A stretch of 44,660 nucleotides of DNA from Oscillibacter sp. (GTDB lineage: Bacteria; Bacillota; Clostridia; Oscillospirales; Oscillospiraceae). The position numbers were made by a program, and so were the translations under genes. Each line of letters opens with the position of its first letter. Position 1 is the first letter of the stretch. The notes under the pieces were generated by a model that saw only the letters and a program-made list of their open reading frames with translations, made no database searches and was not told the DNA's origin. The stretch is taken from the NCBI GenBank assembly GCA_017526785.1, contig JAFXQV010000032.1:1-44660 (forward strand), read 5' to 3'. Below, in pieces: positions 1 through 44,660 of the stretch.

Positions 1-157
1 AGCCTTGATTAAGACGGAAAGAAACTGTAGAGAATCGGCAAAATCACGCCGAAAATTGAACCCCGGAACAGGCTCTTATTCATGCCGTTTCCCCGTTTCC
101 AGCCCTTTTCAGAAAATCCCTACAACAAAGTGATACCGACTCGCCGCAAAACGCCCC

Positions 158-186
158 TTGACAAAATCCCGCGCATGTGGTAGGAT
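158..186 (+). promoter_or_regulatory. sigma-A promoter of the aspS-gatCAB operon
   Basis: A perfect -35 box TTGACA (158-163) is followed after 17 bases by a -10 box TAGGAT (181-186), so transcription would begin near 193, at the start of the T-box leader. Positions 1-157 show no gene that I can support; reading frames there lack a ribosome site and family resemblance. Confidence 0.85.
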
Positions 187-192
187 ACACCC

Positions 193-410
193 CGGTTTGA
201 TGAAACCGCCGGGAGACTCCGTTTCCGGAAAGCCTGTCAGGGAGTACGCGCCGCGACTGAAAGCGCGTTCAGGGGAGTAGGAGGCGCGGGAACACTCCAC
301 GGTTCAACTCAACAGCGGCGAAAGTGGGCGCGGCGTGTCCGTGCCAATGCGGGTGGCACCGCGGGTTTGCGAACTCGTCCCGGAACAGTGATGTTCCGGG
401 GCTTTATTTT
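193..410 (+). ncRNA. T-box leader riboswitch upstream of aspS
   Basis: The hallmark T-box sequence TGGCACCGCG lies at 354-363. It is preceded by a GTGCC that can pair with it in the antiterminator, and followed by a terminator hairpin at 379-400 with a T-rich tail. T-box leaders sense uncharged tRNA and allow read-through into aminoacylation or amino-acid genes, which fits the aspS-gatCAB operon that begins 20 bases later. Two AGTA-containing stretches (243-246 and near 277) could belong to Stem I. I could not fold Stem I confidently, so the specifier codon is open; AAC triplets at 306-308 and 311-313 and GAC at 255-257 are candidates only. Confidence 0.88.
379..410 (+). terminator. T-box controlled intrinsic terminator
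   Basis: CCCGGAACA (379-387) pairs with TGTTCCGGG (392-400) across the loop GTGA, followed by GCTTTATTTT. This is the OFF structure that competes with the antiterminator formed around 354-363. Confidence 0.85.
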
Positions 411-429
411 GGGGAAATGAGGGATGAAC

Positions 430-2160
430 ATGTACAGAACCATGCACTGCAACGACATCAGGGAAAGCCACATCGGGCAGACCGTGCAATTAGCCGGGTG
501 GGTCGACACTGTCCGCGACCACGGCGGCGTGATTTTCGTCGACGTGCGCGACGAAAGCGGCGTGTCCCAGACGGTCATTCACGACGAGAGCATGCTAAAG
601 GGCGTCAACCGGGAAACGGTCGTTTCCGTGACGGGTACTGTCACCAAGCGCGACCCCGAAACCGTCAACGAGAAATTAGATACCGGCACCGTGGAATTAG
701 CCGTCGACAAGCTGGAAATCCTCGGGACGTGCCGGAATATGCTCCCGTTCGATATCGACGCCTCCCGCAACACCCGCGAAGATGTGCGCCTGAAGTACCG
801 CTATCTGGACTTGCGGAACCCCGTCATTCACAACAATATCATTCTGCGCTCGAAAGTCATCAGCTTTCTGCGGCGGCAGATGGAGGAACGCGGATTTATG
901 GACGTTCAGACGCCGATTCTCACGGCGTCGTCGCCGGAGGGGGCGCGTGACTTCCTTGTACCCAGCCGCAAGCACAAGGGCAAGTTCTACGCGCTCCCGC
1001 AAGCCCCGCAACAGTTCAAGCAACTGCTGATGGTGTCGGGCTTTGAGCGCTACTACCAAATCGCGCCCTGCTTCCGCGACGAGGACGCCCGTCAAGACCG
1101 TTCCCCCGGCGAATTTTATCAGCTTGACTACGAAATGTCGTTTGCCACACAAGAGGACGTGTTAAACGTCTGTGAAGAGGTCGTCGGGAACACGTTCCGG
1201 GCGTTCAGTCAGAAGCGCGTCACGGCGGCACCGTTCCGGCGGATTACGTTTGCCGATTCCATGTTAAAGTATGGCACCGACAAGCCCGACTTGCGAAACC
1301 CGCTTGTGATTTGCGACTTGACGGACTTTTTCGCCAACGTGAACTTCCCGCTGTTCAAGGGAAAGCCCGTGCGCGGGATTGTCGCCGACTGCAAGGGTCA
1401 GCCCCGGAGTTTCTTTGAGCGCTCTTTGAAATTCGCCATGAGTATCGGCATGAAAGGCCTTGGATACCTCACCCTCAACGGCGACGCGTTCAAGGGTCCC
1501 ATTGAGAAATTCCTGTCCCCCGAACAGAAGCGGGAAGTTATCGAGTTGACCGGGATGAAGGACGGCGAAACCCTGTTTTTCATCTGCGACACGCTCCGCG
1601 TCGTCAACCGCTACGCCGGGCAGATTCGCACATGGCTGGGCGAAAACCTCAATATCATTGACAAAGACGCGTACGAGTTCTGTTTTGTGGTCGATTTCCC
1701 GATGTACGAGATTGACGAGAGCAGCGGCGCGGTAATTTTCACGCACAACCCGTTTTCCATGCCGCAGGGCGGCTTGGAGGCGCTGGAATCGAAAGACCCG
1801 ACGGAGGTTCTGGCGTACCAGTACGACCTTGTCTGCAACGGCGTGGAACTGGCGTCGGGCGCGGTGCGGAACCACAGCACGGAGATTATGCGCAAGGCGT
1901 TCGCAATCGCGGGCTACAGCGCCGAAGAGCTGGAAAAGCGTTTCGGGGCGCTGTACACGGCGTTCCAGTACGGCGCGCCGCCCCACGCCGGAATGGCTCC
2001 CGGTATCGACCGTATGATTATGTTACTGGCCGACGAGGACACCATACGCGACGTTATCGCGTTCCCGCTCAACGGCAACGCGCAAGACCTGCTACTCGGC
2101 GCGCCCAGCGAAGTGACCGAACAGCAGTTGTTAGAGGCTAACATCAGTATCCGCGAGTGA
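430..2160 (+). CDS. aspS: Aspartyl-tRNA synthetase (bacterial type)
   Basis: Class II aspartyl-tRNA synthetase: charges tRNA(Asp), and in organisms without AsnRS also mischarges tRNA(Asn) with Asp for later amidation. The N-terminal OB-fold anticodon domain contains GWVDTVRDHGGVIF, then class II motif 2 (FRDEDARQDRSPGEF), the GAD insertion, and motif 3 (GMAPGIDRMIML) near the C-terminus. The His of RDHGG is typical of non-discriminating bacterial AspRS, and the GatCAB genes downstream support that role, but this is inference. Two starts are possible, ATG 424 and ATG 430. I chose 430 because GAGGG at 419-423 is adjacent to 424 but 6 bases from 430, and the N-terminus (MYRTMHC) then matches the family. 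From 430 the protein is 576 residues, normal for the family. It is the first gene of the T-box operon. Confidence 0.97.
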   Translation: MYRTMHCNDIRESHIGQTVQLAGWVDTVRDHGGVIFVDVRDESGVSQTVIHDESMLKGVNRETVVSVTGTVTKRDPETVNEKLDTGTVELAVDKLEILGTCRNMLPFDIDASRNTREDVRLKYRYLDLRNPVIHNNIILRSKVISFLRRQMEERGFMDVQTPILTASSPEGARDFLVPSRKHKGKFYALPQAPQQFKQLLMVSGFERYYQIAPCFRDEDARQDRSPGEFYQLDYEMSFATQEDVLNVCEEVVGNTFRAFSQKRVTAAPFRRITFADSMLKYGTDKPDLRNPLVICDLTDFFANVNFPLFKGKPVRGIVADCKGQPRSFFERSLKFAMSIGMKGLGYLTLNGDAFKGPIEKFLSPEQKREVIELTGMKDGETLFFICDTLRVVNRYAGQIRTWLGENLNIIDKDAYEFCFVVDFPMYEIDESSGAVIFTHNPFSMPQGGLEALESKDPTEVLAYQYDLVCNGVELASGAVRNHSTEIMRKAFAIAGYSAEELEKRFGALYTAFQYGAPPHAGMAPGIDRMIMLLADEDTIRDVIAFPLNGNAQDLLLGAPSEVTEQQLLEANISIRE

Positions 2161-2176
2161 CAGGGGGGAGTGCAGT

Positions 2177-2461
2177 ATGATGACGCCGGAAGGCCTGACG
2201 GCGCTGGAACAGCTCAACGAACTGCGTTTGACGGACGCCGAACGCGCCCAAACGCTTTCGATATTCGGGGACATGGAGGCGCGGGAGGCGGCGCTACAGG
2301 AAATCCCGACGGACGGCGTGGAAGTCATGGTACACGTCATGCCGCTGACGAACGTTCTGCGGGACGACGTACAAAAACAGCCGTTCACGCGGGAAAGCCT
2401 GCTGGAAGGCGCGCCGGAACACACCGACGACAGTTGGCAAGTGCCGCGACTGGTAAAGTGA
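2177..2461 (+). CDS. gatC: GatC1, Asp-tRNA(Asn)/Glu-tRNA(Gln) amidotransferase subunit C
   Basis: Small (94 aa) subunit that wraps around and stabilises GatA against GatB in the GatCAB transamidosome. The family pattern is visible: N-terminal helix beginning LTALEQLNELRLTDAE, a middle helix, VEVMVHVMPLTNVLRDD, and the C-terminal APEHTDDSWQVPRLVK, matching the usual APE...VPKVVE ending. GGGGGGAG at 2162-2169 places the ATG at 2177. It lies 16 bases after aspS and 8 bases before gatA1. This is the first of two gatC genes; the second (5097) shares only the family pattern, so the pair is not a recent duplication. Confidence 0.9.
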   Translation: MMTPEGLTALEQLNELRLTDAERAQTLSIFGDMEAREAALQEIPTDGVEVMVHVMPLTNVLRDDVQKQPFTRESLLEGAPEHTDDSWQVPRLVK

Positions 2462-2469
2462 GGGCAACA

Positions 2470-3657
2470 ATGGGACAGTTTGTGACGGAAATCAAATCCG
2501 GCGGCGGAATCGCCGTCGACGACACGATACAAGTTAAGGGCTACGAGACGAAAGCCGGGTCACGCATTCTGGAAGGGTTCCGGCCTCTGTTCAGCGCGGA
2601 GGCCGTGGAACGCCTTGAACGTGCCGGGTACGATATCGCCGGGAAAAGCGCCGTCGGCGAGTTCGGCCTTGACCTGCTGGGCGAGTTCGCGTACGGCGCG
2701 GAGACTTGCGACACGTTGCGCGGCGCGGCGGCGGAACTCGTCGCGGCGGGGACGGTCAAGGGCGCGTTGTGCGTCGACCTGAACGGCACCCCGCGCCGTG
2801 CGGCGGCGCTGTCGGGCGTCGACTTCCTGAAGCCCACCTACGGCACGGTCTCGCGCTACGGCGTGATTCCTTGCGCGTGTTCGGGAGAGCAAATCGGCGT
2901 GGCCGCGAAAACCGCCGGGGGCGTCCGGGAACTCCTGCGCGTCGTCGCCGGGCATGACCCGAAAGACGGTACCAGTCTCCCCGCCGAAACTTACGACTAT
3001 CACGACGGTAAAGCCGCGCCGGGCATGCGCGTGGGTATCGTGAAAGAGCTTTACGGCGCGGCGTCGGACGAACAGAAAGCGCGTGTCACGGCCTGCGCGG
3101 AACGTCTGCGCGGCATGGGCGTCGCCGTGGACGAAATCGCCCTGCCGCTGGCCGACGCCGCCCGTACGGCGTGGAATCTGTGCCTGTGCGCGGAGACCTG
3201 TAACAACGTCTCCCGCTACGACGGCGTGAAGTTCGGCTACCGCTCCCCCGATTACCGGAACATTGATGAGTTGTACGTCAACTCCCGTACGGAAGGCCTT
3301 AACTTCCTGACAAAGTTCGTGATTCTGTACGGCTCCGACGTGCTTTCCAAGGGGCGCTACTTCACCTGTTACGACAAGGCGCTGAAAGTACGCCGTCTCG
3401 TCGCGGAACAGGTCAAGGCACTGTTTAAGGACTATGACGCGCTACTGTGTCCGGCCTGTTCGGAAACCGAATACCGCCCGTACGACATCAAGGACGCCTT
3501 TATGACCGTGTTCGCCGAAAGCCTGTTCACGGCGGTTCCGAACCTGACGGGCATTCCGGCCATGGTGTCGGGCGGGGTACAGTTCATGGCCGACGCCCTG
3601 CGGGATAGTGACTTGTTGAATCTCGCGGAAGCGCTGGAGGGGGGTAACGCGTCATGA
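2470..3657 (+). CDS. GatA1, catalytically degenerate GatA-like (amidase signature) protein
   Basis: GatA normally hydrolyses Gln to supply ammonia to GatB. This 395-residue paralogue clearly belongs to the family: GVDFLKPTYGTVSRYGVI at about 117-134, NNVSRYDGVKFGYR, and the Tyr-Asp-Lys-Ala helix all align with GatA2 (5415). Yet the catalytic triad is gone. Aligned by eye, Lys79 is Asp17 (GGGIAVDDTI against GVPVGIKDNI), Ser154 of the GGSSGG loop is Leu83 (DTLRGAAAEL), and Ser178 of SDTGGS is Thr107 (VDLNGT). The Arg of the KRILLG segment, implicated in Gln binding, is Phe. The N-terminal helical region and the C-terminal GLPVGLQLLG segment are also missing. It is not a random pseudogene: the frame is open, GAGGG precedes ATG 2470, and the stop overlaps gatB1 in ATGA. 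An open frame continues upstream to 2170, but that part is only the shadow of gatC1. Likely a structural or regulatory pseudo-amidase. Confidence 0.88.
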   Translation: MGQFVTEIKSGGGIAVDDTIQVKGYETKAGSRILEGFRPLFSAEAVERLERAGYDIAGKSAVGEFGLDLLGEFAYGAETCDTLRGAAAELVAAGTVKGALCVDLNGTPRRAAALSGVDFLKPTYGTVSRYGVIPCACSGEQIGVAAKTAGGVRELLRVVAGHDPKDGTSLPAETYDYHDGKAAPGMRVGIVKELYGAASDEQKARVTACAERLRGMGVAVDEIALPLADAARTAWNLCLCAETCNNVSRYDGVKFGYRSPDYRNIDELYVNSRTEGLNFLTKFVILYGSDVLSKGRYFTCYDKALKVRRLVAEQVKALFKDYDALLCPACSETEYRPYDIKDAFMTVFAESLFTAVPNLTGIPAMVSGGVQFMADALRDSDLLNLAEALEGGNAS

Positions 3658-5084
3658 AATATGAAGCGGTCATCGGGCTGGAAACCCATGTCGAACTGGC
3701 GACAAAATCCAAAATCTTCTGTGCCTGCGGCGGACACTCCACCAAGGGCGAACCCAATACGCGTGTCTGTCCTGCCTGCGCCGGAATGCCCGGCATGCTT
3801 CCCGTGACGAATAAGCGCGTTGTCGAGCTGGCCATGCGCGCCGGGATTCTGTTGAACTGTGACATCAGCCGCTATACCACGTTCGACAAGAAGAGCTACT
3901 ACTACCCGGACTTGCCCTGCTCGTATCAGATTACGCAGTGGTTCCACCCCATTTGCCGTAACGGCTCCGTGGAGGTCACGACCAAAGACGGCACGCGGAC
4001 TATCGGAATCAAGCAGATTCACATGGAAGAGGACGCCGGGAAACTCGTACACGACGACTGGACGGAGACAACGCTTGTGGACTTCAACCGCACCAGTGTT
4101 CCGCTGATTGAGATTGTCAGCAAGCCGGACTTCCGTACCGCAGATGAGGTCATGGCGTATCTGGAAAAGCTCAAAACCATGTTCCGCTTTGCGAATATCT
4201 CCGAGTGCGAAGAGGGCGCTATGCGCTGTGACGTGAACATCTCGATTCGCCCGGAGGGTTCGGAGGAATTGGGCGTACGGACGGAAATCAAGAACATGAG
4301 TTCGTTGTCGTCTATCCGCCGGGCGATACAGTACGAGACGGCGCGGCACCTTGACGCCGTGGAGCGCGGCACGGAGACGCTTGTGCAGGAGACGCGCCGC
4401 TGGGACGACGTGAAAGGGCGTACGTTCTCCATGCGCAACAAGGAGACCGCGGCCGACTACCGCTACTTCCCCGACCCGAACCTCATGCCGATTCTAATTG
4501 GGGATGACTGGCTACAGCGTGTCCGCGACACCATGCCCGCGTCCGTGGAGGAAAAGACGGCGGAATACCAGTCGAAGGGGCTTTCCGAAAAGGAAATAGC
4601 GTCGCTGACCTCTGAACGCGCATTATGTGACCTGTTCGACGCCGTGACGGCGCTGGGGCGTGACCCGAAAGACACCGCCTCATGGATTCTGACGGAGTGC
4701 GGCGGCATTCTCCGCAAGCACGGACAGGTCATGAGTGAGTTGCAAATCACGCCGGAGCGGCTGTCGCGGATTATGGAGAAGGTGTCCGGGAACGAAATCA
4801 ACCGCGCCGCTGGGCGCAAGGTGCTGGAAGCCGTGCTGTACGAGGACGCAGACCCGGACGCGTACTGTGAGGCGCACAATCTCGGCGCACAGGGCGACGC
4901 CGACGCTGTGCGGCAGGTCGTGTTGAAGGTGCTGGACGCCACGCCAAACGCCGTCAAGGACTATCTGGGCGGCAAGAAAAAGGCGTTTCAGGCGCTTTTC
5001 GGCGGCTGTATGAAGGAGCTAAAGGGCAACGGAGACCCGCAAGTTATCCGCGCCCTGCTGGAGGAGGAACTTTCCAAGCGCTGA
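3654..5084 (+). CDS. gatB: GatB1, Asp/Glu-tRNA amidotransferase subunit B
   Basis: GatB phosphorylates the side-chain carboxylate of Asp-tRNA(Asn) or Glu-tRNA(Gln) with ATP and adds ammonia channelled from GatA. This 476-residue copy has the full architecture: N-terminal EAVIGLETHVEL with the Glu/His of the Mg2+/ATP site, zinc cysteines in KIFCACGG and RVCPACAG, HMEEDAGKLVHD, the ADYRYFPDPNL segment, and the helical plus YqeY-like tail ending MKELKGNGDPQV. Nothing essential appears lost, in contrast to its GatA partner. ATG 3654 overlaps the gatA1 stop by 4 bases, implying translational coupling. How this copy gets ammonia is unclear. Confidence 0.95.
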   Translation: MKYEAVIGLETHVELATKSKIFCACGGHSTKGEPNTRVCPACAGMPGMLPVTNKRVVELAMRAGILLNCDISRYTTFDKKSYYYPDLPCSYQITQWFHPICRNGSVEVTTKDGTRTIGIKQIHMEEDAGKLVHDDWTETTLVDFNRTSVPLIEIVSKPDFRTADEVMAYLEKLKTMFRFANISECEEGAMRCDVNISIRPEGSEELGVRTEIKNMSSLSSIRRAIQYETARHLDAVERGTETLVQETRRWDDVKGRTFSMRNKETAADYRYFPDPNLMPILIGDDWLQRVRDTMPASVEEKTAEYQSKGLSEKEIASLTSERALCDLFDAVTALGRDPKDTASWILTECGGILRKHGQVMSELQITPERLSRIMEKVSGNEINRAAGRKVLEAVLYEDADPDAYCEAHNLGAQGDADAVRQVVLKVLDATPNAVKDYLGGKKKAFQALFGGCMKELKGNGDPQVIRALLEEELSKR

Positions 5085-5096
5085 ACGGGAGGCCTT

Positions 5097-5381
5097 ATGG
5101 AAATCACGAGGGAAACCGCGCAATATGTGGCGAAACTGTCCCGGCTGGAAATCGCGGACGCCGACATGGACAGCGTATGCCGGGGGCTGACTTCGATTCT
5201 GAGCTATATGGACGAAATCAACGCGTCCATTGACACGGGGGCGGTATCCGCGACGGGCGGCGTCGCGGACTGCCCGACGCGTCCCGACACCGTGTCGCCG
5301 TCGATGAATCGCGCTTTCCTGCTGGACAACGCGCCCGAACACAGCGACGAAACGCCGATTGTGCCGCGTGTCGTGGAGTAA
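5097..5381 (+). CDS. gatC: GatC2, Asp-tRNA(Asn)/Glu-tRNA(Gln) amidotransferase subunit C
   Basis: Second GatC (94 aa), starting at ATG 5097 behind GGGAGG. It is closer to textbook GatC: ITRETAQYVAKLSRLEI at the N-terminus, a helix ILSYMDEINASIDTGAV, and the C-terminal LLDNAPEHSDETPIVPRVVE. It is 12 bases after gatB1 and 33 bases before gatA2, and is presumed to assemble with GatA2 and GatB2; cross-assembly with the first set cannot be excluded. Confidence 0.93.
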   Translation: MEITRETAQYVAKLSRLEIADADMDSVCRGLTSILSYMDEINASIDTGAVSATGGVADCPTRPDTVSPSMNRAFLLDNAPEHSDETPIVPRVVE

Positions 5382-5414
5382 GCCGGACGGAACATTTCAA
5401 AGGAGGGTAGACAT

Positions 5415-6899
5415 TTGGAAATTCTGGACTTGACCGCCGTGGAACTCGGCGAACGAATACGCAGACGGGAGCTTTCCGCGCCGGAAGCGCTGGAAGCGGT
5501 GTACGGTGCCTTTCGGGCGCGTGACCGGAATTGGAACGCCTACACCGCCTTTGAAATCGACCCGGCGCGTACGGCGGCACAACACGCGCAAACCCTCTTG
5601 GACAGCGGGGAGACGCTTTCCCCGCTGGCGGGCGTCCCCGTGGGAATTAAGGACAACATCAGTGTCCGGGCGTGTCTGACGACCTGCGCTTCCCGGATAC
5701 TCCGCGACTACCGCGCCCCGTTTGACGCCACCGCCGTCCGGAAGCTCAAGGACGCCGGACTTGTCCCGGCGGGTACGCTCAATATGGACGAATTTGCAAT
5801 GGGTTCCACTTCGGAAACGTCCTGTTACGGCGCTGTCCGGAACCCGTGGAACCGCGGACACGTTCCGGGGGGTTCGTCGGGCGGCGCGGCGGCGGCCGTC
5901 GCGGCGCGGGAGTGCGTCTGCGCACTGGGTTCCGACACCGGCGGCAGTGTGCGGCAACCCGCGTCGTACTGCGGCGTCACGGGCTTCAAGCCGTCCTATG
6001 GGCGCGTGTCACGCTACGGCCTGATTGCCTACGGCTCGTCGCTCGACCAAATCGGGACGCTGGCGCGTGACGTGCGCGACTGCGCCGCGCTTCTGGACGT
6101 TATCGCGGGCGCGGACGCCATGGACGCAACGTCCGTGACGTTCCCCGACGCCGGGTTTCTGGGCGCGCTCAGCGGCGACATTCACGGCCTGCGCGTCGGC
6201 GTGCCGGAGGAGTGCTTCGGCGACGGCGTGGAAACGGACGTGGGCGAACGCGTGGAGGCCGCGCTGGACGAACTCCAACGCGCCGGGGCGGAACTCGTGC
6301 CGCTTCGACTGCCCTTCATCCGCTACGCCGTCCCGGTGTACTATATCCTTGCCACGGCGGAGGCGTCGTCGAACCTGTCGCGGTTCGACGGCGTGAAGTA
6401 CGGCTACCGCGCCGAACATTACACGACCATGGAAGAACTTTACACGCGTTCGCGGAGTGAGGGCTTCGGGAAAGAGGTGCAAAAGCGGATTCTGCTGGGG
6501 ACGTTCGTGCTTTCATCCGGCTACTACGACGCCTACTACAACAAGGCCTTGAAACTTCGACAAACGCTTGTGGACGGCTTCGCGGAGGCGTTCGGACGCT
6601 GTGACGTTATCGCGTCCCCAGTGTCGCCGACGACCGCGCCCGCGCTGGGGGCGTCGCTGTCCGACCCGCTGAAAATGTACCTGTCGGACGTTTTCACGGT
6701 TCCGGCGAACCTCGCCGGACTGCCGGGGCTGTCCGTGCCTTGCGGCTTCGACCGTCAAGGACTGCCCGTGGGGCTACAGCTACTCGGCGCGGCGGGCGCG
6801 GACAGTACCGTACTCAACGCCGGACACGCCTACCAGCTTGTGACCGACTGGCACAAGCGCCGCCCGCAACATTCGGAGGAGGTGTCCGGGAATGTCTGA
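5415..6899 (+). CDS. gatA: GatA2, active-type glutamyl-tRNA(Gln)/aspartyl-tRNA(Asn) amidotransferase subunit A
   Basis: Glutaminase subunit of GatCAB (494 aa, normal length). The complete Ser-cisSer-Lys triad is present at canonical numbering: Lys79 in GVPVGIKDNI, Ser154 in VPGGSSGG, Ser178 in LGSDTGGSVRQPA. FKPSYGRVSRYGL, the KRILLGTFVLSSGYYDAYY helix and LPVGLQLLG complete the fold. Translation starts at TTG 5415, positioned 8 bases after AGGAGGG (5401-5407); no better ATG exists near the conserved N-terminus. The gene overlaps gatB2 by 8 bases. It is the likely ammonia source for this set, and possibly for GatB1 too. Confidence 0.97.
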   Translation: MEILDLTAVELGERIRRRELSAPEALEAVYGAFRARDRNWNAYTAFEIDPARTAAQHAQTLLDSGETLSPLAGVPVGIKDNISVRACLTTCASRILRDYRAPFDATAVRKLKDAGLVPAGTLNMDEFAMGSTSETSCYGAVRNPWNRGHVPGGSSGGAAAAVAARECVCALGSDTGGSVRQPASYCGVTGFKPSYGRVSRYGLIAYGSSLDQIGTLARDVRDCAALLDVIAGADAMDATSVTFPDAGFLGALSGDIHGLRVGVPEECFGDGVETDVGERVEAALDELQRAGAELVPLRLPFIRYAVPVYYILATAEASSNLSRFDGVKYGYRAEHYTTMEELYTRSRSEGFGKEVQKRILLGTFVLSSGYYDAYYNKALKLRQTLVDGFAEAFGRCDVIASPVSPTTAPALGASLSDPLKMYLSDVFTVPANLAGLPGLSVPCGFDRQGLPVGLQLLGAAGADSTVLNAGHAYQLVTDWHKRRPQHSEEVSGNV

Positions 6900-8331
6900 A
6901 CGCTGGGAAACCGTCATCGGGCTGGAAGTCCATGTCGAGCTGTCCACGAAATCGAAAATTTTCTGCGCCTGCTCTACGACCTTCGGCGGCAGTCCGAATA
7001 CACATTGTTGTCCGGTGTGCATGGGGCTTCCGGGTACGCTTCCGGTACTCAATCAAAAGGTGCTGGAATACGCCGTACGCGCCGGGCTGGCGCTCAACTG
7101 TACCATTGACCGGGAAACCCGCTTCGACCGCAAGAATTACTTTTACCCCGACCTGCCCAAGGCCTACCAGATTTCGCAACTCTACCGCCCGATTGCGCGT
7201 GGCGGCTATGTGGACATTACCGCCGACGGGGTGTCGAAACGCATCCGCATTCACGAAATGCACATGGAGGAGGACGCCGGGAAACTCATACACTCCGACT
7301 ACGGCCACGAGACCTACCCGGACTATAACCGCGCCGGGGTGCCGTTACTGGAAATCGTGTCGGAGCCGGACTTCCGGAGCGGCGCGGAGGTGCTGGCGTA
7401 TCTGGAAAAAATCCGGTCACTGTTCACGTATCTTGGAATTTCGGACTGCAAAATGCAAGAGGGTTCCATGCGTGCCGACGTAAATTTGTCCGTCCGCCGC
7501 GCCGGGGACGCCGCTTTCGGGACGCGTACCGAGACCAAGAACATCAACTCGTTACGCGCCATCGAACACGCCATTGAAAGCGAACGCTCACGGCAGATTC
7601 ACGTTTTGTCGAACGGCGGGACGGTCGTGCAGGAGACGCGACACTGGAACGACGACACGAAAACCAGTACCGCCATGAGAAGCAAGGAGAACGCCCCCGA
7701 TTACCGCTACTTCCCGGAGCCGGACTTGCCCGTGATTCACATCGACGAGGCGTTTTTGCAGTCGGCGCGGGACAGTCTGCCGGAGTTCGCGGAAGCGCGT
7801 CAGGCGCGGTTCGTGTCAGAGTACGCGCTACCGGACAATGACGCGGCACGCTTGACGGTACGCCGCGAGACGGCGGAACTGTTCGAGGCGTTAGTGTCGC
7901 ACGGCGCGAAGCCCCGCGACGCCGCGAACTGGTTAATTGTACACGTTCCGCACGTCCTGAAAACGCTGTCGGCGGACGCGGAGAGTATGAACGTGGACGC
8001 GGCGGAACTGGCCGAACTGATACGGCGTACGGAGAGCGGCACTGTCAGCCGCCCGGACGCCTTACAGGTTCTGGAAGCGTTGCTGTCGGCGGCGGAACCG
8101 TTCCGCGTGGCGGACTATATCAAAAATCATGGCATGTCCATTGATAACGACGAGGGCGCGTTAGAAGACGTGATACAGCGCGTGATAGCCGCAAACCCAA
8201 AAGCCGTCAGCGAGTACCACAGCGGCAAAACAAAGGCAATCGGATTTCTGATTGGGCAGGCCATGAAGGAATTAAAGGGCAAGTCGACGCCCGCGACTGT
8301 ACACGAACGCATGGAGGCCGCCTTACAGTGA
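6892..8331 (+). CDS. gatB: GatB2, Asp/Glu-tRNA amidotransferase subunit B
   Basis: Second GatB (479 aa). ETVIGLEVHVELSTKSKIF, zinc cysteines in FCACSTTF and HCCPVCMGLPG, FYPDLPKAYQISQLY, MHMEEDAGKLIHSDYG and PDYRYFPEPDLP are all standard, closer to the general bacterial consensus than GatB1. The helical/YqeY tail ends with AMKELKGKSTPATV. ATG 6892 lies inside the end of gatA2 (8-base overlap), and the stop overlaps the GTG of the next gene by 4 bases. Together with GatC2 and GatA2 it forms a complete conventional amidotransferase. Confidence 0.97.
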   Translation: MSERWETVIGLEVHVELSTKSKIFCACSTTFGGSPNTHCCPVCMGLPGTLPVLNQKVLEYAVRAGLALNCTIDRETRFDRKNYFYPDLPKAYQISQLYRPIARGGYVDITADGVSKRIRIHEMHMEEDAGKLIHSDYGHETYPDYNRAGVPLLEIVSEPDFRSGAEVLAYLEKIRSLFTYLGISDCKMQEGSMRADVNLSVRRAGDAAFGTRTETKNINSLRAIEHAIESERSRQIHVLSNGGTVVQETRHWNDDTKTSTAMRSKENAPDYRYFPEPDLPVIHIDEAFLQSARDSLPEFAEARQARFVSEYALPDNDAARLTVRRETAELFEALVSHGAKPRDAANWLIVHVPHVLKTLSADAESMNVDAAELAELIRRTESGTVSRPDALQVLEALLSAAEPFRVADYIKNHGMSIDNDEGALEDVIQRVIAANPKAVSEYHSGKTKAIGFLIGQAMKELKGKSTPATVHERMEAALQ

Positions 8332-9356
8332 ATATTTTACTGGTACTGACGGGCGGCACCATCTGCACGAGTGTCCGGGACGGTCTGCGCACACTCGACA
8401 CGGAGGCGGCGTCGTTGCGGCTTGTGGAGGCGTTCCGAAACTCCGGTTCCGCGTTCGCGGACGCCCGTTTCACAGTCGGGGAGCGCTTCCACACGCTCAG
8501 CGAAAATATGACCGTGGCCGTCTGGAATCGTATGGCGGACTGCTTCCGCACCGTGGACTTTTCGCGGTTCGACGGCGTGATTGTCGCTCACGGCACGGAT
8601 ACACTTGCTTATACCGCTTCCATGTTCGCGTTACTGCTGGCGGGCGTCGGTGTGCCGATAGTGTTTGTGTCGAGCAACGCGCCGCTGGAACACGGCGACG
8701 CCCGCGCCAACGGTGCCGCGAATTTCCGCGCCGCCGTGGAGTGCGTCGGAGGCGGTATCCCGCCGGGGGTGTACGTGACCTACCGGAACGTCTCGGACAG
8801 GCGCATGTACTTGCACGAGGCTTGTCGTTTGAGGCAGTGCGGCGACTACTCCGAGGACTTCCACAGCGCCGGGGCGGTGGATATCACGGAGACACTGTCC
8901 GGAATATCCGGCGCGGCGTCCCCGTCCGCGCCGCTTCTGTACGCGCTCGACGAACCCTTGACCGACTGCGTTTTGCATATCCGCCCCTATGTCGGTATCC
9001 GCTACGACGCGTACGGCGTCGAGAAATTCCGGGCGGTTTTGCACGGCGCGTACCATTCCGGCACGGCCTGTATCGGTGACGGACACGCGCCGGGGTCTAT
9101 TCTGTACCTGCTGAACCGCTGCGCCGACGGCGGGACGGAACTGTACCTTTCCCCGGCGCGGAATCAGGGCGAGGTCTACGACACGGTTCCCGCCATGCTG
9201 AACCACGTTCACGGCGGGAAGCGTATCATCCCGCTATACGGCACGACCACGGAAACCGCCTACTGCAAACTGCTCTTGTGGCATTCCTGCAAAAGTGTCC
9301 GGGAACGGTATCCCGATTTTCTGACTTGCAATTTCTGCGGCGAGGCGATACAATAG
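8328..9356 (+). CDS. Asparaginase-like (AnsA/GatD superfamily) protein
   Basis: 342-residue member of the L-asparaginase superfamily (Asn to Asp plus ammonia). The nucleophile motif LTGGTI gives Thr11, and IVAHGTDTLAY gives Thr90/Asp91; SSNAPLEHGDARANGAANF corresponds to the usual SxxPLxxxRxDGxxN stretch. I do not see the conserved Thr-Lys of the second catalytic dyad; in the corresponding region (LHEACRLRQCGDY) an Arg seems to take its place, so activity needs testing. No signal peptide, so cytoplasmic. It starts at GTG 8328, overlapping gatB2 by 4 bases. It lacks the N-terminal domain of archaeal GatD, an asparaginase relative that feeds ammonia to the GatB homologue GatE; given the dead GatA1, an ammonia-supplying role is conceivable but speculative. 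Confidence 0.85.
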   Translation: MNILLVLTGGTICTSVRDGLRTLDTEAASLRLVEAFRNSGSAFADARFTVGERFHTLSENMTVAVWNRMADCFRTVDFSRFDGVIVAHGTDTLAYTASMFALLLAGVGVPIVFVSSNAPLEHGDARANGAANFRAAVECVGGGIPPGVYVTYRNVSDRRMYLHEACRLRQCGDYSEDFHSAGAVDITETLSGISGAASPSAPLLYALDEPLTDCVLHIRPYVGIRYDAYGVEKFRAVLHGAYHSGTACIGDGHAPGSILYLLNRCADGGTELYLSPARNQGEVYDTVPAMLNHVHGGKRIIPLYGTTTETAYCKLLLWHSCKSVRERYPDFLTCNFCGEAIQ

Positions 9357-9387
9357 CGGTATCACAATCACACGGAGAAATTGCGCT

Positions 9388-10494
9388 ATGAAAAAGATTA
9401 TGGTAGTGTTCGGCACCCGCCCGGAAGCCATTAAAATGTGTCCGCTGGTCAACGAACTGAAAACGCGTCCCGGACTGCAAACCGTCCTCTGCGTCACCGG
9501 ACAACACCGCCGCATGTTAGACCAAGCGCTGGAGGCGTTCGGCGTCACGCCCGACTATGACCTGTCCATCATGAAAGACAGGCAGACACTGTTTGACATT
9601 ACGGTGAACATTCTGGAACGTATCCGCGCCGTGTTGGAGGAAGTCAAGCCGGACGTGGTGCTTGTCCACGGCGACACGTCCACGACGTTTGTCACGGCGC
9701 TGGCCTGCTTCTACATGCGGATACCCGTGGGGCATGTCGAGGCCGGACTGCGTACCTACAACATCGACAGCCCCTACCCGGAGGAGTTCAACCGGGAGGC
9801 CGTGTCCGTCATCAGCCGCTACAACTTCACGCCGACAAAGTTGAGCCGTGACAACCTGCTCCGCGAGGGCAAAAAGCCCGATACCATCTTCATCACCGGG
9901 AACACGGCCATTGACGCGCTCCGGACGACCGTCCGGGAAGACTACCACCACCCCGAACTTGACTGGGCGGCCGGAAGCCGCCTGATTCTGATAACCGCCC
10001 ACCGCCGCGAGAATTTGGGGCAACCTATGCGGAACATGTTCCGGGCAATCCGGCGCGTGATGAACGAACACCCCGACACGAAAGCCATCTACCCCATACA
10101 CATGAACCCGGCCGTAAGAGAGGCCGCGCAAGCCGAACTCGGCAACGACGACCGTATACGCCTGATAGAGCCGCTGGACGTGCTGGACTTCCACAACTTC
10201 ATGGCGCGAAGCTACCTGATTCTGACGGATTCGGGCGGCATTCAGGAGGAAGCGCCGAGTTTGGGGAAACCCGTGCTTGTCATGCGCGACACGACCGAGC
10301 GCCCGGAGGGTATCGACGCCGGGACGCTCCGGCTTGTCGGCACCGACGAACGGACGATTTACGACGAGTTCACGCGCCTGTTGGAGAATCCCGCCGCTTA
10401 TGAAACCATGTCCCGCGCCTCGAACCCGTACGGCGACGGCCACGCCTGCGAGCGTATCGCGGATATTTTGGAGTACGGCAAGACGGAACGCTGA
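9388..10494 (+). CDS. wecB: UDP-N-acetylglucosamine 2-epimerase (non-hydrolysing)
   Basis: Interconverts UDP-GlcNAc and UDP-ManNAc for cell-wall teichoic acid, capsule or glycan synthesis; cytoplasmic. The 368-residue protein shows VFGTRPEAIKMCPLV near the N-terminus, VLVHGDTSTTF, HVEAGLRTYNIDSPYPEEFN, ITAHRRENLG, and LTDSGGIQEEAPSLGKPVLV with RDTTERPE, all diagnostic of the family and including the conserved acidic residues and His-Arg-Arg. GGAG at 9373-9376 precedes ATG 9388. It begins only 31 bases after the asparaginase-like gene and may be the last gene of the T-box operon; a terminator follows. Confidence 0.96.
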   Translation: MKKIMVVFGTRPEAIKMCPLVNELKTRPGLQTVLCVTGQHRRMLDQALEAFGVTPDYDLSIMKDRQTLFDITVNILERIRAVLEEVKPDVVLVHGDTSTTFVTALACFYMRIPVGHVEAGLRTYNIDSPYPEEFNREAVSVISRYNFTPTKLSRDNLLREGKKPDTIFITGNTAIDALRTTVREDYHHPELDWAAGSRLILITAHRRENLGQPMRNMFRAIRRVMNEHPDTKAIYPIHMNPAVREAAQAELGNDDRIRLIEPLDVLDFHNFMARSYLILTDSGGIQEEAPSLGKPVLVMRDTTERPEGIDAGTLRLVGTDERTIYDEFTRLLENPAAYETMSRASNPYGDGHACERIADILEYGKTER

Positions 10495-10500
10495 CAAAAC

Positions 10501-10532
10501 GCCCTCCCCGGCTATCGGGGAGGGCGAACTTT
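10501..10532 (+). terminator. Hairpin after wecB, probable terminator
   Basis: GCCCTCCCCG (10501-10510) pairs with CGGGGAGGGC (10516-10525) around GCTAT, followed by a short T stretch. It lies between convergent genes and could act on both strands. The same stem recurs at 36685-36706. Confidence 0.6.
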
Positions 10533-10556
10533 TGACAGGCGCGGCGTATGCTGACG

Positions 10557-11372
10557 CTATTTTTCGGCGGGTTCGGCGGGGGCTTGCAGTGCCAGCACGA
10601 GAAATCCGGCCAGCGCCGCCGCGCTCCCGCAGAACAACAGCGGCGTGGAGATGTAGTCGCTTTTGTCGAACAGGACGCACAGAGAGAGCGTCACGGCACC
10701 CCCGGCGGAAACCGTGAACTGCCGCAAGTCGCCGCTCTCGAACGTGAACGCCGAGAAGGCGTAGAAGCCCAGCACATGGAACAGCAACGCCATCAGCGAC
10801 GGGGCGTAGTCCTCCAAGACGGGGTTCACGGAGTCGATACGGTAGAAGGTCACGAGGCGGAAGGCCAGCGCCACGGCGGGAACCATGACCAAGGCGCGGT
10901 GGCGCATGTCCCCGCGCAGACAGGCGCGTGCGCACTCGAACACCGCCCACGCCGACAGAAGCGCCAGCGCCCCGGACACGCACTGTACGCCCGTACCCAT
11001 GCCGACGGCTTCCCCGGAAATCATCCCGGCGTATTCGTAAGACTGCCTGCCGTTGAGGGCGTCGACGATATCCGCGACGCCCGAGAGGCACAGCAGCGCC
11101 GCCCCCGCCACTGGCAACACGCACAGAGCGCGGTTCCGCGCGCGGAACGGAAAGCGCGGGTTGCCGCCGTCCGACAGGTGCCGCGACTGGACGGCCAGCG
11201 CCGCCAGAACCAGCGCCAGCAGTGCCAGCAACGCCGGAAAGGACGGGTTCCCGGATACGGGAAGCCCGGTACCCGGTTCAAACCCGGCGCGGAGGTTCCA
11301 GAGACGCAGAATCAGCGCCGCCACGCCCCCCGCCGCCGCCGTCAACGGAATCCGTAATTCTTTCGTTATCAT
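10557..11372 (-). CDS. Polytopic membrane protein of unknown function
   Basis: Unrecognised 271-residue integral membrane protein. It has about seven hydrophobic segments, for example LLALLALVLAALAV, VLPVAGAALLCLSGVADIV, LVMVPAVALAFRLVTF, LMALLFHVLGFYAFSAF and LLFCGSAAALAGFLVLALQ. The first loop has LRAGFEPGTGLPV. ATG 11372 follows a modest AGAGG, and its own promoter lies at 11407-11435. It stands alone, convergent with wecB and divergent from the lysozyme gene. A similarly long frame exists on the plus strand, but only the minus frame shows the hydrophobic pattern of a real protein. No function is claimed. Confidence 0.8.
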   Translation of the reverse strand: MITKELRIPLTAAAGGVAALILRLWNLRAGFEPGTGLPVSGNPSFPALLALLALVLAALAVQSRHLSDGGNPRFPFRARNRALCVLPVAGAALLCLSGVADIVDALNGRQSYEYAGMISGEAVGMGTGVQCVSGALALLSAWAVFECARACLRGDMRHRALVMVPAVALAFRLVTFYRIDSVNPVLEDYAPSLMALLFHVLGFYAFSAFTFESGDLRQFTVSAGGAVTLSLCVLFDKSDYISTPLLFCGSAAALAGFLVLALQAPAEPAEK

Positions 11373-11406
11373 AAACAGTTCAACCTCTTATTATCGGAAT
11401 ACGGCT

Positions 11407-11435
11407 ATCCTACCACAATTCAAGGCGTTTGTCTA
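11407..11435 (-). promoter_or_regulatory. Candidate sigma-A promoter for the membrane protein gene at 10557-11372
   Basis: Reading the minus strand, TAGACA (11435-11430) is followed after 17 bases by TAGGAT (11412-11407). The -10 equals that of the aspS promoter; the -35 has one mismatch. Confidence 0.6.
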
Positions 11436-11571
11436 TGGGGTGCGAAAACGTTTTTTACCAGGATTATCCAAGCAAGGCGTTTCCCTTGCGGAACGCCCCG
11501 GACTTTCGCGCCGATTGTACGGGAATCCCGCTTTTCAGGGCAACTTTCCACAAAACGGAAGAAATTTTGGG

Positions 11572-11600
11572 TTGCATTTTCTGTGAAAGTCTGCTATACT
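11572..11600 (+). promoter_or_regulatory. sigma-A promoter of the GH25 lysozyme gene
   Basis: TTGCAT (11572-11577), 17 bases, TATACT (11595-11600). Transcription would start near 11607, giving a leader of about 50 bases before TTG 11656. Confidence 0.75.
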
Positions 11601-11655
11601 GTGCCTCGTAGCATTCCGCATGTTGTGCGACGAAACAGAAAGGAAGGCGAACAGT

Positions 11656-12687
11656 TTGGACGATACAGGCCTTACAACCCCGAACCGTCACCGCAGACGC
11701 CAGCGCCGTGAACGGTTCGGAGAATTCGGACGCCGCGTCCGGCGGCGGCGGAAAACCCGCGTGGTGATTGCGCTGTACATTCTGCTCTTTTTCGCGCTGT
11801 CCGTGGTGGGCGCGGTACGTGCGGCGACCTCCGGGGCGGTCTCCCGCTCGTTCGACGAGGAGGAAAGTTACTCCGCCGTCGACGAAAACGGCATTCTGGA
11901 GGCTCCGGAATTTCCCGCGCTCAGCGCCGTGACGCCCGTACTGAATACCACCGCCTTTGTCTTTCAGGATATCGCCCCCTTGCGCTTTCAGGACAGTGAC
12001 TTCGTCTGGGAGGGCGACAGGCTCACCTACACGGGCGACGAGTATGACGTGCGCTTCGGAATCGACATTTCCTCCTACCAGACGGAAGACCGACGAGACC
12101 AGAAAATCGACTGGGAGGCCGCCAAAGCCGACGGCGTGGAGTTCGCAATCATCCGCGTGGCAATCCGGGGGACAAGCGAGGGCGCGCTTTGGATTGACGA
12201 CTTTTTCGGGCAGAACATCGACGGAGCCATGGCGGCCGGGCTTCAAACCGGCGTCTACGTCTTTTCTCAGGCCGTGAACGCGCAAGAGGCGCTCGAAGAG
12301 GCCGAACTGGTCATTGACTGTCTGCGCGGCCACCCCATTGACGGCCCCGTTTGCTTTGACTGGGAAGTGGAGAACCGAACCTACCGGACATATCGAGTAT
12401 CGGGAGACGTGGCGACGGCGTGCGCGCTGGCGTTCTGTCAGCGAATCGAGGAAGCGGGCTACACGCCCATGATTTACACCAGTCACGAAATCGCCGACCT
12501 GCGCTACGACTGGGACACGCTCTCGGCGTACCGCCTCTGGTATCCGTGGTACATGTCGAAAAGCGACCACGTTTCCAGCGGCAGATTCTACCCCCATATG
12601 GTCATCTGGCAGTTCAGCAAGAAGTGCGAGGTCGACGGCGTGGGGAAACGGGTGGACGGAAACCTATGGTTCCGCCCGAAATACTGA
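11656..12687 (+). CDS. Membrane-anchored GH25 family lysozyme (N-acetylmuramidase)
   Basis: Cleaves the MurNAc-GlcNAc bond of peptidoglycan. A very basic cytoplasmic N-terminus (RHRRRQRRERF...) is followed by one transmembrane helix at about 34-57, then a linker, then the GH25 barrel. The barrel starts at FGIDISSYQ, which carries the first catalytic-site Asp, and contains IDWEAAKADGVEFAIIRV, GLQTGVYVFSQAVN and the catalytic DWE in VCFDWEVEN. MIYTSHEIADLRYDW and a WYMSK/WQFSKKCEVDGV end are typical of the family. An ATG at 11620 is in frame but has no ribosome site; TTG 11656 sits 8 bases after AAAGGAAGG, giving 343 residues. The domain would lie outside the cell. Probably used in wall remodelling. 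Confidence 0.9.
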   Translation: MDDTGLTTPNRHRRRQRRERFGEFGRRVRRRRKTRVVIALYILLFFALSVVGAVRAATSGAVSRSFDEEESYSAVDENGILEAPEFPALSAVTPVLNTTAFVFQDIAPLRFQDSDFVWEGDRLTYTGDEYDVRFGIDISSYQTEDRRDQKIDWEAAKADGVEFAIIRVAIRGTSEGALWIDDFFGQNIDGAMAAGLQTGVYVFSQAVNAQEALEEAELVIDCLRGHPIDGPVCFDWEVENRTYRTYRVSGDVATACALAFCQRIEEAGYTPMIYTSHEIADLRYDWDTLSAYRLWYPWYMSKSDHVSSGRFYPHMVIWQFSKKCEVDGVGKRVDGNLWFRPKY

Positions 12688-12692
12688 GACCG

Positions 12693-12722
12693 GAAACGGC
12701 TTCCCGAACGGGAAGCCGTTTC
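12693..12722. terminator. Bidirectional terminator between GH25 gene and jag
   Basis: GAAACGGCTTCCCG (12693-12706) pairs perfectly with 12709-12722 across AA. It sits 5 bases after the lysozyme stop and 9 bases beyond the jag stop on the other strand. The T tails are weak. Confidence 0.7.
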
Positions 12723-12731
12723 AGTTATCGG

Positions 12732-13727
12732 TCAGGCGTTTTCGCGGTCGAAGGCAATCACTACGCGGCGGTTGGGGTCGACGCCCGTGGAATACGTATT
12801 CACGCCGGGGAAGTCCTGCAAGGCGGTGTGTATGACGTGGCGCTCGTAGGCGTTCATGGGCTCTAAGGTACGGCTGCGGCGGTACTTGACCACTTTCGCG
12901 GCCTCTTTCCGGGCTAAGTTCTGCAGGCTCTGCTCCCGCTTCTCGCGGTAGCCCTCGGCGTCAAGCTGTATCCGCACCCGGAGGCCGTTCCGGTTCACGG
13001 AGTAGTTGGTCAACTGCTGGATGGCGTCGAGTGTCTCCCCGCGGCGTCCGATGAGCGCGCCCATGCCTGCGCCCTCCAAAATGACCTTGTAACGGCCTTC
13101 CTCCGGTCGGTAGACGCGGATTTCCGCCTTGATGTCCATATGTTCCAGCAGTCCGGACAGAAAGGCGCGGATTGCCGCCGCCTTTTCGTCGCTGACTTCC
13201 TCCGTGGGGACAGTCTCGCTTTCCGGCACGGGAACGGCTGTCTGTTCCGGGTTGCGGGAAGCCGACTTCTGTTCCGGCGCTTTCGGAACGGGTTTCTGTT
13301 CCGGGACTTTGGAAGCGGCTTTGGGCTTGCGGCGCTGGCGCGCGCGGCGCGGACGTTCGTCGGCGTCCGGCGCGGGTTCGCCCGACTGCGCCGGGGTCTG
13401 CGCTTCCGCTTCGACGGGCGTTGTACGCACTTCCGCCGGGGCTTCGACGGGTTTCCTGTCGCGGCGGCGTTCCCTTGCGGGCTTTTCCTCCGGCGCGGCG
13501 GCTACGGATACCGCGGGCGTCTCCGGCCGGACGGGTTCCGGTTCCGGCTTGTCCTCGCCGTAACTCATGCGGATTTTCGCCGGGGCGCTCCCGAACCCCA
13601 AAAAGCCCGCCTTCGCCCGTTCCAGAATCTCAACCGAAACCTCGTCCCGGTCAAGCCCTAACTTCTCCAGCCCCTTCCGGATGGCTTCCTCCTCGGTTTT
13701 GCCCGTGATGTCGATATAGTCTCTCAT
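12732..13727 (-). CDS. jag: Jag/KhpB RNA-binding protein
   Basis: RNA-binding partner in the YidC-linked cluster; in streptococci KhpB affects cell elongation and binds small RNAs. Domains: Jag N-terminal domain at 1-60 (MRDYIDITGK, then ILERAKAGFLGFG), a long Pro/Glu/Lys-rich low-complexity linker at about 70-195 with recurrent PEQK units, a KH domain (GALIGRRGETLDAIQQ), and a C-terminal R3H domain (EPMNAYERHVIHTAL). At 331 residues it is longer than B. subtilis Jag, owing to the linker. The frame stays open further upstream, but that is the shadow of yidC; ATG 13727 has GAGGAG about 9 bases before it. It is the last gene of the rpmH-rnpA-yidD-yidC-jag unit, 14 bases after yidC. Confidence 0.95.
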   Translation of the reverse strand: MRDYIDITGKTEEEAIRKGLEKLGLDRDEVSVEILERAKAGFLGFGSAPAKIRMSYGEDKPEPEPVRPETPAVSVAAAPEEKPARERRRDRKPVEAPAEVRTTPVEAEAQTPAQSGEPAPDADERPRRARQRRKPKAASKVPEQKPVPKAPEQKSASRNPEQTAVPVPESETVPTEEVSDEKAAAIRAFLSGLLEHMDIKAEIRVYRPEEGRYKVILEGAGMGALIGRRGETLDAIQQLTNYSVNRNGLRVRIQLDAEGYREKREQSLQNLARKEAAKVVKYRRSRTLEPMNAYERHVIHTALQDFPGVNTYSTGVDPNRRVVIAFDRENA

Positions 13728-13741
13728 GGTGGCGTGTCTCC

Positions 13742-14896
13742 TCAAGTGTCGTATCGGTCGGCTTTGTAGGAGCGCCCCCGCGCGTACGGACGGTCTCCGA
13801 TACGTCCGGCCTCGTTGGTGCTGTTGCGCCCCGCCTTCGCGGCCTGCGCCTCGCGTGCGGCGCGTTGCTTCTCTTTCAGGGTCTTTTTCTTGGGCTGTTC
13901 CTGCCTGCGCCGCTCCTGCTCGACGCGCCCTTCCTCGATACGCCGTTTCCGGTCGGCCTCGACGGCGGCCGCGTGGGCGGCCTCCTCCTCCTCCATGCGC
14001 TTCAGGAAGAACTTCCCCATGAAGTATTCCTGCACGCCCGAAAACACGCTCTGCGCAATCCAGTACACGCCCAGCGCGGCGGGCATGGAGAACGCGATGA
14101 ACACGGAGAACAACGGCATGGTGTACATCATGGACTTTGCCGAACTCGCGGCGGCTCCGTCCTGCACGGGCTGTTGTTTCAGCGTAATGCGGCTGATGAG
14201 GAACTGTGACAGACCCGCAAGAATTGGAATCAGAAGCAGTCCGATTGTCTGCCATGACGGCGTGAACCCGGAAAGGTGGCTCGACGGTGCCGCCGCTAAA
14301 TCCAGTCCCAGAAACTGGTAGTTGATGTCAATCCAGCCGTCGACGTTCTCGACAAGGTTCGGGTACTGGTCGGTCACGAGTTTTGCAAGGTTAATCTGCC
14401 CGAATCCGGTCAACTGCGTGATACCGTCCTTGACGACGGCTTCCCCGTTGCGCATGAACACTATCGACGACATGTCCGCGCCCGCCGCCGTCAACTGGTC
14501 GACAAGCGTCTGCACCAAGTCCCCCGACAACATCATAAAGCGCGTTATCGGCTGACGGATTATCGAGTACAGGGCAATCAGAATCGGCAACGGGAGAAAG
14601 CTCCAGAAACACCCGCCCATGGGGTTCACGCCCTCTTCCTCGTAGAGCCGCGCCATTTCCTCGTTGAGCTTGGCCTGATTGTTGGCGTACTTCTTTTGAA
14701 GCTCCTGCATTTTTCCGGAAACGCGGTTCATGCGCATCATGCTCTTTTTGCTCCTGAGTTGGAGGGGAAGCAGAACCAGCTTGACCGCCAGCGTGAAGAA
14801 AATGATAGCCAGTCCGTAGGAATGGGTCAAGGTGTAGAAAATCCGAACCAGCCATGCGAACGGGATACAGATATAGTATCCGAGCGTTGAAAACAT
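13742..14896 (-). CDS. yidC: Membrane protein insertase YidC/OxaI family
   Basis: Inserts and folds membrane proteins with or without SecYEG. The 384-residue protein lacks a lipoprotein signal and has transmembrane helices at about 8-25, 28-47 (GLAIIFFTLAVKLVLLPLQL), 96-115, 215-240 and 260-290. The conserved Arg sits in the first cytoplasmic region (LRSKKSMMRM), followed by the amphipathic hairpin MQELQKKYANNQAKLNEEMARLYEEEGVNP. SMMYTMPLFSVFIAFSMPAALGVYW is the family C-terminal core. A basic tail of about 90 residues (KKKTLKEKQRAAREAQ) probably contacts ribosomes. An extracytoplasmic insertion of about 80 residues separates helices 3 and 4. Confidence 0.96.
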   Translation of the reverse strand: MFSTLGYYICIPFAWLVRIFYTLTHSYGLAIIFFTLAVKLVLLPLQLRSKKSMMRMNRVSGKMQELQKKYANNQAKLNEEMARLYEEEGVNPMGGCFWSFLPLPILIALYSIIRQPITRFMMLSGDLVQTLVDQLTAAGADMSSIVFMRNGEAVVKDGITQLTGFGQINLAKLVTDQYPNLVENVDGWIDINYQFLGLDLAAAPSSHLSGFTPSWQTIGLLLIPILAGLSQFLISRITLKQQPVQDGAAASSAKSMMYTMPLFSVFIAFSMPAALGVYWIAQSVFSGVQEYFMGKFFLKRMEEEEAAHAAAVEADRKRRIEEGRVEQERRRQEQPKKKTLKEKQRAAREAQAAKAGRNSTNEAGRIGDRPYARGRSYKADRYDT

Positions 14897-14931
14897 ACGG
14901 CGAAATCCTCCAAATATCAGAAGTCGAAATT

Positions 14932-15141
14932 CTATGGCACGGGGTCATAGCCGCCCCTGTGGAACGGGTGACAGCGTAAAAACCGCTTGGCGGCCAGCAG
15001 TCCGCCCTTGGCGGCTCCGTACTTCTCCACCGCCTCCAATGCGTACTGCGAACAGGTCGGAATGTAGTTACAGCGCGCCGGAAACAGCGGCGACACGCTC
15101 CGCTGGTAGAAGCGTATACACGAAATCAAAGCCCGTTTCAC
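14932..15141 (-). CDS. yidD: Membrane protein insertion efficiency factor YidD
   Basis: 69-residue YidD, thought to assist YidC-dependent insertion at the inner face of the membrane. Amphipathic N-terminus [19 protein letters not shown], then the signature [41 protein letters not shown]. The start is GTG 15141, whose codon overlaps the rnpA stop (GTGA), a coupled junction typical for these two genes. The frame continues upstream without family similarity. Confidence 0.95.
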
Positions 15142-15500
15142 GTCTGGCGCTCCTTTCCGGGTTCGTCCCGAAGCAGTCCGAGCTTCTTGCAGAGCCGGGA
15201 AAACGTCGCGTTGAGCTCCGCCCACGGCGCGAACAGCGTGCGCGTACGTGCCACTAAAATCAAATCCCAGCCGGGGCGGAGTTTGTCGGCGTTGAGGCGG
15301 TATAGCTCCCGCATTCTGCGGCGGGCGCGGTTGCGCTTGACGGCGTTGCCCAGTTTCGTCGACGCCGTAAGCCCCACGCGGTTCCGGCGGAGGCGGTTCT
15401 TCCGGCAGTAAATCACCAGACTTCCCCCCACCGCCGACGTTCCCCGGCGGTACAGGCGCTGGAACTCGTGATTTTTTTTCAGCGTGAGCAGTTCCTTCAT
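15138..15500 (-). CDS. rnpA: Ribonuclease P protein component
   Basis: Protein cofactor of RNase P, which with the catalytic RNA trims the 5' leader of tRNA precursors. 120 residues with [14 protein letters not shown] at the N-terminus and the basic RNR motif [17 protein letters not shown], plus [12 protein letters not shown]. It lies 78 bases downstream of rpmH and overlaps yidD by 4 bases, the standard Firmicutes order. Confidence 0.96.
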
Positions 15501-15578
15501 GTCCGCCCCCTTAGCAACTTAGGGACGGAGGAAGATTTCCGCCGCCCCGTAGACGTATTGCAATATGCCCCACGCGAA

Positions 15579-15719
15579 TCAGTACGAGAGGCGGGCGCGA
15601 CCCTTCTCGCGGCGGCGGGACAGGACTTTCCGCCCGTTCGCCGTGGACATCCGTTTCCGGAAGCCGTGGATTTTCTGCCCGTGTAACTTCTTCGGCTGAT
15701 AGGTACGCTTCGTTGCCAT
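15579..15719 (-). CDS. rpmH: 50S ribosomal protein L34
   Basis: 46-residue L34: [47 protein letters not shown] strong GGGGGGTG lies just upstream of ATG 15719, and its promoter is at 15768-15797. In many bacteria rpmH is next to dnaA and oriC; here the divergent neighbour is spoIIIAG instead. Confidence 0.98.
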
Positions 15720-15767
15720 GCTGACACCCCCCTGCTGCGCACATCCGTTCTTTCGTGGCAATACGGC

Positions 15768-15797
15768 AGTATACCATACTTCTACAAAGTGTGTCAA
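15768..15797 (-). promoter_or_regulatory. sigma-A promoter of the rpmH-rnpA-yidD-yidC-jag operon
   Basis: On the minus strand TTGACA (15797-15792), an 18-base spacer, then TATACT (15773-15768); transcription starts near 15761, about 40 bases before rpmH. Confidence 0.85.
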
Positions 15798-15886
15798 CAA
15801 AAAATTCGAGTTTCCTCCGAAATTGTATGCGTACGCGGATTCCCGTCCCCTCTGCCGCCGCAAGCCGGGGCGTCGCCGATACTTCT

Positions 15887-15916
15887 GTCATAACCGCCCG
15901 CGCCGCCGCATACATA
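15887..15916 (+). promoter_or_regulatory. sigma-E-like sporulation promoter of spoIIIAG-AH
   Basis: GTCATAA (15887-15893) and CATACATA (15909-15916) are separated by about 14-15 bases, closely matching the mother-cell sigma-E consensus of B. subtilis (-35 like GTCATATT, -10 like CATACANT). It lies 37 bases before spoIIIAG, as expected for a gene made in the mother cell. Confidence 0.7.
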
Positions 15917-15952
15917 AGAACGGAGATTCTACCGGGAGAGGCAGAGATTGCC

Positions 15953-16441
15953 ATGAGTGCGGAAGGAGTGCGGGCGGCATGGGACAAGTACAGATTCGCG
16001 GCGCTGGTGATGGCGCTTGGCGCGGCGCTGATGCTGTGGCCGACGGGTCAGCGCGGCGCGGCGGCGGCACCGTCGCCGACTCCCGCGCCACAGTCGCGGG
16101 ACCTGCAAGGCGACTTACAGGCGGCCTTGGGCAAAATCCGGGACGTGGGCGCGGTCTGGGTTCTGCTGACGGAGGAGAGCAGTCCGGCGCAGACATTAGC
16201 CCGGGACAGGAAAATCTCTTTTCGCGGGGACGAATACTCCGAAAGCTCCGAGACAGTCCTTCTGGACGCCCAGAACGGGGAAGCGGTCGTCGTGACGCGG
16301 ACGGAGAGCGCGACATACCGGGGGGCACTGGTAGTCTGCGAGGGCGGCGATTTGCCGGCGGTAAAGCTGGCGGTGACGGAGGCCGTCACGGCGCTGACCG
16401 GACTGCCCGCGAACCGGGTCGCGGTGGTAAAATGTCAGTGA
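15953..16441 (+). CDS. spoIIIAG: Stage III sporulation protein AG
   Basis: Ring-forming component of the SpoIIIA-SpoIIQ channel linking mother cell and forespore. 162 residues: short cytoplasmic N-terminus, one transmembrane segment (YRFAALVMALGAALMLW), an Ala/Pro linker, then the ring-building domain with LQAALGKIRDVGAVWVLLTE, SESSETVLLD, and the diagnostic end YRGALVVCEGGDLPAVKLAV. It is shorter than B. subtilis SpoIIIAG (about 229 aa), mainly in the insertion. ATG 15953 has GGGAGAG about 12 bases upstream, a rather long spacing; frames further upstream have no sense. Followed 23 bases later by spoIIIAH. The rest of the spoIIIA operon is absent from this window. Confidence 0.88.
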   Translation: MSAEGVRAAWDKYRFAALVMALGAALMLWPTGQRGAAAAPSPTPAPQSRDLQGDLQAALGKIRDVGAVWVLLTEESSPAQTLARDRKISFRGDEYSESSETVLLDAQNGEAVVVTRTESATYRGALVVCEGGDLPAVKLAVTEAVTALTGLPANRVAVVKCQ

Positions 16442-16464
16442 TTGTCTGGAGGAGGAAAAACGCG

Positions 16465-17085
16465 ATGAAATCCAAGTGGAAACGCAACGCGGTTGTGGGT
16501 ACCATGGTCGTGTTAGTCTGCGCGGCGGTCGCGCTGAACTGGAAGTACGCCGGAACCTTCGAGACCTTCGACGCCGACGAGGTCGAGGCCGCGTCCGGGA
16601 CGAAACTCTTAGGAGAGGCTACGCTTGTTTCCGGACAGGAACCGGGCGCACAGGACGCCGCGGCGGTTCCCCTGTCCGGTGCCGACGCCGACACCGGACT
16701 TGTCACCGACGGCGCGGCCGCGTACTCCGGCGCGGACTACTTCGCGTCGGCGCGTCTGACGCGTCAGCAGGCGCGGGATAACGCCGTGTCGCTCTTGCAG
16801 GAAGCCGCACAGCGCCCCGACGCCTCCGAGGCCGCGCAAAATGAGGCCTCCGAGGGTATCCAAGTCCTTGCCAACTACACCATGAAAGAGGCGCAAATCG
16901 AGAACCTTGTCACGGCGAAAGGGTATCAGGACTGCGTGGCGTTCATGGGCGACGGGAGCGTGAGCGTGGTCGTGTCGACGGGCGACGAGGCGCTACAGGC
17001 CGAGGACGTGGCGCGTATCGCCGACATTGCCATGTCGGAGACGGGATTTCCCGCCAGCGGCGTGAAAATCATGTCCGCGAACTGA
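16465..17085 (+). CDS. spoIIIAH: Stage III sporulation protein AH
   Basis: Mother-cell membrane protein whose outer domain docks with forespore SpoIIQ. 206 residues: MKSKWKRNAVVGTMVVLVCAAVALNW gives a single N-terminal transmembrane helix, then an acidic Ala-rich linker, then the YscJ/FliF-like domain (FASARLTRQQARDNAVSLLQE, ANYTMKEAQIENLVTAKGYQDCVAFMGDGSVSVVV, ARIADIAMSETGFPASGVKI). GGAGGAGG at 16448-16455 positions ATG 16465. It follows spoIIIAG as in the full operon of other spore formers, and ends before a strong terminator. Confidence 0.93.
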   Translation: MKSKWKRNAVVGTMVVLVCAAVALNWKYAGTFETFDADEVEAASGTKLLGEATLVSGQEPGAQDAAAVPLSGADADTGLVTDGAAAYSGADYFASARLTRQQARDNAVSLLQEAAQRPDASEAAQNEASEGIQVLANYTMKEAQIENLVTAKGYQDCVAFMGDGSVSVVVSTGDEALQAEDVARIADIAMSETGFPASGVKIMSAN

Positions 17086-17105
17086 ACAACGTTCGGACAT
17101 AGCGC

Positions 17106-17138
17106 ACTCCCCCGGATTCCCGGGGGAGTTTTGTTATT
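17106..17138 (+). terminator. Intrinsic terminator after spoIIIAH
   Basis: ACTCCCCCGG (17106-17115) pairs with CCGGGGGAGT (17120-17129), followed by TTTTGTTATT. It lies between convergent spoIIIAH and the TIR gene, overlapping the latter's last bases. Confidence 0.88.
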
Positions 17139-18051
17139 CTCGACGTATGATTTGGGTGGTATGAGGCAATGCAACAGGGTCAATTTTCATCTTTGCCGGA
17201 ATACTAACGCTGTTCAAACTACTGCAATCATAGAAAACCCATAGTCCAAAATCGACTATACTGTCAGGAATCGTGATATTTGTCAACCTACGGCAACTTG
17301 AGAAAGCCGCATCACCAATAGATATTACGCTGTCAGGAATTATGATATCTATTAGGTTACTACAATCACAAAAAGCCTCACCTCCAATGGAAGTCACACT
17401 ATCGGGGATTGTAACGCTTGTCAGACTACTACAACCCGCAAAAGCCGCATCTCCAATAGAGGTCACGCCTTGTTTAATCTGTACAGTGTAAACCAATTCG
17501 TGTTCATTCCACCACGGAGTATACTTTGCTTTAGACATATCGTTCATATTGCCTTTGCCGGAGATAGTCAAAAGGCCGTGTTCGTCTAACTGATATGTCA
17601 CATTATCTCCACACGAGCCGCTTTTGATGATTTTCGCAGGCGCTTTTCCAAAAAGAGCGGCTATCTTGACAATGAGTTTCTCAATATTCGACTTTTCGGG
17701 AGGGTTGCCGCCGTGGAAAGTTTGACAACGCTTCATGTAAAATTTCATGTCGTTGTCTTTGGTAAAGTTCCCGATTTGAAACGGAATCCGGACAGGACGG
17801 TTTGCGCCCTCAAAGGCTGTGTAAGTTTCCGTCAGGCACCATTCAGAATTGTTCGCGTCCTTATCCCAGATTAGCAGGAACACTTTGCAACACAAAATTT
17901 CTTGTTCAATTGTCTGGACGAAATAGCCGGGGTTGGGGTCTTTGGTATCGTACCAGCAGGAAATGCCCATGCTTTCGAGTTCGGCGGCAATGCGGCGCAC
18001 TAAGGCCGACGTACCCTCTGACCGGTGATAGCTGATGAATACGTCCGCCAT
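17134..18051 (-). CDS. TIR domain protein with C-terminal BspA-type leucine-rich repeats
   Basis: 305-residue two-part protein. Residues 1-130 form a TIR domain: ADVFISYHRSEGTSALVRRI, GISCWYDTKDPNPGYF, CKVFLLIWDKDANNSEWC, with Glu75 in the WCLTE motif at the position of the catalytic Glu of NAD-cleaving TIR proteins. After a linker, residues about 178-285 carry LRR_5/BspA repeats (AFAGCSSLTSVTIPDSVTSI, AFCDCSNLIDIIIPDSVISI, AFSSCRRLTNITIPDSIVDF). No signal peptide, so intracellular. AAGGAGG lies 8 bases before ATG 18051; an in-frame ATG at 18081 lacks one. Its base composition is visibly richer in A and T than flanking genes, suggesting acquisition. Possible NADase effector with a repeat sensor; function inferred only. 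Confidence 0.88.
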   Translation of the reverse strand: MADVFISYHRSEGTSALVRRIAAELESMGISCWYDTKDPNPGYFVQTIEQEILCCKVFLLIWDKDANNSEWCLTETYTAFEGANRPVRIPFQIGNFTKDNDMKFYMKRCQTFHGGNPPEKSNIEKLIVKIAALFGKAPAKIIKSGSCGDNVTYQLDEHGLLTISGKGNMNDMSKAKYTPWWNEHELVYTVQIKQGVTSIGDAAFAGCSSLTSVTIPDSVTSIGGEAFCDCSNLIDIIIPDSVISIGDAAFSSCRRLTNITIPDSIVDFGLWVFYDCSSLNSVSIPAKMKIDPVALPHTTQIIRRE

Positions 18052-18087
18052 GATTGCCGCCTCCTTCCCGTTGTGTGTCATGTCGAC

Positions 18088-18116
18088 AGTCTACCACGTT
18101 TTCCGCGCCGTGTCCA
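18088..18116 (-). promoter_or_regulatory. Candidate sigma-A promoter of the TIR-LRR gene
   Basis: On the minus strand TGGACA (18116-18111), 17 bases, TAGACT (18093-18088). The resulting leader would be about 30 bases. Confidence 0.6.
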
Positions 18117-18182
18117 CTGTTTTTTCGCGTCCCGCCCGGAATCGGACAGGACGCGAAATACGTTATTCCGGTTGTGGAACTG

Positions 18183-18530
18183 TCACGAATCCGCCGTTTC
18201 AAGACAGCGTTTCAGTTCCAAAACGCTGGAATGCGAGGTATCCCATGTCTGTTCGTAGTCCACCGCTCCGTAGTGGTGCGCGAACAAATCGCGCATTCGC
18301 ATGGCGTCCCTCCACGGTATTTCACTGTGACAGGCGCGAAACTCGTCGGACAAATTCTTCGCCAGTTCGCCGATTTGCAGAAGCGGCATGGAAACCGCGT
18401 TTCTATAAACGGCTCCGTTTTCCCTGTCACAAAATAACGACTTGTCCTCCCGAAAATGCCTGTGGGCTTCCTCAATCTCCCGGCAATAGCCAAGGATTTT
18501 TTCACGGATAACTTCATCCCGTCTGTTCAT
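18183..18530 (-). CDS. hepT: HepT-like (HEPN, DUF86) ribonuclease toxin
   Basis: 115-residue all-helical HEPN protein of the MntA/HepT type VII toxin-antitoxin family. The catalytic RX4HXY motif is visible as Arg80, His85 and Tyr87 in RMRDLFAHHYG; in studied systems this Tyr is the residue modified by MntA. PLLQIGELAKNLSDEFR is the usual DUF86 helix. It begins at ATG 18530 within the last codons of mntA (17-base overlap), so the two are translationally coupled. Downstream is the TIR-LRR gene on the same strand. Confidence 0.9.
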   Translation of the reverse strand: MNRRDEVIREKILGYCREIEEAHRHFREDKSLFCDRENGAVYRNAVSMPLLQIGELAKNLSDEFRACHSEIPWRDAMRMRDLFAHHYGAVDYEQTWDTSHSSVLELKRCLETADS

Positions 18531-18810
18531 AGAGTAACACCGCGTCTTTCTTCGCCTCGGCCAGCAGATTTGCGTCCGGCGAGGTGTCCGTGATAACGTC
18601 CACCGGGGCTTGAAATGTCTCTTCCATGTCTTCCCAAAGGGACGCCATGCGCCAAAGGGTTGTAACGTTTCCTTTGGTAATCAGGAAGTCATAGTCACTG
18701 TCCGGCCGATTGTCGCCTCTGGCGCGTGAGCCGAACAGGTACACCCTTTTTACACCGTGACGCCGCGCAATCGGCGTTACCATCTCCCGGATTGCGGAAA
18801 TATCCGTCAT
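18514..18810 (-). CDS. mntA: MntA-like nucleotidyltransferase antitoxin
   Basis: 98-residue minimal nucleotidyltransferase that neutralises HepT by transferring AMP to its active-site Tyr. GSX10DXD signature: Gly27-Ser28 and Asp39/Asp41 in LFGSRARGDNRPDSDYDFLI. A third acidic residue may be Asp in APVDVITD. An earlier in-frame ATG at 18840 exists, but ATG 18810 has GGGGGAG at the right distance. It begins 36 bases after typA on the same strand with no visible terminator, so read-through from typA is possible. Confidence 0.9.
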   Translation of the reverse strand: MTDISAIREMVTPIARRHGVKRVYLFGSRARGDNRPDSDYDFLITKGNVTTLWRMASLWEDMEETFQAPVDVITDTSPDANLLAEAKKDAVLLYEQTG

Positions 18811-18846
18811 AACGTCTCCCCCTTTGCTGTATTCAAGCACACGGCG

Positions 18847-20670
<1,824 letters not shown>

Positions 20671-20715
20671 GAAAAATTGTCTCCTCATTGGATGGTGTCG
20701 TTTTACGCGGACGGT

Positions 20716-20744
20716 ATTATAATCCCAAACTGGCGCGCTTGCAA
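20716..20744 (-). promoter_or_regulatory. sigma-A promoter of typA
   Basis: On the minus strand TTGCAA (20744-20739), 17 bases, perfect TATAAT (20721-20716). Confidence 0.85.
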
Positions 20745-20846
20745 CAGGCAAACGGAAATTTTTCAGGCTGTGCGGTCGAAAGTTCCAAAGCCTTCCTTGT
20801 CACGGGCATTTTGAATCTTGCTGGCGGGCTTCCGGCGATAAAAATC

Positions 20847-20875
20847 TTGACATGTACGCGTGGCGGGGGTATCAT
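20847..20875 (+). promoter_or_regulatory. sigma-A promoter of the gene at 20922
   Basis: Perfect TTGACA (20847-20852), 17 bases, TATCAT (20870-20875); start near 20882, about 40 bases before the ATG. Confidence 0.78.
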
Positions 20876-20921
20876 ACGCGTGTCGAATCCGGCGTGAATC
20901 TGTCGAACGGGCGGTGACACT

Positions 20922-21656
20922 ATGAGAACAATTCGCGGCTGGCGTCACTACTGGCTCGCCATGGGGCTGTTGTGCGCGGTAACGCTGTCGCTCTCGCTCG
21001 GGGCGCGGCTGATTTTCCGCCGCACCGCGCGTATCACGCTTCCGGACAGCATCGGCCTGACGGGAAGCAGCGGCGACAACGGCGGCGCGGCCGTGCCGCT
21101 GGATGTCACGCCCGACACCGTGCAGGCCGTGATTGCCACGCTCTCGCGTCCGCCGCGCTACCGCCGCGCGGCGACTGTGCGCCGTACGTGGAGCGGCGGC
21201 GAACGCGACGCCCGCCTTGTCGTGACGGTCTCCGGCCGCTGGACGCGCGTTGACCGCACCCTGCCCGACGGGACAACCCGCCACGCCGTGACGGACGGCG
21301 GCACAACGTATCTGTGGTACGGCGACGGCGGAACGGTCGTGGCGGTTCCGGCGGGTTCCGTCAGCGCCGACAACGAGCAGTTGATTCCCACTTATGAGGA
21401 CGTGTTGCGCCTGCCGAGGGCGCGCATTGCGCTGGCCGACTACCACCGCATTGAGTCCGGCATTGATTGTATCTACGTGGAGACCACGCAGGAGGACAGC
21501 CGCAAAGAGCGCTACTGGATAGGCGTCTCGACGGGCTTATTAGTCGCGGCGGAAATGCTCTTGGACGAAAACAGCATTTATTGGATGGAGGCCGCCGAGC
21601 CGGAGGAACCGCCCCCCGATGCCTTCACGCTCCCGGACGGCACGGCGCTAAGTTGA
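20922..21656 (+). CDS. Membrane-anchored or exported protein of unknown function
   Basis: 244 residues, not recognised. A basic N-terminus (MRTIRGWRHYW) precedes a hydrophobic segment LAMGLLCAVTLSLSLGARLI, so it is either anchored or exported; there is no lipobox. The outer part is beta-rich: a helix DTVQAVIATLSRP, alternating strands including RLVVTVSGRWTRVDRTLPDG and GGTTYLWYGDGGTVVAVPAG, and a short Pro/Glu-rich end. The pattern of strand-rich domain after an N-terminal helix vaguely recalls LolA/RseB-type lipid-binding folds, but I cannot show homology. Ribosome site is weak (GGCGGTG). It has a strong promoter and is followed by another unrecognised gene. Confidence 0.75.
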   Translation: MRTIRGWRHYWLAMGLLCAVTLSLSLGARLIFRRTARITLPDSIGLTGSSGDNGGAAVPLDVTPDTVQAVIATLSRPPRYRRAATVRRTWSGGERDARLVVTVSGRWTRVDRTLPDGTTRHAVTDGGTTYLWYGDGGTVVAVPAGSVSADNEQLIPTYEDVLRLPRARIALADYHRIESGIDCIYVETTQEDSRKERYWIGVSTGLLVAAEMLLDENSIYWMEAAEPEEPPPDAFTLPDGTALS

Positions 21657-21694
21657 AAGAACGTATGTTCTATTATTGGCGGATTTCTGTAAAA

Positions 21695-21733
21695 AATTGT
21701 GGAAAACCTTGTGGAAATTGTGGAAAACCTTGT
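21695..21733 (+). repeat. 18-bp direct repeat with three TTGTGGAAA sites
   Basis: AATTGTGGAAAACCTTGT occurs at 21695-21712 and again at 21716-21733 (period 21), with a further TTGTGGAAA at 21710-21718. On the opposite strand these read TTTTCCACA or TTTCCACA, one or two mismatches from the DnaA box TTATCCACA. It lies in the gap between two genes of unknown function. Confidence 0.6.
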
Positions 21734-21759
21734 ATAAAGTCGTGAAAGAGGGGTCATCC

Positions 21760-22254
21760 ATGACCGCTAAGGAAATGCTCGACAAACTGCTCAAAGCCTA
21801 CGGCGTCTATTACGACGTGGAGCGGAGGCACCCCGCGCCGCCGTTCGCCGCCGAGGCCGCGTTCCGGTCGCATACGGAACAGTATTTTTTAGTGCGTCGG
21901 GCGCGTCTGGCCGAGGCCGAATCCAACGAGTACGTGTACTTCGCCTTGGAGGAAGCGCTGACCGTGCCGTTACTCCGCGCTCTGGACGGCGCCGCGTGGA
22001 ACGCCGGAACCGCCCGTATCGCCCCGCACAGAGACCACCGCAACAGCGACGTGACGTTGCTGGTACTCGCGTCGCGCGTCGACCCCGACGCCGCCGCGCT
22101 GGTTCCGAAATTGAAACATTACCAGAGCTATCACTTCGGGTTTCAGGGCTGGAGCCACTTCCGGCTGGCGGTCGTCGAGGCCGATACCGGGAAAATTTAC
22201 TGTAACCGTCAGGCGAAAACACTGCGGGCTTTCCTGAAGCGGAACTTGGCGTAA
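21760..22254 (+). CDS. Cytoplasmic protein of unknown function
   Basis: 164 residues, unrecognised. No signal peptide or membrane segment. The N-terminus is helical (MTAKEMLDKLLKAYGVYYDVERR), the middle contains EAAFRSHTEQYFLVRRARLAE and APHRDHRNSDVTLLVLASRV, and the C-terminal half is basic with aromatic residues (LKHYQSYHFGFQGWSHFRLAVVE) and ends in RAFLKRNLA. Start ATG 21760 follows GAGGGG; the frame is open back to 21676, but that part is a translation of the direct repeat at 21695. The 90 bases from here to cstA hold nothing else I can name. Confidence 0.7.
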   Translation: MTAKEMLDKLLKAYGVYYDVERRHPAPPFAAEAAFRSHTEQYFLVRRARLAEAESNEYVYFALEEALTVPLLRALDGAAWNAGTARIAPHRDHRNSDVTLLVLASRVDPDAAALVPKLKHYQSYHFGFQGWSHFRLAVVEADTGKIYCNRQAKTLRAFLKRNLA

Positions 22255-22344
22255 TGCCCGGCGCGACGCTTCATCTTGGCGCAGTCCGGGCGGGAGACTG
22301 TCCGGTGCCGCATATCAACAAACGGAAAGGATGAAACCAATTTT

Positions 22345-24042
22345 ATGCAGGCTGTATTGATTATTGCCGCGGCCATTGCACTGCTCATTGTCGGGTATGT
22401 GTTCTACGGCGACTGGCTCGTGAAGCAGTGGGGCATTGACCCCGCGCGCAAGACCCCCGCCCAGACTATGGAAGACGGCGTGGACTATGTCGCGGCGAAA
22501 CCCGCCGTACTCATGGGACATCACTTTTCCTCCATCGCGGGCGCGGGACCCATTAACGGCCCCATTCAGGCGTCGGTATTCGGCTGGGTTCCGGTGTTCC
22601 TGTGGTGCGTGCTGGGCGGAATCTTCTTCGGCGGCCTCCACGACTTCGGCTCCCTGTTCGCGTCCATCCGCCACGACGGAAAGGGCATGGGCGAAATCAT
22701 CAAGGACAATATGGGCAAGCGCGCCGGACGCCTGTTTATCGTCTTCGCGCTTCTGGTGCTGATACTCGTTATCGCCTCGTTCGTCAACGTCGTGGCGGGT
22801 ACGTTCGCAAGCGACCATTACGGCGTCAGCGCGAACCCCACGGGCAACGAGACAACGGCCATGATATCCCTGCTGTTTATCGCGCTGGCGGTGGTGTACG
22901 GTATCGCAACCAACCGATTCGGGCTGGGCGTCGTCCCCGCCACGGCCGCCGGAATCGTGTGCATTTGCCTTATGCTGGTACTCGGGCTGAACGTCGGAAT
23001 CGCCATGCCCACACTGCCTTGGATTGTCTTTATCTGCGCCTACATCACCGTGGCGTCACTGGTTCCGGTCTGGATTCTGTTGCAGCCGCGTGATTACCTG
23101 TCCAGTTTCCTGCTTTACGGCATGATGATTCTTGCCGTGGTTGGCATTTTGATTTCCGGCTTTACCGGAAGCGCGACTTTTGAAATCCCCGCCTTCACGG
23201 GCTGGAGTACGAAAATCGGTACCCTGTTCCCGGCGCTGTTCATCACGGTTGCCTGCGGGGCGTGTTCGGGCTTCCACTCGCTGGTGGCGACGGGGACGAC
23301 CTCCAAACAGCTCAGCAGCGAGGCCGACGCGAAACCCATTGGCTACGGCGCAATGCTTGTGGAATCGGCGCTGGGCGTCGTGTCCCTGATTGCCGTGGGC
23401 ATGGTGTTCACGAAGTACGTCAACGGCGAATTCGGCTCGCCGTCCGTGGCGTTCGCGTCGGGAATCGCGACCATGTTCGGCGACGAAACGTCGTCGATTT
23501 ACGGCACCGTCCGCGCCCTGCTGACATTGGCCGTCTCCGTGTTCGCGCTGACAAGCCTTGACACCGCCACGCGCCTTAGCCGCTTCATGTTCTCGGAACT
23601 GTTCCTCAAAGAGGGGGAAACGTCTTGGCGCGACGCGTCCGGTATTCGGAAAGTGCTTACACACCCGCTTGTCGGTACGCTGATTATGGTCGTTATCGGC
23701 GGGACGCTGGGCGCGCTGAAGCTGTCGCAAATTTGGGCGCTGTTCGGCGCGGCGAATCAACTGCTGTCGGGACTGGCGCTTCTGGCGGTCGCGGCGTGGC
23801 TCGGCAACGTCGGCAAGAACAATAAAATGTTCTATGTTCCCATGTGCTTCATGCTGGTTGCCACGCTGTGCAGTCTGTGCCTGACGCTGAAAGCGAAATT
23901 CGGCCTCATCGGCGCGGGCGGCGCAATGTGGGGCGACTACTTCCAGCTTGTTTTCGCGGCGGCCATGGTCGTTCTGGCGGTCATTCTGGCCGTGGAGGGC
24001 GTGCAGACGATTCTCAAACAGCAAAAGAGCGTCAAGGCCTGA
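22345..24042 (+). CDS. cstA: Carbon starvation protein CstA family peptide/pyruvate transporter
   Basis: Polytopic inner-membrane transporter; family members take up pyruvate or peptides. 565 residues, the shorter clostridial form. N-terminal helix MQAVLIIAAAIALLIVGYVFYG, then the diagnostic VLMGHHFSSIAGAGPINGP, VLGGIFFGGLHDFGSLFASI, and RLSRFMFSELF with QIWALFGAANQLLSGLALLA toward the C-terminus. More than a dozen hydrophobic helices are visible. ATG 22345 is the only sensible start; GGAAAGGATGA upstream is a loose ribosome site. It is followed 4 bases later by a small membrane protein, probably cotranscribed. Confidence 0.95.
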   Translation: MQAVLIIAAAIALLIVGYVFYGDWLVKQWGIDPARKTPAQTMEDGVDYVAAKPAVLMGHHFSSIAGAGPINGPIQASVFGWVPVFLWCVLGGIFFGGLHDFGSLFASIRHDGKGMGEIIKDNMGKRAGRLFIVFALLVLILVIASFVNVVAGTFASDHYGVSANPTGNETTAMISLLFIALAVVYGIATNRFGLGVVPATAAGIVCICLMLVLGLNVGIAMPTLPWIVFICAYITVASLVPVWILLQPRDYLSSFLLYGMMILAVVGILISGFTGSATFEIPAFTGWSTKIGTLFPALFITVACGACSGFHSLVATGTTSKQLSSEADAKPIGYGAMLVESALGVVSLIAVGMVFTKYVNGEFGSPSVAFASGIATMFGDETSSIYGTVRALLTLAVSVFALTSLDTATRLSRFMFSELFLKEGETSWRDASGIRKVLTHPLVGTLIMVVIGGTLGALKLSQIWALFGAANQLLSGLALLAVAAWLGNVGKNNKMFYVPMCFMLVATLCSLCLTLKAKFGLIGAGGAMWGDYFQLVFAAAMVVLAVILAVEGVQTILKQQKSVKA

Positions 24043-24046
24043 TTTC

Positions 24047-24535
24047 ATGGACGGAACAGCGAAACATGTCATCGTCAAGGTTCTCCTGCCGGGTGTGTCG
24101 CTTATGGTCTCATGCGGAATCCTTGCCCGCCTGCCGGGCTGGAATCTCGTATGCGGGCTTGCCGGGCTTCTGTTCCTGCTGGGCTACTACCCGCTGTCGG
24201 CGGCGTTTCCCGAACCGAAAAGCGTTCCCGTGCGGATAACATTTTCAGTGCTGTCGGTGGTTTTGCTCGCCGCCGGGGTGTACTGCGTCTACGCGGACAA
24301 CGGCGGAGAACGCGGCATTGTCTCGGGTACTATGTTTCTCATGGAAAGCATGCTCATTCAGGCCGACAGCGGCGCGACCGGCAAACGCGCAAAGACCGTG
24401 TTACGGCTCGTCGCGCTCTTCATGATTGCTCTGGGGATTTATATGTGGTTTGCCTTTGAGGACACGGAACGCAATTTTACCACCGGAACCATATTGGCGC
24501 TTTTCGGCTACGTCATGTTCCGTATAGTCAAATGA
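24047..24535 (+). CDS. Small integral membrane protein downstream of cstA, unknown function
   Basis: 162 residues with about five hydrophobic helices (VIVKVLLPGVSLMVSCGILA, LVCGLAGLLFLLGYYPL, ITFSVLSVVLLAAGVYCVYA, VLRLVALFMIALGIYMWFAF, TILALFGYVMFRIV). Start ATG 24047 lies 4 bases after the cstA stop, with AAGG inside the end of cstA as ribosome site, suggesting coupling. I do not recognise the family; an accessory to CstA is possible only by position. A hairpin follows directly. Confidence 0.75.
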   Translation: MDGTAKHVIVKVLLPGVSLMVSCGILARLPGWNLVCGLAGLLFLLGYYPLSAAFPEPKSVPVRITFSVLSVVLLAAGVYCVYADNGGERGIVSGTMFLMESMLIQADSGATGKRAKTVLRLVALFMIALGIYMWFAFEDTERNFTTGTILALFGYVMFRIVK

Positions 24536-24537
24536 AC

Positions 24538-24572
24538 AAAGCGCCGATTCCCGAACCGGGAACCGGCGCTTT
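24538..24572 (+). terminator. Hairpin terminating the cstA unit
   Basis: AAAGCGCCG (24538-24546) pairs with CGGCGCTTT (24564-24572), with an inner TTCCCG/CGGGAA pair and one unpaired base on each side. The T tail is short. It lies between convergent genes. Confidence 0.7.
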
Positions 24573-24604
24573 CGCCTATTGGAGCGAAATGGACATTGTG
24601 CGTG

Positions 24605-24781
24605 TCAGCGTACGCGGAAGCTCATGCAGTCGGTACACTCAACCTCGGTCGGGTGTTCCTCGTGGGTGCCGACTTGAATGCTGTCAAGGGCGCAAAATTC
24701 GGCGTCCTCGCAGTGGTGGGCGCAGGAATCGACCGTGCAGTGAATGCTGTGGTTCGGCTTGCAGTTGTCGTGCATGCTCAT
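24605..24781 (-). CDS. DUF1540 small cysteine-rich protein
   Basis: 58 residues. The spacing SIHCTVDSCAHHCEDAEFC with a following EVECTDCMSF matches the DUF1540 pattern of clostridial small Cys-rich proteins that probably bind metal. GAGGAGG sits at ideal distance from ATG 24781. Role unknown. It is divergent from nfeD; the 200-base gap to nfeD contains a plausible extended -10 (TGATAGAAT, 24939-24947) for the latter. Confidence 0.82.
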   Translation of the reverse strand: MSMHDNCKPNHSIHCTVDSCAHHCEDAEFCALDSIQVGTHEEHPTEVECTDCMSFRVR

Positions 24782-24980
24782 GGTGATACCTCCTCTGATT
24801 TCAGAAACGCGCAGGCGTTTCCCGTGCTTGGAGTATGCCCGTTTCCCGCCGCGCCATACGCGGTCGGCAAAAGTTCTGGTTTTTCCGTTTTTTTCCGCGT
24901 TTGTCACCAAAATGTTTCTGGTATTTCCCGCCGCGCTGTGATAGAATGCTCTCGAAGCACGAAAGGGGGTGGTACTCGTG

Positions 24981-25400
24981 ATGATGAACGTTATCTGGAT
25001 TATCGCCATTATTGTCTTTGGCGTCGTGGAAGGACTGACGACGGGCTTGGTGTCCGTGTGGTTCGCCATTGGTTCCGTTGCGGGACTGATTGCCAGCGTC
25101 ATGCGCTATGGCGCGTTAAAACAACTGGCGGCGTTTGTGGTGGTGTCGGCGGTCGCGCTGGCGGCGACGCGCCCACTGGCGCGGAAGTACGCCGCGCAAG
25201 GCTACACGCGGACGAACGCCGACCGGGTCATAGGCCAAATCGGGCGCGTCACGGAAGCCGTCGACGCCGAAAACGGTTCGGTCTACGCAGACGGCAAGAC
25301 GTGGACTGCTCGCAGTGCCGACGGCACGGTGTTGCCTATGGAAACGCCCGTGCGCGTCGAACGCATTGAGGGCGTCAAACTCTACGTGACAAGGGCGTAA
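24981..25400 (+). CDS. NfeD family membrane protein
   Basis: 139 residues. Two or three hydrophobic helices (VIWIIAIIVFGVVEGLTTGLV, VWFAIGSVAGLIASVM, LAAFVVVSAVALAATRPLA) followed by a small soluble OB-fold domain (VIGQIGRVTEAVDAENGSVY, GKTWTARSADGT, VRVERIEGVKLYV). NfeD proteins partner with SPFH/flotillin proteins, and here an SPFH gene follows 17 bases later. AAAGGGGG at 24962-24969 could serve GTG 24978 or ATG 24981; I chose the ATG. Confidence 0.9.
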   Translation: MMNVIWIIAIIVFGVVEGLTTGLVSVWFAIGSVAGLIASVMRYGALKQLAAFVVVSAVALAATRPLARKYAAQGYTRTNADRVIGQIGRVTEAVDAENGSVYADGKTWTARSADGTVLPMETPVRVERIEGVKLYVTRA

Positions 25401-25417
25401 CAGAAAGGAGTATTACC

Positions 25418-26362
25418 ATGGGTTTTGGCGGCACACTGGCGCTTTTGCTGGTACTGATTATCATTCTCGTGATGATTGTGCAGAACATCATCATTGTACA
25501 GCAGTCGAAAGCCTTCGTCGTGGAGCGTCTGGGCGCGTTCTACGATGTCTGGCACGTCGGGTTACACTTCAAAGTCCCTTTCATCATGCGCGTGGCAAAG
25601 AAGGTTTCCTTAAAGGAGCAGGTCGCGGACTTCGCGCCACAGCCCGTCATCACGAAAGATAACGTCACCATGCAGATTGATACCGTTATCTACTTCCAGA
25701 TTACCGACCCGAAACTCTATACCTACGGCGTCGACAACCCCATGAACGCCATTGAAAATCTCACCGCCACGACGCTTCGTAACATCATCGGCGACATGGA
25801 GCTTGACCAGTCCCTGACAAGCCGCGATACCATTAATACGCGCATGCGGGCGATTTTAGACGAGGCCACAGACCCGTGGGGAATCAAGGTCAACCGCGTG
25901 GAGCTGAAAAACATCATCCCGCCGCGCGAGATTCAGGCCAGCATGGAAAAGCAGATGAAGGCCGAGCGCGAGCGCCGGGAGGCGATTCTGCAGGCGGAAG
26001 GCCAGAAGCAGTCACAAATTCTGGTGGCCGAGGGCGAGAAGCAGTCGGCGATTCTCCGGGCGGACGCCGAGAAGCAGGCCGCGATTCTCCAAGCGGAAGG
26101 CCGCCGGGAAGCCCGCATTCTGGAAGCGGAGGCGGAAGCCCAAGCCATTCTGAAAGTACAGCAGGCAATGGCGGATTCTCTGCGCCTGCTCAACGCGGAC
26201 GCCCCCAATGACCAAGTTGTGAAGTTGAAAGCGCTGGAAGCAATGGCGAAACTGGCCGACGGCAAGGCGACGAAAATCATTGTGCCGTCGGAAATCCAAG
26301 GCCTCGCGGGGCTTGCGGCGTCGGCCAAGACGGTGTGGGAGACCTGCGACCCCGAAAATTGA
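25418..26362 (+). CDS. SPFH/stomatin-like protein (QmcA/paraslipin type)
   Basis: 314-residue membrane microdomain protein: N-terminal anchor (GGTLALLLVLIIILVMIVQNII), an SPFH/PHB domain with VVERLGAFYDVWHVGLHFKVPF and the RNIIGDMELDQSLTSRDTIN segment, then a long Ala/Glu/Gln coiled coil (KAERERREAILQAEGQKQSQ, repeated ILxAE units) and a C-terminal KIIVPSEIQGLAGL. AAAGGAG precedes ATG 25418. Paired with NfeD, as in many bacteria, where such pairs organise membrane domains or regulate proteases. Confidence 0.94.
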   Translation: MGFGGTLALLLVLIIILVMIVQNIIIVQQSKAFVVERLGAFYDVWHVGLHFKVPFIMRVAKKVSLKEQVADFAPQPVITKDNVTMQIDTVIYFQITDPKLYTYGVDNPMNAIENLTATTLRNIIGDMELDQSLTSRDTINTRMRAILDEATDPWGIKVNRVELKNIIPPREIQASMEKQMKAERERREAILQAEGQKQSQILVAEGEKQSAILRADAEKQAAILQAEGRREARILEAEAEAQAILKVQQAMADSLRLLNADAPNDQVVKLKALEAMAKLADGKATKIIVPSEIQGLAGLAASAKTVWETCDPEN

Positions 26363-26387
26363 CCCCTGAACCCCATCAAAGTAAAAG

Positions 26388-26421
26388 CCCTCTGACACGG
26401 CTTTCCGCGTCAGAGGGTTTT
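26388..26421 (+). terminator. Intrinsic terminator after the SPFH gene
   Basis: CCCTCTGACACGG (26388-26400) pairs with CCGCGTCAGAGGG (26405-26417) with one mismatch, loop CTTT, followed by TTTT. It lies between convergent genes. Confidence 0.82.
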
Positions 26422-26456
26422 CCGCAAGGCGAAAACGGTTCGTCGTTTTGCACAAA

Positions 26457-27446
26457 CTATCCGGGCAAGTCTTCGTCGAGCAAATCCTGCGCCTCCTGTA
26501 TCTTCTCTTTCACATGCGCAATCAGTCCGGACACGTAGGGGTCGGTTTTCCGGCGCTCGTAGAAGCCCGAGAGCGACTGCATGAGCAAGTCCAGCGCCTT
26601 TTTTGCGTCGCACTCCACCGCTATCCCGTACAAAAACGCCTCCCCGATACGTTCCAGAATGTCGGCGCGGCAGAAGTCGTCCTCCTCCGGGCGGTTCACG
26701 GCGTCCAGCGCCCGGAAGTACAGCCGCACCGCGTATGTCTCGTTCTCCGCCACGTACAGCCCCATCCGGTACATATCGCCCAGCTTGTACAGGCAGTTCG
26801 GGTCGTCGAACAGAAGCGCGCCGAGCTGGTAGTAGTGGTACGCCTTTTCGTAATCGGGCGGCTGGTGGCGGCCGTAGTAGTAGCAGTAGCCGAGATTGCA
26901 CAGAGCGCGGCGTTCTCCGGCCTCCGCCGCGATTTCGTAGAGCTTCACGGCCTGTTCAAAGTCCTGTTTCAGATACGTTCCGTTATAGTACAGCGTGCCG
27001 AGATTCAGCGCCGCGCCGGGGTGGCCGTACTTCATGCAGAGGCGGTAACAGCGTATCACGGTTTCCATGATATCCGGGAAGCGCGTGCATTCGTGGTGTT
27101 CGCAAGCCCACTGGAAAACCGCGTCGTAGTCCTGCGCCGACAGGAAGCCCGACAATTCCTCGATATCGTCTATGAACGTCTCCGCGTAGCGCCGCCATTC
27201 GGCGTCCTCGTCGGCGTCGTACTCCTCCGGCGTGATAGTCCGCAGAATGCTCTTTGTACGGTTGACCGGAAACGGCGCGGTCTCCTCCGTGCAGAGGCTG
27301 ACCGCCTCCACGACGCCCTTGTGCAGGCGGTTGGCGTGTCCGAGCGGAACCAGAACGTAACTCTTTTCCGGTATCGCCTCATCGGAAAGGTAGTAGTAGG
27401 CCTTGTCTATGTTTTTGGGACGCACCAAACAATAACGGTATTGCAC
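26457..27446 (-). CDS. Sel1-like repeat protein
   Basis: 329 residues. The C-terminal two thirds are Sel1/TPR-like helical repeats: AALNLGTLYYNGTYLKQDFE, AVKLYEIAAEAGERRALCNL, GYCYYYGRHQPPDYEKAYHY, CLYKLGDMYRMGLYVAENE, ERIGEAFLYGIAVECDAKKA. Sel1 repeats mediate protein-protein contacts. The N-terminal 60 residues (VQYRYCLVRPKNIDKAYYYL, KSYVLVPLGHANRLHKGVVE) form a separate small domain that faintly recalls the 3'-end-binding domain of PriA; this is only a resemblance. GTG 27446 is 7 bases after AGGAGG and so preferred over the in-frame ATG 27500. An overlapping long plus-strand frame has no protein-like features. Confidence 0.85.
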   Translation of the reverse strand: MQYRYCLVRPKNIDKAYYYLSDEAIPEKSYVLVPLGHANRLHKGVVEAVSLCTEETAPFPVNRTKSILRTITPEEYDADEDAEWRRYAETFIDDIEELSGFLSAQDYDAVFQWACEHHECTRFPDIMETVIRCYRLCMKYGHPGAALNLGTLYYNGTYLKQDFEQAVKLYEIAAEAGERRALCNLGYCYYYGRHQPPDYEKAYHYYQLGALLFDDPNCLYKLGDMYRMGLYVAENETYAVRLYFRALDAVNRPEEDDFCRADILERIGEAFLYGIAVECDAKKALDLLMQSLSGFYERRKTDPYVSGLIAHVKEKIQEAQDLLDEDLPG

Positions 27447-27471
27447 AATGCCACCTCCTGTCCGAAGCGTC

Positions 27472-27500
27472 ATTATAGCATTTCCACGCGGCGCTTGCAA
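27472..27500 (-). promoter_or_regulatory. sigma-A promoter of the Sel1 gene
   Basis: On the minus strand TTGCAA (27500-27495), 17 bases, TATAAT (27477-27472). Its layout is the same as the typA promoter. The start site would be near 27465, about 20 bases from GTG 27446. Confidence 0.82.
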
Positions 27501-27550
27501 GCCTTTCCGTCAGATTGACGAAAAAATTTCCCTTGACACGAGATTTTTTC

Positions 27551-27579
27551 TTTACCTCGCGTCGGTTCCGTGATATAAT
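27551..27579 (+). promoter_or_regulatory. sigma-A promoter of recJ-rel
   Basis: TTTACC (27551-27556), 17 bases, TATAAT (27574-27579). A perfect TTGACA at 27533-27538 lacks a suitably placed -10. Confidence 0.7.
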
Positions 27580-27616
27580 GAAACATTATCGTATTAAGCG
27601 CGGGAGGGGGTATCAT

Positions 27617-29707
27617 GTGAAGTTCAGGAAATGGGACACCGCCGCGCCGAATCCGGCGGCGGCCGCCGCACTGCGGAAGGCCGGGTATCCGTCTTTGCTG
27701 GCGGCGGTACTGTCGGCGCGGGGCGTGGGTTCGGCGGCCGAGGCCGAGGCCGCGCTGGCGCAGGACAGCCGCCTGTCTGTTTCGCCGTTTCTCATGAAGG
27801 ACATGGACAGGGCGGTAGAGCGAATCGAAAGGGCAATCCGCGACGGGGAGACCGTCGCCGTGTTCGGGGACTACGACGTGGACGGGATTACCTCCACCGT
27901 GCTTCTGACGGACTATCTGCGCCGCCGGGGCGTGCGCTGTCTGCGGCACATCCCGCGCCGCATTGAGGACGGCTACGGCCTCTCGTCCGAGGCAATCGGA
28001 CACTTGCGCGAGCAGGGCGCGTCCCTGATGATTTCCGTCGACTGCGGCATTACCGGAAACGAGGAGGTAGCGTACGCGAACTCCATCGGGCTGGACGTTG
28101 TGATTACCGACCACCACGAGTGCAAGGAGACGCTCCCGGACGCCGTGGCGGTCGTCGACCCGCACCGCCCCGACTGCCCCTACCCGTTCAAGTATCTGGC
28201 GGGGGTGGGCGTGGCGCTGAAACTCGTCATGGCGCTGGGCGGCGAACACGCCGACGAACTCTTTGCGCGTTACTGCACGCTGGCGGCAATCGGGACTGTC
28301 GCGGATGTCATGCGCATGGAGGGCGAGAACCGCACCATTGTTTCCCGGGGGCTGGAAGCCCTGCCCGACACCGATTTCCCGGGCGTACACGCGCTGTGCC
28401 GGGAAGTGGGGCTGTCGGGCAAGCCGGTATCGTCTACGCAAATCGGGTTTATCTTGGCACCGCGCATTAACGCCGCCGGGCGAATGGGGCAAGTCAACTT
28501 GGCCGTGGACTTGCTGGAATGCCGCGACCCGGCGCGCGCCGAGGAACTCGCCAAGGCCTTGTGCGCCCTGAACCGCGAGCGGCAGAGCGTCGAGCAGACA
28601 ATCTTCGTCGACGCCGAGCGGCAGATTGAGCAACTCCCGCCCGACCAGAGACGCGCCTTAGTGCTGTCAAGCGAGAACTGGCACCAAGGCGTCGTGGGGA
28701 TTGTGGCGTCACGGCTTACGGAGAAATACGGCTGTCCAAGTTTTCTGATACAGTTCCGCGACGGCGTGGGGAAGGGTTCCTGCCGGACATGCGGCGGCTT
28801 CAACCTCTTCAACGCGCTGGAATCGTGCGCCGACCTGCTGGAAGGCTTCGGCGGCCACGCTTTGGCCGCCGGGTTCACAATCCGGAGAGAGAACCTGCAG
28901 GCGTTCCGGGAACGCGTCAACGACTGTGTGAAGCGGAGTTTGGGCGCGGAGCCTTGCGGGGCGTCCCTGCACATCGACGCCGTTTTGACAAGCCCCGGAG
29001 AGGCCACGCTGGAACAGGTCGACGCGCTTGACCGCCTCGCGCCGTACGGCACGGGCAATCCGCGCCCGGTGTTCGCGCTGATGGGCGCGGTGGCCGAGAG
29101 CGTGCAGAGCGTCGGGCAGGGGCGGCACATGAAATTCCGCCTTGTCAGGGGCAGAGGCGCGACGCGCTTCGAGGGCATTTTCTTCTCCGCGACCGAGGAG
29201 GAGTGCGGCATTCGGGAAAATATGCGCGTCGACGCCGCTTTCTACCTCCAGCCGAACACGTTTCGCGGCGTCACGTCGCTACAGCTACAGATACTCGACA
29301 TCCGGCCGTCGTTGTGCGCCAGCCGCGGCGAGCAGGAGTCGTTAGACCTGCTGAACCGTCTGACGGACGGCGACCGCCTCTACCCGCAGGAGGTACAGCG
29401 CCTGAACGCGTCGCGGGAGCAGTTCGCGGAGTGCTGGCGGGCGCTGGAACGCCTTTTCCGAGTGGCCGGGACGGACACGGAAATTGAAATCGACACGTTG
29501 CCCGGTCTGCGGGAACTGGCGGCCGACATGGGCGGGTGTGAAGCGTTTTTACGCGCCGCGCTGGCGCTGGCGGTGTTCGAGGAGCGCGGGCTGATTCGCG
29601 TCACCGAACACGGGGACAGCATGACCATTGCCATGCTTCCGCGCAACGGGAAGGTGTCGTTGGGCGCGTGTCCCTATCTGGCGCGGCTGAAAACTGACAG
29701 AGAGTGA
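27617..29707 (+). CDS. recJ: Single-stranded-DNA-specific exonuclease RecJ
   Basis: 5'-3' ssDNA exonuclease of the DHH superfamily for recombination and mismatch repair. 696 residues. Motif I VAVFGDYDVDGITSTVLL, motif II SVDCGI, motif III VVITDHHECKETLPDAVAVV, DHHA1 motif GFGGHALAAGF, followed by the OB domain (LAPYGTGNPRPVFAL, RHMKFRLVRGRGATRF) and a C-terminal extension of about 130 residues common in Firmicutes RecJ. GTG 27617 follows GGGAGGGGG with 6 bases spacing; an out-of-frame ATG (27615) starting one codon before TGA overlaps it, a small oddity. rel follows 10 bases later. Confidence 0.96.
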   Translation: MKFRKWDTAAPNPAAAAALRKAGYPSLLAAVLSARGVGSAAEAEAALAQDSRLSVSPFLMKDMDRAVERIERAIRDGETVAVFGDYDVDGITSTVLLTDYLRRRGVRCLRHIPRRIEDGYGLSSEAIGHLREQGASLMISVDCGITGNEEVAYANSIGLDVVITDHHECKETLPDAVAVVDPHRPDCPYPFKYLAGVGVALKLVMALGGEHADELFARYCTLAAIGTVADVMRMEGENRTIVSRGLEALPDTDFPGVHALCREVGLSGKPVSSTQIGFILAPRINAAGRMGQVNLAVDLLECRDPARAEELAKALCALNRERQSVEQTIFVDAERQIEQLPPDQRRALVLSSENWHQGVVGIVASRLTEKYGCPSFLIQFRDGVGKGSCRTCGGFNLFNALESCADLLEGFGGHALAAGFTIRRENLQAFRERVNDCVKRSLGAEPCGASLHIDAVLTSPGEATLEQVDALDRLAPYGTGNPRPVFALMGAVAESVQSVGQGRHMKFRLVRGRGATRFEGIFFSATEEECGIRENMRVDAAFYLQPNTFRGVTSLQLQILDIRPSLCASRGEQESLDLLNRLTDGDRLYPQEVQRLNASREQFAECWRALERLFRVAGTDTEIEIDTLPGLRELAADMGGCEAFLRAALALAVFEERGLIRVTEHGDSMTIAMLPRNGKVSLGACPYLARLKTDRE

Positions 29708-29717
29708 GGGATTTCCA

Positions 29718-32012
29718 ATGACGGGCGGAACTGTCAACACGACAAAAGAACATGAGGCGCAAACCAAGCCGGATGACGTGCCGTCCGGACAGGCGGGGGG
29801 CGTAACCGAAATGACGCTTTCCGTACAGGAGCGCTACGAACGCCTCGAAAGAACCGTGCGGGACTACAACCCGCAAGCGGACTTTGCCTTGATTCGCGGG
29901 GCGTACGAGTTCGCGGAGAAGGAACACCGGGGGCAGCTACGCAAGAGCGGCGAGCCGTACATCATACACCCCATCGCCGTGGCGCAGATTATCGCGGAAC
30001 TGAAACTTGACTCGGAATCCGTGGCGGCGGCACTCCTGCACGATGTCATAGAGGACACCCCCGCCACACATGACGACGTGTCGCGCCTGTTCAGCCCGAC
30101 CGTCGCCGACATTGTGGAAGGCGTCAGCAAGCTGACCCGGATTCAGTATGACACCGTGGAAGACGAGCAAATGGAGAACTTCCGGAAAATGCTCATGGCC
30201 ATGAATCAGGATATCCGGGTCATCATCATCAAAATCTGTGACCGCCTCCACAATATGCGGACAATGGACTTCCAGCCCCCGGCCAAACAGCGCCAGAAGT
30301 CCTTGGAGACCATGGAAATTTACGTGCCGATTTCGTACCGCCTTGGAATCCGGCGCGTGAAGTCGGAGTTGGAGGACTTGTCCCTAAAGTACCTTGACCC
30401 CATCGCCTACGAGGAAATCATGGAGCGCACAGAGCGGCGGCGCGAGTGGTACGAAGAGCAGATACGGCAGGTTGCCCAGCAAATTCACGAATACCTTGCC
30501 GCCCAGCATATCGACAACGAGGTGTTCGGGCGCATGAAGCACCCCTATTCGATTTACCGAAAGACCATCATGCAGAACCGCGCCATTGACGATATCTTCG
30601 ACCTGTTCGCCTACCGGGTCGTGGTCAATACGGTCGGCGACTGCTACCACGTCTTGGGGCTTATCCACGACTTCTACACGCCGATTTTAGGACACTTCAA
30701 AGACTATATCGGCAACCCGAAACCGAACGGCTATCAGTCCCTGCACACTATCGTCATGGGGAATCACGGCTACCCGTTCGAGGTGCAAATCCGCACAAAG
30801 GAAATGCACCAAGTGGCCGAATTCGGCGTGGCGGCGCACTGGAAGTACAAGTACGGTCAGGAGGGAATGAAACTCGGCGCGGACGACCACTACGACGAGG
30901 ACTATCAATGGGTGCAACGCCTGCTGGAGAATCAGGACGGAGCCGAGCCGGAGGATTACATCCACTCCCTGAAAGTCGACCTGTTCAACGACAAGGTGTT
31001 TGTGTTCACGCCGAAAGGCGAGGTGTTAAGTCTCCCGGCGGGCGCGACCCCGATTGACTACGCCTACGCCATTCACTCCGATATCGGAAACCAAATGGTG
31101 AGCGCCACCGTCAACCGGAAGATTGTACCGCTGGACTACGCGCTGAAAAACGGCGACCGCGTGGAGATTCGGACTTCCCCGACTTCCAAGGGGCCAAGCC
31201 GGAACTGGATGCAGATTGCCAAGTCCAATCAGGCGCGGAGCAAAATCCGGCAGTGGTTCCGCAGGGAAAAGCGGGATGAAAATATCATTGCCGGGCGCAT
31301 GGCGTTCGAGGAGGAGCTGAAGCGTTTCAACTTGCGCCTGAAGGACGCCACCACGCCCGACATGCAGGAACTTCTTCTCAAAAACACGGACTACCACAAT
31401 TTGGAAGACCTGTACGCGGCGATTGGGTACGGCGCGTTCACGGCGCACAAGGCCGCCATGCGCGTGGAGAACGAGTACCGCCGCACGCAGAAGCAGAAGC
31501 GTTTGGAGGCCGCGCCGCCCGAACAGGAACCCACGCCGCCCGCCGAACCCGCCCGCACGGAGCCGGGTATCATCGTCGGCGGACTGGAAAACTGTCTCGT
31601 GAAATTCGCGCGTTGTTGCGCGCCCGTGCCGGGCGACGAAATCCGGGGCTTCATCACGAGGGGCTACGGCGTGTCGGTACACCGCGCCGACTGCCCGAAC
31701 GCGTCGCCAGCGCGCATGGCGCAAGCCCCGGAACGCTGGGTGAAAGTCTCGTGGGGCGCGAACCTTGAAGAGACGTACCCGGCGGCCGTGGAGGCCGTAT
31801 GCCGGAACCGTCCGCGGCTGACACTCGATATCGGTTCGACGCTGGAGGACACGTTAGCGACGGCGCGGGGCGTACACATTGATGTTACAAGCGACGACCT
31901 TGCTGTGTGCCGTCTGGATTTGCGCGTTCACGACAAGGCGGAGGTCGACCAGATTATGAAAAAGGTCATGCAGGTGTCGGGCGTGCTGAGCGTAAAGCGT
32001 CCGGCGAAGTGA
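29718..32012 (+). CDS. rel: Bifunctional (p)ppGpp synthetase/hydrolase, long RSH
   Basis: Makes and degrades (p)ppGpp in the stringent response, on the ribosome. 764 residues. Hydrolase HD domain: YIIHPIAVAQII and the intact HDVIEDT (108-114), so hydrolase-competent. Synthetase: GRMKHPYSIYRKTI, DIFDLFAYRVVV and GNPKPNGYQSLHTIVMG. TGS domain (VDLFNDKVFVFTPKGEVLSL, ATPIDYAYAIHSDIGNQMV), a conserved-cysteine segment (KFARCCAPVPGDEIRGFITR, YGVSVHRADCPN) and a C-terminal ACT domain. GAGGG precedes ATG 29718. It is probably the sole long RSH, with dtd immediately after, the usual rel-dtd pairing of Firmicutes. Confidence 0.97.
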   Translation: MTGGTVNTTKEHEAQTKPDDVPSGQAGGVTEMTLSVQERYERLERTVRDYNPQADFALIRGAYEFAEKEHRGQLRKSGEPYIIHPIAVAQIIAELKLDSESVAAALLHDVIEDTPATHDDVSRLFSPTVADIVEGVSKLTRIQYDTVEDEQMENFRKMLMAMNQDIRVIIIKICDRLHNMRTMDFQPPAKQRQKSLETMEIYVPISYRLGIRRVKSELEDLSLKYLDPIAYEEIMERTERRREWYEEQIRQVAQQIHEYLAAQHIDNEVFGRMKHPYSIYRKTIMQNRAIDDIFDLFAYRVVVNTVGDCYHVLGLIHDFYTPILGHFKDYIGNPKPNGYQSLHTIVMGNHGYPFEVQIRTKEMHQVAEFGVAAHWKYKYGQEGMKLGADDHYDEDYQWVQRLLENQDGAEPEDYIHSLKVDLFNDKVFVFTPKGEVLSLPAGATPIDYAYAIHSDIGNQMVSATVNRKIVPLDYALKNGDRVEIRTSPTSKGPSRNWMQIAKSNQARSKIRQWFRREKRDENIIAGRMAFEEELKRFNLRLKDATTPDMQELLLKNTDYHNLEDLYAAIGYGAFTAHKAAMRVENEYRRTQKQKRLEAAPPEQEPTPPAEPARTEPGIIVGGLENCLVKFARCCAPVPGDEIRGFITRGYGVSVHRADCPNASPARMAQAPERWVKVSWGANLEETYPAAVEAVCRNRPRLTLDIGSTLEDTLATARGVHIDVTSDDLAVCRLDLRVHDKAEVDQIMKKVMQVSGVLSVKRPAK

Positions 32013-32046
32013 CGGGATAACGCGCAAAGTATCCGGCGAAGTGACG
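32001..32046 (+). repeat. Short direct repeat between rel and dtd
   Basis: CCGGCGAAGTGACG occurs at 32001-32014, spanning the rel stop codon, and again at 32033-32046. It looks like a small local duplication of the rel 3' end. Confidence 0.6.
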
Positions 32047-32065
32047 AACGAAAGGAAGAACAGCT

Positions 32066-32518
32066 ATGCGGGCAGTGGTGACGCGGGTCGAGAGCGCGTC
32101 CGTGCAAATCGCGGGGGAGACCGTCGGCGAAATCGGGACGGGGTATCTGATTTTATTAGGCGTCGCCCCGGAGGACGACGAGGCCACGGCGCGGAAACTG
32201 GCCGATAAAATCTGTAATCTGCGCGTTTTCGAGGACGAAAACGGGAAAATGAACCTGAATTTAGAGCAGGTCGGCGGCGCGTTGCTGGTGGTGTCGCAAT
32301 TCACGCTGTACGCCGACACGTCGTCGCGGCGGCCGGGCTTCTCGCGTGCGGCCAAGCCCGGCCACGCCGCGCCGCTGTACGAATACTTTATGGCCTGTTG
32401 CCGGGGGCGCGGGTTCCGGGTGGAACACGGCGAATTCGGCGCGGACATGCGGGTTTCGTCCGTCAACGACGGCCCCGTGACGATTCTTTTTGACACGACG
32501 GGGGGGACATCGTTTTGA
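32066..32518 (+). CDS. dtd: D-aminoacyl-tRNA deacylase
   Basis: Removes D-amino acids mischarged onto tRNAs. 150 residues, normal length. MRAVVTRVESASVQIAGE at the N-terminus, the cross-subunit motif VVSQFTLYADTSSRRPGFS, and the C-terminal SSVNDGPVTILFDT with the conserved NxGPxT element are diagnostic. AAAGGAAG places ATG 32066. The stop overlaps the TTG start of the next gene. Confidence 0.97.
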   Translation: MRAVVTRVESASVQIAGETVGEIGTGYLILLGVAPEDDEATARKLADKICNLRVFEDENGKMNLNLEQVGGALLVVSQFTLYADTSSRRPGFSRAAKPGHAAPLYEYFMACCRGRGFRVEHGEFGADMRVSSVNDGPVTILFDTTGGTSF

Positions 32519-33135
32519 AAGTGCAATGCTTACAGGTGGGAGCCATTGAGACAAACTGCTATCTGCTCTGCGACGAGGCCGCGGGGGTGTGCGCAGTCAT
32601 CGACCCCGGCGACGAGGCCGGGAGAATCGCGGCGGCCGTCCGGAAAAGCGGCTGTGCGCCGTCGGCCGTCCTGCTGACCCACGGACACTATGACCATACG
32701 GGCGGCGTCGCGGAACTGCGCGGGATGTGGCCGGAGATTCCGGTGTACCTGAACCGCGAGGACACGCCAGCCATGGGCGCGCCGGAAATGCTCTTTCCGG
32801 CCGTCCCCGGCACGACGCACTACGCCGAGGGCGATACCGTGAACGTCGGCGGACTGGCCGTGAAAGTCCTGCACACCCCCGGACATTCAAGGGGTTCCGT
32901 GTCTCTGCTCTGTGACACGGTGCTGTTCAGCGGTGACACGCTTTTCGCGGGCGACTGCGGGCGTACCGACTTGTGGGGCGGCGACATGGAACAAATGTTA
33001 CGTTCTTTAGGCCGTCTGGGACTGCTGGACGGAGACTTTACGGTGTGTCCCGGACACATGGAAACATCATCGCTGGAACTCGAACGGAGGCGCAATCCGT
33101 GGCTTCGGCAGGGAATGCGGATGTTGCGGCCATGA
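32515..33135 (+). CDS. MBL-fold metallo-hydrolase (glyoxalase II-like)
   Basis: 206 residues of the metallo-beta-lactamase superfamily, glyoxalase II/YcbL type. Zinc motif LTHGHYDHTGG (HxHxDH), HTPGHSRGSVSLL, LFSGDTLFAGDCGRTDLWGG and CPGHMETSSLE provide the remaining metal ligands. Start is TTG 32515, overlapping the dtd stop by 4 bases; the next in-frame start, GTG 32521, would trim only two residues. Such genes commonly sit between dtd and hemZ in clostridia; substrate unknown. Confidence 0.92.
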   Translation: MKVQCLQVGAIETNCYLLCDEAAGVCAVIDPGDEAGRIAAAVRKSGCAPSAVLLTHGHYDHTGGVAELRGMWPEIPVYLNREDTPAMGAPEMLFPAVPGTTHYAEGDTVNVGGLAVKVLHTPGHSRGSVSLLCDTVLFSGDTLFAGDCGRTDLWGGDMEQMLRSLGRLGLLDGDFTVCPGHMETSSLELERRRNPWLRQGMRMLRP

Positions 33136-34595
33136 AATTAGAGCTTCGCGGGCATGACGAGCGCTATACGGTCGAACAGAGCATGTTAAACCTGTTCCCG
33201 GGGGAATTGCCCGTTTACGGGACGGTGACGCGTGGCGAACCGTGCTGGGCGGTCGTGGAACTGTCGGAGGCCGACGGCCGCGCTACGGTGACGGTAGAGT
33301 TATCGCGGGAGGGCGTAACGGCGCGGCGTACGTGGTCGGAAACTCTGTCCGGCACGGACTACCAGCGGGAGGGCGTACGGCGTCGGGGAATCGGGCGTTG
33401 CTTCTACGAGGCGGCGGTAGCGGTCACGGGCGCGAGGCCGCCGTGGGGCATGCTCAGCGGAGTGCGGCCGGACAAACTCGTGACGGCGGCGCTGTTGTCG
33501 GGGCGGAGTGAGGCCGACGCCGTGCGGATGTTGCAGGACGTTTACGCCGTCACGCCCGAACGCGCCGCGCTGGCACTCGAAACGGGGCGTATCGCCGCCC
33601 GTACGGCGTTACAATTGGAAAAGCGGGATATCGCCGTATACGTCGGGATTCCGTTTTGCCCGACGCGTTGCGCGTACTGCTCTTTTGTCAGCCAGTCCGT
33701 GGAAAAGAGCTTCGGACTGGTGGAACCGTATATAGAAGCATTAAAGCGGGAACTCCGGGAAGGCGGCGCGCTGGCGCGGCGGTTAGGCTTGCGTGTACGC
33801 GCGTTCTACATGGGCGGCGGCACGCCCACCACGCTTTCCCCGGAGCAGTTGTCGGGCGTTCTGGACGCCTTTGAAACCGCGTTCGACACTTCGCACTGTG
33901 TCGAAAGAACCGTGGAGGCCGGGCGGCCGGACACCATCACGCCCGGGAAAATGTCCGTACTCCGCGCCCACGGCGTCGACCGCGTGTCGGTGAACCCGCA
34001 GAGCATGGATGACCGCGTTTTACGCGCAATCGGGCGGCGTCACGCGGCGGCGGACGTTGCGCGGGCTATGGAACTCTCCGGCGGGTTCCGCCACGTCAAC
34101 ATGGACATTATCGCGGGGCTTCCCGCCGACACCCCGGACGGCTTCGCGGACACGTTGCGGCGCTGTCTGGCGTTCGCGCCGGACAATCTGACGGTTCACA
34201 CACTGGCGTTAAAGAAAGGGAGCCGCGTCCTGACGGAAGGCCTGTCCGTTCCCGACGCCGACGCGGTGCGGGAAATGCTCGACTTTGCCGCGCCGACCCT
34301 GCGCAAGGCCGACTACGCGCCGTACTACCTCTACCGTCAGAAGTACATGTCGGGCAGTTTCGAGAATATAGGCTGGTGCCGTCCGGGCGCGGAATGCCTG
34401 TATAACATCGTGATTATGTCGGAACTGTGTACCATTTTTTCCTTTGGGGCGGGCGGCTCCACGAAGTTAGTCGACCGCGACACGAACCGGATACAGCGTA
34501 TCTTTCATCCGAAGTACCCGGAGGAGTACATTTCGCGTACGGCGGACTTTGCGGCCGTCGCGGCGTTTTACGAGAACAGGGGGATTTCAACATGA
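33132..34595 (+). CDS. hemZ: HemZ-type radical SAM coproporphyrinogen III oxidase-like protein
   Basis: Oxygen-independent coproporphyrinogen dehydrogenase family, forming heme precursors, though the substrate of HemZ is less certain than that of HemN. From ATG 33132 it is 487 residues. An N-terminal HemZ-specific domain (KLELRGHDERYTVEQSMLNL) with WGMLSGVRPDKLV is followed by the radical SAM core GIPFCPTRCAYCSF (CX3CX2C), FYMGGGTPTTLSPEQ, VSVNPQSMDDRVLRAIGRRH and NMDIIAGLPADTPDGF. ATG 33132 overlaps the upstream stop (ATGA) and matches the family start. GTG 33099 has a better GGAGG at 8 bases and would add 11 residues; I cannot exclude it. Confidence 0.93.
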   Translation: MKLELRGHDERYTVEQSMLNLFPGELPVYGTVTRGEPCWAVVELSEADGRATVTVELSREGVTARRTWSETLSGTDYQREGVRRRGIGRCFYEAAVAVTGARPPWGMLSGVRPDKLVTAALLSGRSEADAVRMLQDVYAVTPERAALALETGRIAARTALQLEKRDIAVYVGIPFCPTRCAYCSFVSQSVEKSFGLVEPYIEALKRELREGGALARRLGLRVRAFYMGGGTPTTLSPEQLSGVLDAFETAFDTSHCVERTVEAGRPDTITPGKMSVLRAHGVDRVSVNPQSMDDRVLRAIGRRHAAADVARAMELSGGFRHVNMDIIAGLPADTPDGFADTLRRCLAFAPDNLTVHTLALKKGSRVLTEGLSVPDADAVREMLDFAAPTLRKADYAPYYLYRQKYMSGSFENIGWCRPGAECLYNIVIMSELCTIFSFGAGGSTKLVDRDTNRIQRIFHPKYPEEYISRTADFAAVAAFYENRGIST

Positions 34596-34993
34596 ACGAA
34601 AAGATTTACGCTCTGCTGGACACGGCGAAAAAGACGGCGTCGGAAATGCGCCACGCGGCCTCGAGCGTGGGCTATCTGGCGCGCAAGGAGGCCGGAAAAG
34701 CCGCCTCCAACGCACAACTGAACTTGCAGATTCTCACGAAACAGCGCGAGATTCAGGCGGCCTATCAGGAACTCGGCAAACTGATGTACGACAAGCACAG
34801 CGGCAACGCGCCGGAATCCGACAACCTCATGGAGAAGCTGGAAGCCCTCGACGCGCTTCACTTGGAAGTCGCGGAACTGGAAAAGCAGTCGGGGCGGGTG
34901 TTCGTGGTGAAGACGTGTCCGACATGCGGCGCGGAGCGCAAGGACGGGGACGCCTACTGCCGCACCTGCGGCGAGAAGTTCAAAGCGGAATAA
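34592..34993 (+). CDS. Zinc-ribbon protein with helical N-terminal region
   Basis: 133 residues. The first 100 are helical and heptad-like (EKIYALLDTAKKTASEMRHA, NAQLNLQILTKQREIQAAYQ, LEALDALHLEVAELEKQSGR), probably a coiled coil; the C-terminus is a zinc ribbon with CPTCGAERKDGDAYCRTCG. No membrane segment. ATG 34592 overlaps the hemZ stop and follows GGGGG. This type is widespread and uncharacterised in clostridia. The gap to yabM contains no further gene. Confidence 0.85.
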   Translation: MNEKIYALLDTAKKTASEMRHAASSVGYLARKEAGKAASNAQLNLQILTKQREIQAAYQELGKLMYDKHSGNAPESDNLMEKLEALDALHLEVAELEKQSGRVFVVKTCPTCGAERKDGDAYCRTCGEKFKAE

Positions 34994-35064
34994 AGCCCCG
35001 GGCGCTTCCATAAGCTAACGACAAAGAACCGTCCCGCGGACGGCACGGAAAGGGACTCGGCGAC

Positions 35065-36675
35065 ATGGCAGAACCGAAAAAACAGTCATTTTTAGGCGGC
35101 GCGGCGGTGCTGGCGGGCGCGGCGCTGGTGGTCAAGCTGATTGGCGCGGCCTACAAAATCCCGCTTAACAACATCCTCGGCGCGGTCGGCAAAACCTACT
35201 TCAATACCGCCTACTACATTTACAACGTACTCTTGACGATTTCCACGGCGGGACTGCCGCTGGCGATTTCGCGCTTGACCAGTCAGGCCTACGCGCAGGG
35301 ACGCGAGAACCAGAAGCGCAAACTCTTTCGGGTGGCCTTGCGGATGTTCTTTGTGTTAGGCCTCGCGGGGTCGCTGTTCATGTTCACGCGCGCGGGGTGG
35401 CTCGCGGCGCGGCTCAACAACCCCATGGCGCGCCTCCCGGTCAAGGCACTGGCTCCGGCCGTGTTCTGCGTGTGTCTGCTGGCCTGTATGCGCGGCTACA
35501 CGCAGGGACAGGGCAACATGACCCCGACGGCCGCTTCCCAAATCTTGGAGGCCATGTGCAAGGTCTTTATCGGCCTGCCGTGCGCGTGGTACGTGATTCA
35601 CCTTGGGTTCGGGCTGGACGCGGGCGCGGCCGGCGCGATTCTGGGCGTGACCGTCGGCACGGTGCTTTCGATGTGCTTCCTGATTTTCTACCTCTCCCGC
35701 CACAGAAGCCGGGGACTGTCGTCCGACATCCCAGACAGCGGCGGCGCAATCCTGAAAAGTATCCTCGTCATCGGCGTTCCCATTACCCTCAGCAACTCCG
35801 CCATGAGCATTATTAACATTGTCGACACAACGGTGGTCATGGGACGCTTACAGGCCGGGCTGCACTTCACGGAGGAACAGGCCGCCGCGCTGAACGGTCA
35901 ATACGGGTTCGCCATGGACATGATAAACATGGTCGTGGCGTTCGCGTACCCCGTGACGATGAGCCTGCTGCCCACGGCGTCGGCGGCGCTGGCGCGGCAC
36001 GACACCGCAGAAGTCGACCGCATTGTGTCGACGGCGTTCCGTGTCATTGTGGTGCTGGCGCTTCCGGCGGGAATCGGGCTTTCGGCGCTGTCCACTCCCA
36101 TTATGCGCGTGATTCTCCCCGCACAACAGAGCGCCGCGTTAGCGGCGGGGCCGCATTTGCGGATACTCGGTATCGCCTGCGTGTTAATTTTCCTAATGAT
36201 TCTGACAAACGCGATTTTGCAGACCTACGGCCGGGAACTGATTCCCATTTTCACGGTCGTGGCGGGCGGCGTCACGAAAGTGACCATGAACTATTTCCTT
36301 GTCGGCACGCCCGAAATTAACATCAAGGGCGCGCCCATTTCCACGCTCTGCTGTTACACCGTGATTGTCGTCTTGAACCTCATTTTTGTGTGGGTGTACT
36401 CCCCGGAGAAGCCGCGCTATGCGGCGCTGTTCCTGAAGCCGCTGGCGGCGTCGGCACTGATGGGCGGCGCGGTCTGGGCGGTGTACGGGTTCGCGTCGCG
36501 GCTGTTCGGCGGCGGCGTGACGTTCGGGCAAAACGCGCTCTGCACGTTCCTTGCAATCGGCGTCGGCGGGGTCGTGTACGGCGTACTGGTTATCGCGCTG
36601 GGCGTTCTCCGCGCCGACGACTTGCGCGCCGTCCCGCACGGAAAGACACTCATTCGCATTTTGCGCCTGCGCTGA
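35065..36675 (+). CDS. yabM: SpoVB/YabM family lipid flippase-like membrane protein
   Basis: 536-residue MOP-superfamily (polysaccharide biosynthesis/MATE-like) transporter with about 14 hydrophobic helices. MAEPKKQSFLGGAAVLAGAA leads into VVKLIGAAYKIPLNNILG, typical of SpoVB/YabM proteins, with STAGLPLAISRLTSQAYAQG and AFAYPVTMSLLPTASAALAR further on. Relatives export lipid-linked wall precursors or act in spore cortex assembly. Its position before mazG, a nucleoid-type protein gene, yabO, yabP, yabQ, divIC and yabR reproduces the B. subtilis order, hence the symbol. GGAAAGGGA precedes ATG 35065. Confidence 0.9.
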   Translation: MAEPKKQSFLGGAAVLAGAALVVKLIGAAYKIPLNNILGAVGKTYFNTAYYIYNVLLTISTAGLPLAISRLTSQAYAQGRENQKRKLFRVALRMFFVLGLAGSLFMFTRAGWLAARLNNPMARLPVKALAPAVFCVCLLACMRGYTQGQGNMTPTAASQILEAMCKVFIGLPCAWYVIHLGFGLDAGAAGAILGVTVGTVLSMCFLIFYLSRHRSRGLSSDIPDSGGAILKSILVIGVPITLSNSAMSIINIVDTTVVMGRLQAGLHFTEEQAAALNGQYGFAMDMINMVVAFAYPVTMSLLPTASAALARHDTAEVDRIVSTAFRVIVVLALPAGIGLSALSTPIMRVILPAQQSAALAAGPHLRILGIACVLIFLMILTNAILQTYGRELIPIFTVVAGGVTKVTMNYFLVGTPEINIKGAPISTLCCYTVIVVLNLIFVWVYSPEKPRYAALFLKPLAASALMGGAVWAVYGFASRLFGGGVTFGQNALCTFLAIGVGGVVYGVLVIALGVLRADDLRAVPHGKTLIRILRLR

Positions 36676-36744
36676 CATGTGTCACCCTCCCCGGCGGCGG
36701 GGAGGGCGCGCCGGACAGAAAAAACTTGCAAAAGGGGACAAATT

Positions 36745-37548
36745 ATGATACATTTTCCCGATAAGGAGCGCTACAGTTGGGACGACCTCTTGGAGATTGT
36801 CCGTGACCTGCGTTCGCCGGAGGGCTGTCCGTGGGACAGGGCGCAGACCCACGCTTCCATACGGCGGAACTTTCTGGAGGAAACCTGCGAGGCCTTGGAC
36901 GCCATTGACCATGACGACCCCGCCAACATGCGCGAGGAACTGGGAGACGTACTGTTACAGGTAGCCCTTCACGCCCAAATGGAACAAGAGCGCGGACGTT
37001 TCGACATGTCGGATGTCGTGGACGCCGTGTCGCGGAAATTGCTCTACCGCCACCCGCACGTATTCGGGGGCATGGAGGCCGCCGCGGACAGCGAACAGGC
37101 GCTCAGCAACTGGGAGGAGCGCAAGCGCAAAGAAAAGGGCTTCGAGCGGGTGTCGGACGCCATAGAGGCGGTGCCGCACACACTCCCGGCGCTGTGGCGG
37201 GCGGAGAAAGTCCAGAAGAAGGCGGCGAAAGCCGGGTTTGACTGGGCGGAGGCGTCCCACGCACTGGAAAAGGTACAGGAGGAAGTCGGGGAACTGCGGG
37301 AGGCGTTGGAACTCGGCGGGGCGGAGGGCGTCCGCGAGGAGGCCGGAGACGTACTGTTTGCGGCCGTGAGCGTACTGCGGATGTGCGGCCTTGACCCGGA
37401 GGACGCGCTACACCGTACCTGCGACAAATTCGAGCGCCGTTTCCGGGGCGTCGAGGAGACAGCGGACAAGCCCCTTTCGGAGTACACGGAGGCGGAGCTT
37501 GTCGCGCTTTGGAAGCGGGCAAAACAAGCGGAACATCAAAAAGCATAA
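36745..37548 (+). CDS. mazG: Nucleoside triphosphate pyrophosphohydrolase MazG
   Basis: Hydrolyses (deoxy)nucleoside triphosphates to monophosphate and pyrophosphate, cleaning the nucleotide pool. 267 residues with two MazG modules. First: LRSPEGCPWDRAQTHASI, LEETCEALDAIDHDD, MREELGDVLLQVALHA (EExxE and ExxD metal ligands). Second: VQEEVGELREALELGG and REEAGDVLFAAVSVLR. It lacks the N-terminal methyltransferase domain present in B. subtilis YabN. AAAAGGGG precedes ATG 36745; a stem without T tail (36685-36706) separates it from yabM. Confidence 0.96.
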   Translation: MIHFPDKERYSWDDLLEIVRDLRSPEGCPWDRAQTHASIRRNFLEETCEALDAIDHDDPANMREELGDVLLQVALHAQMEQERGRFDMSDVVDAVSRKLLYRHPHVFGGMEAAADSEQALSNWEERKRKEKGFERVSDAIEAVPHTLPALWRAEKVQKKAAKAGFDWAEASHALEKVQEEVGELREALELGGAEGVREEAGDVLFAAVSVLRMCGLDPEDALHRTCDKFERRFRGVEETADKPLSEYTEAELVALWKRAKQAEHQKA

Positions 37549-37562
37549 CGGAGGATGTCGCA

Positions 37563-37844
37563 ATGAATAAAACTGAACTGGTCAACGCCGTGGCGGACGC
37601 CGCCGACCTCTCCAAAAAGGACGCCGACGCCGCGATTACCGCCCTTGTGGACGTGATTACGCAGGCACTGCGCGAGGGCGAACGGGTGCAATTAGTGGGC
37701 TTCGGCACGTTTGAAGTCCGCAAGCGTGAGGCGCGTATCGCCCACAACCCGCACACCCACGAGCCGATGGAAATTGACGCGACGGTGGTTCCGGTCTTCA
37801 AGCCCGGCAAGATTCTCAAAGACACCGTCGCCCACAGAGGCTGA
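37563..37844 (+). CDS. hup: HU family DNA-binding protein
   Basis: 93-residue histone-like protein that bends and compacts DNA as a dimer. MNKTELVNAVADAADLSKKD forms the helical half; VQLVGFGTFEVRKREARIAH and VPVFKPGKILKDTV are the beta-arm signature regions. In the arm the typical NPxTGE is NPHTHEPMEI, a mild variation. GGAGG precedes ATG 37563. HU next to mazG and yabO is typical for clostridia. Confidence 0.96.
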   Translation: MNKTELVNAVADAADLSKKDADAAITALVDVITQALREGERVQLVGFGTFEVRKREARIAHNPHTHEPMEIDATVVPVFKPGKILKDTVAHRG

Positions 37845-37848
37845 CCGT

Positions 37849-38088
37849 ATGCGGCTGGACAAGTATTTGAAAGTGTCGCGTCTGGTGAAGCGGCGCACAG
37901 TGGCCAACGAGGCCTGCGACCACGGGCTTGTGGAAGTCAACGGGCGTCCGGCGCGGGCGTCGTACGAGGTCAAGCCCGGAGACCGTATCACGCTTCGCGT
38001 CGGGGCGCGTACGCTGACCGTGGAGGTGCTGACGGTACAGGAATCCGTACGGCGCGAGGACGCCGCCGGGATGTACCGGGAAGTCTGA
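37849..38088 (+). CDS. rqcP: S4-domain RNA-binding protein RqcP (YabO)
   Basis: 79-residue Hsp15/RqcP-type S4 protein; in B. subtilis it works with RqcH in adding Ala tails to stalled nascent chains. MRLDKYLKVSRLVKRRTVAN, EACDHGLVEVNGRPARASYE, VKPGDRITLRVG are the classic S4 signature. It starts 4 bases after the hup stop; the ribosome site lies within the end of hup (AGAGG). Following it is a 243-base non-coding gap with repeats. Confidence 0.94.
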   Translation: MRLDKYLKVSRLVKRRTVANEACDHGLVEVNGRPARASYEVKPGDRITLRVGARTLTVEVLTVQESVRREDAAGMYREV

Positions 38089-38106
38089 AAGCCGCCCGCC
38101 CGGCGT

Positions 38107-38268
38107 AACGGAGGCGGGGCAAGCGTCACCACAAGGCAATGGAAGCGGGCAAGCGTCGCCGCAAGGCAACGGAGGCGGGGCGCGTGTCGGCGCAAGCGGT
38201 AAGTAATCCTTAGTCACTAAGGCATGGGAACCTTATCCCGGCGCGTGTCGGCGCAAAGCAACGGAGCC
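38107..38268 (+). repeat. Degenerate tandem GC-rich repeats in the rqcP-yabP gap
   Basis: The gap 38089-38331 holds imperfect units of about 30 bases: 38107-38137, 38138-38167 and 38168-38199, each of the form AAYGGAR-GCGGG-CAAGCGTC-CC-CAAGGC, and a fourth, inverted in order, at 38241-38268. Between them is a perfect palindrome CCTTAG-TCA-CTAAGG (38208-38222). No gene seems to lie here. Confidence 0.65.
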
Positions 38269-38331
38269 GGAAACCCGCTTCTAATCCGCCGCCGCCCGGC
38301 ATAAGCTGACAGCAAAAGGGGGCGGCGCGGC

Positions 38332-38604
38332 ATGAGTGAAGTAACAGGCGGGGCGCACCGGGTCGAAATTCTGGGGCGGGAAAAGCTGACCGTCTCCGGC
38401 GTCGAGGACGTGGAGCGCTTCGACGAGGGCGGCATTGTGATGTCCACGGCGGCCGGGACGCTCATCATCACCGGGGCGGAACTGCACATTGGGAAGCTCT
38501 CTCTCGACGGCGGGGAACTCCATGTGGACGGCAAAATTGATTCCGTGTCCTACGAGGACGCCCCGCCAGAGCGCGGCGGCTTTCTGGGGCGGCTGTTCGG
38601 GTAG
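38332..38604 (+). CDS. yabP: Spore protein YabP
   Basis: 90-residue YabP/YqfC family protein, required with YabQ for spore cortex formation in B. subtilis. HRVEILGREKLTVSGVEDVE, FDEGGIVMSTAAGTLIITGA, ELHIGKLSLDGGELHVDGKI cover nearly the whole family profile. AAGGGGG precedes ATG 38332 by about 10 bases. A weak sigma-E-like -10 (CATAAGCT, 38300-38307) with TCTAATC at 38280-38286 may drive it, consistent with mother-cell expression, but the match is poor. Confidence 0.94.
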   Translation: MSEVTGGAHRVEILGREKLTVSGVEDVERFDEGGIVMSTAAGTLIITGAELHIGKLSLDGGELHVDGKIDSVSYEDAPPERGGFLGRLFG

Positions 38605-38607
38605 CGT

Positions 38608-39288
38608 ATGGAACTGCTCATTAGCCGCCAGTTGGTACAGTTCCTGCAGTCCGTCCTTTTGGGGCTTTCCGCCGGGGCGCTCTACGACATACTCCGCCCG
38701 TTCCGCGCCCTGCTCCCGCGTCTGACAGGCCTGCTCGATTTCCTCTACGGCCTGACACTGACGCTCACGGTCATTGCCTTTCTGCTCCGCCCCGCCGACG
38801 GCGAACTGCGCGGCTACATGCTCTTGGGCGCGGCGGGCGGCCTGATTCTGTTTTTCGGGATTTTGTCGCGCCCACTGCGCCCGGTTTGGGGCTTCTGGGC
38901 GGGGACTCTCGCCGCGATGGTGAAAATTTTCCTCTACCCGCTGGCGCGGCTGAAAGATTTTTTAAAAAAATCCGCCCGCGGCGGAAAAAACCTCTTTCAT
39001 TTTGCGGAGAAATGTTATACAATACACAGAGGCTTCCGGCGTCCCCGCGCCGCGAGGCCGATTCGCAAGACAGGAGGTGTCGCGCATGGCTCGGAGAAGA
39101 GGCAGGGCGCAACGAAAGCCGCGTCATGTAAACATCGTGGTCATCGTGCTGGTCGTGGTCATTCTGGCCGCGATGGGCTGGCGGCTCAACGGACTGCGCG
39201 CGCAGTTGGAGACCGCGCGCTTCGAGCGCGACCGCTATCAGGACCAAGTGGACGTGATGGAGGAAAAAAACGCGTCCATATCCGCTGA
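38608..39288 (+). CDS. yabQ: Spore cortex protein YabQ with abnormally long 3' reading frame
   Basis: Mother-cell membrane protein needed for spore cortex synthesis. MELLISRQLVQFLQSVLLGL, SAGALYDILRPFRALLPRLT, FLYGLTLTLTVIAFLLRPAD and several further hydrophobic helices identify YabQ. ATG 38608 is 3 bases after the yabP stop. The open frame gives 226 residues, but the last 65 or so (HGSEKRQGATKAASCKHRGH onward) simply read divIC in another frame, giving a 203-base overlap. Related proteins would end near residue 150. Either the original stop was lost, or the frame was shifted near the T6A7 run at 38960-38972. Confidence 0.85.
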   Translation: MELLISRQLVQFLQSVLLGLSAGALYDILRPFRALLPRLTGLLDFLYGLTLTLTVIAFLLRPADGELRGYMLLGAAGGLILFFGILSRPLRPVWGFWAGTLAAMVKIFLYPLARLKDFLKKSARGGKNLFHFAEKCYTIHRGFRRPRAARPIRKTGGVAHGSEKRQGATKAASCKHRGHRAGRGHSGRDGLAAQRTARAVGDRALRARPLSGPSGRDGGKKRVHIR

Positions 39289-39400
39289 CATTGAGGAAGG
39301 CGTCACGGAGGAGAAAATCGAGGAAATCGCCCGCGATGAACTCGGCATGGTGCTTCCGGGCGAGTACGTTTTCTACAACACGGGCAACACAAGCGGCTGA
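39086..39400 (+). CDS. divIC: Septum formation initiator DivIC/FtsB
   Basis: Single-pass divisome protein that forms a complex with FtsL and DivIB. 104 residues: basic N-terminus MARRRGRAQRKPRHV, transmembrane helix NIVVIVLVVVILAAMGW, coiled coil LNGLRAQLETARFERDRYQD, and the C-terminal EEIARDELGMVLPGEYVFYN typical of the family. CAGGAGGTG gives a strong start at ATG 39086, inside the extended yabQ frame. A weak promoter-like TTTCAT/TACAAT pair (38997-39026) lies upstream. Confidence 0.95.
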   Translation: MARRRGRAQRKPRHVNIVVIVLVVVILAAMGWRLNGLRAQLETARFERDRYQDQVDVMEEKNASISADIEEGVTEEKIEEIARDELGMVLPGEYVFYNTGNTSG

Positions 39401-39439
39401 CCGCCGCCAGTGCAATTACAGGGAAGGAGAACATAACGG

Positions 39440-39895
39440 ATGGAGCCGCAGGCAGAGACGATTCAGGTCGGAGCCGTTCTGGAGGGCAAAGTAACGTCTA
39501 TCATGAAGTTTGGCGCGTTCGTGGAGCTGGACAATCACCGGTCGGGACTGGTACACATTTCCGAGATTGCCAACACCTTTGTCAACGACGTGCACGACTT
39601 TCTACAGGAGGGGCAGGCCGTCAAAGTGGTGGTACTGTCCACGGAAAACGGGAAAATCAACCTCTCCATTAAGAAAGCCCTGCCGCGCAACGACAGGCCG
39701 CGCCCGCCGCAGGGGGGCGACCGTCCGCGCCCGGCACAGCCGCGCTACGTCCGCGCACAGGGCGAGACACTGCCGCCCTCCGGAGACCAAGCCTTTGAGG
39801 ACAAATTGAAGCGCTTCCTCTCCTCATCGGAGGGGAAAATGGCTGACCTGAATCGAAGCGTCGACGGCAAGCGCGGCGGACGCAGAAGAAGATAA
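39440..39895 (+). CDS. yabR: S1 RNA-binding domain protein (YabR-like)
   Basis: 151 residues: N-terminal S1 domain at 8-75 (VGAVLEGKVTSIMKFGAFVE, HRSGLVHISEIANTFVNDVH, VLSTENGKINLSIKKA) and a Pro/Arg/Gln-rich disordered tail ending GKRGGRRRR. Binds RNA and may associate with ribosomes; exact role unknown. GGAAGGAG precedes ATG 39440. Position after divIC matches B. subtilis yabR. Confidence 0.93.
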   Translation: MEPQAETIQVGAVLEGKVTSIMKFGAFVELDNHRSGLVHISEIANTFVNDVHDFLQEGQAVKVVVLSTENGKINLSIKKALPRNDRPRPPQGGDRPRPAQPRYVRAQGETLPPSGDQAFEDKLKRFLSSSEGKMADLNRSVDGKRGGRRRR

Positions 39896-39927
39896 CACTA
39901 CTACGAATCCGGGGGAATTTCATCCTG

Positions 39928-41094
39928 ATGTATCTGATAAAGACATTCAACAAAATCGCGCCGGAAGGCCTCGCGCGCTTTCCGGAGGAACGCTACCGCT
40001 ACGGGGAAAACTACACCGGGGAGGACGCCATTTTGGTGCGTTCGGCGAACCTGCTCGAGTACCCGTTTCCGAAAAATCTGGTTGCCATTTCCCGCGCCGG
40101 GGCGGGCGTGAACAATATCCCCGTCGACCGCTGTTCACAGTCGGGCGTGGCGGTGTTCTCGACGCCCGGCGCGAACGCGAACGCCGTCAAGGAGCTTGTC
40201 CTTTGCGCCATGCTCATGGGTTCGCGGGACGTGACTGGCGCTATCCGCTGGGTACGCCGTCAGGCGGCGGCGGGCGTCGAAGTCAGTTCCGTCGTCGAGC
40301 GCGGAAAATCGGCGTTCATCGGCCCCGAACTCTACCGGAAAACGCTGGGAATTATCGGGCTTGGCGCTATCGGGTCTCTGGTCGCGAACACGGCCATTTC
40401 TCTGGGCATGGAAGTCTACGGCTATGACCCCTACCTGTCCGTCGACGCCGCGCTCCGCCTTGACCACCACATCCACGTCGTCACAGACTTGAAAGACCTC
40501 TACCGCCGCGCCGACTACATCACCGTCCACGTCCATTTCAACGACGACACCCGCCACATGATTGACGAGGACGCCATAGAGGCCATGAAGCCGGGCGTCC
40601 GGTTCATCAATCTGGCGCGGGGCGAGATTGTCGACGACAAGGCCATGCTCTCGGCACTCGACAACGGCAGGGTGTCCGTGTACGTGACGGACTTCCCGAC
40701 GAATCAGCTTTTGACGTCGCCGCACGTTATCGCAATGCCGCATTTGGGCGCGTCCACGCCGGAGAGCGAGAAGAACTGCGCCATTATGGCCGTCGACGAG
40801 CTCAAGGACTATCTCGAAAACGGCAACGTCCGCAACTCCGTGAACATGCCCGCCGTCGTCATGGAGCGGAGCGGCGCTATGCGGATATGCGTCATCCACC
40901 GGAACATTCCCTCTATGCTGGCGAATATCACGGCGCTGCTCTCGAAAGACGGCGTGAACGTGGAGAACCTCAGCAACAAGTCGCGCGGGGACTACGCCTA
41001 TACCATGGTCGACATGGCGGCGGCCGTCGAGCAGTCCGTCATCGAACACCTGCAGGAACTGCCCAGCGTCATCCGCGTGCGGGTCATCGCGTGA
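39928..41094 (+). CDS. serA: D-3-phosphoglycerate dehydrogenase
   Basis: First step of serine synthesis: oxidises 3-phosphoglycerate with NAD+. 388 residues. Substrate domain with MYLIKTFNKIAPEGLARF and ISRAGAGVNNIPVDRC; nucleotide domain with TLGIIGLGAIGSLVANTAISL; catalytic region INLARGEIVDD (Arg) and AMPHLGASTPESEKN (Glu/His area); a C-terminal ACT domain (MRICVIHRNIPSMLANITAL, GVNVENLSNKSRGDYAYTMV) that may bind serine. This is the short ACT-only type. GGGGGAA lies about 13 bases before ATG 39928. The stop abuts the tRNA promoter. Confidence 0.96.
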   Translation: MYLIKTFNKIAPEGLARFPEERYRYGENYTGEDAILVRSANLLEYPFPKNLVAISRAGAGVNNIPVDRCSQSGVAVFSTPGANANAVKELVLCAMLMGSRDVTGAIRWVRRQAAAGVEVSSVVERGKSAFIGPELYRKTLGIIGLGAIGSLVANTAISLGMEVYGYDPYLSVDAALRLDHHIHVVTDLKDLYRRADYITVHVHFNDDTRHMIDEDAIEAMKPGVRFINLARGEIVDDKAMLSALDNGRVSVYVTDFPTNQLLTSPHVIAMPHLGASTPESEKNCAIMAVDELKDYLENGNVRNSVNMPAVVMERSGAMRICVIHRNIPSMLANITALLSKDGVNVENLSNKSRGDYAYTMVDMAAAVEQSVIEHLQELPSVIRVRVIA

Positions 41095-41123
41095 TTGACA
41101 AACCGGGCGCAAGCCGCTATAAT
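41095..41123 (+). promoter_or_regulatory. Consensus sigma-A promoter of the tRNA-Arg/tRNA-Pro pair
   Basis: TTGACA (41095-41100), 17 bases, TATAAT (41118-41123): a perfect consensus promoter that starts immediately after the serA stop. Confidence 0.93.
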
Positions 41124-41144
41124 GGGGACACGCGTCCCCTCCAT

Positions 41145-41221
41145 GCCCTCGTAGCTCAGCCGGATAGAGCGTTCGCCTCCTAAGCGAAAGGCCACGCGTT
41201 CAAATCGCGTCGAGGGTGCCA
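41145..41221 (+). tRNA. tRNA-Arg, anticodon CCT
   Basis: 77 bases. Acceptor GCCCTCG pairs with CGAGGGT (one G-T pair); anticodon stem TTCGC/GCGAA encloses CTCCTAA, giving CCT at 41179-41181; T stem ACGCG/CGCGT with loop TTCAAAT. CCA is encoded (41219-41221). It reads AGG codons. Confidence 0.96.
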
Positions 41222-41227
41222 GCATTG

Positions 41228-41303
41228 CCGGGTGTAGCGCAGTTGGTAGCGCGCCTGCTTTGGGAGCAGGTGGCCGGGCGTTCGAGTCGCCCCACTCGGA
41301 CCA
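41228..41303 (+). tRNA. tRNA-Pro, anticodon TGG
   Basis: 76 bases. Acceptor CCGGGTG/CACTCGG, anticodon stem CCTGC/GCAGG around TTTGGGA, anticodon TGG; T stem GGGCG/CGCCC with loop TTCGAGT; A73 and encoded CCA. It lies 6 bases after tRNA-Arg, so the two are processed from one transcript. Confidence 0.96.
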
Positions 41304-41310
41304 TACAGTT

Positions 41311-41340
41311 TCCCGGCGGAGCATGTCCGCCGGGACTTTT
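41311..41340 (+). terminator. Intrinsic terminator of the tRNA unit
   Basis: TCCCGGCGGA (41311-41320) pairs with TCCGCCGGGA (41326-41335) around GCATG, followed by CTTTT. The next 170 bases up to the promoter at 41514 hold nothing I can identify. Confidence 0.88.
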
Positions 41341-41513
41341 CGCCCAAACATTACAGAAACGTTACAGATTCCGGGCGGGTACGGCTGGAAAGTTTTGCAT
41401 GTTTCTTTGAATTTTGCGTAAAACCTCTGATTTTTGCCAAAAAGCCTGTGAATGCCAGACATTCTGTGAGATATTCGTTCCGGAGGCCGACGGCGGCGCG
41501 CCCGGAAACGGCA

Positions 41514-41542
41514 TTGACATTTTTTTTGCGGCGTGGTATAAT
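41514..41542 (+). promoter_or_regulatory. Consensus sigma-A promoter of the SLH-dockerin-cohesin operon
   Basis: TTGACA (41514-41519), a T-rich 17-base spacer, TATAAT (41537-41542). Leader of about 90 bases before TTG 41638. Confidence 0.92.
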
Positions 41543-41637
41543 TTGTGTCGATTTAGGGACAAAGTTTATCATAGGCAATGCTTTGCCCGTGGGAAAGTTG
41601 TGCATTTGCCCAAATCCGCAAAACAGGGGGTGTGCGT

Positions 41638-42252
41638 TTGAGAAAATTTCTGATAGTGTTCTGCCTGTTTGCGATTCTGACGGGCTGCGGCGCGGAGCCG
41701 GAGCCGGAATCGGCGGACGGCACATTTACCGATATCGCCGGACACCCCATGGAAGACCGGATTTTAGAGGGACTGCAACGCGGTTTCTACGGCGTCCCGC
41801 CTGACGGGCGCTTCCGCCCCGGCGAACCCGCCACGCGCGGCGAATTTCTCACGGCGCTTTGGAACCTCTCCGGGCGTCCCGGCGACGCCAAAACCGCCCT
41901 CGCGTGGGCGGCCGACGCCGGATATCCGGACGCCGCGCCGGACGAACCCATCACGCGTCAGGAGGCCATGTCGATTCTCTACGCCCATAACGGCAGTGTC
42001 AGCGGCGTGGAGGCCATGCTGACCGGAATCTATGACAGCGGCTTCCGCGACAGCGGCCAAATTCCCCCGGAGGGGAAAACTGCCCTCTACTGGGGCTTCT
42101 ACAATGTTCTCATCAGGGAGCCGGAACCGGACATGATTGACCCGTCCGGCACGGTCTCCCGGGGAGATATGGCGGACATCATGATTCGCTACGCGGACAC
42201 GTTCCGGGGCGAATCGCCGGAAAATTCGATTGAGGAGGAATCAGTGCAGTGA
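41638..42252 (+). CDS. SLH-domain lipoprotein
   Basis: 204 residues. Lipoprotein signal RKFLIVFCLFAILTGC with lipobox Cys17, then three surface-layer-homology-like segments: FTDIAGHPMEDRILEGLQRG with DGRFRPGEPATRGEFLTALW; the AWAADAGYPDAAPDEPITRQ unit; and ALYWGFYNVL with DPSGTVSRGDMADIMIRYAD. SLH domains bind wall polysaccharide, so the protein could be tied both to membrane and wall. TTG 41638 is 7 bases after AGGGGG; GTG 41632 is only 1 base away and rejected. It overlaps the dockerin gene by 4 bases. Confidence 0.85.
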   Translation: MRKFLIVFCLFAILTGCGAEPEPESADGTFTDIAGHPMEDRILEGLQRGFYGVPPDGRFRPGEPATRGEFLTALWNLSGRPGDAKTALAWAADAGYPDAAPDEPITRQEAMSILYAHNGSVSGVEAMLTGIYDSGFRDSGQIPPEGKTALYWGFYNVLIREPEPDMIDPSGTVSRGDMADIMIRYADTFRGESPENSIEEESVQ

Positions 42253-42863
42253 AAAAGATGTTCATTTGCTGCGGCGTACTGTGCATGGCTCTGTTACTCT
42301 TCTGCGGAACCGCTCTGGCGGCCGTGGAAGTCAAGCCGGGCGACGACGCCAGCGTCACCGTCGAGAAAGACGCGGAAGAAAAGGTGTTCAAGGTCACCAA
42401 AACCGGAGTAACGGACGGGCAACTCTATCTGGTCATGATTCAGAAGGGCGACGCCAACGCCAAGCCCACCGCCGAGAATCTGTACTATCTGAACGTGGAC
42501 AAGGCCAGCAGTGCCACGTTCACCATGGACGCGTATCCGAAGGACTTGGACGAGGGTACTTACGTCGTGTATCTGTCCGACTACGCCAACTCCAACGGCG
42601 GGCGGAAAGCGGTTGCCACGCTGTCCGTCGGCAATCCCAACCCTGTCCTTTACGGCGATGTGGACGGAAACGGCAAAGTCAAGAGCTGGGACGCCACCGT
42701 GCTGGCCTGCTATCTGGCCGGGCAGAGCGAGTTCCAGAACATCAACCTGCAGAACGCCGACTGCAACGGCGACGGCAAAGTAAAGAGCTGGGACTTGACC
42801 GTGCTTTACTGCCACCTTGCCGGACAAAGCGAGTTTGCCCAACTGCCCTATAAGGGCAACTGA
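42249..42863 (+). CDS. Secreted protein with C-terminal type I dockerin
   Basis: 204 residues. Signal peptide MKKMFICCGVLCMALLLFCG, TALA (cleavage near 24), an N-terminal beta-rich domain of unknown kind (about 25-130), then a dockerin at about 134-200. The dockerin has two EF-hand-like calcium repeats, DVDGNGKVKSWDATVL and DCNGDGKVKSWDLTVL, each with D/N at 1, 3, 5 and D at 12 and identical Ser-Trp at the cohesin-recognition positions. Dockerins plug into cohesins, and two cohesins are encoded next door. Starts with GTG 42249 in the end of the SLH gene after GAGGAA. No catalytic domain is seen. Confidence 0.88.
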   Translation: MKKMFICCGVLCMALLLFCGTALAAVEVKPGDDASVTVEKDAEEKVFKVTKTGVTDGQLYLVMIQKGDANAKPTAENLYYLNVDKASSATFTMDAYPKDLDEGTYVVYLSDYANSNGGRKAVATLSVGNPNPVLYGDVDGNGKVKSWDATVLACYLAGQSEFQNINLQNADCNGDGKVKSWDLTVLYCHLAGQSEFAQLPYKGN

Positions 42864-42865
42864 CC

Positions 42866-42890
42866 GTGTTCCGCCACGGAACACATTTTA
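42866..42890 (+). terminator. Weak hairpin between dockerin and scaffoldin genes
   Basis: GTGTTCCG (42866-42873) pairs with CGGAACAC (42877-42884) around CCA, followed by ATTTTA. It is short and could partly stop transcription or protect an mRNA end. AAGGAGG of the next gene begins at once after it. Confidence 0.5.
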
Positions 42891-42903
42891 AGGAGGAAGC
42901 CAA

Positions 42904-44660
42904 ATGAAAAGATGGTTAGGCGTACTGATGGCATTCTGCATGCTGTTTACGCTGATTCCGTCGCAGGTCTTTGCGGCCGATGAGCCGACAGTCACTATCG
43001 GAAGCGCCGAAGTCGCGGCGGGCAGTGCGTCCGTGAGCGTTCCCGTCACGGCGGCGAATCTCCAGAAGGTGGCCGGGTTAATCATCCGGGTATCCTATCC
43101 GGCCAACGTGCTGGCCGTGAAAGAGGGGTCTGTCGCCTACGCAAGCCCATTTGAGAGCCAGACCGACAACGCCAAGGACGCCGCGAACCCGGTGCAGATT
43201 TCTTGGAACGCCGGGAGCGCCAAGGAACAGACGTATGACGGCAAACTCTGCGACATCAATTTTGACGTGCTGAGTACCGCCACGGCCGGAGCCTACGACA
43301 TTACCGTGGAAATCTTCGACGCGGCGCTCAACGGCGGCGCGGATATTACCGACGACGTGAAAACAGTCAACGGCAAAGTAACGATTACGGGCGGCGGCTC
43401 GACCACGCCGGAACCGAAGGACGTTGCCATTAGCTATGTGGCGTCCCCGGCAGAGGGCGGCACCGTCTCCGGCGTGGCGACCGCCAAAGAGGGCGCGGAA
43501 GTCACTGTCACCGCCACCCCGAATGACGGTTACAAGCTGGTCAAAGTCACCGCTGGCGATACGGAAGTCACGGGCGGCAAGTTTACGGTTCCCACGGGTG
43601 CCGCGAGCGTGACCGTGACGGCGACTTTCGAGAAAACGCAGGAGGAGCCGAAGGACGTTGCCATTAGCTATGTGGCGTCCCCGGCAGAGGGCGGCACTGT
43701 CTCCGGTGTGGCGACCGCCAAAGAGGGCGCGGAAGTCACTGTCACCGCCGCCCCCAAGGACGGGTACACGCTCGTCAAAATCACCGCTGGCGATATAGAA
43801 GTCGCGGAAGTCAAAAACGGCAAGTTTACGGTGCCGACTGGCGTCACGAGTTTGACCGTGACGGCGACTTTCCAGAAGTCCGACGAACCGGAACGGGTCG
43901 ACGACGCCCCGGCGCTGACCGTCGGCAACGCCACGGTGACGCTCGGCACGGACAAGACTGCGGCGGTATCCGTTTCGGCGGCGAACCTCAATAAGGTTGC
44001 CGGACTGATTGTGCAGGTCACGTATCCCGAAGGACTGGCCGTGAAAGAGGGCGCTATCGCCTACAAGGCCGCCTTTGAGAGCCAGAACGACAACGCCAAG
44101 GACGCCAAGAACCCGGTACAGATTTCTTGGAACGCCGGAAGCGCCAAAGAAGTCACCTATACTGGCGAACTTTGCACGATTACTTTTGACGTACTCGACA
44201 CCGCCAAGGCCGGAACCTACGACGTTACCTTGAAAGTGACCGACGCGGCGCTCAACGGCGGCAAGGACATTACCGACGACGTGAAGGTGACAAACGGCAA
44301 ATTGACCGTTGTCGGCGGCGGCGGTACTACCCCCGTAACCGAGTACGATATTGAGTACGTGACCCCGCAAAACGGCAAAATCAGCGGCGCGGCGAAAGCG
44401 GCCGCCGATACGACGGTCACCGTGACAGTCGAACCCGACGCGGGCTACAAACTCGACAAGCTCACCGTCAACGGCAACGCGATTACTGGCACCACGTTCA
44501 AAATGCCCGCCGAAAAGGCGAAGGTTGAGGCCACGTTCGTTGTCGACGGCGGCGGCGGTACTACCCCCGTGACCGAGTACGATATTGAGTACGTGACCCC
44601 GCAAAACGGCAAAATCAGCGGCGCGGCGAAAGCGGCCGCCGATACGACGGTCACCGTGAC
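42904..44660 (+). CDS. Scaffoldin-like surface protein with two cohesin domains (3' end beyond window)
   Basis: Partial, 585 codons and still open. Signal peptide MKRWLGVLMAFCMLFTLIPS, QVFA. Cohesin 1 at about 27-163 (VTIGSAEVAAGSASVSVPVT, VAGLIIRVSYPANVLAVKEG, NPVQISWNAGSAKE, FDVLSTATAGAYDITVEIFD). Two InlB-B-like repeat domains at about 173-248 and 251-330 (YVASPAEGGTVSGVATAKEG, GYKLVKVTAGDTEV). Cohesin 2 at about 336-475 (LTVGNATVTLGTDKTAAVSV, VAGLIVQVTYPEGLAVKEGA). Then GGGGTTPVTEYDIEYVTPQN repeats from 480 and again from 558. Cohesins bind dockerins, such as the one encoded upstream. AAGGAGG precedes ATG 42904. No carbohydrate-binding module is visible so far; an anchor may lie past the edge. 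Confidence 0.88.
   Translation, partial: MKRWLGVLMAFCMLFTLIPSQVFAADEPTVTIGSAEVAAGSASVSVPVTAANLQKVAGLIIRVSYPANVLAVKEGSVAYASPFESQTDNAKDAANPVQISWNAGSAKEQTYDGKLCDINFDVLSTATAGAYDITVEIFDAALNGGADITDDVKTVNGKVTITGGGSTTPEPKDVAISYVASPAEGGTVSGVATAKEGAEVTVTATPNDGYKLVKVTAGDTEVTGGKFTVPTGAASVTVTATFEKTQEEPKDVAISYVASPAEGGTVSGVATAKEGAEVTVTAAPKDGYTLVKITAGDIEVAEVKNGKFTVPTGVTSLTVTATFQKSDEPERVDDAPALTVGNATVTLGTDKTAAVSVSAANLNKVAGLIVQVTYPEGLAVKEGAIAYKAAFESQNDNAKDAKNPVQISWNAGSAKEVTYTGELCTITFDVLDTAKAGTYDVTLKVTDAALNGGKDITDDVKVTNGKLTVVGGGGTTPVTEYDIEYVTPQNGKISGAAKAAADTTVTVTVEPDAGYKLDKLTVNGNAITGTTFKMPAEKAKVEATFVVDGGGGTTPVTEYDIEYVTPQNGKISGAAKAAADTTVTV
43414..43747 (+). repeat. 234-bp period repeat inside the scaffoldin gene, first pair
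   Basis: About 100 bases starting at 43414 recur nearly identically from 43648 (offset 234, 78 codons), with only a few third-position changes such as C/T in GGCAC and CCGG. This encodes the two InlB-like repeats and points to recent duplication or homogenisation. Confidence 0.85.
44320..44660 (+). repeat. 234-bp period repeat inside the scaffoldin gene, second pair
   Basis: The stretch starting GGCGGTACTAC at 44320 recurs at 44554 (again offset 234) and remains almost identical to the window end, differing at one A/G in the first 20 bases. More copies may follow outside the window. Confidence 0.85.

Follow-up and report, generated by a model that had tools for sequence, protein, structure and literature searches.

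A clade of GatA homologues without glutaminase residues in clostridial GatCAB operons: a candidate ammonia-fed route to Asn-tRNAAsn

Introduction

GatCAB is described as a glutamine-dependent enzyme, with GatA as the subunit that supplies the ammonia. AsnA is ammonia-dependent and would make the asparagine amide from free ammonia, acting on free aspartate, not on Asp-tRNA. We know of no natural tRNA-dependent amidotransferase described so far that works with ammonia only. In Clostridium acetobutylicum, tRNA-dependent amidation is reportedly under T-box control (work of Saad et al. from 2012 and 2013, going by the titles). According to the passages of PMC4027206 considered here, yeast mitochondrial GatFAB amidates with NH4Cl as donor, bypassing the glutaminase; when the N-terminal domain of GatF was truncated, Gln-dependent transamidation fell and that driven by NH4Cl could rise. 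The titles and abstract openings of the open-licence literature that we searched describe no GatA without the catalytic triad, although such a protein may still be in print.

Here, we describe such a GatA from a 44,660-nucleotide stretch of an Oscillibacter sp. contig (JAFXQV010000032.1; hereafter the window), together with its relatives in other Clostridia.

Results

The window carries two gat sets head to tail, gatC1-gatA1-gatB1 and then gatC2-gatA2-gatB2, followed by an asparaginase-like gene; all features of this row lie on the forward strand. Upstream of the gat genes, aspS (424..2160) encodes a bacterial-type, presumably non-discriminating AspRS with an RDHGG motif (NCBIfam PRK00476, 767 bits; cut-off 443). 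The GatC and GatB encoded beside gatA1 both exceed their cut-offs, namely gatC1 (2177..2461; TIGR00135, 50.9 bits; cut-off 47.1) and gatB1, the transamidase/kinase subunit (3654..5084; PRK05477, 568 bits; cut-off 338). The second set comprises gatC2 (5097..5381; TIGR00135, 51.5 bits; cut-off 47.1), gatA2 (5415..6899), which is an ordinary GatA with K79, S154 and S178 (TIGR00132, 587.7 bits; cut-off 481.1), and gatB2 (6892..8331; PRK05477, 624.7 bits; cut-off 414). Elsewhere in the window, genes for tRNA-Arg(cct) and tRNA-Pro(tgg) adjoin at 41145-41303.

The gatA1 gene (2470..3657) starts with ATG at 2470, is flanked by gatC1 and gatB1 with aspS further 5', and encodes 395 residues, about 100 fewer than GatA2. 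The initial annotation regarded it as a GatA paralogue that had lost its catalytic residues, and all details of that observation held except one. Alignment with GatA2 of the same gene row places Asp17 at Lys79, Leu83 at Ser154 and Thr107 at Ser178; the assignments at 79 and 178 are the same against S. aureus GatA (chain 2df4_A), where 154 falls in a gap. The Gln-binding Arg had been said to be Phe, which was a misreading: Arg358 is replaced by Val284, and the Phe is the neighbouring residue. The Gln-binding Asp425 is replaced by Ser351, and the equivalents of the Gln-site residues named in the passages of PMC4027206 that were considered are lost in pseudo-GatA. An alternative triad elsewhere in the protein was sought in the alignments and none was found. 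Coupling to gatB1 is intact as described, the ATG of gatB1 overlapping the gatA1 stop. With the GatA model TIGR00132, GatA1 scores 235.6 bits, under the curated cut-off of 481.1, and it keeps the GatA amidase-signature fold in a high-confidence prediction. As far as alignments and a predicted fold can establish it, GatA1 is confirmed as a GatA fold without the catalytic and Gln-binding residues.

Pseudo-GatA proteins of this type were found in several genome collections. In the family sample (120 genomes, the window's own included), four genomes carry a close pseudo-GatA (G107, G085, G048 and G001) and three a more distant one (G111, G028 and G008). With the pseudo-GatA profile, 19 genomes of the order sample (394 genomes), the window's own among them, exceeded 400 bits; they belong to 16 genera of 10 families. 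The next match scored 321.5 bits, and Lys79 is present in the ten rows inspected beneath it. As to spread beyond the order, among the 398 genomes of the phylum sample only G000, the window's genome, and G813 exceeded 400 bits, a mark under which the most divergent clade members could score, and the next best match reached 354. A scan of named genomes produced 313 relatives; the best 80 of the 313, which were kept for analysis, come, by their titles, from uncultured Clostridia known from metagenomes, many of them from the ruminant gut. The idea that the gene is confined to the window's genome was rejected, given the relatives in the family, order and named-genome samples. A sequencing or assembly artefact was likewise rejected because a further 105 rows (104 distinct) show the residue loss. 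In a FastTree phylogeny, 41 of 41 pseudo rows grouped together against 36 ordinary GatA proteins with a support of 1.0, and in another tree a 100/100 branch separated the same 36 ordinary rows, the mis-cut row N_L147 aside. On these trees, pseudo-GatA is one clade with one origin.

For residue conservation, 106 pseudo-GatA rows were aligned, consisting of the window, seven family-sample loci, the 80 named-genome relatives and 18 proteins of the order sample (105 distinct rows, as L115 is identical to L122). These rows were picked by their likeness to pseudo-GatA, and the counts therefore describe the clade. In GatA2 numbering, none of the 106 rows has Lys at position 79, where 99 carry Asp and seven Glu; Leu occupies position 154 in 95 rows; and at position 178, 65 rows have Ala, 27 have Ser and 10 have Thr. 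No row has Ser154 and Ser178 together, and none has Arg358 or Asp425. Asn176 replaces Gly (97/106), Arg181 replaces Gln (105/106) and position 174 is acidic throughout (106/106). Of 189 columns conserved in the 36 ordinary GatA proteins, 66 are kept in pseudo-GatA, 14 deleted and 86 relaxed, and a further 23 are switched, that is, occupied by a different residue which is itself conserved in pseudo-GatA. By this pattern of residues, a new pocket is conserved in the clade.

Pairwise comparison of six close relatives gave a median dN/dS of 0.158 for gatA1 (15 pairs), 0.135 for gatA2 (10 pairs), 0.05 for gatB1 (15 pairs) and 0.043 for aspS (10 pairs). As judged from these ratios, gatA1 is under purifying selection in the neighbourhood of the window, and the relaxed selection typical of a pseudogene is not seen among these relatives. 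An internal stop occurs in two of the 106 genes (L063 and L135) and may reflect error or decay; L135 is the sole GatA of G239, which belongs to the set of 15 genomes considered below. The earlier proposal of a pseudo-amidase retained in a GatCAB set, and not decaying, stands on the dN/dS of about 0.16, the new conserved residues and the single clade.

The partner subunit and the gene order are also conserved. Across 97 GatB1 proteins, 116 of the 165 columns conserved in ordinary GatB are retained; 16 columns have switched, and the other 33 are relaxed or lost. Against the GatE profiles, gatB1 stays far below the cut-offs (148.6 bits vs 456 for PRK04028, and 110.5 vs 319.55). The neighbourhood is likewise conserved: aspS-gatC-gatA*-gatB, where gatA* denotes the pseudo-gatA, has all of its genes in this order in 93 of 98 loci, and the remaining five run off the end of the locus. 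In L055, aspS lies 2.5 kb away from the gat genes, and among the seven family-sample loci no aspS was found beside the pseudo-gat set in G111 (L037) and G008 (L039).

Two further gene types were seen near these operons. An AlaX/AlaRS-editing-like gene lies 3' of gatB or of the asparaginase-like gene in 22 of the 74 loci whose flank is long enough (an example is L047, 13694-14872); it is a possible editor of mischarged tRNA, and both of the two proteins tested scored below the AlaXM cut-off. A gene for an archaeal-type aspartate--tRNA(Asn) ligase is present 5' of the bacterial-type operon aspS in L047 (6255-7589; 431 bits, cut-off 353) and in L078 (5052-6401; assigned by likeness).

The operon begins with a T-box-like leader (205..405), preceded by a promoter-like TTGACA-17 bp-TAGGAT (158..186) read by eye in the sequence. 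The Rfam T-box model (RF00230) gave a partial match at window positions 321-382 (model positions 158-216; 35.1 bits, E 2.7e-6), under the gathering threshold of 93; at that threshold, no T-box was detected in the window leader or 5' of aspS in four relatives. In the window, the antiterminator bulge TGGCACC occupies 354-360, and 69 of 71 loci have the bulge motif (GGCACCGCG; GGGACCGCG in L108) 5' of aspS. Its C would presumably pair with G73 of tRNAAsn or tRNAAsp according to the pairing rule. Upstream of the bulge, AAC at 291-293 is the candidate specifier, read by sequence with the help of an alignment of 16 leaders. AAC followed by a purine was recovered by pattern in 64 of the 69 leaders and by eye in four of the other five (68/69). 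We infer that AAC is the specifier and that the leader would be specific for tRNAAsn.

RDHGG is present in 71 of 73 operon AspRS sequences; the remaining two were cut without their N-terminus. In nine of the ten genomes read, a second AspRS encoded at another place carries R[DN]LG, the window's genome being the exception; its second AspRS (L170, G000:C5) is 49% identical to the operon AspRS and does not carry R[DN]LG. We take the His of RDHGG to mark non-discriminating AspRS and Leu at this place to mark the discriminating enzymes. This His/Leu signature was not found in the passages of PMC4206432 and PMC6523644 that were considered. Taken together, the AspRS of the operon and its T-box-like leader would point to tRNAAsn, and the earlier suggestion that a different tRNA is modified is left without support.

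To place the complex in its genomic context, a two-stage search for AsnRS, GlnRS, GatB, asparaginase, AsnA and the asparagine synthetase domain was made in 47 genomes, comprising 26 pseudo-GatA carriers, 12 genomes with ordinary GatA only and nine without GatA. AsnRS was found over the cut-off in five of the 26 carriers (G085, G111, G008, G308 and G317), in eight of the 12 ordinary-GatA genomes and in all nine genomes without GatA. Fifteen carriers, which are drafts of 68-97% completeness, have a single GatA homologue, the pseudo-GatA, along with a single GatB and no AsnRS over the cut-off (G107, G460, G232, G142, G286, G173, G313, G294, G264, G256, G403, G204, G371, G239 and G363). The lone GatA was established by a Pfam Amidase search in G107 and, in the other 14, by the pseudo-GatA profile, which finds ordinary GatA in many genomes. 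Left out of the 15 were the five carriers with AsnRS, G000 and G129 (two GatB), G048 (59% complete, GatB not found), G001 and G028 (another amidase match) and G130 (two GatA-profile matches). GlnRS was found over the cut-off in all of the 15 except G294, and these 14 need no Gln-tRNA amidation. Based on these searches, the complex with pseudo-GatA appears to be the only route to Asn-tRNAAsn in the 15 genomes, unless an AsnRS is unrecognised or lies in the missing parts.

The ordinary GatA2 next door in the window is thus not the rule, as pseudo-GatA is the sole GatA found in 15 genomes. The lone pseudo-GatCAB of G111 and G008 (96 and 98% complete) is accompanied by both AsnRS and GlnRS in the genome; there, the complex must therefore have some other use and be dispensable for charging. 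The supply of free Asn is a distinct question: a full-length asparagine synthetase domain (>250 bits) was detected in nine of the 15 genomes and in 10 of the 26 carriers. AsnA was found in only one of the 26, the window's genome, which has no AsnRS over the cut-off; the homologue is encoded on contig C29 (2848-3525; 250.6 bits).

The last gene of the row (8328..9356) overlaps the gatB2 stop and encodes a divergent type I asparaginase-like protein. Of the 16 carriers with an asparaginase-family gene, 11 have it no more than about 4 kb from the pseudo-gatCAB genes on one contig, compared with none of the nine ordinary-GatCAB controls that have one (Fisher p 0.001). Among 74 loci that extend 2.5 kb or more past the gat genes, 19 have the asparaginase-like gene 3' of them (16 by script, plus L040, L041 and L094, where it touches or overlaps a gat gene); one of the 16, L051, is a distant member. 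The best PDB match of the protein profile was GatD 1zq1 (E 1.6e-25), tied with an asparaginase (2.3e-25), and the predicted model has an asparaginase fold, nearer to type I asparaginases in a Foldseek comparison. Against the GatD model, the window protein scores 74.9 bits, below the cut-off of 310. The catalytic set of GatD is, as we assume, Thr, Thr, Asp and Lys. The two Thr and the Asp are kept; Lys254 of 2d6f aligns with Gln170, which is invariant. Across the 19 aligned proteins (window, L040-L117), Cys13, Cys171, Cys248, His239 and His243 are also invariant.

Discussion

We consider it likely that GatC1-GatA1-GatB1 is a glutaminase-free, ammonia-fed Asp-tRNAAsn amidotransferase in which GatA1 serves as scaffold and funnel. 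The operon AspRS would charge aspartate onto tRNAAsn, and GatB1 would then phosphorylate the Asp side chain with ATP and amidate it with ammonia taken from solution, not from hydrolysis of Gln by GatA. In favour of this are the lost catalytic and Gln-binding residues, the conserved GatB and gene order, the purifying selection near the window, and the 15 draft genomes in which neither AsnRS nor a further GatA was found; yeast GatFAB, able to amidate from NH4Cl, offers a precedent. As for GatA1 itself, we infer a structural subunit that would hold GatC and GatB and shape the ammonia channel; its old Gln pocket, rebuilt with Asp/Glu79, Asp80, Asp/Glu174, Asn176, Arg180 and Arg181 (GatA2 numbering), may admit or hold ammonium. 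The uniform change from Lys to an acid at position 79 in the clade suggests that the pocket was re-tooled for ammonium. More tentatively, it is possible that this happened once, yielding an ammonium-capturing funnel with Asp/Glu79 in a new Asp/Asn/Arg network, and that the complex would then be the first natural tRNA-dependent amidotransferase known to us that uses ammonia only, possibly tuned by an equally re-tooled linked asparaginase-like protein and carrying all Asn-tRNA synthesis in some gut lineages. Against an ammonia-fed enzyme speak the AsnRS of five of the 26 carriers, the two internal stops and the Ser178 that persists in 27 rows.

Of the options raised by the initial annotation, ammonia supplied from elsewhere fits best. 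In a rival reading, the linked asparaginase-like protein could replace the glutaminase in trans, combining a bacterial GatCAB with an asparaginase-type ammonia source much as GatD feeds GatE in archaea. Its linkage to pseudo-gatCAB, its position 3' of the gat genes and its GatD match, tied though this is with an asparaginase, favour such an arrangement and hint that a dedicated donor is used instead of free ammonia; the case for the protein as a simple source of ammonia weakened because the catalytic Lys is Gln, and we regard replacement in trans as unlikely. In genomes with two sets, an ordinary glutaminase might feed the complex, with GatA2 entering mixed complexes or leaking ammonia to GatB1. 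The head-to-tail sets of the window and the two GatB genes of G000, G085, G129, G308 and G317 would suit this; a second GatA was not found in the 15 genomes, for which a mixed A1-A2 complex offers no explanation, and feeding by GatA2 is in our view highly improbable.

It is also quite improbable that the complex does not amidate at all, and that GatA1-GatB1 instead binds Asp-tRNAAsn or Gln in a holding or regulatory role, or acts on another substrate. The lone complexes of G111 and G008, with both synthetases in the genome and aspS not found beside the gat genes, would fit such a role, but it would leave the 15 genomes without any found route to Asn-tRNAAsn, and GatB1 keeps most of its conserved columns. 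Mere tRNA holding or sensing, like the mixed complex, is disfavoured for these genomes because pseudo-GatA is the only GatA found in them. That gatA1 is a decaying pseudogene, to which the lost catalytic residues and the two internal stops could point, is hardly credible in view of the low dN/dS, the 23 new conserved switches, the single clade across families and the high-confidence predicted fold.

To make one of the twenty aminoacyl-tRNAs, the clade apparently relies on a GatCAB without Gln-hydrolysing residues. If this is confirmed, it would show how the amidase can be dropped while the transamidase stays essential, provide a natural test of ammonia delivery to GatB, and link translation to the ammonia of the rumen and gut. 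The label "GatA" could also cover proteins without its defining activity.

Compared with known systems, the complex shares with bacterial GatCAB (2df4, 3h0l, 4wj3, 3kfu) gatC, the GatA fold, a conserved gatB and an AspRS partner gene; it differs in a GatA1 that is about 100 residues shorter than GatA2, lacks the triad and the Gln-binding Arg and Asp, and has a new conserved pocket. With archaeal GatDE it has in common an asparaginase-family gene linked to a GatB/E-type transamidase gene, whereas here GatC and GatA remain, GatB1 falls far below the GatE cut-offs, and the linked protein falls below the GatD cut-off and carries Gln in place of the catalytic Lys. Going by the titles, Clostridium acetobutylicum forms Asn on tRNA under T-box control, a feature that the operons with a T-box-like leader may share. 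AsnA is a functional analogue only, with a fold unrelated to GatCAB. Yeast GatFAB shares NH4Cl-driven transamidation, but it keeps its glutaminase and has GatF in place of GatC.
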